From Clostridia bacterium (GTDB lineage: Bacteria > Bacillota > Clostridia > UMGS1883): 44,100 bases of DNA. The translations under genes and the position numbers were made by a program. The notes under the pieces were generated by a model. It was not told the origin of the DNA. It saw nothing but the letters and a program-made list of their open reading frames with translations, and did not search any database. The number at the start of each line of letters is the position of its first letter. The stretch's first letter is position 1. Shown in pieces: positions 1 to 44,100 of this stretch. The DNA lies in assembly GCA_017411435.1 (NCBI GenBank), contig JAFQQD010000015.1, positions 1 through 44,100 of the forward strand, in the 5' to 3' direction.

Positions 1-2
1 AG

Positions 3-1415
3 ATCGTATTCACAGCTGAAGATGCTGAGGCTTGGAATGCAAGAGGCGAAAAGGTTATCCTTGTTCGTCTTGAAACATCACCTGAAGATATTACAGGTAT
101 GAAGGCTTCACAGGGTATCCTCACAGTTCGTGGCGGTATGACATCTCACGCAGCAGTTGTTGCTCGTGGTATGGGTACATGCTGTGTATCCGGTTGTGGC
201 GATATCAACATGGATGAAGAAAACAAGAAGTTTACACTTGCAGGTAAGACCTTCACAGAAGGCGATGCAATTTCTATTGACGGTTCTACAGGTGCTATCT
301 ACGATGGTATCATCCCCACAGTTGACGCTGAAATCGCAGGCGAATTCGGCAGAATCATGGCTTGGGCTGATGAGTTCAGAACACTTAAGGTTAGAACAAA
401 TGCAGATACACCCGCTGATGCTAAGAAGGCTCGCGAACTCGGTGCTGAAGGTATCGGTCTTTGCCGTACAGAGCATATGTTCTTCGAAGCAGAAAGAATC
501 GCTGCTTTCCGTGAAATGATTTGTGCAGATAAGGTTGAAGAAAGAGAAGCTGCTCTTGAAAAGATTCTTCCCTATCAGCAGGGCGACTTTGAAAAGCTTT
601 ACGAAGCTCTTGAAGGAAATCCTGTTACAATCCGTTTCCTTGACCCCCCGCTTCATGAATTCGTTCCCACAGAAGAAGCTGACATCAAGGCACTTGCAGA
701 TGCTCAGGGTAAGACTGTAGCAGACATCAAGGCTATCATCGCATCACTTCACGAATTTAACCCCATGATGGGTCACCGTGGTTGCCGCCTTGCAGTAACA
801 TATCCTGAAATTGCAAAGATGCAGACAAAGGCAGTTATCCGTGCTGCTATCAATGTTAAGAAGGCTCATCCCGACTGGAACATCGTTCCCGAAATCATGA
901 TTCCCCTTGTTGGCGACATCAAGGAACTTAAGTATGTTAAGAATGATGTTGTAGCTACTGCTGACGAAGAAATCGCTGCAGCAGGCATCGAGCTTAAGTA
1001 CGAAGTTGGTACAATGATCGAAATCCCCAGAGCTGCTCTTACAGCTGACGATATCGCAAAAGAGGCTGAGTTCTTCTGCTTCGGTACAAACGACCTTACA
1101 CAGATGACTTATGGCTTCTCCCGTGATGACGCAGGTAAGTTCCTCGACGCTTACTACGATGCAAAGATTTTCGAAAACGACCCCTTTGCAAAGCTTGACC
1201 AGACAGGTGTTGGTAAGCTTATGGAAATGGCTGTTGAACTTGGTAAGAAGGTTCGTCCCGATATGCACTGCGGTATCTGCGGTGAGCACGGTGGCGACCC
1301 CGTATCAGTTGAGTTCTGCCATACAATCGGTCTTGACTATGTATCATGTTCTCCCTTCAGAGTTCCGATTGCTAGACTTGCAGCAGCACAGGCAAGAATT
1401 AAGGAACTTGACTAA
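3..1415 (+). CDS. ppdK: Pyruvate phosphate dikinase, 3' part (5' end outside window)
   Basis: The enzyme interconverts pyruvate, ATP and phosphate with PEP, AMP and pyrophosphate in the cytoplasm; in anaerobes it often works in glycolysis as a PPi-saving pyruvate kinase substitute. The open frame continues off the left edge, and the first in-frame ATG at 99 is internal. The phosphohistidine site is visible as GGMTSHAAVVARGMG just after that Met, followed by the C-terminal TIM-barrel PEP-binding domain. The barrel carries FGTNDLTQMTYGFSRDD and the catalytic cysteine motif MHCGICGEHGGDP near the end. The missing part is the N-terminal ATP-grasp nucleotide-binding half. The codon choice is strongly biased, as expected for an abundant protein. 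The identification is firm. Confidence 0.96.
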   Translation: MVFTAEDAEAWNARGEKVILVRLETSPEDITGMKASQGILTVRGGMTSHAAVVARGMGTCCVSGCGDINMDEENKKFTLAGKTFTEGDAISIDGSTGAIYDGIIPTVDAEIAGEFGRIMAWADEFRTLKVRTNADTPADAKKARELGAEGIGLCRTEHMFFEAERIAAFREMICADKVEEREAALEKILPYQQGDFEKLYEALEGNPVTIRFLDPPLHEFVPTEEADIKALADAQGKTVADIKAIIASLHEFNPMMGHRGCRLAVTYPEIAKMQTKAVIRAAINVKKAHPDWNIVPEIMIPLVGDIKELKYVKNDVVATADEEIAAAGIELKYEVGTMIEIPRAALTADDIAKEAEFFCFGTNDLTQMTYGFSRDDAGKFLDAYYDAKIFENDPFAKLDQTGVGKLMEMAVELGKKVRPDMHCGICGEHGGDPVSVEFCHTIGLDYVSCSPFRVPIARLAAAQARIKELD

Positions 1416-1434
1416 TCATAGCTTCCAGTAAATC

Positions 1435-1467
1435 AAATCCGCTCACATTATTGTGGGCGGATTTTTT
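1435..1467 (+). terminator. Rho-independent terminator of ppdK
   Basis: A 13-bp stem with one G-T pair (AAATCCGCTCACA against TGTGGGCGGATTT) is closed by a short TTAT loop and followed by TTTTTT. It begins 20 bp after the ppdK stop. Confidence 0.9.
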
Positions 1468-1481
1468 CGCATAACAAAGCA

Positions 1482-1503
1482 GGAGTGGAAATTTCCACTC
1501 CTG
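1482..1503. terminator. Second hairpin between convergent genes
   Basis: AGGAGTGGAAATTTCCACTCCT is a perfect 22-bp palindrome followed on the plus strand by a T/G-rich stretch (TGTTGTTTTGTTT). It lies between ppdK (plus) and the beta-glucosidase gene (minus) and could end transcription from either side. The T tract is not clean, so termination strength is uncertain. Confidence 0.5.
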
Positions 1504-1522
1504 TTGTTTTGTTTATTAATTG

Positions 1523-1551
1523 TACAAAAAGTGCCCCGTCCCCATTTTGTA
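1523..1551. repeat. Dispersed GTGCCCCGTCCCC-core repeat, copy 1
   Basis: TACA and TGTA arms flank the core AAAAGTGCCCCGTCCCC. The same core occurs at 4773 and 21830. The element ends 3 bp from the stop codon of the minus-strand beta-glucosidase gene. Confidence 0.7.
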
Positions 1552-1554
1552 GCA

Positions 1555-3885
1555 TTATTCAAAATCGAGGAGGAGTTTTAACACTCTCTTCACACTTTGT
1601 TGAAGCTCGTACATTCTGCCTGTATATGCAAGCTGAAGTGCCGAGTCGTGATAGCCGCGCGGCATTCTGACATCGTTACCTGCGACAATTTCGTTTCCAT
1701 GATAGCTGTATGTTCGCCAGTCAGTCATTACAAGTCCTTCAAAGCCCCATTCTTCGCGGAGAATTTTTGTCAGCATATCGTAGTTTTCACTGGCTCTTTC
1801 GCCGTTTATGGGGTTGTAGGATGTCATAAGACAACGAGGAGATGCTTCCTTGACACAAATCTCAAAGCCCTTGAGATAAATTTCACGAAGTGCACGCTCG
1901 GATACGATGCTATCACACTCACGGCGGTTTGTTTCCTTACTGTTTGCGGCAAAATGCTTGGGCGTTGCGGCTATATTCTGCGACTGAACGCCACGCACAT
2001 TTGCCGCTGCCATTTTACCTGTAAGAAGAGGGTCTTCCGAATAATATTCAAAGTTTCTGCCACAAAGCGGATTACGGTGAATATTCATACCGGGAGAAAG
2101 CCATATCATAAGGTTATTTTCCTTGGCTTCCATAGCGCCGATTTTACCCATCTCATACATTAAATCAGTATCCCAGGTGCAGGCAACGAGAGTTGCGCAG
2201 GGGAATGCCGTTGTGCTGACACCCTTGTCGGGGGTAATTCGTATGCCTGCAGGTCCGTCACAGGTCATCGCACACGGCACGCCGTATTTGTCGTTTTCGC
2301 TTTCGCCACCGATACCGCTTGTGATTGCGACACCACGATTAGGTCTGCCACCGAGGAGGTCTGCCATATAATACTCATCAAGCTGTGCAATAAATTCGTC
2401 AAGAGTTGCCTTTCCGTCAGCCACATCGGAGAGCATTATTTTTCCTTTTTCAAACGATGCAGGGATAGCATCCTTCGGTCTGTATTCTATATTTCTTCTC
2501 TTGCGCTCGCTACGGGCAATCTCTTCGTAGCTTCCGTCGGCAAGAAGACGCTTTTCAAGGTTATAGGGAGTCATCTGCTCGGTAAGTTTTTCGACTATAA
2601 CAAATTCGTCGTTTACTATGTACTTATAGTCTGCTACTACGGTATTTCTCACGCTGTTTCCGATATGGAATGTGTATTCGCCTTTTTCAAGAAGATAGGC
2701 GGATTTTTCGCATTTTCCCGTGTCGTCATAGCTTGCCATATCGCGTATTGCAAAGGTAAGTTCAATTTTTTCTGATTCATTGGGAGCAAGAAGCTTTGTC
2801 TTCTTGAAAGCAGCAAGCTCGCGAGAGGGTTTGCCGAGTTTCCCCTGCGGTGCACTGTAATAAAGCTGCACAACCTCGCGACCAGCAACTTTACCTGTAT
2901 TCTTAACAGTTGCCTCTGCTATAATCTGACCGTTTTCTTCCTTAACCTTTATATCTGAAAGTTCAAAATCCGTATAGGAAAGTCCAAAACCAAAAGGATA
3001 ATTTACCCTCTCTGCCGCACCCTTGATTGTTTCAAAATAGCGGTAGCCAACATAAATATCCTCGTAATACTTAAGGTACATATCACTCTCGTTGAAGGTA
3101 TCTGCGGAAGGATAGTCGGCAAATGTTTTTGCAAATGTGTCCGTAAGTTTACCCGAGGGGTTTACATCGCCGCAAAGAATGTCTGCCACCGCAAGGCCGC
3201 CCTCCATACCGGGATTCCACGCAAGGAGCGATGACTGAATTTTGTCGTTATCACGGAACCAGTCGGTGTCAATCACTCCGCCGACATTTAATACTGCGAT
3301 AACCTTGTCAAAGTTTTTGCAAACGGTTTCAACCATTCTCATTTCCAAATCGTTAAGATAGAAATCGCCTTTTTCCTGACTTCTGTCCTTTGCTTCACGG
3401 CTGTAACGGCTGATTGTGATAATGGCCGTGTCGGTAAAGTCGCGTGCCTCGGCAAGAAGGTCTGAGGGGATTTCTTTTTCAATCGCACTGCCCGGGGAAA
3501 AATTTATTTTAAGCGGGTCGAGCCAGTCCTGTTCCCCGCCTTTTTCAAAGGTACTTTCGTAATAATCTGAAAGCTTGCGGAAAATTTCAATTTTTCCCTC
3601 TTCCTCCTTTATTTTAAGTCCATCGTAAATGTTTCGGTCGTACTCTGAATAAACCTTTCCGCTGCCGCCGCCGCCCGTTACATAGTCAATTTGTGCTATG
3701 CCGAAAATCGCAATTTTCGCACCTTTCTTAAGAGGAAGTGTTTTATACTCGTTTTTAAGAAGTACCATTCCCTCGCCCGCGAGTCTGCGTGCGAATTCGA
3801 TATGTTCTTTGCTTCCTGTGACGCATCTGCCATCCTCTCCGAGAGGTTTGCAGGGATAGTATTTCATCCTTGTCCATTTTAACAT
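1555..3885 (-). CDS. Beta-glucosidase, GH3 family, domain-permuted
   Basis: A glycoside hydrolase family 3 enzyme that removes terminal beta-linked glucose (or a related sugar) from oligosaccharides. No signal peptide is seen, so it should act inside the cell. The domain order is reversed from the usual GH3. The domain that is normally C-terminal comes first (GEGMVLLKNEYKTLPL, then WNPGMEGGLAVADILCG), then a fibronectin-III-like domain (about residues 300-400), and the TIM-barrel domain last (about 490-740). The barrel has KHFAANSKETNRR and the nucleophile Asp in GLVMTDW at about residue 722 of 776. This order is known from Ruminococcus albus and Butyrivibrio fibrisolvens enzymes. The start at 3885 was chosen because AAAGGAGTGAAGATA precedes ATG; upstream in-frame codons have no ribosome binding site. 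Exact substrate is unknown. Confidence 0.93.
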   Translation of the reverse strand: MLKWTRMKYYPCKPLGEDGRCVTGSKEHIEFARRLAGEGMVLLKNEYKTLPLKKGAKIAIFGIAQIDYVTGGGGSGKVYSEYDRNIYDGLKIKEEEGKIEIFRKLSDYYESTFEKGGEQDWLDPLKINFSPGSAIEKEIPSDLLAEARDFTDTAIITISRYSREAKDRSQEKGDFYLNDLEMRMVETVCKNFDKVIAVLNVGGVIDTDWFRDNDKIQSSLLAWNPGMEGGLAVADILCGDVNPSGKLTDTFAKTFADYPSADTFNESDMYLKYYEDIYVGYRYFETIKGAAERVNYPFGFGLSYTDFELSDIKVKEENGQIIAEATVKNTGKVAGREVVQLYYSAPQGKLGKPSRELAAFKKTKLLAPNESEKIELTFAIRDMASYDDTGKCEKSAYLLEKGEYTFHIGNSVRNTVVADYKYIVNDEFVIVEKLTEQMTPYNLEKRLLADGSYEEIARSERKRRNIEYRPKDAIPASFEKGKIMLSDVADGKATLDEFIAQLDEYYMADLLGGRPNRGVAITSGIGGESENDKYGVPCAMTCDGPAGIRITPDKGVSTTAFPCATLVACTWDTDLMYEMGKIGAMEAKENNLMIWLSPGMNIHRNPLCGRNFEYYSEDPLLTGKMAAANVRGVQSQNIAATPKHFAANSKETNRRECDSIVSERALREIYLKGFEICVKEASPRCLMTSYNPINGERASENYDMLTKILREEWGFEGLVMTDWRTYSYHGNEIVAGNDVRMPRGYHDSALQLAYTGRMYELQQSVKRVLKLLLDFE

Positions 3886-3910
3886 TATCTTCACTCCTTT
3901 TATTTCCTGC

Positions 3911-3943
3911 TTGTATTTTATAGCAGAAAATGTTATAATACAA
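3911..3943. promoter_or_regulatory. Overlapping divergent promoters in a palindrome (GH3 / AraC)
   Basis: Plus strand: TTGTAT at 3911, 17 bp, TATAAT at 3934, firing toward the AraC gene. Minus strand: TTGTAT at 3943-3938, 17 bp, TAAAAT at 3920-3915, firing toward the beta-glucosidase gene. The two promoters occupy the same 33 bp because the ends form an inverted repeat (TTGTATT-N-TA and TA-N-AATACAA). RNA polymerase binding in the two directions should be mutually exclusive. Confidence 0.6.
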
Positions 3944-3992
3944 GACATAAAGCAGTTGTTTTTGGACAAAAATTGCAGTTTTGGGTGATTGT

Positions 3993-4760
3993 ATGAAATT
4001 TTTTTATCAGGACAAAAAGAATTACGACCTGCATTTCCATATTGCACATTCTCTTACTTTTGGGGCACATATGCACGAAAGCGTGGAAATAATATATCTT
4101 GAAGAGGGAACTGCCCACGCCTTTGCAGGCGGAAAAGACTGCAACCTTTCTGCGGGTGACTTCTTTGTTGTTTTTCCAAATAGTGTGCATTACTACGATA
4201 ATTGTCAGGATAATCTTGCAGTAGTTACTATTGTTCCGCTAAAATTACTTTCAGAATTTCATAATATTCTGACATCGAAAACGCTCGCATCTCCCCGAAT
4301 CTGCGGTGTTGACAAGCGTGCTGCCCAGCTTCTCAAAATGCTTTCCGAATATGATGGCAAATATAGGGACGAGGCATATCACGGGCTGCTCCTTACGGCG
4401 TTTTCAATGATTATGGATAAAGCCGATTTAGTGGGCAAAAAGGCAGTTGACGAAACAACCATCGGCACAATTCTTGCATTCTGTGAAAAGAATTACAAGG
4501 AAAAAATTTCGCTTAAAATACTGTCGGAAAATCTTAATATAAGTCAATCACATATTTCACATATTTTTGCGGACAGAATACATATGAATTTCCGTGATTA
4601 TATAAATTCACTAAGGCTTAATTCTGCTGTAAAATTGTTGAGAGAAGCAGAAAAGAATATAACCGATATTGCATTCGACTGCGGTTTTGATTCAATCAGG
4701 ACCTTTAACCGTGCTTTCAAAAAGAAATTCGGAGTTTCGCCGAAAGAGTATGTAAAATAA
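3993..4760 (+). CDS. AraC-family transcriptional regulator (cupin + HTH)
   Basis: A likely sugar-responsive activator for the divergent beta-glucosidase gene. The N-terminal half is a cupin-like sensor (HMHESVEIIYLEEGTAHAF and LSAGDFFVVFPNSVHYY). The last 100 residues are the two-helix-turn-helix AraC domain, ending in the typical IAFDCGFDSIRTFNRAFKK and GVSPKEYVK. I chose ATG 3993 (255 residues), with GGGTGA just upstream; a TTG at 3981 is in frame and would add four residues. Its promoter overlaps that of the beta-glucosidase. The inducer cannot be read from the sequence; control of the neighbour is inferred from the arrangement. Confidence 0.9.
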   Translation: MKFFYQDKKNYDLHFHIAHSLTFGAHMHESVEIIYLEEGTAHAFAGGKDCNLSAGDFFVVFPNSVHYYDNCQDNLAVVTIVPLKLLSEFHNILTSKTLASPRICGVDKRAAQLLKMLSEYDGKYRDEAYHGLLLTAFSMIMDKADLVGKKAVDETTIGTILAFCEKNYKEKISLKILSENLNISQSHISHIFADRIHMNFRDYINSLRLNSAVKLLREAEKNITDIAFDCGFDSIRTFNRAFKKKFGVSPKEYVK

Positions 4761-4772
4761 CGCTTTTGAAAT

Positions 4773-4805
4773 TGCACAAAAAGTGCCCCGTCCCCAAACT
4801 GTGCA
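4773..4805. repeat. Dispersed GTGCCCCGTCCCC-core repeat, copy 2
   Basis: TGCACA and TGTGCA arms flank AAAAGTGCCCCGTCCCCAAAC. This copy has the longest stem of the three and begins 12 bp after the AraC stop codon. Confidence 0.75.
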
Positions 4806-4814
4806 GCAGGGTGC

Positions 4815-4843
4815 TTGACAAGAATTTTTATGTAGTATAAAAT
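4815..4843 (+). promoter_or_regulatory. Promoter of the hydE-mnmA operon
   Basis: TTGACA, 17 bp, TAAAAT, with a TATAAT a few bases further on. It lies 38 bp before the start codon, which has the ribosome binding site AAAGGAGGAG. Confidence 0.6.
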
Positions 4844-4880
4844 ATAATGAGATGTAAACTATATTAAAAGGAGGAGTTAT

Positions 4881-6980
4881 ATGCAAAATTTAGTTGAAAA
4901 GCTTAAAAAAAATCGCATACTTTCGCGTGACGAATTTCGCGAGATACTTTCAAGCGATAGATATGACTCCCTTCTTATTTCTTCTGCCGATAAAATAAGG
5001 AAGTCGGTATATGGTAAAGATGTATATATCCGCGGATTGATTGAGTTTACAAACTACTGTAAAAACAACTGTTACTACTGCGGAATAAGAAGAAGCAATA
5101 AAAATACACTTCGTTACCATCTCACAAAAGAAGAAATTCTTGAATGTTGCCGTGAGGGATATTCTCTCGGTTTCCGCACATTTGTACTGCAAGGCGGAGA
5201 GGACCCGTATTTTACTGATGAGCGAATTTGCGATATTGTAAGTGCTATCCGCGAAAACTATCCCGACTGTGCGATTACCCTTTCAATCGGGGAAAAGTCT
5301 TACGAGAGCTATCTTGCCTACTATGAGGCAGGCGCAAACAGATTTCTTCTGCGCCATGAAACTGCCGAGTGTGAGCATTATAATAAACTCCACCCCGAAG
5401 AAATGACGCTGGAAAGCAGAAAAAAGTGTCTTTTTGACCTTAAAAAAATCGGCTATCAGGTGGGCAGTGGATTTATGGTCGGCTCTCCTTTCCAGACGCT
5501 TGACAATATTATTTCTGACCTTGAATTTCTAAGGGAACTTGAACCTGATATGATTGGGATTGGTCCATACATCGTGCACAAGGAAACTCCGTTTGCCGAG
5601 CACCCTAACGGAGATGTTACCCTTACAGTAAGACTTATCGCAATCCTCCGTCATATGTTCCCGTATGCGCTTATCCCTGCTACGACAGCACTCGGTACAC
5701 TTCATCCCGAAGGACGCGAAATGGGACTTCGTGCTGGTGCAAATGTCGTGATGCCTAACCTCTCCCCTAAAAAATTCAGGAAGTTATACGACCTTTATGA
5801 AAACAAGATTGCAACAGGTGAAGAGGCAGCGGAAAGCCGTGCGCTCCTCGAAAAAAAGGTGGAAAATGCCGGCTACAGAGTTGTTACTGCGATTGGAAAT
5901 GTAAAGAAGGAACAAAAATGTTTAGTTGCGATGAGTGGCGGTGTTGACAGCGCCGTTGCCGCACTTGAAATAAAAAAAATGGGTATCCCTGCCGTAAGTG
6001 CTACGATGAAGCTTCTTGGCGGTGGCGGAATTGAGCTTGATGAAAAGCACGCTTGCTGCAACAAAGAAGATATTGAAGACGCGAAAAAAGTTGCCGAAGG
6101 TCTTGGTATGGAACATTATCTCTACGATTTTTCCGAGCATTTTGCCGAGAAGGTTGTAGATAACTTCGTGCACGCGTATGAGACGGGAGCTACGCCCAAT
6201 CCGTGTATTGAGTGTAACCGCTACTTAAAGTTTGAAAAGCTTTTTGAGGGGGCGAAAAAACTCGGTTGCTCGCATATTGCAACGGGACATTACGCACGCG
6301 TTGAATATGACAAAGAAAGCGGCAGATATCTTTTGAAACGCGCGAAAGATTTGTCAAAGGACCAGAGTTATGTCCTTTATTCGCTTTCGCAGGAGCAACT
6401 GTCTAAAATCATATTCCCCCTTGGCAATATGACCAAGGACGAGGCACGCAAGATTGCCGAAGAAAACGGTTTTGTGAATGCGCATAAAAAGGAAAGTCAG
6501 GACATATGCTTTGTTAAAAACGAAGATTATACTGATTTTATCAGGCGATATACAGGGAAAGATTATCCTGACGGAAATTTCGTTGACCGAGAGGGTAACA
6601 TTCTCGGCACCCACAAGGGAATTATCCACTACACGGTAGGTCAGAGAAAAGGTCTCGGCCTTGCTCTCCCTGCACCGATGTATGTGTGTGAGCTTGATAC
6701 AGATAAAAATGAAGTTGTTCTGTGCGACCACGAGGGACTTTTCACAAGTTCGCTTATTGCAGAGGATATAAACCTTATAAGTGTTAAAGATTTATATACA
6801 CCTATGCGCGTTAAAGCAAAGGTGCGTTACCGCCATATTGAGCAGGATGCAACCGCCGTACAAATTGACGAAAATACAATCCGCGTTGAATTTGACGAGC
6901 CGCAAAGAGCAATCACAAAAGGTCAGTCGGTTGTGCTCTATGATGGAGATGTTGTAGTCGGTGGCGGAAAAATTTCATAA
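4881..6980 (+). CDS. HydE-like radical SAM maturase fused to tRNA 2-thiouridylase MnmA
   Basis: One 699-residue frame holds two complete proteins. Residues 1 to about 343 match HydE, the radical SAM enzyme that helps build the dithiomethylamine-bridged cluster of [FeFe]-hydrogenase. The cluster motif is C60-x3-C64-x2-C67 (YCKNNCYYCGIRR), followed by FVLQGGEDPY, LLRHETA and GIGPYI. Residues from about 347 match MnmA, which thiolates U34 of tRNA Glu, Gln and Lys. It has the PP-loop SGGVDS (352-357), the first catalytic Cys at 445 (PCIECNRYLKF), the second at 543 (ESQDICFV), and a C-terminal beta-barrel. Neither part is truncated. At 5918 an out-of-frame ATG preceded by AAGGA shows that loss of one T would restore two ordinary overlapping genes. 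A real fusion and an indel are both possible. No hydF or hydG is in the window. Confidence 0.9.
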   Translation: MQNLVEKLKKNRILSRDEFREILSSDRYDSLLISSADKIRKSVYGKDVYIRGLIEFTNYCKNNCYYCGIRRSNKNTLRYHLTKEEILECCREGYSLGFRTFVLQGGEDPYFTDERICDIVSAIRENYPDCAITLSIGEKSYESYLAYYEAGANRFLLRHETAECEHYNKLHPEEMTLESRKKCLFDLKKIGYQVGSGFMVGSPFQTLDNIISDLEFLRELEPDMIGIGPYIVHKETPFAEHPNGDVTLTVRLIAILRHMFPYALIPATTALGTLHPEGREMGLRAGANVVMPNLSPKKFRKLYDLYENKIATGEEAAESRALLEKKVENAGYRVVTAIGNVKKEQKCLVAMSGGVDSAVAALEIKKMGIPAVSATMKLLGGGGIELDEKHACCNKEDIEDAKKVAEGLGMEHYLYDFSEHFAEKVVDNFVHAYETGATPNPCIECNRYLKFEKLFEGAKKLGCSHIATGHYARVEYDKESGRYLLKRAKDLSKDQSYVLYSLSQEQLSKIIFPLGNMTKDEARKIAEENGFVNAHKKESQDICFVKNEDYTDFIRRYTGKDYPDGNFVDREGNILGTHKGIIHYTVGQRKGLGLALPAPMYVCELDTDKNEVVLCDHEGLFTSSLIAEDINLISVKDLYTPMRVKAKVRYRHIEQDATAVQIDENTIRVEFDEPQRAITKGQSVVLYDGDVVVGGGKIS

Positions 6981-6993
6981 AGGAGATGTTTAT

Positions 6994-7593
6994 ATGCAAA
7001 AAGAAGCCTTATTCAAACTTACTTATGGACTGTTTGTTCTTTCTACCCGTGACGGAGAAAAGGACAACGGCTGTATAATAAATACTGCGATGCAGGTAAC
7101 TGATACTCCGCTTCAGATTGCCGTTGCAGTTAATAAAAGCAACTACACCTGCGAAATGATACAAAAAAGCGGTGTATTTAATGTGAGTATTCTTTCGGAA
7201 AGCACACCTTTCTCTGTATTTGAAAATTTCGGTTTCAAAAGCGGCAGAACCGAAGATAAATTCGAAGGTTTTGAAAGCAAGAAAAGGGCGCAAAACGGAG
7301 TTTTCTACATTACGGAATATACTAACGCCTTTATAAGCGCAAAAGTGGTAAATACAGTTGATTGCGGCACACACCTGATGTTTATAGGTGAAGTTACTGA
7401 GGCGGAAATTCTGTCTGACAAGCCTTCCGTGACATATGATTACTATTTCAAGAATATAAAGCCAAAGCCTGCCGTAAAGAAAAAAGGTTATGTTTGCAAA
7501 ATCTGCGGATATGTTTACGAGGGCGAGCCTCTCCCCGAGGATTTTATTTGTCCCCTTTGCAAGCACCCTGCAAGTGATTTTGAAAAACTTTAA
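6994..7593 (+). CDS. Flavin reductase-like protein with C-terminal rubredoxin domain
   Basis: A cytoplasmic redox protein of 199 residues. The first 150 or so residues form a split-barrel FMN-binding flavin-reductase-like domain (LTYGLFVLSTRDGEKDNGCI, NTAMQVTDTPLQIAVAVNKS). The last 35 residues are a short rubredoxin with iron ligands C168, C171, C186 and C189 (YVCKICGYVYEG and CPLCKH). Related high-molecular-weight rubredoxins of acetogens and other Clostridia pass electrons to oxygen- or NO-reducing flavodiiron proteins; whether this one does is inference. ATG 6994 has AAAGGAGATG upstream, and the gene starts 13 bp after the hydE-mnmA stop, so the two are probably co-transcribed. A bidirectional terminator follows. 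Confidence 0.88.
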   Translation: MQKEALFKLTYGLFVLSTRDGEKDNGCIINTAMQVTDTPLQIAVAVNKSNYTCEMIQKSGVFNVSILSESTPFSVFENFGFKSGRTEDKFEGFESKKRAQNGVFYITEYTNAFISAKVVNTVDCGTHLMFIGEVTEAEILSDKPSVTYDYYFKNIKPKPAVKKKGYVCKICGYVYEGEPLPEDFICPLCKHPASDFEKL

Positions 7594-7596
7594 CAG

Positions 7597-7631
7597 AAAA
7601 AGGAATTCGCCAAGGCGAATTCCTTTTTTAT
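7597..7631. terminator. Bidirectional terminator
   Basis: A near-perfect hairpin, AAAAAGGAATTCGCC against GGCGAATTCCTTTTT, has T runs on both strands. It ends the flavoprotein transcript on the plus strand and can end galK on the minus strand, 60 bp beyond its stop. Confidence 0.9.
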
Positions 7632-7691
7632 TGTTAAAAGACAAGAGGACTAAAAAGCAGTGTGTAGCTGATAAACAGAAATAGTACTACT

Positions 7692-8870
7692 TTATATTTC
7701 TCTTCCTCCGTCTCCTGTACCTGTTACATAAAATGATGCTTTGTGGCCAAACCTTCCTTCAAAAAGCACGCCTATTCTTTCGATATATTTATCGACTGCA
7801 TAATTCTTTATAATCGCTACCGTGCATCCGCCAAAACCCGCACCCGTCATTCTTATACCAAGAACTCCATCCATGTTTCTTCCCATTCTCACAACAAAGT
7901 CAAGCTCGGGGCAAGTTACTTCGTAATCATACTGAAGAGAATCGTGCGAGGCATTCATATACTGACCGAAGAGTGCTATATCGTCGTTTTTCATTGCTTC
8001 TGCACTCTTTTTAACTCTGTCACATTCATATACTACATGCTTGATTCTTTTTCTTGTAGTTTCGTTTTTAATTACATCTTTATGCTCTTCAAACTGCTCT
8101 ATCTTTACATCTGCGAGTTCTTTTATATCAGGAAGAACAGTTTTAAGGGCGTTGAGTCCCTCCTCACATTCTGCTCTTCTTTCGTTGTATTTTGAGCTTC
8201 CAAGAGAATGTTTTACATTTGTATTGGTAAGGACAATGCTGCAATCTTTAAGATTGAGCGGAATATGCTCATATTCGAGCGTAGCGCAGTTAAGATATAC
8301 TGCGTGGTCTTTCTTTCCCATTGCCGATGCAAACTGGTCCATTATACCGCATTTAACTCCGATAAAGTTATGCTCGGCTCTTTGTGCTATGAGTGCTATT
8401 TCAATCATATCTATTTTTTTGTCTATACCTTTTTTCTCGTTTGAGAATGTTGCAAAGCAAAGTGCAGTAGAAACCTCTATTGCCGCAGATGATGAAAGAC
8501 CGCCACCGTGAGGCACTGTGTCATCATAAAGAAGGTCGCAACCGCAGATATCGTATCCGTCTTTCATAAGCTCAAGCATAACGCCTATCTGATAATCTCC
8601 CCATCTGAGTTTACCTTTAAGGTTGTGCATTTCGGATACTGTTGTTTCTACCATAATATCCAAATCTGTCGCTTTAAGGCGGATAATATCGTCGTTTCTT
8701 TTTCTTGCAACAAGAGTTGTTTTCATTGTAAGTGCGGCAGGCATCACACAGCCTCCGCAGTAATCTATATGTTCGCCGATAAGATTTACTCTGCCGGGAG
8801 ATGCAAAAACTCGCATTTCTCCGTCTCCATAAAGTGCGGTGAATATTTTTTTCATTTCGTTTAATTCCAT
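7692..8870 (-). CDS. galK: Galactokinase
   Basis: Phosphorylates alpha-D-galactose with ATP to galactose 1-phosphate, the committed step of the Leloir pathway. The 392-residue protein has the GHMP-kinase signature motifs: GRVNLIGEHIDY (26-37) for galactose recognition, PHGGGLSSSAAIEV (about 120-133) for the ATP phosphate loop, and GIRMTGAGFGGCTVAI near the C-terminus. It is the last gene of melA-galT-galM-galK and starts 13 bp after galM, with AGAGGTCAC before the ATG. The length is normal for the family. Confidence 0.97.
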   Translation of the reverse strand: MELNEMKKIFTALYGDGEMRVFASPGRVNLIGEHIDYCGGCVMPAALTMKTTLVARKRNDDIIRLKATDLDIMVETTVSEMHNLKGKLRWGDYQIGVMLELMKDGYDICGCDLLYDDTVPHGGGLSSSAAIEVSTALCFATFSNEKKGIDKKIDMIEIALIAQRAEHNFIGVKCGIMDQFASAMGKKDHAVYLNCATLEYEHIPLNLKDCSIVLTNTNVKHSLGSSKYNERRAECEEGLNALKTVLPDIKELADVKIEQFEEHKDVIKNETTRKRIKHVVYECDRVKKSAEAMKNDDIALFGQYMNASHDSLQYDYEVTCPELDFVVRMGRNMDGVLGIRMTGAGFGGCTVAIIKNYAVDKYIERIGVLFEGRFGHKASFYVTGTGDGGREI

Positions 8871-8883
8871 TTTGTGACCTCTG

Positions 8884-9909
8884 TTAAATAAACTTATAAG
8901 TGGTTATAGTATCATACTTTTCATTTTTTCGTAAAATTCCATTTGGGAAATGTGAGAACTTCATACAATTCGGGAATGCCTGTGTTTCAAGACAAACACC
9001 GCTATGCTTACTGTACACTACACTATCTTTACAAACGCGGTTTTCCTCAATCTCGTTTCCCGTGTAAAGTTGTACTCCGGCTCTGTCGGTATAAAGTTCC
9101 ATGGAGATACCACTCTTATCACCTCTAAGGATAGCTGCTTTTCTATATCCCCTTCCGTTAATGACAAAATTGTGGTCTATTCCTCCAAACATTTTTATCT
9201 GTTCGTGGTTGGAGTATAGCTTTTCTCCGAGAGTTTTACTTGTTGTAAAATCAAATGGCGTTCCTTTTACACTAAGTATTTCTCCACAAGGTATACATTC
9301 ACTTGTATTGGGGGTATAGAAATCACAATTAAGCCATAATGTATGTCCATATATATTACTATCCGAATGACCATTAAGATTGAAATACGAGTGGTTGGTC
9401 ATATTAAGAATAGTATCCTTATCGGTTTCTCCCTCATAGTGAATTTTTACACTGTTATCATTTGTAAGAGTATATGTAACTTTAACCTTCACTTCTCCGG
9501 GGAAGCCTTCTTCTCCATCAGAACTAACAGTACTCAAAATGAGAGATGGTTCTTCTCCGTCTATTATCTCCACATCCCAGATCTTTTTATCAAATCCGTT
9601 TTGTCCGCCGTGAAGATTATTACGACCATCATTGCTGTGTAGTTTATATACTTCACCGTTAAACTCAAACTCGGAATTTTCGATACGGTTTGAGTTTCTG
9701 CCTATAATTGCCCCGAAGTAACCTTCATTATTCAGATACTCCTCAAATGTTTCACGACCTAAAGCTACATCAAGACCCTTATAGATCAGTTTCTTTATTA
9801 TTCCTCCATAATTGAGTATCTGAGCGCATAAACCTCGCTCGTTGTCCAGCGTGTACAAATGAATTTCTTTTTCTTTATAATCCGCTATTTTTTCTCTGTT
9901 AACAGACAT
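8884..9909 (-). CDS. galM: Aldose 1-epimerase (mutarotase)
   Basis: Interconverts the beta and alpha anomers of galactose so that GalK receives the alpha form. The 341-residue protein shows the family's landmarks: NYGGIIKKL near the start, GRNSNRIENSEFEFNG, the catalytic-His region TNHSYFNLNGHSD, and the C-terminal CLETQAFPNCMKFSHFPNG, whose Glu is the expected general base. It starts 6 bp after galT and is followed 13 bp later by galK, so it is translationally clustered in the operon. Confidence 0.95.
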   Translation of the reverse strand: MSVNREKIADYKEKEIHLYTLDNERGLCAQILNYGGIIKKLIYKGLDVALGRETFEEYLNNEGYFGAIIGRNSNRIENSEFEFNGEVYKLHSNDGRNNLHGGQNGFDKKIWDVEIIDGEEPSLILSTVSSDGEEGFPGEVKVKVTYTLTNDNSVKIHYEGETDKDTILNMTNHSYFNLNGHSDSNIYGHTLWLNCDFYTPNTSECIPCGEILSVKGTPFDFTTSKTLGEKLYSNHEQIKMFGGIDHNFVINGRGYRKAAILRGDKSGISMELYTDRAGVQLYTGNEIEENRVCKDSVVYSKHSGVCLETQAFPNCMKFSHFPNGILRKNEKYDTITTYKFI

Positions 9910-9915
9910 CTGTCT

Positions 9916-11421
9916 TCACCTTTGTATTTGATTAATAAATTTTTCAAACGCACATCTTCCCTTTTCATCACGCTTGTATACACCTGCGTGCTCAAGCACA
10001 TTAACAAAAACCTTCCCTACTTCTTCTTTAAGGATTTCGTCAATGTTATCGGCGTTAATTTCGGGATGATTCTTAACTACCTCTTCTGCCCATTCTTTGT
10101 GTGATGCAGTTTTTTCGTCTTTGCTCATATCATAGCCTTTTATGATTGCATCGGCTACTGCATCAAGTTCGTCTACAAGTCTTGACGGAAGTACGGCAAG
10201 TCCCATTACCTCAATAAGACCGATGTTCTCCTTCTTTATATGATGAAGTTCCTTATGAGGATGGAAAACTCCAAGGGGGTGCTCTTCTGTAGTAATGTTG
10301 TTTCGAAGAACCAGATCCATAACATATTTCCCGTCAATGATACTTGCAATCGGGGTAATTGCATTATGCTTTTCGCCGTCAGTTTCTGCGAAGATAAAAG
10401 AATCTTCGTCTGTGTAATCACGCCAGATTGTAAGAATTTTATCTGATAGCTCAATAATTTTATCTGTATTCTCAGATTTAAGCCTTATAACTGACATTGG
10501 CCACTTGAGAGTGCTGATCTCTACATCTTCAAAGCCGGATATTTTGTAAAACTGTTCACTTTCAGCTTTGTGCATAGCGAATATATGATTTCCGCCCTGA
10601 AAATGCTCGTGTGAAAGAATTGATCCGCCTACAATAGGCAAATCTGCATTAGAGCCTATCATATAGTGATTGAATTTCTTTATGAAATCAAGTAATTTTG
10701 AGAAAACACTTCTGTCAATTACCATAGGAACATGCTCTGAATTAAGAAGAATGCAATGCTCGTTGTAATAAACATATGGAGAATACTGAAACCCCCACTT
10801 TTGTCCACAGACTTCAAGGGGAATAATCCTGTGATTCTGCCTTGCAGGATGATCTACTCTACCTTCGTATCCTTCGTTTTCAATGCATAACTGACACTGT
10901 GGATATGATGAATCCTTGATAAATTTTGCCTCAGCGATTGCTTTTGGGTCTTTTTCGGGCTTTGAACGGTTAATGGTTATTTCCATTTCACCGTACTCGG
11001 AATCAACTGTCCATTTCAAATCCTTTTTAATTCTGCCTCTTCTTATGTAGTTGCTGTCGCAGGAAAGTTTGTAGAAATAGTCAGTTGCTTCTTTGGGAGA
11101 TAATTTATACAGAGACTCAAACTTATTAATAACTGTTGAGGGATATGGTGTTAACACATCCATAATTGCTGTATCAAATATATCTCTGTATATGATACTG
11201 TCGTTTTCAACAATACCTTTTTCTACTGCGTAATCAGTTATTGAATCAAGTATCTCATCGAGTTCATCTATGCCGTTGCACTTCTTTCCTGTTTCTTCAT
11301 AAGAATCAAGTTTCAAAAGTGCAAGGATTCTGTTTCTTACATAGAACTTATCAGATTCTTCGATAAGTCCTGTTATAACTCCATACGAAATTAATCTATC
11401 TATTTGTTTATTTATATCCAC
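9916..11421 (-). CDS. galT: UDP-glucose-hexose-1-phosphate uridylyltransferase, Firmicutes type
   Basis: Exchanges UMP between UDP-glucose and galactose 1-phosphate, giving UDP-galactose and glucose 1-phosphate. At 501 residues it belongs to the long class II GalT family typical of Firmicutes rather than the 350-residue enterobacterial form. Visible motifs include HPARQNHRIIPLEVCG and the active-site block GGSILSHEHFQGGNHIFAM. It is the second gene of the operon, 48 bp after melA and 6 bp before galM. No galE is present in the window, so UDP-galactose epimerisation must be encoded elsewhere. Confidence 0.95.
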   Translation of the reverse strand: MDINKQIDRLISYGVITGLIEESDKFYVRNRILALLKLDSYEETGKKCNGIDELDEILDSITDYAVEKGIVENDSIIYRDIFDTAIMDVLTPYPSTVINKFESLYKLSPKEATDYFYKLSCDSNYIRRGRIKKDLKWTVDSEYGEMEITINRSKPEKDPKAIAEAKFIKDSSYPQCQLCIENEGYEGRVDHPARQNHRIIPLEVCGQKWGFQYSPYVYYNEHCILLNSEHVPMVIDRSVFSKLLDFIKKFNHYMIGSNADLPIVGGSILSHEHFQGGNHIFAMHKAESEQFYKISGFEDVEISTLKWPMSVIRLKSENTDKIIELSDKILTIWRDYTDEDSFIFAETDGEKHNAITPIASIIDGKYVMDLVLRNNITTEEHPLGVFHPHKELHHIKKENIGLIEVMGLAVLPSRLVDELDAVADAIIKGYDMSKDEKTASHKEWAEEVVKNHPEINADNIDEILKEEVGKVFVNVLEHAGVYKRDEKGRCAFEKFINQIQR

Positions 11422-11469
11422 AAAGAGCCTCCTGTCTGATAGGGATGACGACTTATGAATCGTCCTTGA

Positions 11470-12789
11470 TTAATTATATTTGGGAAGATAGTCCCCGTGA
11501 GATGTTATAAGTTCATCAACCATTTTCTTAATTGTATCTATATCAAGCTCGGATGCTGTATGAGGATCCAGCATTGCTGCCTGATAGATATATTCCTTTT
11601 TGCGTGTTTTTGCTGCTTCAATTGTAAGAAGTTGAACTGCTATGTTTGACATATTAAGAGCAGCACACGCAAGGGGCAGTGTGCCCACACGGCAGGGGGT
11701 AATTCCCGAACCGTTTACCAGACAAGGTACCTCTACGCATGCATTTTCGGGGAAATTTGATATAAGGTGCCCTGTGTTCAGCACATTTCCACCAATCTGA
11801 TATGGTTTATTTTCAACAATACTCTGCATTATATGCGATGCATACTCAATGCTTCTTGTATGCTCCTTAATCCCGTTTTCTTTAAGCTCTGCATATTCCT
11901 TCTTCCAAGAATCAATCTGCTCCGTACAGCGACGGGGATATTCATCAAGAGGAATATTATATTTTTGGATAAGCTCAGGGTACTTACTTTTGATATAATA
12001 GGGATTGTATTCGGCATTATGCTCACTGGACTCAGTACAATAATACCCAAAATTTCTTATGTAATCCATACGAACTTTATTCGTGGCATCGGGGTTTTGC
12101 ATATAAGCATCAACTCGCGATTTAATTTCGGGATACAGGTCGTTGCCGTCCTTATCCTTTATTTCAAGAAGCCAGGCCATATGGTTTATGCCTGCTATCA
12201 CATCCACAACACCATCAAGCTTATCTTCCATATCAAGACTTTTCAGAAGAGACTCAGAGCAAACCTGAACGCTATGGCAAAGGCCAACTGTTTTAACAGG
12301 GGTATAAAGCTGCATATATCCCGTAAGCATTGCCATAGGATTTGTGTAGTTAAGCAGGAGTGCATCAGGGCAAACCTCTGCCATATCCTTTGCAAAATCT
12401 TCCATAACAGGAATTGTCCTGAGTGCACGCATAATGCCTCCAACACCAAGAGTGTCTCCTATTGTCTGTCTTAAGCCGTATTTCTTTGGTACTTCAAAGT
12501 CAATAATTGTGCAGGGGTCATATCCGCCGACCTGAATGGCATTCACAACAAAGCTCGCATCCTTTAATGCGGCTTTGCGCTGTTGTGCACCTACATAGCA
12601 TTCGATTTTTCCGAAACCGCCCTTTTGCTTTCTCATGGCTTCAAGAATTACTCTGGATTCTTCAATTCTCTCCGCATCAATGTCATAAAGTGCAAAAACG
12701 CTGTCCCTTAATGACTCTACACACATACAGTCCCCGATTACATTCCTTGCAAAAACAGTACTTCCTGCACCCATAAATGTAATTTTCAT
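11470..12789 (-). CDS. melA: Alpha-galactosidase, GH4 family (NAD+/Mn2+ dependent)
   Basis: Hydrolyses alpha-galactosides such as melibiose or raffinose in the cytoplasm, using NAD+ and a divalent metal in the redox-elimination mechanism of GH4. The N-terminus is a Rossmann fold (MKITFMGAGSTVFARNV). QTIGDTLGVGGIMRALRTIP, LLNYTNPMAM and the metal-binding GLCHSVQ (C171, H172) fit the MelA branch better than the 6-phospho-beta-glucosidase branch. The start at 12789 follows GGGAGTG, giving 439 residues; a longer frame upstream runs through the promoter and is not used. It leads the gal operon, so galactose released here feeds GalM, GalK and GalT. No transporter gene is next to it. Confidence 0.93.
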   Translation of the reverse strand: MKITFMGAGSTVFARNVIGDCMCVESLRDSVFALYDIDAERIEESRVILEAMRKQKGGFGKIECYVGAQQRKAALKDASFVVNAIQVGGYDPCTIIDFEVPKKYGLRQTIGDTLGVGGIMRALRTIPVMEDFAKDMAEVCPDALLLNYTNPMAMLTGYMQLYTPVKTVGLCHSVQVCSESLLKSLDMEDKLDGVVDVIAGINHMAWLLEIKDKDGNDLYPEIKSRVDAYMQNPDATNKVRMDYIRNFGYYCTESSEHNAEYNPYYIKSKYPELIQKYNIPLDEYPRRCTEQIDSWKKEYAELKENGIKEHTRSIEYASHIMQSIVENKPYQIGGNVLNTGHLISNFPENACVEVPCLVNGSGITPCRVGTLPLACAALNMSNIAVQLLTIEAAKTRKKEYIYQAAMLDPHTASELDIDTIKKMVDELITSHGDYLPKYN

Positions 12790-12826
12790 AATATTCACTC
12801 CCGATAATTTGTTTTCTTTTACATTT

Positions 12827-12864
12827 ATTATAGATTGACAATACAAAAAGGTGAATGGTATAAT
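12827..12864. promoter_or_regulatory. Overlapping divergent promoters (melA operon / AraC)
   Basis: Plus strand: TTGACA at 12835, 18 bp, TATAAT at 12859, a full consensus promoter for the regulator. Minus strand: TTCACC at 12855-12850, 17 bp, TATAAT at 12832-12827, firing toward melA. The weaker -35 on the operon side suits activation by the AraC protein. Confidence 0.7.
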
Positions 12865-12912
12865 ATTATAAATATTTGTCATTTTGTTGTTTTTTGGGGA
12901 GCGGTTTTTTCT

Positions 12913-13680
12913 ATGAAGCATACAGTTATTATCAGCGATAAGAAATACAACGATCTTAATCCTGTACAGTTTGGCTACGAAAAATGTGTAAGCGGTCACT
13001 CTTACGGCCCGGCTATCCGAACACACTGGCTTATACATTATGTTGTTTCAGGATTTGGTATTTTCAGGATAAACAAAAAACAGTACAGGATAAGACCGGG
13101 AGAAATATTTATAATTCCTCCGTTTGTCGAAACTTACTACGAGGCAGATATTGCTAACCCATGGAATTATATATGGATTGGATTTACCACAGATTCTGGC
13201 ATTGCGGATACTTTGCCGCATACATTAAAGCTTTCGGAAGCCGGGGAAATATTCAATGCTATGAAAAGCTGCGAGGATTATTCTGATGGCAGAAGCGCAT
13301 ACCTTTCAGCAAGATTGTGGGATTTGTTTGCACTTATTATGGGTAAGAACGGACAGCGAAATGACTATGTAAAGGATGCCCTCGACTGCATTCATTCGGA
13401 GTATATGAAAGGAATTACCATAGAAGAAATCGCAAGCAGGCTAAATTTAGACAGAACATATTTTTATGCCATTTTTAAGAGAAAGGTCGGCATATCACCC
13501 AAGCAGTACCTGCTGAGTCATCGAATGAATATTGCCGCATCGCTTATCAATGACCAGAAGGTTTCTGTTTCAATAGCAGCCTATTCTGTCGGATATACGG
13601 ATATATTTTCCTTTTCTAAGATGTTCAAAAAGCATTTTGGAGTTTCTCCAACTCAATACGCAAAAAATGAAATTGAATAG
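12913..13680 (+). CDS. AraC-family regulator of the alpha-galactoside operon
   Basis: A 255-residue regulator with an N-terminal cupin-like sugar-binding domain (GPAIRTHWLIHYVVSGFGIF, YRIRPGEIFIIPPFVETYY). Its C-terminal AraC DNA-binding domain has IEEIASRLNLDRTYFYAIFK, VGISPKQYLL and YTDIFSFSKMFKKHFGVSP. This layout is that of MsmR/RafR-type regulators of raffinose and melibiose genes. ATG 12913 was chosen because it follows GGGGAGCGG; the in-frame TTG at 12835 is part of the -35 box. Regulation of melA-galTMK is inferred from divergent, overlapping promoters. Confidence 0.9.
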   Translation: MKHTVIISDKKYNDLNPVQFGYEKCVSGHSYGPAIRTHWLIHYVVSGFGIFRINKKQYRIRPGEIFIIPPFVETYYEADIANPWNYIWIGFTTDSGIADTLPHTLKLSEAGEIFNAMKSCEDYSDGRSAYLSARLWDLFALIMGKNGQRNDYVKDALDCIHSEYMKGITIEEIASRLNLDRTYFYAIFKRKVGISPKQYLLSHRMNIAASLINDQKVSVSIAAYSVGYTDIFSFSKMFKKHFGVSPTQYAKNEIE

Positions 13681-13710
13681 GGGCTATATTTTTTCATAGT
13701 TTATAGTCAT

Positions 13711-13731
13711 AAAAAAGAAGCGTGCCGCTTC
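13711..13731 (-). terminator. Minus-strand terminator-like hairpin
   Basis: On the minus strand GAAGCG-GCA-CGCTTC is followed by TTTTTT. It lies beyond the dut terminator and probably serves as a backup. On the plus strand there is no T run, so it does not clearly end the AraC transcript. The rest of 13681-13913 holds no gene that I can support. Confidence 0.5.
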
Positions 13732-13810
13732 ACCCATTTTGCGTCCCGACAAAACTTAAAACCACCAAATGTTGCTCGCGATAAAAACACACAATTTCCT
13801 ATGCGCTGAA

Positions 13811-13836
13811 AAAAGGAATCCACTAAGGATTCCTTT
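13811..13836 (-). terminator. Terminator of the nrdD-nrdG-dut operon
   Basis: On the minus strand AAAGGAATCC-TTAGT-GGATTCC is followed by TTTTTTC. It begins about 80 bp after the dut stop. Confidence 0.8.
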
Positions 13837-13913
13837 CAAAATTGCAAGAGTATTTACATTGTTTAATAATTATTTCACCTATGAGCGCTCAGTACTGCTT
13901 ATCTTCATCCCTA

Positions 13914-14360
13914 TCATTTCTTACCTGTTGAACCAAAACCACCTGCACCACGGTCTGTGTCGTCAAGTTCGTCCGAAAGAACAAAATCTGCTACAACATA
14001 AGGTGCAATTACAAGCTGTGCAATACGCTCACCGTTTTCGATTGTCTGGGGCACTTCACTATGGTTATGAAGAGCCACCATAACTTCTCCGCGGTAGTCA
14101 CTGTCTACTACACCAACCTTGTTTGCAGGGGCAAGTCCACGCTTTGATGCGATACCGCTTCTTGCATAGATAAGACCTGCAAAGCCCGTGGGAATTTCCA
14201 TCGCCACGCCTGTATGAACAAGAATCGTTTCGTGGGGATTGATTGTAAGCGGTGCATCAATGCACGCGTAAAGGTCGGCACCTGCTGCAAATTCACTGCC
14301 GTATGTGGGAATAGTCGCCTTTTCGTCAAGTTTTTTAATTCTTACACTGTATTTATCCAT
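13914..14360 (-). CDS. dut: dUTP diphosphatase
   Basis: Hydrolyses dUTP to dUMP, keeping uracil out of DNA and supplying the dTMP precursor. The 148-residue homotrimer-type dUTPase carries the five conserved motifs in order: AAGADLYA, ARSGIASKRGL, NKVGVVDSDYRGE, ENGERIAQLVI and the C-terminal GAGGFGSTGK. ATG follows AAGGAGAAATAAAA. It starts 12 bp after nrdG, which places pyrimidine dNTP clean-up in the same transcript as anaerobic dNTP synthesis. Confidence 0.97.
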   Translation of the reverse strand: MDKYSVRIKKLDEKATIPTYGSEFAAGADLYACIDAPLTINPHETILVHTGVAMEIPTGFAGLIYARSGIASKRGLAPANKVGVVDSDYRGEVMVALHNHSEVPQTIENGERIAQLVIAPYVVADFVLSDELDDTDRGAGGFGSTGKK

Positions 14361-14372
14361 TTTTATTTCTCC

Positions 14373-14927
14373 TTATACTTCATAAATATCGCCGCTTCCC
14401 ATTGTGCGTTCCCATTTACCGTCAAGGAGTACTACCTCCCCTTTCCGAAGGGTTTTGGGAACATCTATTATGCGCTGATTTGATGAGCCGCGAAAAAGTA
14501 GCGCCAGGTCCTTAAGTTCCTCTACAAAGCGTCCGTCAACAAGGACATCTATAAGGGAAAGAAGCTCAAGTGTGTCACTCTCACCCGCTTTCAGAAGTTC
14601 CTCATCAAGCACAAATCCCGTATAGCACCATACGGTTTTTTCAGGATACCTTTCGTAAAATTTGCGGACAAGCTTTATAAGTTCTGCACGGTTTTCCTTT
14701 TCAAAAGGCTCTCCGCCCAAAAGGGAAAGTCCTGTAATGTGGTCCGGTTTGCACGCATCAAGGATTTCGTCCATTATTTCTTCTGTCAAAGGTTTTCCGT
14801 AGTTAAAATCCCAAGCCTCTTTATTAAAACAGTTTTTGCAGTGATGCCTGCATCCGCTTACAAAGAGCGACACCCGTACGCCAGGTCCATTTGCTATATC
14901 AAATTTCTTTATGGTTGCATAATTCAT
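14373..14927 (-). CDS. nrdG: Anaerobic ribonucleotide reductase activating protein
   Basis: A radical SAM enzyme that generates the glycyl radical on NrdD. The [4Fe-4S] cluster ligands are C26, C30 and C33 (SGCRHHCKNC), preceded by the typical N-terminus KKFDIANGPGVRVSLF. LSLLGGEPFE is the SAM-binding glycine motif. I took ATG 14927 (184 residues), which matches the usual family N-terminus; ATG 14936 is in frame three codons earlier but its GAAGAG sits directly against the start. It lies 227 bp after nrdD, across a hairpin-rich spacer, and 12 bp before dut. Confidence 0.93.
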   Translation of the reverse strand: MNYATIKKFDIANGPGVRVSLFVSGCRHHCKNCFNKEAWDFNYGKPLTEEIMDEILDACKPDHITGLSLLGGEPFEKENRAELIKLVRKFYERYPEKTVWCYTGFVLDEELLKAGESDTLELLSLIDVLVDGRFVEELKDLALLFRGSSNQRIIDVPKTLRKGEVVLLDGKWERTMGSGDIYEV

Positions 14928-14942
14928 AGTCTTCATCTCTTC

Positions 14943-15150
14943 AAATTAGGGTACGAAATTTTCGTACCCTAATTTTATTTCAATATTCAAGGGGATTGTT
15001 AAGGGGAGTCTCCCTTAACACCAACTTTGTCAAAACAGAGGGCGCGCACCTCGGTTTTGACACCTATAAAGGGCTACCGCGGTGAGCGGTGCGCGAGCGA
15101 AAGCCCTTCTTTCGCACCGAATGCTTTTACGAAGTAAAACTTTTGGTGCG
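14943..15150. repeat. Array of five hairpins between nrdD and nrdG
   Basis: Five separate inverted repeats follow one another: 14943-14975 (AATTAGGGTACGAAA palindrome), 14998-15019 (GTTAAGGG/CCCTTAAC), 15028-15062 (TGTCAAAAC-N-GAGG/CCTC-N-GTTTTGACA), 15069-15108 (AAGGGCT/AGCCCTT with GC-rich inside) and 15113-15150 (CGCACC with an inner GTTTTAC/GTAAAA stem). The stretch is more GC-rich than its flanks and has no ORF. It may be a composite of palindromic repeats or a processing/attenuation region in the nrdD-nrdG transcript. Confidence 0.65.
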
Positions 15151-15154
15151 AGAC

Positions 15155-17332
15155 TTACAGGTGAAGAACTCTCTCTTTGATTTCTTGTGTTCTTCCCTGA
15201 TTCCAGAACTGTGTTCCGATATATCCGCAGGTACGGCGTGCTACATTAAGCTTTGTCTGGTCAGTGTTTCCGCAATTCGGGCAATGCCATACAAGTTTTC
15301 CGTGCTCGTCTTCCTTAACCTCGATTTCGCCGTCAAAACCACATTCGTGACAGTAGTCACTCTTGGTATTGAGTTCAGCATACATAATGTTGTCGTAGAT
15401 GAACTTCATTACTGAAATAACTGCCTCGAGGTTGTTTTGCATATTGGGAACTTCCACATAGCTGATTGCACCGCCGGGAGAAAGCGCCTGGAATTTTGCT
15501 TCAAGAGCAAGCTTATCAAACGCATCAATATCCTCGGTAACATGCACATGGTAGCTGTTTGTGATATAGTTCTTGTCTGTTACACCCTTTACGATACCAA
15601 ACCTCTTCTGGAGAGCCTTCGCAAACTTATAAGTTGTGCTTTCAAGAGGAGTGCCGTAAAGTGAGTAGTCTATATTTTCCTCTGCTTTCCACTTTGCAGT
15701 GTACTCGTTGAGTTTCTTCATGATTTCAAGGCCGAGTGCCTCGCCTGCAGGCTCGGTAAGTTTCTTACCGTTTAAGCTGTATACACATTCCCAAAGACCT
15801 GCATAGCCAAGTGAAATTGTTGAGTAACCGCCGTGAAGGTACTTGTCAATCTTCTCGCCCTTAGGAAGTCTTAAAAGTGCACCATGCTGCCAGAGAATAG
15901 GTGCTGCATCTGAAAGTGTGCCCGTAAGACGCTCGTGACGAGCCTGAAGTGCTCTGTGGCAAAGCTCCATTCTCTCGTCAAAGATTTCCCAGAACTTTTC
16001 AATGTTTCCGCCTGCTGAAAGACCGATATCAACAAGGTTAACTGTTACAACGCCCTGATTGAATCTGCCGTAGTATTTGGGCTTTCCATCCTCGTCAACA
16101 AAAGGTGTAAGGAAGCTGCGGCAACCCATACATGTATAGCAGTGACCGTCACCGTTTTTGTCGATTTTGTTCTGAAGCATAATCTTTTCGGAAATATAGT
16201 CGGGAACCATACGCTTTGCAGTACATTTTGCTGCAAGCTCAGTAAGGTAATAGTATTTGCTGTCTTCGTGAATATTATCCTCTTCAAGCACATAGATAAG
16301 CTTGGGGAATGCAGGTGTAATCCAAATACCCTTTTCATTCTTGACACCCTTATATCTCTGACGGAGAGTTTCTTCAATAATGAGCGCAAGGTCTGCCTTC
16401 TCCTGCTCATTCTTGGCTTCATTAAGGTACATAAATACTGTTACGAAGGGAGCCTGTCCGTTAGTGGTCATAAGAGTTACAACCTGATACTGAATCATCT
16501 GTACGCCGTTTTTAACTTCTTCACGAAGGCGCTTTTCAGCAATCTGGGCAATCTTTTCTTCTGAATATTCTTCACCCAAAAGAGTCATCTCTTCTTCAAC
16601 CTGCTTACGAATCTTCTGACGGCTGATATCAACAAAGGGTGCAAGGTGTGTAAGCGAAATACTCTGTCCGCCGTACTGACATGATGCAACCTGAGCGATA
16701 ATCTGTGTAGAAATATTACAAGCAGTTGAGAAGCTGTGGGGCTTTTCAATCATTGTGCCACTTATTACTGTGCCGTTCTGAAGCATATCTTCAAGGTTTA
16801 CAAGGTCACAGTTGTGCATATGCTGTGCGAAGTAGTCAGCATCGTGGAAATGGATTATGCCCTGCTCGTGTGCGGCAACGATATCGGGAGGAAGAAGAAT
16901 TCTCTTTGTGATATCCTTACTAACTTCGCCAGCCATATAGTCACGCTGAACGCTGTTAACTGTAGGATTCTTGTTGGAGTTTTCCTGCTTAACCTCTTCG
17001 TTATTGCACTCGATAAGGCTTAAAATCTGCTCGTCAGTAGTATTTGACTTACGAACAAGCGCACGGTTGTAGCGATATGTAATATATCTGCGCGCTACAT
17101 CAAAAGCGCGCTGATTCATAATCTGGTCCTCGACCATATCCTGAATTTCTTCCACGCTTAATGAACGGTTCATATTTGCAGCAGCACTTTCAACATCTTC
17201 TGCGATACGCTTAATCTGGATTGCAGTCATACGGCTGCTGGGGACAACGCTTTCGTTTGCTTTAGTAACCGCGATAACAATTTTTTCAGGATCGAATGTT
17301 ACTTCAGCACCGCTTCTTTTAATTATTTTCAT
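15155..17332 (-). CDS. nrdD: Anaerobic ribonucleoside-triphosphate reductase, class III
   Basis: Reduces NTPs to dNTPs under anaerobic conditions with a glycyl radical. The 725-residue protein starts with an ATP-cone allosteric domain (MKIIKRSGAEVTFDPEKIV to about residue 95), followed by the ten-stranded barrel. CYTCMGCRSFL and SYHVHVTEDIDAFDKL lie in the core. The C-terminal end has a Zn site (YCHECGF and WHCPNCG) and the radical loop RRTCGYIGTQFW with the glycine at about 703. ATG follows GTTTTGGAGGG. The gene has its own consensus promoter and is followed by nrdG and dut. Confidence 0.97.
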   Translation of the reverse strand: MKIIKRSGAEVTFDPEKIVIAVTKANESVVPSSRMTAIQIKRIAEDVESAAANMNRSLSVEEIQDMVEDQIMNQRAFDVARRYITYRYNRALVRKSNTTDEQILSLIECNNEEVKQENSNKNPTVNSVQRDYMAGEVSKDITKRILLPPDIVAAHEQGIIHFHDADYFAQHMHNCDLVNLEDMLQNGTVISGTMIEKPHSFSTACNISTQIIAQVASCQYGGQSISLTHLAPFVDISRQKIRKQVEEEMTLLGEEYSEEKIAQIAEKRLREEVKNGVQMIQYQVVTLMTTNGQAPFVTVFMYLNEAKNEQEKADLALIIEETLRQRYKGVKNEKGIWITPAFPKLIYVLEEDNIHEDSKYYYLTELAAKCTAKRMVPDYISEKIMLQNKIDKNGDGHCYTCMGCRSFLTPFVDEDGKPKYYGRFNQGVVTVNLVDIGLSAGGNIEKFWEIFDERMELCHRALQARHERLTGTLSDAAPILWQHGALLRLPKGEKIDKYLHGGYSTISLGYAGLWECVYSLNGKKLTEPAGEALGLEIMKKLNEYTAKWKAEENIDYSLYGTPLESTTYKFAKALQKRFGIVKGVTDKNYITNSYHVHVTEDIDAFDKLALEAKFQALSPGGAISYVEVPNMQNNLEAVISVMKFIYDNIMYAELNTKSDYCHECGFDGEIEVKEDEHGKLVWHCPNCGNTDQTKLNVARRTCGYIGTQFWNQGRTQEIKERVLHL

Positions 17333-17375
17333 GGTTTTCCCTCCAAAACATTAATTATCAAAGTCGTGTACTCTA

Positions 17376-17404
17376 ATTATAACAACATATAGTTGCGTTG
17401 TCAA
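17376..17404 (-). promoter_or_regulatory. Promoter of nrdD
   Basis: On the minus strand TTGACA, 17 bp, TATAAT: a full consensus match. The predicted transcript begins about 37 nt before the ATG. A CAAC-N5-GTTG inverted repeat lies in the spacer and could be an operator. Confidence 0.85.
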
Positions 17405-17588
17405 TAGGAAATAACAATATATTGATGTTTTTTGATTTTTTTGCAAAAATGCTGATTTTTGCCTATATATAGGGGTTTACGGGAGATTTTACCCCTTTTT
17501 GTAATATAAACTTAACATTAAAAAGCACAATATCTTGTGTTTTTTTAGTACTATATATACTTTCTGTACATATTTTTTCAAAAATTTA
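17405..17588. other. AT-rich gap between nrdD and hpf promoters
   Basis: This stretch has no credible ORF. It holds a GCAAAAA/TTTTTGC hairpin (17443-17462), an AGGGGT/ACCCCT inverted repeat followed by TTTT (17471-17500), and the NrdR-box-like palindrome at 17525. It separates the divergently transcribed nrdD and hpf operons. Confidence 0.5.
17525..17540. promoter_or_regulatory. Possible NrdR box
   Basis: GCACAATATCTTGTGT agrees at 14 of 16 positions with the NrdR-box consensus ACACWAWATATWGTGT. It sits about 120 bp upstream of the nrdD -35, further than usual, and no clear second box at the normal 15-16 bp spacing is seen. It could instead be a weak hairpin, because T7 follows. Confidence 0.35.
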
Positions 17589-17617
17589 TTTACTAATACC
17601 ATTTTATATAGTATAAT
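17589..17617 (+). promoter_or_regulatory. Promoter of the hpf operon
   Basis: TTTACT, 17 bp, TATAAT. The predicted leader is about 80 nt. Confidence 0.6.
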
Positions 17618-17633
17618 AAAGGAAGAAAGAGAA

Positions 17634-17663
17634 AATCCGCCTCTGAAAATCAGAGTTTGGATT
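17634..17663 (+). other. Hairpin in the hpf leader
   Basis: AATCC and CTCTGA pair with TCAGAG and GGATT around an AAA loop, with a small internal loop (GC/TTT). It lies between the transcription start and the ribosome binding site AAGGAGGGG. It is not followed by a T run, so it is not a terminator. Confidence 0.5.
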
Positions 17664-17704
17664 ACTCCCTTTCAGTTATTACACCATTTTAAGGAGGGGC
17701 ATAT

Positions 17705-18232
17705 ATGAAGACTAACATCTATTTAAGGAAAGTTGAGCTTGGCAGTGAGAAGAAGGAAATGCTCATCAAGAAAATTGACAAGTTGGGCAAGTTCTTCAAT
17801 GACGAGGCCTCCGCAGACATTGTTGTAAGCGAGCAAAAGGACAAGATGATTGTTGAAGTTACTATTCGCACGGCAGATATGATTTACCGCGCAGAAGAGC
17901 GTAACGAGGAAATGTATAATGCCGCAGACGACATTGTTGATTCAATCACACGCCAGATAAGAAAGAATAAAACACGGCTTGCAAAGCGTCTCCGTGAGGG
18001 AGTTTCAAAGGATTTTGAACTCTTTACAGATATTCCCGAGGAGGACGAGGCTGAAATTAAAATTGTAAAGACTAAGACTCATCAGGTTAAACCGATGAGC
18101 GTGGAAGAAGCAGTACTTCAGATGAATCTTTTGGGACATTCTTTCTATATATTCAAAAATGCCCAGACAAACACAACAGATATTGTTTACCGCCGCAAAG
18201 ACGGAAACTACGGACTTATAGAAACAAACTGA
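17705..18232 (+). CDS. hpf: Ribosome hibernation promoting factor, long form
   Basis: Dimerises 70S ribosomes into inactive 100S particles in slow growth. The 175-residue protein has the N-terminal RaiA/YfiA fold (about 1-100, MKTNIYLRKVELGSEKKEML to the basic region ITRQIRKNKTRLAKRLREG), a linker, and the C-terminal dimerisation domain (KPMSVEEAVLQMNLLGHSFY, FKNAQTNTTDIVYRRKDGNY). This is the long type found in most Firmicutes. A strong AAGGAGGGG precedes the ATG. The stop overlaps the next start as TGATG. Confidence 0.96.
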   Translation: MKTNIYLRKVELGSEKKEMLIKKIDKLGKFFNDEASADIVVSEQKDKMIVEVTIRTADMIYRAEERNEEMYNAADDIVDSITRQIRKNKTRLAKRLREGVSKDFELFTDIPEEDEAEIKIVKTKTHQVKPMSVEEAVLQMNLLGHSFYIFKNAQTNTTDIVYRRKDGNYGLIETN

Positions 18233-18831
18233 TGATTAACATAAAGGAAGCTATTATTGTTGAAGGAAAATACGACAAGATGCGACTTGAGAGCATTTGC
18301 TCCTCGCCCATCTTCACCACTGAAGGATTCCGTGTTTTCAACGACAAGGAAAAGCGAAAATTTCTGAAAAGACTTGCAAAGGAGCGCGGAATACTGATTC
18401 TGACCGATTCTGACAGAGCCGGCTTTATGATACGCAACCATATCAAATCCTTTATAGATGAAGGGGAAATAAAGCAGGCATATATCCCTGAAGTATTCGG
18501 CAAGGAAAAAAGAAAAACCACAGGCTCTAAAGAGGGTAAGCTCGGCGTTGAAGGTATATCCGAAGAAATTCTTATCGAAATACTTTCGAAATATGCAAGT
18601 GATGAAATTTGCAAAGATAAAATAACAAAAACAGATTTATACGATGCACACCTTTACGGCGGCGCGCAAAGTGCCGCCGCACGCGCGTCTTTGTGCCGTG
18701 ACTTAGGTATCCCTACAGGCATTTCCACAAATGCTCTTGTCGATGCCTTAAATGCACTTATTACAAAGGAAGAGTTTTTATGCATGATGACATTACCCCC
18801 GAGCTTCATAAAAAGCACCGCGACAGAATGA
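18232..18831 (+). CDS. rnmV: Ribonuclease M5-like Toprim protein
   Basis: A Toprim-domain nuclease that in Firmicutes trims 5S rRNA precursors. The acidic Toprim motifs are clear: AIIVEGKYDK (7-16) and LILTDSDRAGF (about 54-64), followed by YIPEVFGKEKRKTTGSKEGK, which corresponds to the M5 basic segment, and a C-terminal domain common in clostridial homologues. At 199 residues it is near the usual size. It starts on the hpf stop codon and its last 52 bp overlap radC in another frame. The family is sure; the 5S substrate is by homology. Confidence 0.85.
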   Translation: MINIKEAIIVEGKYDKMRLESICSSPIFTTEGFRVFNDKEKRKFLKRLAKERGILILTDSDRAGFMIRNHIKSFIDEGEIKQAYIPEVFGKEKRKTTGSKEGKLGVEGISEEILIEILSKYASDEICKDKITKTDLYDAHLYGGAQSAAARASLCRDLGIPTGISTNALVDALNALITKEEFLCMMTLPPSFIKSTATE

Positions 18832-19478
18832 AAGAAAAGTTCCTGCGCGAAGGTTTTGATGCCTTTACTGATTATGAGATATTGGAGCTTGTACTTTACT
18901 ACGCAATTCCGCAAGGCGATGTAAACCCGATTGCGCATATGCTTCTTGACAAGTTTCTGACCCCGAGTGCCGTCTTCAACGCTTCTGTTGATGAGCTTTG
19001 CGAAGTCAGAGGTATTAAGAGGCACTCCGCAGTTTTAATCAAAATGATTCCCTCCCTTGCGCAATATTACGCTTCACTTTCGGCAAGGGAAAAGAAATAT
19101 ATACACACATCGCAGGATGCAGGTCAGTTCGTATGCAGTATGATAGGCTGTGAAAAGCGGGAAGTTTTCGCCGTGATTTGCCTTGACACGCAAAGGCGTG
19201 TTCTTGCATTTGAAATACTTGATGAGGGAACTGTGTCACAGGCAAATGTTCATCCCCGTAAGGTTGTTGCATGTGCGCTTAAGCACAATGCCTCGGCAGT
19301 AATACTTGCTCACAATCATCCGTCATCGGGCGCATATGCGTCAGAGAATGACAGAATACTGACAGCGCAGCTTTGTAATATTCTAGAGGGAATGGATATT
19401 GAGGTAATTGACCATATTATTTCAGTATCCACAGAAAAATTTGTAAGTATGGCAGACAGTGGTCTTATGCCAAATTGA
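18780..19478 (+). CDS. radC: RadC-family JAB-domain protein
   Basis: A conserved metalloprotein of debated function; the old link to DNA repair is doubtful. The N-terminal part has a helix-hairpin-helix region (YEILELVLYYAIPQGDVNPI, VRGIKRHSAVLI). The C-terminal JAMM domain has its metal ligands in LAHNHPSSGAYASEND (H178, H180, D191). Start at 18780 follows AAGGAAGAG, inside the 3' end of rnmV, suggesting translational coupling. 232 residues, normal length. Confidence 0.93.
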   Translation: MHDDITPELHKKHRDRMKEKFLREGFDAFTDYEILELVLYYAIPQGDVNPIAHMLLDKFLTPSAVFNASVDELCEVRGIKRHSAVLIKMIPSLAQYYASLSAREKKYIHTSQDAGQFVCSMIGCEKREVFAVICLDTQRRVLAFEILDEGTVSQANVHPRKVVACALKHNASAVILAHNHPSSGAYASENDRILTAQLCNILEGMDIEVIDHIISVSTEKFVSMADSGLMPN

Positions 19479-19493
19479 AAGGATTGATAGATT

Positions 19494-19928
19494 ATGACAC
19501 TTCAGCAGTTACAAAAAGATATGATTGCCGCCATGAAATCGGGTGAAAAGGTAAGAAAGAATGTTATATCTTCTCTTATCGCGGCAGTTAAAAAGTATGC
19601 CATTGATAATGGCGCACGCGACAACATCACAGAAGAAATTACAGATATGGTAATTCTTAAGGAACTTAAAAGCGCAAAAGAGCAGCTTGATACCTGCCCC
19701 GCAGAACGCGAAGACCTTATCGCAGAATACACCACAAACTTTGAAATCATTAAGGAATACGCTCCTGCGCAGATGGGAGAAGAAGAAATCAAAGCACTTC
19801 TTCTTGAGAAATTTGCCGATGTTATTGCTACCAGGAATAAGGGTATGATAATGAAAGCCGTTATGGCAGAGCTTAAGGGCAAGGCTGACGGAAAGCTGAT
19901 TAATAAGATTGTTGCTGACCTTTGCTGA
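19494..19928 (+). CDS. yqeY: GatB/YqeY domain protein
   Basis: A small helical protein related to the tRNA-binding tail of the GatB amidotransferase subunit. The whole 144 residues match YqeY: the N-terminal DMIAAMKSGEKVRKNVISSL, the middle YTTNFEIIKEYAPAQMGEEE and the C-terminal GMIMKAVMAELKGKADGKLI. Its cellular role is not settled, although tRNA association is suspected. It begins 15 bp after radC and is followed 4 bp later by trmK. Confidence 0.92.
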   Translation: MTLQQLQKDMIAAMKSGEKVRKNVISSLIAAVKKYAIDNGARDNITEEITDMVILKELKSAKEQLDTCPAEREDLIAEYTTNFEIIKEYAPAQMGEEEIKALLLEKFADVIATRNKGMIMKAVMAELKGKADGKLINKIVADLC

Positions 19929-19932
19929 AGCT

Positions 19933-20622
19933 ATGTTAAATATTGAAAAGTCACTTACGCCAAGACTTCGTATGATTGCGTCTCTTGTACCTGAATGTGA
20001 ATCGCTGTGCGACATCGGTACAGACCACGCGTATGTTGCGATTTATCTTGCGAAGAAAGGGATTGCGAAGAAAATAATTGCCGCCGATATTAAAAAAGGA
20101 CCTCTTATGCAGGCGGAGAAAAACATTGCCCTTTTCGAGGTTGATAGCAAAGTTGAAACCCGCCTTTCAAACGGGTTTGAGAAAATCTCAGTTGGAGAGG
20201 CAGAGTGTGCCATAATTGCAGGAATGGGTGGCGAAACGATTGCCGAAATTCTGGAAAACGAAAAAGGATGCCGTTATTTCGTACTGCAGATGCAGACTGC
20301 GCATAAATATCTTCGTGAATATCTTTCATCGCACGGATATGTAATTTGCGATGAAGCGGTATGCAAGGAAGACAGAAAAATGTACACCGCAATTCTTGCC
20401 ATGCGCGGAGAGGGGCAGAATCTTTCTGAAACTGAAAAGGAAATCGGCCCTGTTTTAATTAAAAAAAGGCCTCCCCTTTTCTACGATTATGTGCGGTACA
20501 GACTTTATGAAATAGAAACAATTCTTAAAAACATGAAAGATAGCACAAGTGGTAAGAAGGAGCATTTCATTTATCTTAAAGAAGAGTACGAAAAATTATT
20601 AAAGGATGATACAAATGGTTAA
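19933..20622 (+). CDS. trmK: tRNA (adenine-22-N1)-methyltransferase
   Basis: Methylates A22 in the D-arm of certain bacterial tRNAs with SAM. The 229-residue protein has the SAM-binding motif CDIGTDHAYVAIYL, ADIKKGPLMQAEKNI, and the catalytic-loop region IIAGMGGETIAEIL; the C-terminal coiled-coil tail (YDYVRYRLYEIETILKNMK) is typical of TrmK. ATG 19933 gives the usual N-terminus LTPRLRMIASLVP. Its stop overlaps the nif3-like start by 8 bp, a pairing of trmK and nif3 that is common in Firmicutes. Confidence 0.93.
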   Translation: MLNIEKSLTPRLRMIASLVPECESLCDIGTDHAYVAIYLAKKGIAKKIIAADIKKGPLMQAEKNIALFEVDSKVETRLSNGFEKISVGEAECAIIAGMGGETIAEILENEKGCRYFVLQMQTAHKYLREYLSSHGYVICDEAVCKEDRKMYTAILAMRGEGQNLSETEKEIGPVLIKKRPPLFYDYVRYRLYEIETILKNMKDSTSGKKEHFIYLKEEYEKLLKDDTNG

Positions 20623-21403
20623 ACTTGCCGAAATAATAAAACTGATTGAAAGCAAATTTCCGCCTGAATATGCCGAGGATTTTGACAACATCGGCCTTCT
20701 TGTCGGAAGGCGCGACAGAGAGATTACAAAAGTTCTCTTGTGCCTTGATGCAAATAAAAATGTGGTCAAGGAAGCTATAGAAAAGGGTGCTGAGCTTATC
20801 ATCACACATCATCCAGTCATATTTAATCCCATAAAGTGCATAAATGATGATACCGATTCAGGCGAGATGCTTGTAAGTGCAATAGAAAACGGTATTTCCA
20901 TATACAGCGCGCACACAAATCTCGACAGTGCACCAAACGGTCTTACCGATACCGTTTGTCAGATGCTCGATCTCTCCCCGATTTCAAATCTTGAGGGTAA
21001 TCTGGGCAGACTTTGTAAGGCGGAAAAAGGAACTTGCGCCAAATCTCTTTGCGAAAGAATAAAGAAGGAGTTTGGTATCGAAAAACTCTTTTCCACATTC
21101 GAAAAAGATAAGGAAATCAAAACTGTTGCTGTTTGTAACGGTGGCGGTGGCGGCGAGCTTGTAGATATTGCCAAGTCGCTTGGCGCTGATGTATATATCT
21201 CAGGCGACCTTAAGCACCACGAGTTGAGTGCACTTAAAACAAATGACAAGACTGAATTTATCGAAATGCGTCATTTCGACAGCGAAAAGATTGCGCCGTA
21301 TATTATTAAGGAAGCGCTGTTAAAGTCGTTTGGTAAAAATATTGAATTAATCGTAAGCAAGGCGGAGGAGGCTCCTCTCCTTGACACGGACAAAATATTG
21401 TGA
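20615..21403 (+). CDS. Nif3-like dinuclear metal centre protein
   Basis: A conserved NIF3/YqfO-family protein with a two-metal site, proposed to be a hydrolase (GTP cyclohydrolase-like) but of unsettled function. Metal ligands are in IITHHPVIFNP near residue 65-75, HTNLDSAPNG, and the C-terminal SGDLKHHE and EMRHFDSE. At 262 residues it lacks the extra PII-like middle domain of the long Bacillus form. ATG 20615 follows AAAGGATG, which lies inside the trmK coding end. It is the last protein gene of the hpf operon. Confidence 0.92.
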   Translation: MVKLAEIIKLIESKFPPEYAEDFDNIGLLVGRRDREITKVLLCLDANKNVVKEAIEKGAELIITHHPVIFNPIKCINDDTDSGEMLVSAIENGISIYSAHTNLDSAPNGLTDTVCQMLDLSPISNLEGNLGRLCKAEKGTCAKSLCERIKKEFGIEKLFSTFEKDKEIKTVAVCNGGGGGELVDIAKSLGADVYISGDLKHHELSALKTNDKTEFIEMRHFDSEKIAPYIIKEALLKSFGKNIELIVSKAEEAPLLDTDKIL

Positions 21404-21409
21404 TAAACT
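21381..21409 (+). promoter_or_regulatory. Possible rnpB promoter inside the nif3-like gene
   Basis: TTGACA, 17 bp, TAAACT, lying in the last codons of the preceding gene, about 35 bp before the RNase P RNA. The -10 is imperfect; read-through from the hpf operon could also feed rnpB. Confidence 0.45.
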
Positions 21410-21412
21410 GAC

Positions 21413-21442
21413 AAGCCAAAGGAGACTGGTCCCCTTTGGCTT
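21413..21442 (+). other. Hairpin directly upstream of rnpB
   Basis: AAGCCAAAGG pairs with CCTTTGGCTT. No T run follows, so it is probably not a terminator; it abuts the 5' helix of the RNase P RNA and may mark a 5' processing site. Confidence 0.5.
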
Positions 21443-21783
21443 ATGTGAGTAATCTGAACGGTCGCGGCAGTATTTTTATACTGATGAGGAAAGTCCGAGC
21501 TTCGCAGGACAGGATGCCGGAGAAATCCCGGTGGAGGCGACTCTAAGGAAAGTGCAACAGAAATAAACCGCCTGCCTCAGCAGGTAAGGGTGGAAAGGCG
21601 GGGTAAGAGCCCACCGACATTGCGGTAACGCTTTGTGCCATGTAAACCCCATCCGAAGCAACGCCGACTGGATTGGTCTGTCCGACCTATAATCCGAAGG
21701 GCGGCTGGAGCCATGTAGAGATATATGGCGTAGATAGATGACCGTTTTTAATGACAGAACTCGGCTTACAGGATTACTCATAC
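21443..21783 (+). ncRNA. rnpB: RNase P RNA, bacterial class A-like
   Basis: The catalytic RNA that removes 5' leaders from pre-tRNAs. Universally conserved segments are present in order: GAGGAAAGTCCGAGCTTCGC with ACAGGATGCC, GTGCAACAGAAATAAACCGC, AAGGGTGGAAAGGCGGGGTA with AGAGCCCACCG, and near the 3' end ACAGAACTCGGCTTACAG. The closing P1 helix is GAGTAATC (21447-21454) with GATTACTC (21772-21779), extended by outer pairs. Ends are set by P1 and are accurate to a few bases. A strong terminator follows immediately. Confidence 0.97.
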
Positions 21784-21816
21784 AAAAAACAGACTTCATA
21801 TGAAGTCTGTTTTTTA
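21784..21816. terminator. Bidirectional terminator after rnpB
   Basis: AAAAAACAGACTTCA and TGAAGTCTGTTTTTT form a perfect 15-bp hairpin with an AT loop and T runs on both strands. It ends rnpB and can also end the minus-strand AEC-transporter operon. Confidence 0.92.
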
Positions 21817-21829
21817 ATGTTTGAAAATG

Positions 21830-21861
21830 CAACAAAAATTGCCCCGTCCCCAAACTGTGTT
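21830..21861. repeat. Dispersed GTGCCCCGTCCCC-core repeat, copy 3
   Basis: CAACAAAAATTGCCCCGTCC then CCAAACTGTGTT: the core is the same as copies 1 and 2 with one change (TTG for GTG). The arm pairing is weaker (ACA/TGT). It ends 1 bp from the stop codon of the AEC transporter gene. Confidence 0.7.
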
Positions 21862-21862
21862 A

Positions 21863-22801
21863 TTATATCAAGCCAAGCTGTTTCAAAATAAATACCCACA
21901 TAAAAACTGTTATTATACAGATTGCGGTGCTGAAAGCAACTATCTGTGCAGCAAGGTCGCCGTCTCCGCCCATTTCTATAGCCATAGGGTATGACGATAC
22001 TGCTGTCGGAGATGCGAATGCCGCAATAAGCAGCGCCATATCGCTTCCGCGTATTCCAAGCATTGCTGCAATAGTAAAGCCAACAAGGGGCATAACTATA
22101 AGCTTTCCCGCAATTACAGTTATAAGTTGTTTAAGATTTCCCCTTACTGTGCAAAAGTTAACCGATGCGCCCAAAAGCACCAGCGCAAGCGGTGTAGCAA
22201 TTTTGGAAATATCACTTACGGCATTTTCTATTATACTAGGGAGCTTGATTCCCGAAACAAGCACTATGATTCCAATTATCGAGGCTATTATTAGCGGGTT
22301 TGTTATAATTCCTTTTAATATCTTTTTGATATTCGGCTTTCCGCCACGGAATATTTCAAGTGATAATACTGCAAATATATTAAGTACAGGTACAACTATT
22401 GCAACGGCAACGGCAACTTTGCCCATTACTCCGCCTCCGCATACAGACATACAGATTGGAAGGCCGAAAATAACAAAATTACTGCGGCAGATTCCCTGCA
22501 CCATAACTCCGCGTTTTTTATTATCCTTTTCAGTAAGTACTACATAAAGCATCGAAAAAAGAAACATTGTTATGACAATTACCACTATGTAGAGCGCAGT
22601 CGTTATGTTTTTTACATCGTCTATAGAAGAATTATATATGTTGTTAAATATAAGTACAGGCAAAAACACCCTGAAAACTGCACCGTTCATCTTTTTTACC
22701 GTAGCAGTATCAAAAATATGTATCCTCAGCAAAAATGCGCCGAGGAGCATCAGTATAAGAAGCGGTGCCACCACTTTGAAAGATATTATCAAATTTTCCA
22801 T
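21863..22801 (-). CDS. AEC-family permease (auxin efflux carrier type)
   Basis: A membrane transporter of 312 residues with about ten hydrophobic segments. It begins MENLIISFKVVAPLLILMLL and has the inverted five-plus-five helix layout of the Mem_trans family. Characteristic segments include GLPICMSVCGGG, PLALVLLGASVNF and AAFASPTAVSSYPMAIEMGG. Bacterial members move organic acids such as malate or malonate, but the substrate cannot be read here. The start codon shares one base with the stop of the preceding metallo-hydrolase gene, and it is the last gene of the murJ operon. Confidence 0.88.
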   Translation of the reverse strand: MENLIISFKVVAPLLILMLLGAFLLRIHIFDTATVKKMNGAVFRVFLPVLIFNNIYNSSIDDVKNITTALYIVVIVITMFLFSMLYVVLTEKDNKKRGVMVQGICRSNFVIFGLPICMSVCGGGVMGKVAVAVAIVVPVLNIFAVLSLEIFRGGKPNIKKILKGIITNPLIIASIIGIIVLVSGIKLPSIIENAVSDISKIATPLALVLLGASVNFCTVRGNLKQLITVIAGKLIVMPLVGFTIAAMLGIRGSDMALLIAAFASPTAVSSYPMAIEMGGDGDLAAQIVAFSTAICIITVFMWVFILKQLGLI

Positions 22802-23991
22802 TATTTTTCACCTACTATAATATAAATATAACCATCTGTTGCCATTGTGATATTTCCTTTTTTATCTGTACGGTGAATTTTTATTCCTTTGTTTTTAAGG
22901 CGGTTTATAATCATCGTGCTTGGATATCCGTAATCATTACCCTCACCCACGGATATTACAGCATCTTTGGGCTCTACTGCATTTAAGAACGCCACACTTG
23001 TAGAGGTAAAGCTTCCGTGATGCCCTATCTTCATAACATCAGAGTTTATGCTCTTTTCATTATCTATTATTTCGTATTCAGCCTCAGCCTCTGCGTCTGC
23101 GCAAAGCATTGTGCTTACTTTGTTGTACAGAAGTCTTAAAACCACCGAGTAATTATTCATTCTGAGGTATCTTCTCTTTTCAGGCGAGAGAACTTTCACA
23201 TCACAAGAACTCACTGGTATTTCATCCCCCTGATATAAAAGTTCGACTTTACACCCCTTTTTATTCAGGCTATTAATCATTCCTTCAAAAGTTTTTGTAT
23301 CATTGATAACATCTGATGTGTAAAATTTTCCTATAGAAAAATTATTTATTATATACTCCATACCGCCAATATGGTCACTGTGAGGATGCGTTGCCACCAC
23401 ATGGTCAATATGATTATAACCTTCGTTCTTTATAAAATCGGCAAGTGTTTTTCCAAAGTTCTTCTCCCCTGCATCCACGAGCATACACTCTCCATCAGGA
23501 AACTGGGCAAAAATGCTGTCTGCCTGTCCGCAATCAAGAAAATGAATCTTTGTCAGGGGCTTATCGCTTATACTTGCGATGCGGTCTTTTCCCCGCCATA
23601 TTACACCGCATCCCAGGCTGTCTGCCACGGCGCGCAATGAAACCATAATAGTGCCATCTATAATTACCGGTCCTTGTTCGAGAGTCAGTTCACTTCCGTT
23701 TTTAATCATTTTTGAGTCATCGGGAGTTATGCTTATAACAGATTCTTTATAAACGCACCTTGCTGTGCGTTTTTTTTCGTCCCACGAAACCTCGGCACCT
23801 AAACCTTCAAAAACCTCGCGCATTGGCACGAATGCCTTACCCTCTATAAAGAGTGCTTTGTGCGAAGAGGCAAGTTCCTCTCCGTTTATTAAGATTTTGA
23901 TATCATCTGAAGCAAAAGCTACATATGACAGAGAAAAAATAACTACGGCAAGCATAATTATACTTGCCGTAATTTTGATGTTAGACTTCAT
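22801..23991 (-). CDS. Exported ComEC/Rec2-like metallo-hydrolase with copper-amine-oxidase-N stalk
   Basis: A 396-residue secreted or surface protein. Residues 1-28 form a signal peptide ending AFA-SD. Residues 30-140 match the copper amine oxidase N-terminal stalk domain (ILINGEELASSHKALFIEG, FVPMREVFEGLGAEVSWDE, MVSLRAVADSLGCGVIW), which is common on clostridial surface proteins and has no catalytic role. The rest is a metallo-beta-lactamase fold like the soluble domain of ComEC: LDCGQADSIFAQFPDG, THPHSDHIGGMEY with HxHxDH (202-207), and IGHHGSFTSTS. The cleaved substrate is unknown; an extracellular nuclease is a possibility by homology with ComEC. No ComEC membrane domain is present. Confidence 0.88.
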   Translation of the reverse strand: MKSNIKITASIIMLAVVIFSLSYVAFASDDIKILINGEELASSHKALFIEGKAFVPMREVFEGLGAEVSWDEKKRTARCVYKESVISITPDDSKMIKNGSELTLEQGPVIIDGTIMVSLRAVADSLGCGVIWRGKDRIASISDKPLTKIHFLDCGQADSIFAQFPDGECMLVDAGEKNFGKTLADFIKNEGYNHIDHVVATHPHSDHIGGMEYIINNFSIGKFYTSDVINDTKTFEGMINSLNKKGCKVELLYQGDEIPVSSCDVKVLSPEKRRYLRMNNYSVVLRLLYNKVSTMLCADAEAEAEYEIIDNEKSINSDVMKIGHHGSFTSTSVAFLNAVEPKDAVISVGEGNDYGYPSTMIINRLKNKGIKIHRTDKKGNITMATDGYIYIIVGEK

Positions 23992-23994
23992 ATT

Positions 23995-24954
23995 TTAACT
24001 CCACACATCGCGACAATTTTTACCATTTATAAATGCCTCTATGTTTTCTGCGGTCATAGAAATGCATCTTTTTCTTGCTTCTATTGAAGCCCACGCTATA
24101 TGAGGTGAATATAAAATTCTTTCACTGTTGTTCACTGAAACTATCGGCGCGTCTTTTTCGGGAGGCTCGGCAGAATATACATCAAGCGCCGCACCTGCTA
24201 TGATATTGTTATCTACTGCGTCAGCAAGCGCTTTTTCGTCAATTATCGCGCCTCTGCCTACATTTACAATAAACGCTGATTTTTTCATCATTGCAAGTTC
24301 TTTCTTTCCGATAATGCCGGTGGTTTTTTCGTTAAGTGGTGCGTGAATTGTTATTATGTCAGATTCACGGATAAGTTTTTCAAGAGGTACATTTTCATAT
24401 TTTTCCTTGCGCACTGCACCGCTTATGCTTGAATAGGAAACCTGTGCACCAAATGCTGCTGCGCAGTCAGCTACTGCTCTTCCGATTGCACCCATTCCTA
24501 TGATGCCCCACTTTTTTCCTGCAATTTCGAAAAACGGTTTTCCAAGATGATTTGCAACACCGCTTTCTGAATATGCACCGCTTTTTACAAAATCATCATA
24601 ATAGCGAATATTTTCGATAAGAGCAAAAAGAAGTGCAAAAGTATGCTGACACACACTTTCTGTGCAGTATCCGGGCACATTTCTTACACGGATATTATGC
24701 TCCCTGCAATACTCTGTATCGATGTTATTATAACCAACTGCAAACACACATATTAATTTTAATTTTTTGGCATGTGATAATACATCCCTTCCAAGATGCA
24801 CCTTGTTTGTTACAACTATATCGGCATCCTTTATACGCTCGAGGATATCTTCTTTATCACTGCTATGATACTTAATACACTCTCCCAAGCGCTCAATTGA
24901 AGAAAATTCCATATCCTCGCCCATTGTGCCCGTGTCGAGAAGAACAATTTTCAT
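23995..24954 (-). CDS. D-isomer-specific 2-hydroxyacid dehydrogenase
   Basis: An NAD(P)-dependent dehydrogenase of 319 residues. The nucleotide-binding motif is GKKWGIIGMGAIGRAVADCA. The catalytic Arg region is FIVNVGRGAIIDEKAL and the catalytic His is in SPHIAW. The sequence is closest in style to glycerate dehydrogenase/hydroxypyruvate reductase (VFAVGYNNIDTEYCREHNI, NVPGYCTESVCQHTFALLFA), but lactate or phosphoglycerate use cannot be excluded. It starts on the stop codon of ricT and ends 3 bp before the metallo-hydrolase gene. Confidence 0.9.
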   Translation of the reverse strand: MKIVLLDTGTMGEDMEFSSIERLGECIKYHSSDKEDILERIKDADIVVTNKVHLGRDVLSHAKKLKLICVFAVGYNNIDTEYCREHNIRVRNVPGYCTESVCQHTFALLFALIENIRYYDDFVKSGAYSESGVANHLGKPFFEIAGKKWGIIGMGAIGRAVADCAAAFGAQVSYSSISGAVRKEKYENVPLEKLIRESDIITIHAPLNEKTTGIIGKKELAMMKKSAFIVNVGRGAIIDEKALADAVDNNIIAGAALDVYSAEPPEKDAPIVSVNNSERILYSPHIAWASIEARKRCISMTAENIEAFINGKNCRDVWS

Positions 24955-25826
24955 CAGTTTTCCTCCAGCTTTTTAAGTTCCTTAAGGTCTTCTGAATTAT
25001 CGTTTTGTCTTTGATTATTCTTAAGGATTTTAAGGTCTGTAAAGTTAAATTCCTCTACCCTTGCCTCTCCCTCACCGTCAAGTTTTACTTTTGCAACGCC
25101 CTTTAAGATGGTTGAGCTCTGCACAATACCTTTACCGTGAGGAGTTGAAACTACCGCACCAACAGAGGGTGCGATTTTAGAAAATTCGTCATAACAGTTC
25201 TGTTCATACTTAAGGCAGCACATAAGTCTTCCGCAGTTTCCTGAAATTTTTGTAGGATTGAGCGAAAGCCCCTGTTCCTTTGCCATTTTTATAGACACGG
25301 GATGGAATCCGTCAAGGTAAGTGCTGCAACAAAGACCTCTTCCACAGATACCTATACCGCCCAGCATTTTCGCTTCGTCACGGATACCAATCTGTCGCAG
25401 TTCAATTCTTGTCCTGAAAACTGACGCAAGGTCTTTTACAAGCTCACGGAAATCCACTCTTCCGTCTGCAGTAAAGTAAAAGAGGATTTTATTTGCATCG
25501 AAAGTATATTCCACATCTACAAGCTTCATATCAAGCTTATGCGCAGCAATCTTTTCCTCGCAGATAGAGAATGCTTCTTTTTCCTTTTTCTTATTCTTTT
25601 TTACCTGTTCTTTATCAGAATTTGTCGCAACTCGGACTACTTCTTTAAGCGGAGATACGATTTCGCTCTCTTCAACCTCGCGCACGGTAATTGAAACTGT
25701 TCCGTACTCAAGACCTCTTGAGGTTTCAACGATTACCTCATCGCCAAGCTTTAGTTCAAGCTCACCCGGGGCAAAATAATATGCTTTTCCAAGCTCCTTA
25801 AATTTAACTCCTACTACCTTTACCAT
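24954..25826 (-). CDS. ricT: PSP1-domain protein RicT (YaaT)
   Basis: A component of the Y-complex (RicA-RicF-RicT) that assists RNase Y-dependent mRNA processing in Firmicutes. The 290-residue protein has the PSP1 domain (LGDEVIVETSRGLEYGTVS through FRTRIELRQIGIRDEAKMLG). The cysteine motifs that bind Fe-S clusters are GICGRGLCCSTYL and GNCGRLMCCLKYE. The tail is charged. It overlaps holB by 23 bp at its start; the holB-ricT pairing is widely conserved in Firmicutes. No ricA or ricF is in the window. Confidence 0.95.
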   Translation of the reverse strand: MVKVVGVKFKELGKAYYFAPGELELKLGDEVIVETSRGLEYGTVSITVREVEESEIVSPLKEVVRVATNSDKEQVKKNKKKEKEAFSICEEKIAAHKLDMKLVDVEYTFDANKILFYFTADGRVDFRELVKDLASVFRTRIELRQIGIRDEAKMLGGIGICGRGLCCSTYLDGFHPVSIKMAKEQGLSLNPTKISGNCGRLMCCLKYEQNCYDEFSKIAPSVGAVVSTPHGKGIVQSSTILKGVAKVKLDGEGEARVEEFNFTDLKILKNNQRQNDNSEDLKELKKLEEN

Positions 25827-26796
25827 GGATATCCTCCCAACAATTTATCAGCATATTCGTAATCCAAAGCTCATAATTCATCGATTTATTGAGCTGAGAA
25901 CGAGTAAGTGCTGCTCTTTCTATTATACTTATTACAGACGCCAGAGTAACCTTTGAAGAAAAACTCTCTATGAGCGCCTCTTTATCCTGATTAATTATGC
26001 GTCCTCCTACTTTTATTGCCATAGCGTCACGCATAAAGCTTGTAAACAGTTCAAAATACAAATCACAATTTGTGTAGCTTCCCTTACATTTAACTCCGAA
26101 AAGCTCTGCAATTTTAATTATGGAAAGCCTGTCATCCGCCAAACGGCTTACGGCATCAAACACTTTTTCCCTTGTTTCAAAAAACTCTTCATCCTCGCAG
26201 ATTGCTATCGCTCTGCCGATGACGCCGCCACTGTATAGGGCAACGAAAGGAAGTATATCCTTTTTCAACGGGTACTGTCTTAGCATATACTCCTGGATTT
26301 CTTTTTCGGGAAAAGGTTCAAACACAACTTTTGTACCACGCGAACGAATCGTCTGAAGAAGATTCTTTTCGTTTTCAGAAAGAAGTATTATTACCGCATA
26401 TGAAGGCGGTTCTTCAAATGATTTTAAGAGTGCGTTCTGTGCGGCGTCATTCATATTGTCAGCACCGCGTATGATACATATTTTCTTATCTGAAAGTGCA
26501 GGCCTTATATAAAGCTCTTCATTCATAGCGCGGATATCGTCTACCGTTATGGTATCCCCTCCGCCGATTATAACAAGGTCGCTGTGTGTCATAGCGGAGT
26601 GTTTTTTACAATCGGGACACTCTCCGCACGGTTTGACATCTCCTGTACAATGAAGGGCATTTGCAAAAATCCGTGCCGCAGTATATTTACCTATTCCTTT
26701 TACCCCTTCAAAAATATATGCCTGGGAAAAGCTCCCGTCTCTGGCACTTAAAAGAAGAGACCTAAACGCCTTTTGTGTTGTAAGGTAATTAGCCAA
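25804..26796 (-). CDS. holB: DNA polymerase III delta-prime subunit
   Basis: The clamp-loader delta-prime subunit, an AAA+ protein that helps load the beta clamp. The 330-residue protein has a Walker A-like loop (FEGVKGIGKYTAARIFANAL), the four-Cys Zn module CGECPDCKKH with an upstream Cys, and the SRC-like region TIRSRGTKVVFEPF. DAAQNALLKSFEEPP is the highly conserved sensor/Walker B region. ATG lies 13 bp after the DUF5693 gene. Confidence 0.94.
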   Translation of the reverse strand: MANYLTTQKAFRSLLLSARDGSFSQAYIFEGVKGIGKYTAARIFANALHCTGDVKPCGECPDCKKHSAMTHSDLVIIGGGDTITVDDIRAMNEELYIRPALSDKKICIIRGADNMNDAAQNALLKSFEEPPSYAVIILLSENEKNLLQTIRSRGTKVVFEPFPEKEIQEYMLRQYPLKKDILPFVALYSGGVIGRAIAICEDEEFFETREKVFDAVSRLADDRLSIIKIAELFGVKCKGSYTNCDLYFELFTSFMRDAMAIKVGGRIINQDKEALIESFSSKVTLASVISIIERAALTRSQLNKSMNYELWITNMLINCWEDIHGKGSRS

Positions 26797-26809
26797 TTTT
26801 ATTCACCGC

Positions 26810-28813
26810 TTAAAAATATTTCTTTTGCATATAATCTGCAATTCTCAGTATTACAGCATTTATAACAAGCGCAAACACACCTGCCACCAACGCAATAATA
26901 AGGCCGTTTATAACCCTGCTGAATATTATCTCCGCCGATGTGAACACATGGCAGAAGCTATTGATAATTGATGCAAAAAGTATTGAGCTTCCTGTTGCAA
27001 AAAACCATTTGAAGAGAGTATAATTCGTGTTTTTGAGATAGTAAATAAACAGCATAAGGCAGGGCCAACCAACCAAAAATTCCTTTGTACGCGGGCGTGC
27101 CGTCATAAATTCAGTAATTGTATTTCGCATAAATGCCTCAATAGTTGATATGCTTGTGACATTTCCGCTGCGAATAAGGTAAACAGCCACTATACCTCCT
27201 ATTACTGCCGCAATTATTACCCAATACACCTTAATGTCCATTTTAAGAATCTGTATCGTTTTTGAAACATAGTTATCAGTCTTTGGAACAAACATTATTC
27301 CAAAAGCCGCCGCGCTATACAGAATCGGAAGAATAAGAGATATTTTTATTCCTCTGAAAATAATTGAATTTATATAGTAATCAAGTCCTGAAAGAAGCGA
27401 TGACTGAATAATACCGCAAAGGCAGAGTGTTCCAAGTGCAAGCACCATTGTTGTAACAAGAAGCACTGCAAAGGAAAGTTTTTCCTTGACAGTCTTAGCA
27501 TAAGTCATTACAAGTGTCAACGCAAAGCAAGGAGCAATCGCGGCAAAAAGAGTGGGATAAAATGCGATTATTCCCTCTGGTGCTTTAAGCGAGAAGAGTA
27601 TGCTGAAAAGCGCACCGGCAAATGCGATAATTTCAAGTTTCTTAAATCTTTTTTCAAAAAGAAGCTCAAGAAGAGTTACTCCCATAAGAATCATAACGAG
27701 CATCGCTATTGCAGAAACAAGGCGGCGATTGACATTATAATCGTAAACTGTGTCATACTCTCCTGTGTTATAGCCAATTTCTGAAAGTTTTTTTATAGCC
27801 ATATGGGTAGCTTTATTTGTTTTTTCACTCTTGTCCGCAAATGTTGTTGTACCGCTGATAAGCTGATTTATAACTACAAAGCGGATATTTCTGTCAATAA
27901 CCGAATTTGTAATCTGATGATATCTTGTATCAACATACGGAGGATTGTCGAAATCCACGGTTTCATAACTGCGCAGGATTTTTCCGCCTGCTACCCGAGT
28001 AAGTTCATCATAGCCGATAGGTTTCTGATTTGAAAGCTGATCCTGATTTTCCGTAACAATAAGATACAGGTCCTTTTTATTTATGAGGTTGCATATAGCT
28101 GTATAGTTAGTTTTTGCTTTTGCCGACTTGTCTTCATTGTTGTAATTTTCTTTAAGATTTAAGTATTTTACATTGTAAGTATCGATTATCTCTTCAATAC
28201 GGCTAACATATGCCGTGTTTGAAAAACTGCCGAGCATCATAGAAAGAGCTATGTCAAACCCCTTCTCGTGAGCGTCTTTAATTTTTTCTTCATCAAAACC
28301 GGTTGTAACCTTCCAGGCATCGTCTACGCCTTCGTAAAGGACATATACATCGGCGCCTTCCGGAGTTTCTTTTTTGATAAATTCTTCGTTTGAAAACTTG
28401 GAGGGAATCCATTTTTCAAGATATTTCTTTGCATCGGGACGCTTGGTTATAAGAACATAACTGTCGTTGTGGATTTTTTCGTCTTCTGCAAACTGCTTTA
28501 TTATGTTTTCGCTTTCATCGTCATATTTATGGCTGAGAACATTATATTTGATGCCTGTTACAAAGCCTGCATTTATCAGCGAGTTTATGCTTTCCTCTGC
28601 TACAAAGAGTGTCTTAACTCCCATTTTTTTGTTTTCTTTAAGAGTTTCATCAAACTCTTTTCTGCTGAGCACCATATTTGCATTATTATAGTTAAGAGCA
28701 AAAATTACATCATTGTTTGCTTTTTCGTTTTTAATACGCTGAGAAAATGTCGGCAAAAGCATTGCTATAAGAACAAACATTATCACTGTGCGGATTATAA
28801 TATTCTTTTTCAT
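26810..28813 (-). CDS. DUF5693-family membrane protein
   Basis: A 667-residue protein of unknown function. It starts with a membrane anchor or signal segment (TVIMFVLIAMLLPTF). The following large extracytoplasmic domain (about 30-370) has a TIM-barrel-like pattern in which each strand carries a prediction such as GVKTLFVAEESI and DLYLIVTENQDQ. After that come about eight hydrophobic segments (370-655). Families of this kind in Firmicutes lie beside cell-wall polymer genes. Here it overlaps the murJ stop by 4 bp (ATGA), which suggests coupled translation and a role in the envelope. That function is inference. Confidence 0.8.
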   Translation of the reverse strand: MKKNIIIRTVIMFVLIAMLLPTFSQRIKNEKANNDVIFALNYNNANMVLSRKEFDETLKENKKMGVKTLFVAEESINSLINAGFVTGIKYNVLSHKYDDESENIIKQFAEDEKIHNDSYVLITKRPDAKKYLEKWIPSKFSNEEFIKKETPEGADVYVLYEGVDDAWKVTTGFDEEKIKDAHEKGFDIALSMMLGSFSNTAYVSRIEEIIDTYNVKYLNLKENYNNEDKSAKAKTNYTAICNLINKKDLYLIVTENQDQLSNQKPIGYDELTRVAGGKILRSYETVDFDNPPYVDTRYHQITNSVIDRNIRFVVINQLISGTTTFADKSEKTNKATHMAIKKLSEIGYNTGEYDTVYDYNVNRRLVSAIAMLVMILMGVTLLELLFEKRFKKLEIIAFAGALFSILFSLKAPEGIIAFYPTLFAAIAPCFALTLVMTYAKTVKEKLSFAVLLVTTMVLALGTLCLCGIIQSSLLSGLDYYINSIIFRGIKISLILPILYSAAAFGIMFVPKTDNYVSKTIQILKMDIKVYWVIIAAVIGGIVAVYLIRSGNVTSISTIEAFMRNTITEFMTARPRTKEFLVGWPCLMLFIYYLKNTNYTLFKWFFATGSSILFASIINSFCHVFTSAEIIFSRVINGLIIALVAGVFALVINAVILRIADYMQKKYF

Positions 28814-30309
28814 TCCTGTCCCTCCTGTGCGTTTTTACCCTTAAGAATTATTTTTACAATTCCCATCTTCCAAAGCAGAGCGCAGTACACACCTCCGCAA
28901 ACCATAAGAGGAAGAAGGAACATGATTTTATCATTTACAAATCCGGGAGATACTGCCTTGAACGCAAAAAATACCAAAAGTGCGAATATTCCCGATATGA
29001 CGATTTTTGAAACATTTTTCAAAAATTCTTTATCCATATAGTTTCCCGTGACCCTTTTTATTGCAAGAGCAATATTTACTGCATAAAGCGTAAAAAGAGC
29101 TGTCGTGGCAGATGCAATTGCAATAACTCCGTAAGGAGCTACAAACATATTGATAACAGGTTTTAGAAGTATTACCAGAACTGTTCCGATAACTGTGTAT
29201 GAATAGCGGTTATCAAGATAAAGTATTTTATTGAAAAGTTCCTGACATACATAACCGAAAGCGCCCAAAGTGTATATAGCAAAAAGCACGCCCGTAGTTT
29301 TTGCAAGCGCATGCGTGAATTCGCCACGCTCGTAAAGAAGTGAAATAACATTTTCTCCGAAACAGCTTGTTACCAGAATGAACGGAACAAAGATTGAGAG
29401 CATAATAATTATCATATTCTGCAGTAATCTTTTCACATAATCTATATTTCCCTCTTCATAGTTTTTACTGATTGATGGGAAAACCACATTACTCATCGCA
29501 ACTACAAATACACTTGCAATTGTGATAAAAAGGTTTGATGCATAATTGATTGTTGAGGCAACACCGTCCTCACCACTGACAAAGGCCTTGTCAATCATAA
29601 ACGAAACCTGGAACATCATATTTGAAATGAATATCCAGAGAATTTCGCTGTTCTTTCCACTTGATTTTGTCTTCTTTTCCTGTTTTACAAAAAAGCGGTA
29701 TCCCTTTTTATAAAATGCCGGAAGCTGAATTACTATATGCAAAAACCATCCGATTGTCGTTACAATTCCGACTGTCACAATATCAACACCGGGAACAAAG
29801 AGCGATGCTATTATGACAACATTAAACGGCAGGCTCATAATAGAGCTGATGAAAAACACCTTGTTATTCTGAAGCACTCCCGAAATGATATACGCAATAA
29901 GTACAAACCAAAGTGACGGGAGCATTATATACATGAGTTTTACAGCAAGGGTGAAATCTGCGCCCTGTACACCGGGGAGAAGAAGTTTTACGACCGGTGC
30001 AGAGAAAACATAAAGGATTGCAGTAGCTATCAGTGTTATGAGAGTAGTTTTTCCCATAAACGAGGATACATAGGCGCGTTTTTGAGATTCTTCAGCATTT
30101 TCAGCTTTATTAAGATTTTTTATAACAAGTGTTGAAAGCGCAACTCCTATACCCGTGAAGATGAGATTAACCAGTCCGAAAATCTGAAAATAGATATCGG
30201 TATATACACTTGCACCGAAAACCGATGCAAATACTATATCACGGAAAAAACCTATTCCCTTGGCAAGAAGTATTCCTAATACAACCATAATATATGCCAT
30301 TGAATTCAA
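28810..30309 (-). CDS. murJ: MurJ/MviN-type lipid flippase
   Basis: A polytopic membrane protein of the MOP superfamily, probably flipping lipid II for peptidoglycan synthesis. It has about fourteen hydrophobic segments and the signature GIGFFRDIVFASVFGASVYT near the N-terminus, with PSLWFVLIAYIISGVLQ and LYERGEFTHALAKTTG later. I place the start at TTG 30309 because AAAGGGCGGTG lies 6 nt before it and because a consensus promoter at 30352-30380 rules out the longer frame reaching 30408. ATG 30300 is an alternative. This gives 499 residues, the usual MurJ length. It heads a seven-gene operon. Confidence 0.88.
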   Translation of the reverse strand: MNSMAYIMVVLGILLAKGIGFFRDIVFASVFGASVYTDIYFQIFGLVNLIFTGIGVALSTLVIKNLNKAENAEESQKRAYVSSFMGKTTLITLIATAILYVFSAPVVKLLLPGVQGADFTLAVKLMYIMLPSLWFVLIAYIISGVLQNNKVFFISSIMSLPFNVVIIASLFVPGVDIVTVGIVTTIGWFLHIVIQLPAFYKKGYRFFVKQEKKTKSSGKNSEILWIFISNMMFQVSFMIDKAFVSGEDGVASTINYASNLFITIASVFVVAMSNVVFPSISKNYEEGNIDYVKRLLQNMIIIMLSIFVPFILVTSCFGENVISLLYERGEFTHALAKTTGVLFAIYTLGAFGYVCQELFNKILYLDNRYSYTVIGTVLVILLKPVINMFVAPYGVIAIASATTALFTLYAVNIALAIKRVTGNYMDKEFLKNVSKIVISGIFALLVFFAFKAVSPGFVNDKIMFLLPLMVCGGVYCALLWKMGIVKIILKGKNAQEGQE

Positions 30310-30351
30310 CTGCTGCACCGCCCTTTCTTTGCACACAAATATACATAGTAT

Positions 30352-30380
30352 ATTATATATTATTTTAATATAATAGTCAA
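30352..30380 (-). promoter_or_regulatory. Promoter of the murJ operon
   Basis: On the minus strand TTGACT, 17 bp, TATAAT. It sits inside the longer murJ reading frame, which fixes the real start downstream. Confidence 0.8.
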
Positions 30381-30391
30381 GATTTAGGCGG

Positions 30392-30420
30392 TTGATAAAT
30401 TCGCTCATTTATGATATAAT
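30392..30420 (+). promoter_or_regulatory. Promoter of dinB
   Basis: TTGATA, 17 bp, TATAAT. The expected transcript begins about 30427, right at the ribosome binding site GGGGAGGTG, so the leader is extremely short. No LexA box is visible. Confidence 0.75.
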
Positions 30421-30442
30421 TAATTTAGGGGAGGTGATTCTT

Positions 30443-31630
30443 TTGGACAGAGTAATACTGCATTGTGACTGCAACTCGTTTTTTGCATCGGTTGAAAGTG
30501 CAATTAACCCAAAATTAAAAGATGTACCCATGGCAGTAGGCGGCAGTGTTGAGGCCAGACACGGGATAATTCTTGCAAAGAATGACCTTGCAAAAGAGTA
30601 TGATATACAAACTGCCGAAACGATATATTCTGCCAAAAGAAAGTGTCCCGAGCTTGTGATTGTTCCACCGCATCACGATTTGTATGAGAAGTATAGCCAG
30701 ATGGTAAATGCCATATATTATGAATACACCGACCAGGTAGAAAAATTCGGTATTGACGAAAGCTGGCTCGATGTTACAGGTTCGCAAAAACTTTTCGGCA
30801 GCGGAGAGGAAATTGCAGATACGCTCCGCAGAAGAATACAAGAAGAAATCGGGATTACGATTTCGGTGGGAGTATCTTTTAACAAGGTTTTTGCAAAGCT
30901 CGGAAGCGACTACAAAAAGCCCGATGCGACTACTGTAATTTCAAGAGAAAACTTCAGGGACATTGTTTATCCGCTGCCTGTCGGAGACCTTCTTTTCGTA
31001 GGAAAAAGGACGAGGGAGACTCTCTCCAAACTAAACATAAAAACAATTGGGGACCTTGCTGAAAGTGATGGAGCAAGACTTAAAAGAATGCTCGGTAAGT
31101 CGGGCGAAATGATATACCGCTATGCGCGCGGAGAGGATGACTCCCCCGTTGACCCACATTCTCACGATGAAGTAAAATCTGTCGGCAACGGTATGACATT
31201 CAAGCGCGATTTACGCGGAGAAAAGGATATCCTGTGCGGAATAGCACATCTGAGCGAAAGCATCGCCGTAAGGATGCGAAGAAAAGGTGTTAAATGCAGT
31301 GTCGTTCAGGTAACAATTAAGGACCCCGATTTGATTTCTATTCAGAGGCAGGAAAAGCTCTCCTCGCCTACTAATCTTGCAAAGGATATTACCGATAAGG
31401 CAATGGAGATTATCCGTCACAGCTGGAATATGAATAAACCGATTCGTATGCTGACAGTGACGGGAAACGGTATCGTTCCTGAAGACTCAGTGCAGCAGAT
31501 TAGTTTTTTTGATGAGGAAAAAAATCCAAAACGCGAAAATCTTGAAAAAACGCTTGATAAAATCCGTGAAAAGTACGGAAGCGATGCCGTAAAAAGTGCA
31601 AATGTGATAAACAACGATTTAGGAATATAA
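30443..31630 (+). CDS. dinB: DNA polymerase IV (Y family)
   Basis: An error-prone translesion polymerase. The 395-residue protein has the catalytic motifs ILHCDCNSFFASVE (metal-binding Asp) and KFGIDESWLDVT (the second acidic pair); the usual SxDEAYLD is replaced by GIDESWLD. VSFNKVFAKLGSDYKKPD follows, then the little-finger domain. The C-terminus contains VQQISFF, which resembles a beta-clamp-binding motif. TTG 30443 was chosen because GGGGAGGTG lies 6 nt upstream; the in-frame codon at 30392 is part of the -35 box. Many Clostridia have this GIDESWLD-type DinB. Confidence 0.92.
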   Translation: MDRVILHCDCNSFFASVESAINPKLKDVPMAVGGSVEARHGIILAKNDLAKEYDIQTAETIYSAKRKCPELVIVPPHHDLYEKYSQMVNAIYYEYTDQVEKFGIDESWLDVTGSQKLFGSGEEIADTLRRRIQEEIGITISVGVSFNKVFAKLGSDYKKPDATTVISRENFRDIVYPLPVGDLLFVGKRTRETLSKLNIKTIGDLAESDGARLKRMLGKSGEMIYRYARGEDDSPVDPHSHDEVKSVGNGMTFKRDLRGEKDILCGIAHLSESIAVRMRRKGVKCSVVQVTIKDPDLISIQRQEKLSSPTNLAKDITDKAMEIIRHSWNMNKPIRMLTVTGNGIVPEDSVQQISFFDEEKNPKRENLEKTLDKIREKYGSDAVKSANVINNDLGI

Positions 31631-31665
31631 AAAGAGAAGTGATACTAAGTATCACTTCTCTTTTT
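31629..31665. terminator. Bidirectional terminator shared by dinB and uvrC
   Basis: AAAAAGAGAAGTGATACT and AGTATCACTTCTCTTTTT form a long perfect hairpin with T runs both ways. Its 3' arm codes for the last residues of UvrC on the other strand, so on that side the stem includes the stop codon. Confidence 0.9.
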
Positions 31666-33490
31666 GGTTAAAGTATTCAAATATATTCTGTGCATCTTTT
31701 TGCCCTATTCCCTTTACCTCGGCAAGCGCACTTACCGATGCAGTTTTAATTTTTGCAATGCTCTTAAAATGCTTTAAGAGGGCAATTCGTTTTTGTTTTC
31801 CTATACCCTCAATCTTTTCAAGTTCGCTTTCGATAGTGTTCTTACGATGCATACTGCGGTGATATTCAATCGCAAAGCGGTGCACCTCTTCCTGAATATT
31901 CGCTACAAGGTTGTAGACCGAACTTACGGGATTCAGGTACACTTCCCCGTCCTCTCCCAGAAGCGCACGGGTGCGGTGCTTATCGTCTTTGACCATACCG
32001 AAAACAGGGACATCTGCACCTATTTCTTCAAAAAGAGCAAGAATTGCGGAAAGCTGTCCTTTTCCTCCGTCAAGCAGAATAAGGTCAGGAAGACGCGAGA
32101 ATTTCCCGTCTTTCTCACGCGATTCGTGGGTAAATCTGCGATAAATTACTTCACGCAGAGATGCGGTATCGTTTGCGCCTTCAACGGTTTTGATTCTGAA
32201 ACGGCGGTATTTCTTTTTAGATGGTCTGCCGTTTTCAAAAACTACCATTGATGCAACACTATCGCTTCCGCCTGTATGAGATATGTCGTAGGACTCTATA
32301 CGGTCGGGAATTACATCAAGTTTCAATATGCGGGCAAGTTCCGTAACCGATGCTTGTATCAGTTTTTCGCGAACCTTGGTCGTTTTATAATTTTCTATAT
32401 TTTTTAGCGCGTTGTTATACGCCATATCGACTGTTTTTTTGTTGTCGCCTCGCACAGGCACTTTCATGTATGCCCTCTTGCCTCTTTTTTGTGAGAGATA
32501 CTCTTCAAGTGACTTTGCGTCCTCGACATCATGCGAGAGCAGAATCGTTTCGGGAATAAAGTTGTCACGGCTGTAAAAACGGGGCAGAAACTCTGTTAAA
32601 AGAGCCTCTTCTTCGTGATTCACCGCGTCTGATAAATCAAAGCTGTCGCGCCCGATAAGTCTGCCGCCGCGGATATAAAAGACCTCTGCCGAAGAAAGCG
32701 AATCTGCTGATGCTACTGCGATAACATCAATGTCACCTCCGCTTTCGGTAATGACTTTCTGCGTTTCACCAAGTCTTTTCACTGATGCAATTCGGTCGCG
32801 CAGAAGTGCGGCGCGTTCAAACTCCAGGTTTTGTGATGCCACGCGCATTTCTTCTTCCAGACTTAGAAGCACTTCTTCATCCTTTCCCTCAAGGAAGCGG
32901 ATAATATTTTTGAAAATCTTTTTGTATTCGTCAGGATTGGTGCTTCCCTGACAGATACCGCTGCAACGGCCCATTCGGAAATAAAGGCAGGGACGCTCCT
33001 TTTTAAGGTCGCGCGGAAACTGTTTTTTACAGTGCGGAAGCATGAAGATATTTTTAAGAAGTTCCATAGTTTCTTTTATGGAATATCCGCTGGGATAAGG
33101 GCCAAAATACCTTGCTCCGTCATTTTCAATTTTGCGGACATAAAGCATTCTGGGATATTCTTCGTTTATCGTGATTTTAATATATGGATAATGCTTGTCA
33201 TCCTTTAAGAGAATGTTATAGCGAGGCTTATTTTCCTTGATAAGATTTGATTCAAGGACAAGCGCCTCCATCTCGCTGTCACATATGATGTAGTCGAGGT
33301 CGTGTATCTTTGAAACCATAACAGAAGTTTTCACACTGTGGTTAGCGTTTTTCTGAAAATACTGTCTTACGCGTGCGCGCAGGCTTTTTGCCTTACCGAC
33401 ATAAATAATTCTTCCGGACGCATCCTTCATAGTATATACACCGGGTTTCTGAGGCAGTTTATTAAGTTTTTCTGCTATAACCTCGTTCAT
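31652..33490 (-). CDS. uvrC: Excinuclease ABC subunit C
   Basis: The nuclease of nucleotide excision repair that cuts on both sides of the lesion. The 612-residue protein has the N-terminal GIY-YIG domain (KPGVYTMKDASGRIIYVGKA), the cysteine-containing region RPCLYFRMGRCSGICQG, the UVR motif around residue 200-235 for UvrB contact, the RNase H-like endonuclease domain (IESYDISHTGGSDSVASMVV, LPDLILLDGGKGQLSA), and the C-terminal helix-hairpin-helix pair. It lies 9 bp after mgtE and is probably co-transcribed with it. Confidence 0.97.
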   Translation of the reverse strand: MNEVIAEKLNKLPQKPGVYTMKDASGRIIYVGKAKSLRARVRQYFQKNANHSVKTSVMVSKIHDLDYIICDSEMEALVLESNLIKENKPRYNILLKDDKHYPYIKITINEEYPRMLYVRKIENDGARYFGPYPSGYSIKETMELLKNIFMLPHCKKQFPRDLKKERPCLYFRMGRCSGICQGSTNPDEYKKIFKNIIRFLEGKDEEVLLSLEEEMRVASQNLEFERAALLRDRIASVKRLGETQKVITESGGDIDVIAVASADSLSSAEVFYIRGGRLIGRDSFDLSDAVNHEEEALLTEFLPRFYSRDNFIPETILLSHDVEDAKSLEEYLSQKRGKRAYMKVPVRGDNKKTVDMAYNNALKNIENYKTTKVREKLIQASVTELARILKLDVIPDRIESYDISHTGGSDSVASMVVFENGRPSKKKYRRFRIKTVEGANDTASLREVIYRRFTHESREKDGKFSRLPDLILLDGGKGQLSAILALFEEIGADVPVFGMVKDDKHRTRALLGEDGEVYLNPVSSVYNLVANIQEEVHRFAIEYHRSMHRKNTIESELEKIEGIGKQKRIALLKHFKSIAKIKTASVSALAEVKGIGQKDAQNIFEYFNQKEK

Positions 33491-33499
33491 AAAATCACC

Positions 33500-34864
33500 T
33501 TATACCGCAATCCCGAGCATAAGAACTGCTATCTCAAAATAGATGAGAAGCGAAATTGCATCTACAATTGTTGTAATGAACGGACTTGCCATAACTGCGG
33601 GGTCAAGTCCTATTTTATCGGCAATAAGAGGAAGTGTGCATCCGACAATCTTCGCCACGATAACATCGAGCAAAAGTGTGATTGATATTACAAGTGCCAC
33701 CATTACCCCGAGATTGTCAAGAAGAATAAGTTTTGCCATATTTACCACCGCAAGTGCTATTCCGCAAAGAACTGCAACGCGCATTTCTTTCCACAAAACT
33801 TTAAGAATATCTGAAAATTCTATCTCGCCGATTGAAAGTCCACGAATTACGGTAACGGATGACTGACTTCCGCAGTTACCTCCCGTCCCCATAAGCATGG
33901 GAATCGATGCTACCAGCGCAATCTGTGCTGAAAGCGCATTTTCAAACCTTGTTATTATCATTCCCGTAAATGCCGCTGAAATCATAAGTATAAAGAGCCA
34001 CGGAATACGGCTTTTGAAAATTTCAAATGCACTTGTTTTAAGATACGGTTTTTCAAGGGGCATGATAGCACCCATTTTTTCAATATCTTCGGTGGTTTCT
34101 TCCTGCAATACATCGACTACATCATCGATTGTTACGATACCGACAAGGCGGTTTTCTTCGTCTACTACGGGCATTGCGGAAAAGTCGTATTTAACAAAGT
34201 CAAGCGATACCTTTTCCCTGTCCTCTGTCGTGAGGGCAAAAATTACTTCCTCAGTCATAATTTCGCGGATTTGCGTATTTTCTTCTGAGAAAAGAAGTTG
34301 GCGCATTGTCACGATACCAAGGATTTTGCGATTTCGGTCTGTTACATAACAGGTGTTGATAGTTTCCTTGTTAATACCTGTTTTCCTGATATGGTTTATA
34401 GCGTCCTGAACAGTCATATCAGGGCGAAGACGCACATATTCGGTAGTCATAATACTGCCCGTGCTGTCTTCGGGATATTTTAAGATTTCGTTTATAAGTT
34501 TTCTTTTTTCGGGGTCTGCCTGACGAAGTATTCTTTTTACTACATTTGCAGGCATCTCTTCTACAAGGTCAACTGCATCATCGACATAAAGCTCATCGAC
34601 TACGGCTTTAAGTTCGCTGTCGCTGAAGCTCTGAATAAGAAGTGCCTGTCGGTCTTCTTCCATCTGTGTAAAGGTTTCTGCCGCAAGCTCCTTTGGAAGA
34701 AGTCTGAATATGAGCGGGACCTGTTCCTTTTTACACTCTTCAAGCACCGCTGCAATGTCTGCCGCGTGCATAGTTCCCATCGCATCGCGCAGCGATGCGT
34801 ACTTTTTGTTTTCGATAAGACTCATCAGCATTTCGCTGAGGAGCTGCTGCTTGTTTTCTGTCAT
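33500..34864 (-). CDS. mgtE: MgtE-type magnesium transporter
   Basis: A Mg2+-gated magnesium channel of the inner membrane. The 454-residue protein has the N-terminal superhelical domain (about 1-135), two CBS domains (GSIMTTEYVRLRPDMTVQDA and IREIMTEEVIFALTTEDREK) and five C-terminal membrane helices with the pore region GTGGNCGSQSSVTVIRGLS. ATG 34864 follows AGAGGG and matches the family N-terminus; an in-frame ATG at 34939 lies inside the leader structure and is not used. The leader encodes a short peptide and folds over the SD, see separate entries. Confidence 0.95.
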   Translation of the reverse strand: MTENKQQLLSEMLMSLIENKKYASLRDAMGTMHAADIAAVLEECKKEQVPLIFRLLPKELAAETFTQMEEDRQALLIQSFSDSELKAVVDELYVDDAVDLVEEMPANVVKRILRQADPEKRKLINEILKYPEDSTGSIMTTEYVRLRPDMTVQDAINHIRKTGINKETINTCYVTDRNRKILGIVTMRQLLFSEENTQIREIMTEEVIFALTTEDREKVSLDFVKYDFSAMPVVDEENRLVGIVTIDDVVDVLQEETTEDIEKMGAIMPLEKPYLKTSAFEIFKSRIPWLFILMISAAFTGMIITRFENALSAQIALVASIPMLMGTGGNCGSQSSVTVIRGLSIGEIEFSDILKVLWKEMRVAVLCGIALAVVNMAKLILLDNLGVMVALVISITLLLDVIVAKIVGCTLPLIADKIGLDPAVMASPFITTIVDAISLLIYFEIAVLMLGIAV

Positions 34865-34870
34865 ATTAAT

Positions 34871-34935
34871 CCCTCTTTCTGTTTTTTTGAGGGACAAAGA
34901 GGCTACTCTGCATCTACACAAAAACAGACGCAGAG
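34871..34935 (-). promoter_or_regulatory. Structured mgtE leader: hairpins sequestering the SD
   Basis: Hairpin A pairs 34926-34935 with 34906-34915 (CTCTGCGTCT with AGATGCAGAG, one G-U) and lies within the last codons of the leader ORF. Hairpin B pairs CCTCTTT (34902-34896) with AAAGAGG (34878-34872), covering the mgtE SD AGAGGG; a competing CCCTC (34893-34889) can pair with the same SD. No T run follows, so control would be at translation. The sequence does not show M-box landmarks. Confidence 0.5.
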
Positions 34936-34980
34936 CCATCTACTTCGTCCTGTTATACCGTTATTCCCACCTGCGTCCAT
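34903..34980 (-). CDS. Putative 25-residue leader peptide upstream of mgtE
   Basis: A short ORF with a strong ribosome binding site (AGAGGTGAG, 3 nt before ATG in the form AAA spacer) ends in TAG 38 nt before the mgtE start. The peptide begins MDAGGNNGITGRSRW and ends LCVCFCVDAE, with a hydrophobic, Cys-rich stretch followed by acidic residues. Its 3' half encodes one arm of hairpin A, so ribosome position on it could decide whether the mgtE SD is free. I do not recognise the peptide. Regulatory function is inference from layout; conservation among relatives would settle it. Confidence 0.45.
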   Translation of the reverse strand: MDAGGNNGITGRSRWLCVCFCVDAE

Positions 34981-35012
34981 TTTCTCACCTCTTTTGTTAT
35001 TTTTTATATAAG

Positions 35013-35420
35013 TTAGTTTTTAATTACTCTTGTGTTTTCCTGGTTTTTATATATCACAAATTTACAGAATAAAAATTCCAATACGAAATTTGAGAGCATC
35101 GTTACGGCAAGGATTATGTAGTCGTTGATGCCTGCCGTTTCCGCCAAATGCCCCAGCCATGTTGAAAGTGGCGTAAATACGGCGTAAAATCCGAAAAGTT
35201 TCGCCATCGCTACGGGGATATTTGCCGCTGACTTAAATGTGTACTGTCTGTTTAATGTAAAATTCCAGATGATTGACAGTATAAGCGCGATAAGATACGA
35301 TGGCCAGTATATCCAGCCGAAAAACTCGTTGAAAAGAGCAAATGATACTACCTGTATTATTCCTGCAGATGCTGAAAAAAGAGTGAATTTCATCATCTGT
35401 ATAACTGATTCTTTTTTCAT
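35013..35420 (-). CDS. GtrA-family membrane protein
   Basis: A 135-residue protein with four hydrophobic segments, matching GtrA-like proteins that help move lipid-linked sugars for surface polysaccharide decoration. Typical features are KFTLFSASAGIIQVVSFALF, the NFTLNRQYTFKS segment after helix 2, and LSNFVLEFLFCKFVIYK at the end. ATG 35420 has AAAGGG nine bases upstream; a TTG at 35438 would overlap the preceding gene. It is the last gene after mltG and the DUF3006 gene. Confidence 0.87.
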   Translation of the reverse strand: MKKESVIQMMKFTLFSASAGIIQVVSFALFNEFFGWIYWPSYLIALILSIIWNFTLNRQYTFKSAANIPVAMAKLFGFYAVFTPLSTWLGHLAETAGINDYIILAVTMLSNFVLEFLFCKFVIYKNQENTRVIKN

Positions 35421-35424
35421 AAGT

Positions 35425-35640
35425 TTATTCCCTTTCAAAAAGTTTTCTCATTTTTTCTTCTATCATAGCTTTTCTTTTTTCCGTTTCCTCTGCTTCTATG
35501 ATATACACTCCGTCATCAAAAAGCACGACATCCCCCTCTTTCGCACCCTTAATCTGGGTTTTAGGAACATCAAATGTACCGCCCTCCTCTTTTTCAAGAA
35601 CGGCAAATTCGCCTTCAAATCTGTCGATTATATATTTCAT
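35425..35640 (-). CDS. DUF3006-family small protein
   Basis: A 71-residue protein (YIIDRFEGEFAVLEKEEGGT, VPKTQIKGAKEGDVVLFDDG) that matches the small beta-barrel DUF3006 family common in Firmicutes; function unknown. A charged helix (EETEKRKAMIEEKMRKLF) ends it. ATG 35640 follows AAGGAAG. It sits 14 bp after mltG and 4 bp before the GtrA gene, so all three are one transcript. In other Firmicutes DUF3006 genes often accompany metallo-hydrolases of the ComEC type; one is in this window, but not adjacent. Confidence 0.82.
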   Translation of the reverse strand: MKYIIDRFEGEFAVLEKEEGGTFDVPKTQIKGAKEGDVVLFDDGVYIIEAEETEKRKAMIEEKMRKLFERE

Positions 35641-35654
35641 AATATACTTCCTTA

Positions 35655-36662
35655 TCACGAATTGTGCTGAGCGAATGTTTCACTGAAAATATGACTTCCG
35701 TCATTTTTCTCTGTATCTGTATGGTAATAAAGATACTTGTGATCAGCAGGCTTCATCGCTGCTATAATTGACTCTATTCCGGGGTTACAGATAGGTCCTG
35801 CAGGAAGTCCTGTATTCTTATATGTGTTATACGGGGAGTCAACACGAAGGTCCTTGTAGAGCACTCTTTCCACATTATAAAGTCCGTCTGAAATTGCATA
35901 TACAACGCTTGCGTCTATCTGCAGAAGCATTCCAATTTCAAGTCGGTTTTTTATGACACCTGAAATAAGAGCTCTCTCTTCATCAAGTTTCGCTTCGCGT
36001 TCAATCAGGGCCGCGCGATTGATGGCTTCAGACATAGTCATACCTTCCGGAAGATTTTCCTTAACTGCTTCATACTGAATTTCAAATTCGCTGAGAAGTT
36101 CTTCTATAACATCGTGTGCCGGTGTGTCTAAGGCAAAAGCGTAAGTGCTGGGGAAAAGATATCCCTGTAGCTTGTATTTTACATTTTCATTTTCGGGAAT
36201 TTCTGAAATGAATTTATAATCAAATGTACCACTTTCAAGTTCGTTTAAGAAGCTCTCCGCCTTGCATATTCCAAGTTTTTCGCAACGCGCAGCAATCATT
36301 TCTGCGCTATAACCTTCGGGGATTGTGAGTTTTGCCCCTTTTTTATGTTCAACGGGTTTTGAAAGAGTCTCTATTGCATCTTCAATGCACATTTTTTCGT
36401 AGAGAAGATATTTACCGTAGTTAAGCTTTCCACGATGCTCGGAATTTCTCATTTTGAGCTTGAAGTTTATTTTGTAATCTATTACCCCTTTTTCCTCGAG
36501 CAGCTGTGCAATCAGGGATTCTGATGCACCTTGCGGAATTTCCACAATTACAGGTTTTTTTGATGAAGTTGTTCTGGTGTATTCCACAACCATAGAAATT
36601 GCTGTGCAAATCAGTATTGCTATGATAGCAAAAATTATGCCCATAATTACCTTCTTCTTCAT
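35655..36662 (-). CDS. mltG: Endolytic murein transglycosylase MltG
   Basis: Cuts nascent glycan strands and so sets their length. The 335-residue protein has an N-terminal membrane anchor (MGIIFAIIAILICTAISMVV, residues 7-26), a LysM-like segment (IVEIPQGASESLIAQLLEEK), LTIPEGYSAEMIAARC and the YceG catalytic domain: YLFPSTYAF, AALIEREAK with the catalytic Glu at about 221, LLQIDASVVYA and SPYNTYKNTGLPAGPICNPG. ATG follows GGAGGATGAAAA. It leads the mltG-DUF3006-GtrA operon. Confidence 0.95.
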   Translation of the reverse strand: MKKKVIMGIIFAIIAILICTAISMVVEYTRTTSSKKPVIVEIPQGASESLIAQLLEEKGVIDYKINFKLKMRNSEHRGKLNYGKYLLYEKMCIEDAIETLSKPVEHKKGAKLTIPEGYSAEMIAARCEKLGICKAESFLNELESGTFDYKFISEIPENENVKYKLQGYLFPSTYAFALDTPAHDVIEELLSEFEIQYEAVKENLPEGMTMSEAINRAALIEREAKLDEERALISGVIKNRLEIGMLLQIDASVVYAISDGLYNVERVLYKDLRVDSPYNTYKNTGLPAGPICNPGIESIIAAMKPADHKYLYYHTDTEKNDGSHIFSETFAQHNS

Positions 36663-36690
36663 TTTTCATCCTCCGTATCTGTATAATTAT

Positions 36691-36791
36691 AAAAAAGCGT
36701 TCTTAACGCATCAGCCCCCTGACCCCCACTCTTGGGGGCAGGTCGGTATGCTTGTTTGAAACAAGCCTATTGCGCACTTTTCGCGCGCAAT
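36691..36791. repeat. Array of hairpins between the peptidase and mltG genes
   Basis: Four inverted repeats in 100 bp: 36691-36709 (GCGTT/AACGC followed on the minus strand by TTTTTT), 36714-36739 (GCCCCC/GGGGGC), 36750-36766 (GCTTGTTT/AAACAAGC) and 36769-36791 (ATTGCGC/GCGCAAT). The first acts as a terminator for minus-strand read-through. TATAAT at 36691-36686, right after it, with a poor -35, is a possible mltG promoter. Confidence 0.6.
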
Positions 36792-36802
36792 TTCCTATGT
36801 TA

Positions 36803-36841
36803 TAAAAGAAACCCCGTGCCGTTAAAAATCAGCACGAGGTT
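36803..36841 (-). terminator. Terminator overlapping the end of the secreted peptidase gene
   Basis: On the minus strand AACCTCGTGC pairs with GCACGGGGTT (one mismatch) and is followed by TCTTTT. The first arm encodes residues of the peptidase C-terminus and the stop codon lies in the loop. Confidence 0.7.
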
Positions 36842-37547
36842 CTATTACTTCTGAAAATTTTGAATTAATAAATGCAACACTTGACAAGATTTCTATTTCT
36901 TCTATCAATCCGGAAAAAGCAGGGTTTATCTGAGGTTCTTCCTGAGAAATCATGCTTTCGCTAAGCATTACAGCGCCTATCGGACTTCCGTGTCGTCTTG
37001 AGTAACGCTGTACGAGGGAGTCAATATCTTCGGCAATTACCTGACCCTCCCTGTATGCTCCGAATCCGAAAGATTCTGAATAGTATGCAATGTTGTCACG
37101 AATTTCGTAAATCACAAACGCATGGCCTGCCCCCGGACGGGAAGCACTGTAGCCTGACTGTATGGGGAAACTTATCACGATATTTTTAATACCGTTACCA
37201 TATTTCTCCACAAGCTTTTTAAGACAGTCTGCTCCGCTTTCCTGATAAGCATAATATCCGCCACTGGTCATTGTCACATTATCAAAATTTGAGTACCACT
37301 CATTTCCGTTGCCTCGAAAATCAAATCCATTCTGGAATATACCCATCGCCCTGAGGACACACCTCACATAAGTTCCACAATACCCACTGAAACTTCTTGC
37401 ATGATAAGAGCGTGCTACGCTGTATATTTCCTGTCCATACGAACTGAGTTCTTCAGGCACTTCATAAAACTGTGCATTTACAGTATTTGCAGTTAAAAGC
37501 ATTACTATAAGTAGTGCTGCTGCTTTTCTCATTTTTTTCAAAAACAT
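36822..37547 (-). CDS. Secreted cysteine peptidase/amidase-like protein
   Basis: A 241-residue exported protein. A signal peptide (KKMRKAAALLIVMLLTANTV, cut near residue 25) precedes a papain-like fold of the NlpC/P60 or CHAP type. The likely catalytic Cys57 is at the start of a helix (SGYCGTYVRCVLRAMGI) and the likely catalytic His142 is in PGAGHAFVIYEIRD. ENIAYYSESFG-like residues follow where the third polar residue is expected. Family placement is by pattern only; the target could be peptidoglycan. ATG 37547 follows GGAGAG and the gene has its own promoter. Confidence 0.72.
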   Translation of the reverse strand: MFLKKMRKAAALLIVMLLTANTVNAQFYEVPEELSSYGQEIYSVARSYHARSFSGYCGTYVRCVLRAMGIFQNGFDFRGNGNEWYSNFDNVTMTSGGYYAYQESGADCLKKLVEKYGNGIKNIVISFPIQSGYSASRPGAGHAFVIYEIRDNIAYYSESFGFGAYREGQVIAEDIDSLVQRYSRRHGSPIGAVMLSESMISQEEPQINPAFSGLIEEIEILSSVAFINSKFSEVIEPRADF

Positions 37548-37570
37548 CCAATCTCTCCAAACTAATTTTT

Positions 37571-37589
37571 TTCATGGTTTCCCCATGAA
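37571..37589 (-). other. Leader hairpin of the peptidase gene
   Basis: TTCATGG and CCATGAA pair around a 5-nt loop in the 5' leader, between promoter and ribosome binding site. Confidence 0.5.
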
Positions 37590-37597
37590 CTGGTAAC

Positions 37598-37626
37598 ATT
37601 CTACCACTAGTTTGTAACAATTGCAA
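37598..37626 (-). promoter_or_regulatory. Promoter of the secreted peptidase gene
   Basis: On the minus strand TTGCAA, 17 bp, TAGAAT, about 50 bp before the start codon. Confidence 0.55.
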
Positions 37627-37681
37627 GTGTTTTTGTAATATTTTTTTAACAATTTACCTTGTTTTTCGCCATTTTTCCGTT

Positions 37682-39565
37682 TTATTTTGTAACAATTTGA
37701 GTTTTGAACCATTCAATCATTCCGTCATAGAGTGGGATTTCACACGAAAGTCTTTCGCGGAGCGCGTATATCTCCTCTACAAGTTTTTCAGAATCATTTA
37801 TAGGTTGTTCAATATAAATCTTGTCATGCTTTGTTGATGTGTGTTTCTGTTTGTCAAGAAGAATCTCTTCATACATCTTTTCACCGGGACGAAGTCCTGA
37901 AAATTCGATTTTGATATCAACATCAGGAATATATCCGCTGTACTCGATAAGATTTCGTGCCAAATCCACAATCTTTACCGGCTCGCCCATATCGAGAATA
38001 AAGATTTCTCCACCCTCGGCAAAAGAGCCTGCCTGCATTACAAGTTGCGCCGCTTCGGGAATTGTCATAAAGAAACGGTTGATTTCAGGATGAGTTACGG
38101 TTACGGGACCTCCTTCGCTGATTTGCTTTTTGAAAAGAGGGATAACGGAGCCGTTACTGCCCAGCACATTACCAAATCTTACTGCGGTATAAATTGTCTT
38201 TCCCCCGTTTTCCTTTTGTGAAAGAGCAAACTGCTGAACTACCATTTCTGCGATACGCTTGCTTGTACCCATAATATTAGTGGGATTTACTGCCTTATCG
38301 GTTGAAATAAGGACAAATCTTTCAACGCCGAATTTTTCGCAGGTTTCCGCCACATTATATGTACCGAATACATTATTTTTAATTGCTTCATCGGGGCTGT
38401 CTTCCATAAGAGGAACATGCTTATGCGCTGCCGCGTGGAACACAACCTTGGGCTTATACGCTGCGAAAACCTCACAAAGTCGTTCTTTATCTCTTACTGA
38501 GCCGATTAAAACTTCAAGCTTAAGGTCGGGATATTTTTTTCTTAACTCAATCTGAAGGTCATATGCATTGTTTTCATAAATATCAAATATAATAAGGCGC
38601 TTGGGATTATATTTTGCAATCTGGCGGCAAAGCTCACTACCGATACTGCCACCGCCACCTGTCACCAATACTGTCTTCTGCCAGATATAATCAAAAATTT
38701 CTTTGCCGTCAATGATCTCCTCCTCGCGTCCCAAAAGGTCCTGGGGAGTAACTTCACGAATCTGGCTGACACTCGCTCTGCCGATTGCAAGGTCAAGAAG
38801 TGAAGGAACAGTTGATGTTTTAATTCCTGTTTCACGGCAGATATGCATAATCGCTCTGTGGTCTTCCTTTTTTCCTGAGGGAATTGCAATAACGATTTCC
38901 TGAACCTTGTACTGTATTGCCACAGAGGGTATGTCCTCCCTGCCACCTGCGATAGGCACATCTGATATAAGCATACCGTGTTTTCTTTTATCGTCATCAA
39001 TTGCGACAACGGGAACCATATTTTTATCTCTGAGCATGCTTTTTATGAGGGAAGACCCTGTATCTCCCGCACCGATAATCATAACGCGGGTTTTCTTTGC
39101 AGAATCCCTCATTAATTTTCTGTTCTTTTCATAAATACGGATATATTTACCCGCATATCGTTCAAGGGTAAATCCGCAAAGGGAAATCATACCAATCAAA
39201 ACATAGTCTGAGAAAGTAAAAAGAACTTCGTTAAGCACCAGTACCCTGGACAGAGCATATGTCAGGAGTGTTCCCCCGGTAACAGAAGCGTACATAGTAA
39301 TATATTCCATAAACTCTGCATAGCGCCAACTTGTCGCATAACTGCCCGAAAGTCCCATAGTCGCAATAACTGCAAGACAAAGAATGACAAGCTCTCTGTA
39401 TTTACCGGCATAAAATACAAGCGGGTTTGTCATAAAACTGTTCAGTCTGAGAGCATTTGCAAACCATGCTGCTGCAATCATTATAGCGGCATCAAAAATT
39501 ATCATTGTGAAAACACGACTGAAATTATTCATTTGCAAGGTTTGTGAGTATCTTTTACGAAACAT
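37682..39565 (-). CDS. Membrane-bound nucleotide-sugar 4,6-dehydratase (CapD/PglF type)
   Basis: A 627-residue enzyme for surface polysaccharide or glycan precursor synthesis, probably making UDP-4-keto-6-deoxy-GlcNAc. Four hydrophobic segments fill residues 15-135. A first Rossmann domain has VMIIGAGDTGSSL (161-173). The second, catalytic, SDR domain has VLVTGGGGSIGSELC (299-313), HAAAHKHVPLME (378-389) and STDKAVNPTNIMGTSKR (421-437). In this subfamily the usual Tyr of YxxxK is replaced by Met, with the Thr-Asp-Lys triad of STDK in catalysis. ATG follows AAGGAGAG. The neighbouring genes include no glycosyltransferases, so the full pathway lies elsewhere. Confidence 0.92.
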   Translation of the reverse strand: MFRKRYSQTLQMNNFSRVFTMIIFDAAIMIAAAWFANALRLNSFMTNPLVFYAGKYRELVILCLAVIATMGLSGSYATSWRYAEFMEYITMYASVTGGTLLTYALSRVLVLNEVLFTFSDYVLIGMISLCGFTLERYAGKYIRIYEKNRKLMRDSAKKTRVMIIGAGDTGSSLIKSMLRDKNMVPVVAIDDDKRKHGMLISDVPIAGGREDIPSVAIQYKVQEIVIAIPSGKKEDHRAIMHICRETGIKTSTVPSLLDLAIGRASVSQIREVTPQDLLGREEEIIDGKEIFDYIWQKTVLVTGGGGSIGSELCRQIAKYNPKRLIIFDIYENNAYDLQIELRKKYPDLKLEVLIGSVRDKERLCEVFAAYKPKVVFHAAAHKHVPLMEDSPDEAIKNNVFGTYNVAETCEKFGVERFVLISTDKAVNPTNIMGTSKRIAEMVVQQFALSQKENGGKTIYTAVRFGNVLGSNGSVIPLFKKQISEGGPVTVTHPEINRFFMTIPEAAQLVMQAGSFAEGGEIFILDMGEPVKIVDLARNLIEYSGYIPDVDIKIEFSGLRPGEKMYEEILLDKQKHTSTKHDKIYIEQPINDSEKLVEEIYALRERLSCEIPLYDGMIEWFKTQIVTK

Positions 39566-39609
39566 AGTTCTTAACTCTCCTTGGCATTACACCACAAATT
39601 CTCATTATA

Positions 39610-39638
39610 ATTTTATCTTAAAACACTTATTATGTCAA
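39610..39638 (-). promoter_or_regulatory. Promoter of the dehydratase gene
   Basis: On the minus strand TTGACA, 17 bp, TAAAAT, 44 bp before the ATG. Confidence 0.7.
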
Positions 39639-39651
39639 GTTTTATAAGTAT

Positions 39652-39680
39652 AGGGATGCCACTGTGTAAGCGACATCCCT
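39652..39680 (-). terminator. Hairpin after pheT
   Basis: AGGGATG pairs with CATCCCT six bases beyond the pheT stop. The tail ATACTTATAAAACTT is only partly T-rich, so termination is likely but imperfect. Confidence 0.5.
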
Positions 39681-39685
39681 TCTTG

Positions 39686-42046
39686 TCAGGCTCTCATTGT
39701 AACACCGAGCTCATTCAGGTTTTCAAGTATTTTGTCAATTTGCTTCTGGATTTCTTCCATAGAGAGAGTTCTTTCATCAGATGAGAATGCGAATCTGAGT
39801 GTGATTGACATTTCTCCATCCACCTCGTAAGTGTCAACAAGTGTAACTGCATCAAGTTCTGCGATGCTTTCATTTTTCCATGCAGACTCAATTTCGCTGT
39901 ACTTCTTGCCGTTTGTCACAAGCGAAAGGTCGTAATCAACACCGGGGAACTTTGAAGGCTCATTAAATTTAAGCGGTGTAAGAGCTGCCTTTTCAAAGTC
40001 CGACATATCGATTTCGATACATACAACCGCTGCGTTCTTGTCAATCTTTTTAAGATTTGAAGGATGAAGTGTACAAAGAACACCTATTTTCTGACCGTTT
40101 ACAGTAATTTCCGATGTATTCTTCGGATGCTGCCAGTTATACACGGGCGCAATTCTTGTAAACTCAGGCTCTGCATGACGGAGCTGTGATGCGATGTATC
40201 TTATAATTTCAACTGCCTTGAAATAAAGTTCCTTTTCACCTAAGGTCTTGTCAAAGAGAGTAATACCAAGCCGTTCTTTTTCATTTGCAAGTTTTTCTTC
40301 TGTCACACCGTCAACTACTCTGCCGATTTCAAAGAGACTGTAAGAGGGTGCATACTGCTTGTTTTCATAAGCAAAGGTAAGAAGTGTGGGAAGCATACTC
40401 TTTCTGATTGTTCCGTTTTCGGGAGTTGCAATATTAAGGATTGTAACATTTTCGGGAACATCGATACCGAGTTTCTTGTACTTGTTACCGTCACACCAGA
40501 TGTATGAATGAACTTCGTTCATCATATATCGCTGAACAAGGATATCCTTTATCCATTCGCTGTCACGGTGCATAACAGTCGCTCTTACGGGAGTAAGCGC
40601 ACTCTTTGTTGTTGTGATTTCAAAGTTATCGTAGCCGTAGATACGGGTGATTTCCTCAATAACATCCGCCTTTATTGTAACATCCTTGGTTGCGCGCCAT
40701 GTAGGCACTGTTACACTGATATCTTCCCCGTCAAGCTTTGCATTGAATCCAAGAAGATTAAGTGTTGAAAGAATCTGCTCGGTAGGAATGTCGATACCTG
40801 TGTAGCGGTCAACATATGCTTTTGTGAATGAAAGAGAAATCTCGTCATACTTCTGCACATACTCGTCAGTAAGTTGTGATGAAACCTTTGCGCCGGGGTC
40901 GATTTCTAAAAGAAGATTCAAAAATCTCTTTACTGCAGTAATCGTGATTTCGGGGTCAAGAATCTTTTCGTAACGCATACTTGCATCAGTACGAAGACCG
41001 AGCTTTGAAGATGACTTACGAACACTTACACCGTCAAAGTTTGCACTTTCAAGCACAACAGATGTAGTGCCGTCTACGATTTCGGAATCAAGACCTCCCA
41101 TAATACCTGCAATCGCAACGGGCGTGTCATTGTTGTAGATAAGAAGCGTATCTGTATCTATATCGCGCTCGGTATTGTCAAGTGTTGTGAACTTCATATC
41201 CTTTTCGGGAGTTCCGACCTTGATTGCGTCAATCTTTCTTGCGTCAAATGCGTGAGTCGGCTGACCCAGTTCAAGCATAATATAGTTTGTAAGGTCGGCA
41301 AGAAGATTTATTCCGCGCATACCGCAGTAGTAGAGACGGATACGCATATTCATAGGACTTACACTTTCTTTTATATCAGAAACCTCAAGGCATGAATATC
41401 TGTAAACAAGGTCTTCACGGGTTACTGTTACAGGGATTTTATGGTCTCCGCTGTACTGGGGCTCAGTAAGAGCGAGAGGCTTAAGCTCCTGATTTGTAAG
41501 AGCAGCAAATTCGCGTGCAATACCGTAGTGTCCCCAAAGGTCAGGACGGTTTGTGAGAGATTTGTTATCAACCTCAAACACAACATCATCAATATCGAAA
41601 ATTTCTTTGAGGTCTGTACCGTTTTTAAGCGAGGAATCAAGTTCCATAATACCGCTGTTTTCATCGCTGATACCAAGCTCTGCTTCGCTGCAGCACATAC
41701 CCTCCGACATGTAGCCTGCTACTTCTCTTTTTGCAATTTCAAGTCCGGGCACGCTTCCGCCAACCTTGGCAAAAGCGACCTTGAGACCAAGTCTTGCATT
41801 AGGTGCACCACATACGCAGTCGTAAATTCTGTCACCACCGTCAACCTTTAATATATGAAGCTTTTTGGAATTGGGATGCGCCTCGAAAGAAACGATTTCG
41901 CCAACTACTACATTATTAACTTCTTTACCCTTGAAGTAAATATCTTCAACCTCGGCAGTAGAAAGAGTAAACTTCATAATGAGTTTCTCAAGGTCCTGCC
42001 CTGAAAGGTCAACATATTCTTTTATCCAATTCATTGAAACTAACAT
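39686..42046 (-). CDS. pheT: Phenylalanyl-tRNA synthetase beta subunit
   Basis: The large subunit of the alpha2-beta2 synthetase; it provides tRNA binding and editing. The 786-residue protein has the N-terminal tRNA-binding OB domain (YDCVCGAPNARLGLKVAFAK), the B3/B4 editing region (about 200-400), B5 (IDIPTEQILSTLNLLGFNAK), a catalytic-like core and the C-terminal ferredoxin-fold anticodon-binding domain (PSKFPGVDYDLSLV to the end). ATG follows TAGGAGGTATTTTA. Normally it follows pheS closely; here a 274-bp inverted-repeat element separates them. Confidence 0.97.
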   Translation of the reverse strand: MLVSMNWIKEYVDLSGQDLEKLIMKFTLSTAEVEDIYFKGKEVNNVVVGEIVSFEAHPNSKKLHILKVDGGDRIYDCVCGAPNARLGLKVAFAKVGGSVPGLEIAKREVAGYMSEGMCCSEAELGISDENSGIMELDSSLKNGTDLKEIFDIDDVVFEVDNKSLTNRPDLWGHYGIAREFAALTNQELKPLALTEPQYSGDHKIPVTVTREDLVYRYSCLEVSDIKESVSPMNMRIRLYYCGMRGINLLADLTNYIMLELGQPTHAFDARKIDAIKVGTPEKDMKFTTLDNTERDIDTDTLLIYNNDTPVAIAGIMGGLDSEIVDGTTSVVLESANFDGVSVRKSSSKLGLRTDASMRYEKILDPEITITAVKRFLNLLLEIDPGAKVSSQLTDEYVQKYDEISLSFTKAYVDRYTGIDIPTEQILSTLNLLGFNAKLDGEDISVTVPTWRATKDVTIKADVIEEITRIYGYDNFEITTTKSALTPVRATVMHRDSEWIKDILVQRYMMNEVHSYIWCDGNKYKKLGIDVPENVTILNIATPENGTIRKSMLPTLLTFAYENKQYAPSYSLFEIGRVVDGVTEEKLANEKERLGITLFDKTLGEKELYFKAVEIIRYIASQLRHAEPEFTRIAPVYNWQHPKNTSEITVNGQKIGVLCTLHPSNLKKIDKNAAVVCIEIDMSDFEKAALTPLKFNEPSKFPGVDYDLSLVTNGKKYSEIESAWKNESIAELDAVTLVDTYEVDGEMSITLRFAFSSDERTLSMEEIQKQIDKILENLNELGVTMRA

Positions 42047-42060
42047 TAAAATACCTCCTA

Positions 42061-42334
42061 GGCATAAAAGAGTTAGACTCCATATGCCTTAATCTTGTTA
42101 AATTTAGTATCCTTTTTGTTTGTCGTCCTCAAAAGGCGTCAGCCTATCTTCGTCCTCCGCACAAAAATTATATCAAATTTCCCTGCGATTAAGGTCGAAG
42201 AGCTTAAAAACAATAAATTTTGCTATAAGGCAAAGAAAATTCTAGAATAATACGGTTGTATATTCGCGGAATTTTCTGCAGTATTATACAAAATTTCTGT
42301 TTTTAAGCCATATTGAGTCTGACCCTTTTATGCC
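42061..42334 (-). mobile_element. MITE-like inverted-repeat element between pheS and pheT
   Basis: The 32-bp ends (42061-42092 and 42303-42334) match as inverted repeats at 28 of 32 positions, starting GGCATAAAAG. After a short gap the match resumes with AAATTT-N-GTAT (42100-42110 and 42286-42296), giving about 50-bp terminal repeats. There is no ORF inside. The interior has an imperfect hairpin (GAAAATTC/GAATTTTC around 42236-42278) and a duplicated GAGGACGA flanking AGGC-TGAC-GCCT. One end touches the pheS stop codon and the other the pheT ribosome binding site. A clean target-site duplication is not seen. No transposase is in the window. Confidence 0.72.
42167..42175 (-). promoter_or_regulatory. 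Extended -10 promoter motif inside the element
   Basis: TGATATAAT on the minus strand matches TGN-TATAAT and points toward pheT; no good -35 is present. GGAGGACGA follows about 12 bases downstream. Confidence 0.35.
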
Positions 42335-43366
42335 TTACTCATTCTTGAACTGCGAAAGTGACTTAAGGCTTCCGCTGTTAAATGTTCTGATATCTTTTAC
42401 GCCGTACTTCATCATTGCAAGTCTTGTGAGGCCAAGACCGAATGCGAAGCCTGTATATTCTTCGGGGTCGATACCGCCGTGTGTAAGAACATTGGGATGA
42501 ATCATACCGCAGGGGCAAAGTTCGAGCCAGCCTGAATTTTTACATGAGGGGCAACCCTCACCGCCGCAGTTAAGGCACTTGATATCAAGCTCAAATCCGG
42601 GTTCCACAAATGGGAAGAATCCGGGACGAAGACGCACGGTTATATCTTTCTGGAAAACTTCTGAAAGCATAGTCTTCATGAAGTAGATAAGGTTTGAAAT
42701 GGAAATATCCTTATCAATCATTATACCTTCCATCTGGAAGAATGTGTTTTCGTGACACGCATCAGTTGATTCGTTACGGAAGCATCTTCCGGGGAAAATC
42801 GCACGAAGAGGCGCGCCATACTTCTTCATAATAGCGTTCTGCGCCGCTGATGTGTGAGTCTTGAGGAGCTGATTCTCGGTTGAAAGATAGTATGTGTCCT
42901 GCATATCGCGCGCGGGGTGATGCTTGGGAATGTTAAGCGCTTCGAAGCAGTGATAATCGTCAACAATTTCAGAATAGTTTTCAATAGCAAAGCCCATGCT
43001 TGTAAAGATGCGTTCAAGGTCGCGCTGTACAAGTGTGATGGGATGATATGAACCTTGTTTAATGTCATAAGGGAGTGATTCATCATACTGTTCTGCACTG
43101 TCTATGAGTTTCTGCTGTTCTGCTTCAAGAATAGCTGTTCTCTTTTTTGCAATCTCTGTTTCAATTTGGGTTTTAAGAACATTTACCCCCTGACCAAATG
43201 CTTTCTTTTCTTCATTGGGAACATTCTTAAGCTCGCTCATAAGCGCAGCCACATGACCTTTCTTTCCCAGAAATTCAACCCTTAATTCCTCAACCTGCTC
43301 GGAAGTGGTTACAGAGCTGATTTTTTCGTCAAACAGTGTTTTTACTTCTGCTACTTTACTGCTCAT
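42335..43366 (-). CDS. pheS: Phenylalanyl-tRNA synthetase alpha subunit
   Basis: The catalytic subunit that activates phenylalanine and transfers it to tRNA-Phe. The 343-residue protein has an N-terminal coiled coil (about 1-80), HPITLVQRDLERIFTSMGF, class II motif 2 around FPGRCFRNESTDACHENTF, a CxxCGGxGCxxC segment (KCLNCGGEGCPSCKNSGWLE) normal for this family, and motif 3 (GFAFGLGLTRLAMMKYG). ATG follows AAAGGAGGTATTCGT. It is controlled by the upstream T-box. Confidence 0.98.
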   Translation of the reverse strand: MSSKVAEVKTLFDEKISSVTTSEQVEELRVEFLGKKGHVAALMSELKNVPNEEKKAFGQGVNVLKTQIETEIAKKRTAILEAEQQKLIDSAEQYDESLPYDIKQGSYHPITLVQRDLERIFTSMGFAIENYSEIVDDYHCFEALNIPKHHPARDMQDTYYLSTENQLLKTHTSAAQNAIMKKYGAPLRAIFPGRCFRNESTDACHENTFFQMEGIMIDKDISISNLIYFMKTMLSEVFQKDITVRLRPGFFPFVEPGFELDIKCLNCGGEGCPSCKNSGWLELCPCGMIHPNVLTHGGIDPEEYTGFAFGLGLTRLAMMKYGVKDIRTFNSGSLKSLSQFKNE

Positions 43367-43396
43367 ACGAATACCTCCTTTGATATATGTAAAAAA

Positions 43397-43656
43397 TTTT
43401 TAGATACAAACAAAAAGACCCCCATCCCACAAAGGGACGAGAGTTCTCGCGGTACCACCCTTATTCAAAGCAAGATTGCTTTGCACTTTTGTCGCTTTAT
43501 CGCAGCGTCACGCCTTGCTTAACGCAATAATGCTTTTCGCAAAGGGCTCCCGCGCTGAAATTCAAATTTGCGCACAATGGAAAAACTTTCAGCCCATGAT
43601 TTTCCCTCTCTTAAAAGTGCGGTGCAAATCCTACTTACACGCGTTCATCACCATAC
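43397..43656 (-). promoter_or_regulatory. Phenylalanine T-box leader of pheST
   Basis: The invariant T-box sequence AGGGTGGTACCGCG is on the minus strand at 43461-43448, followed by the terminator hairpin CTCGTCCC/GGGATGGGG and a T run (43420-43407). Stem I comes first in the transcript, and the specifier loop reads GAATTTCAGC with TTC (43559-43557), a Phe codon. Uncharged tRNA-Phe would pair with TTC and, through its 3' end, stabilise the antiterminator, turning on pheS and pheT when charging is low. Confidence 0.93.
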
Positions 43657-43662
43657 TTTGCT

Positions 43663-43692
43663 ATGATATCATATAGGAAAGGGGTTTGTCAA
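43663..43692 (-). promoter_or_regulatory. Promoter of the pheST T-box transcript
   Basis: On the minus strand TTGACA, 18 bp, TATCAT. Transcription would start near 43656. Confidence 0.65.
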
Positions 43693-43767
43693 GAGGGTTT
43701 ATTTGAGTGAGAGTTTTATAGAAAAGAACTGAGAAAATAAAAAAATAAAAAATTTTGAAAAAAGATG

Positions 43768-43796
43768 TTGACAATCCAAATTCCCTTTGTTATAAT
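43768..43796 (+). promoter_or_regulatory. Promoter of tRNA-Leu
   Basis: TTGACA, 17 bp, TATAAT: perfect consensus, 32 bp before the mature tRNA. Confidence 0.9.
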
Positions 43797-43828
43797 AATC
43801 TACGTTGTCACGGTGTGACACGCGATAT

Positions 43829-43911
43829 GCGAGAGTGGCGGAATCGGCAGACGCGCACGTTTAAGGTGCGTGTGGGAGACCATACGGGTTCAAGTCCCGT
43901 CTCTCGCACCA
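43829..43911 (+). tRNA. tRNA-Leu, anticodon AAG
   Basis: An 83-nt class II tRNA with encoded CCA. The acceptor stem is GCGAGAG/CTCTCGC with A73; the D-arm TGGCGGAATCGGCAGACGC is that of bacterial tRNA-Leu. With the one-base linker after the D-stem, the anticodon stem is CACGT/GCGTG (last pair U-G) and the loop TTAAGGT, giving AAG (43863-43865) for CUU. The variable arm is GTGG/CCAT and the T-arm ACGGGTTCAAGTCCCGT. A reading shifted by one base would give UUA, which I reject. Confidence 0.88.
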
Positions 43912-43912
43912 T

Positions 43913-43941
43913 AAGCACGGCTTTTTCAGTCGTGCTTTTCT
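43913..43941 (+). terminator. Terminator after tRNA-Leu
   Basis: AAGCACG pairs with CGTGCTT across an 11-base loop and is followed by TTCTTTT. Confidence 0.85.
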
Positions 43942-44039
43942 TTTACTCAAAAACACCTGCAAACCCCATTATATAGCCATTTGAGAGCACCAAACTATAA
44001 CGAACTTATAACGGTGGTTATGCTTTGAATACTGTTTGA

Positions 44040-44072
44040 TAGGCAACATTTAGGCAACATTTAGGCAACATT
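44040..44072. repeat. Three perfect tandem copies of TAGGCAACATT
   Basis: The 11-bp unit TAGGCAACATT occurs three times without a gap, about 130 bp after the tRNA-Leu gene. On the other strand it reads AATGTTGCCTA. The period is close to one DNA turn. The 43942-44100 stretch has no gene I can support. Arm-type binding sites of a tyrosine integrase are a possible reading. Confidence 0.8.
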
Positions 44073-44100
44073 GACAACCGCGCACACAGAAAATAATGCT

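Follow-up and report, generated by a model that had tools for sequence, protein, structure and literature searches.

Putative magnesium-gauging leader ORFs upstream of mgtE in Clostridia and neighbouring classes

Results and Discussion

In a 44,100 nt stretch of the genome of a Clostridia bacterium (GenBank assembly GCA_017411435.1, contig JAFQQD010000015.1; hereafter the window), the gene for the Mg2+ transporter MgtE is preceded by a 25-codon open reading frame (ORF) that probably serves as a ribosome-position gauge for mgtE, sensing Mg2+ through the failure of early translation. The ORF, its conservation, the constraint on its first residues and its association with Mg2+ transporter genes were read directly from sequence. 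Sequence comparison further indicates that the leader ORF is not limited to this locus and belongs to a family found across Clostridia and neighbouring classes, in which mutually exclusive leader folds, chosen by the position of the ribosome, are predicted to control the transporter.

The leader ORF of the window

The leader ORF is read from an ATG to a TAG stop codon, is led by a strong Shine-Dalgarno sequence (SD) and ends 38 nt before the mgtE ATG (Table 1), which confirmed the ORF, SD and spacing given in an earlier note on the same DNA. The gene downstream was identified as mgtE by TIGR00400 (455 bits, cut-off 233) and is itself followed by uvrC. An alternative upstream mgtE start (ATG 34939, giving 479 aa) was rejected for its overlap with the leader ORF and its lack of conservation. 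We also rejected the leader peptide as a functional small protein, there being no NCBIfam or relevant Pfam match and no constraint past approximately codon 8. When the window's genome was searched for further copies of the leader, the mgtE copy was the only exact match.

A 141 aa ORF without an NCBIfam match (window 35013–35438) ends 33 nt upstream of the leader ORF, and in three relatives from the same genus its place is taken by a different reading frame ending in LFEKK. A TTGACA/TATAAT-like promoter was noted immediately upstream at three of the loci surveyed.

Table 1. Features of the mgtE leader in the window
Feature	Position	Strand	Comment
SD of leader ORF (AAAGAGGTGAG)	34984..34994	-	its AAAGAGG can alternatively pair with CCTCTTT 34902–34896
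Leader ORF, 25 codons, MDAGGNNGITGRSRWLCVCFCVDAE	34903..34980	-	ATG at 34980; start conserved among relatives
Segment A (GGACGCAG)	34971..34978	-	overlaps leader codons 1–4; predicted partner A′ in naked RNA
Segment B (GGACGAAG)	34943..34950	-	codons 11–13, including the conserved CGA; predicted partner B′ once the ORF start is covered
Segment A′ (CTGCGTCT)	34926..34933	-	predicted partner A, or A″ if a ribosome covers A
Segment A″ (AGATGCAG)	34908..34915	-	predicted by folding
Segment B′ (CTTTGTCC)	34892..34899	-	overlaps the anti-SD arm
Anti-SD arm of masking hairpin, GTCCCTC	34889..34895	-	predicted by folding
SD arm of masking hairpin, GAGGGAT (mgtE SD)	34869..34875	-	predicted by folding
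mgtE, Mg2+ transporter	33500..34864	-	TIGR00400; ATG at 34864

Predicted folding of the leader

The leader has a folding energy of −38.9 kcal/mol compared with −26.4 ± 3.4 kcal/mol in dinucleotide shuffles (z = −3.7; 1 of 200 shuffles was equally good), and the mgtE SD lies inside a hairpin of seven pairs. The earlier note had likewise covered this SD with a hairpin and had described a second arm able to compete with it; both were recovered, the competition being richer than described there and involving the segments A, A′ and A″ as well as B and B′. A further hairpin drawn from the 3′ half of the ORF (about 34936–34925 with 34916–34905) stood only in part, since in our folding it forms only once the ORF start is covered; in naked RNA the 5′ arm is taken up by pairing with the start of the ORF (about 34984–34971 with 34933–34920). 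A search of the leader against Rfam 15 on both strands returned no family at the gathering score, and the window yielded no M-box (RF00380) even at E = 10, in agreement with what had been noted by eye. No intrinsic terminator was found on the minus strand of the window, which points to control at the level of translation.

We calculated the free energy needed to open the mgtE SD as a ribosome footprint was moved along the leader ORF, using nested folding, which ignores pseudoknots (A–A′ together with B–B′ would make one). In the window this opening cost was 5.2 kcal/mol for naked RNA, 1.7 kcal/mol with the ribosome on codons 1–3 and about 4 kcal/mol on codons 4–5, rising to about 6–8.5 kcal/mol on codons 6–15 (up to 8.5 kcal/mol at codons 7–12) and falling to 0.1 kcal/mol at the last position, on the stop codon. 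The pattern was stable over three footprints and three definitions of the SD.

The same calculation across 70 class-wide leaders gave an opening cost for naked RNA of 6.1 compared with 3.1 in shuffles, and a ribosome positioned at the start shifted this cost by −2.5 compared with +0.6 in shuffles. Family averages of the codon 10 over codon 1 contrast were above those of shuffles in 31 of the 34 families (sign test, p = 4e-7). Among the MDAGSS-type leaders, of which 48 were folded, a mid-ORF ribosome again hardens the mask (up to 8.0 compared with 3.3), while at codon 1 it releases the SD hardly at all (−0.3 compared with +0.9 in shuffles). In an alignment-free swap test, which set each leader's own regions against those of other leaders as pairing partners of the middle region, the mean rank was 0.67 for the own start, 0.72 for the own codons 7–20 and 0.73 for the own SD; three control pairings, at 0.45, 0.45 and 0.52, showed no preference for the own partner. 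We read this preference as covariation of the competing helices.

Conservation and coding constraint

The leader ORF is present in all seven sampled members of the genus, with the start AUGGACGCAGG invariant. Beyond the genus, a blind search was made upstream of mgtE at about 220 loci, picking the ORF with the best SD at each locus. Within the class-wide set, a leader ORF with an SD match of at least 5 was found at 104 of about 147 mgtE loci, compared with 39.5 in dinucleotide shuffles, and residue 2 was acidic in 68 of these 104 candidates, compared with 2.7 of 39.5 in shuffles and a background of 33 of 520 (6%) among short ORFs of equal SD in the flanks of the same loci. The carriers are spread over 35 families; around one third of mgtE loci are without such a leader ORF. 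For a named set of close relatives, chosen by MgtE similarity alone and including [Clostridium] viride and the gut anaerobe Evtepia gabavorous, the figure for an acidic residue 2 was 72 of 75. Outside the class but within the phylum, 9 of 18 candidates were related leaders (e.g. METDPGRS, MDPLPQSY and MDPDLCRR). The peptides fall into sub-families typified by MDAGGN/MDAGSSSGT...GRS (the window type), MDxHPGRS, MDGYPGRLC, MDSGPLP/MDPVPLP, MDDGPC and MEVPLPQRC.

Tandem leader ORFs were observed before mgtE in four genomes, with an ORF of the MESG..S..ID type about 430–470 nt upstream and a second ORF near mgtE; the proximal ORF is of the MDPVPLP type in two of these genomes and MDSGPLP in another.

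A grouped estimate of pN/pS was partly circular, the groups having been chosen by motif, and was replaced by a test on the named set with no residue filter. This gave a pN/pS of 0.09 at codon 2, 0.42 at codon 3, 0.4–0.7 at codons 4–8 and approximately 1.0 at codons 9–15, values that come from related sequences and that may include some constraint at the RNA level, as segment A overlaps codons 1–4. Asp2 is encoded by GAC in 83 cases and GAT in 49. The low early pN/pS, together with this mixture of GAC and GAT, indicates selection for the amino acids themselves at the first residues and none of this kind in the tail. The C-terminal end LCVCFCVDAE, which had been singled out in the earlier note, is accordingly not a signature and is not conserved; the conserved part is the first few codons (Met-Asp...).

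Codon choice is strongly biased at two places, to a degree that pairing does not account for. In a recurrent Gly-Arg motif, Arg is encoded by CGA in 56 of 59 leaders compared with 50 of 269 at other positions of these ORFs, and the third base of the preceding Gly codon is free. Among Ser codons, AGT accounts for 135 of 211 early ones and 14 of 157 late ones. Conservation of CGA as a pure pairing effect was rejected: mean pairing is 0.68 compared with 0.63 for the whole ORF, so that pairing explains CGA partly at most. One thought is that CGA might be a slow codon sited where the ribosome best holds the switch closed.

Association with magnesium transporter genes

From 33 mgtE leaders we built a model that uses sequence alone (R1) and ran it over 291 genomes of the class. 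Its top matches were mgtE leaders, and the new contexts that it returned were a remote MgtE paralogue, at three loci (two of them confirmed by TIGR00400), and mgtA P-type ATPases. The matches before mgtA were MESGSGCDIKPKRR (E = 0.0015), MDSGGYVPV (E = 0.004) and MDSDDHTRR (E = 0.03), of which the latter two are weak if taken alone. Because MgtA is unrelated to MgtE, these matches provide independent support for the magnesium link. Three other matches (E 0.002–0.004) were judged from their context to be due to chance. Direct inspection of three mgtA leaders revealed short ORFs with acidic residues and proline, including MDGSPDGLC and MSDESSSGMEPDG; mgtA is present in only 8 of 148 class genomes and few of its leaders can therefore be surveyed. 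In several genomes (eight loci) the leader ORF is preceded by an M-box.

Upstream regions of corA gave no general leader-ORF signal. At two loci of one genus, a short ORF (MG[TA]DPYH...) with an acidic residue and proline close to its start was noted before corA.

Proposed mechanism and alternative explanations

In naked leader RNA, A would pair with A′ and the mgtE SD would be closed in its hairpin. A would be covered whenever a ribosome stands on the first three to five codons, leaving A′ to pair with A″, and B, thus freed, would pair with B′ and take up part of the anti-SD, making mgtE translatable. Once the ribosome has advanced onto codons 6–15 it would cover B instead, allowing the anti-SD to close on the SD and turning mgtE off. 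This position-dependent masking is a computational prediction, from which, together with the sequence data, we infer operation in the cell with Mg2+ as the signal and early ribosome failure as the sensor. At low Mg2+, ribosomes may slow on the Met-Asp... start, or drop off and restart, so that they would dwell at the start and mgtE would be made; with ample Mg2+ they would run through the leader ORF and mgtE would stay silent. Full loss of ribosomes would leave naked RNA, which is predicted to be masked, so the model calls for ribosomes that either start again repeatedly or pause at the first codons, as has been argued for mgtQ. As the clostridial leaders agree with mgtQ, mgtL and corL in position, acidic start, target genes and switch logic, early ribosome failure or pausing at low Mg2+ would be the most likely sensor. 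The window peptide (MDAGG, in which Asp2 is the sole acidic residue and early proline is absent) is a weak fit to the known destabilising motif, and ribosome destabilisation at MDAGG is a candidate step. Translation-coupled control similar to that of mgtL, as put forward in the earlier note, is supported as the best explanation, given that relatives conserve both the ORF and the stems and that no known riboswitch matched; the checks suggested there (relatives, coding constraint, covariation and Rfam) were all run, with results that favour the observation.

It is unlikely that the signal is not Mg2+ but the supply of amino acids or tRNA, read by leader-peptide attenuation at arginine (CGA), proline or serine codons. 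Such sensing would be in keeping with the CGA and AGT biases, the former not clearly due to pairing, and with the reported response of Salmonella mgtP to charged tRNA-Pro, but the sub-families have no such codon in common (the PLP group is without Gly-Arg and the window group without early Pro), and what they do have in common is the acidic residue 2. Moreover, the genes downstream encode Mg2+ transporters and are not amino-acid genes. More doubtful still is a metal or metabolite riboswitch, with a pseudoknot of A–A′ and B–B′ as the aptamer and the ORF as a by-product or second layer. No Rfam family was matched, constraint acts at the amino-acid level with third bases free, and the helix sequences differ wholly among sub-families that retain Met-Asp; these points weigh against the pair of conserved, interleaved helices seen in the genus of the window, the low folding energy and the invariant block at the ORF start, which would suit an aptamer. 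In those genomes with an M-box before the ORF, a direct Mg2+ sensor is, in addition, already supplied.

We regard plain translational coupling as the least probable of these alternatives. Here the ORF would just bring in ribosomes that open the mgtE SD or re-initiate at mgtE, with no sensing involved, and the short spacing, the masked SD and the very low opening cost with a ribosome at the stop codon are all compatible with it in the window. Many leaders, however, end more than 80 nt upstream of mgtE, and coupling leaves unexplained the selection on residue 2, the fading of constraint along the ORF and the harder mask produced by a ribosome in mid-ORF.

Comparison with known systems

Like the enterobacterial MgtL, MgtQ and CorL, the clostridial leaders consist of a short SD-led ORF in the leader of an Mg2+ transporter gene. 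Selection on early acidic or proline residues is evident for the family, in which about a third of leaders carry an early Pro, and is weakly represented in the window, which has Asp2 only and no Pro. For mgtQ, corL and mgtL the logic of ribosome position in the leader is backed by experiment (PMC8092293, PMC11552253, PMC11282234).

The closest mechanism to that proposed here is MgtQ of the Salmonella mgtC-mgtB intergenic region, in which Asp2 and Glu5 restrain translation of the leader ORF and the mgtB RBS is released via alternative stems (1:2/3:4 or 2:3) (PMC8092293). Asp2, translational control and the freeing of a downstream RBS by ribosomes held on the first codons would be common to both, whereas MgtQ has 8 codons within an operon, the clostridial ORFs have 20–40 codons in a leader, and the sequences are unrelated. 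MgtL, encoded in the mgtA leader of Escherichia coli and Salmonella, is also a short ORF before an Mg2+ transporter gene, with an acidic residue 2 and with alternative leader folds set by ribosome progress; in E. coli, ribosomes drop off at its EPDP motif in low Mg2+ and the output is Rho-dependent termination (PMC11282234). Some clostridial leaders share PLP with it (MDSGPLP, MDPVPLP and MDYPDPLP), but they belong to another phylum, their target is mostly mgtE and not mgtA, their output looks like SD masking, and alignment of the peptides is limited to Met-acidic plus, in some cases, PLP. The window peptide, without proline or a second acidic residue, is nearer to CorL, from the corA leader of E. 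coli and Salmonella, which shows mgtL-like behaviour despite few acidic or proline residues (PMC11552253). Translation of CorL is inversely related to expression of the transporter, as we suggest for the clostridial leader, although its output is Rho-dependent and the gene is a different one.

Two RNA elements also associated with mgtE appear distinct from these leaders. The M-box (ykoK leader) likewise precedes mgtE in Bacillota, but is not found in the window and elsewhere forms a separate element upstream of the leader ORF. The mgtE motif SRC-65-1 is a candidate cis-element whose model takes in the mgtE SD and AUG; it is reported only from Thioalkalivibrio with no leader ORF described (PMC11109978), and is set apart on the basis of that description.

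As far as the open-access literature shows, Mg2+ sensing by translation of a leader peptide is known so far only from enterobacteria. We found no earlier description of the clostridial leaders in the open-access papers searched. What appears to be new here is an unrelated peptide, mostly before another gene and in another phylum, with an apparently translational output and sometimes behind an M-box. Tentatively, and with some doubt, we suggest that the Bacillota may hold a large undescribed superfamily of leader ORFs, common to mgtE and mgtA, that would read Mg2+ via ribosome stability at the first codons. These ORFs would work independently of any M-box or second leader ORF, even where they lie behind one, as some do, and their conserved CGA would mark the position at which a ribosome is most effective in holding the switch shut. 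If so, bacteria in general would use the ribosome to sense Mg2+, and the strategy would not be peculiar to enterobacteria. Should one principle govern both mgtE and mgtA throughout Clostridia despite unrelated peptides, it would either be old or have arisen more than once, and the ribosome as a general Mg2+ gauge would become directly testable. Where an M-box and a leader ORF are stacked before one gene, direct and ribosome-based sensing could be compared on a single transcript.

Other RNA elements in the window

Two further RNA elements were identified in the window at a distance from mgtE. RNase P RNA class A is present on the plus strand (21446–21784), and a T-box leader on the minus strand (43430–43657) exceeds the gathering score and probably belongs to the downstream phenylalanyl-tRNA synthetase genes.
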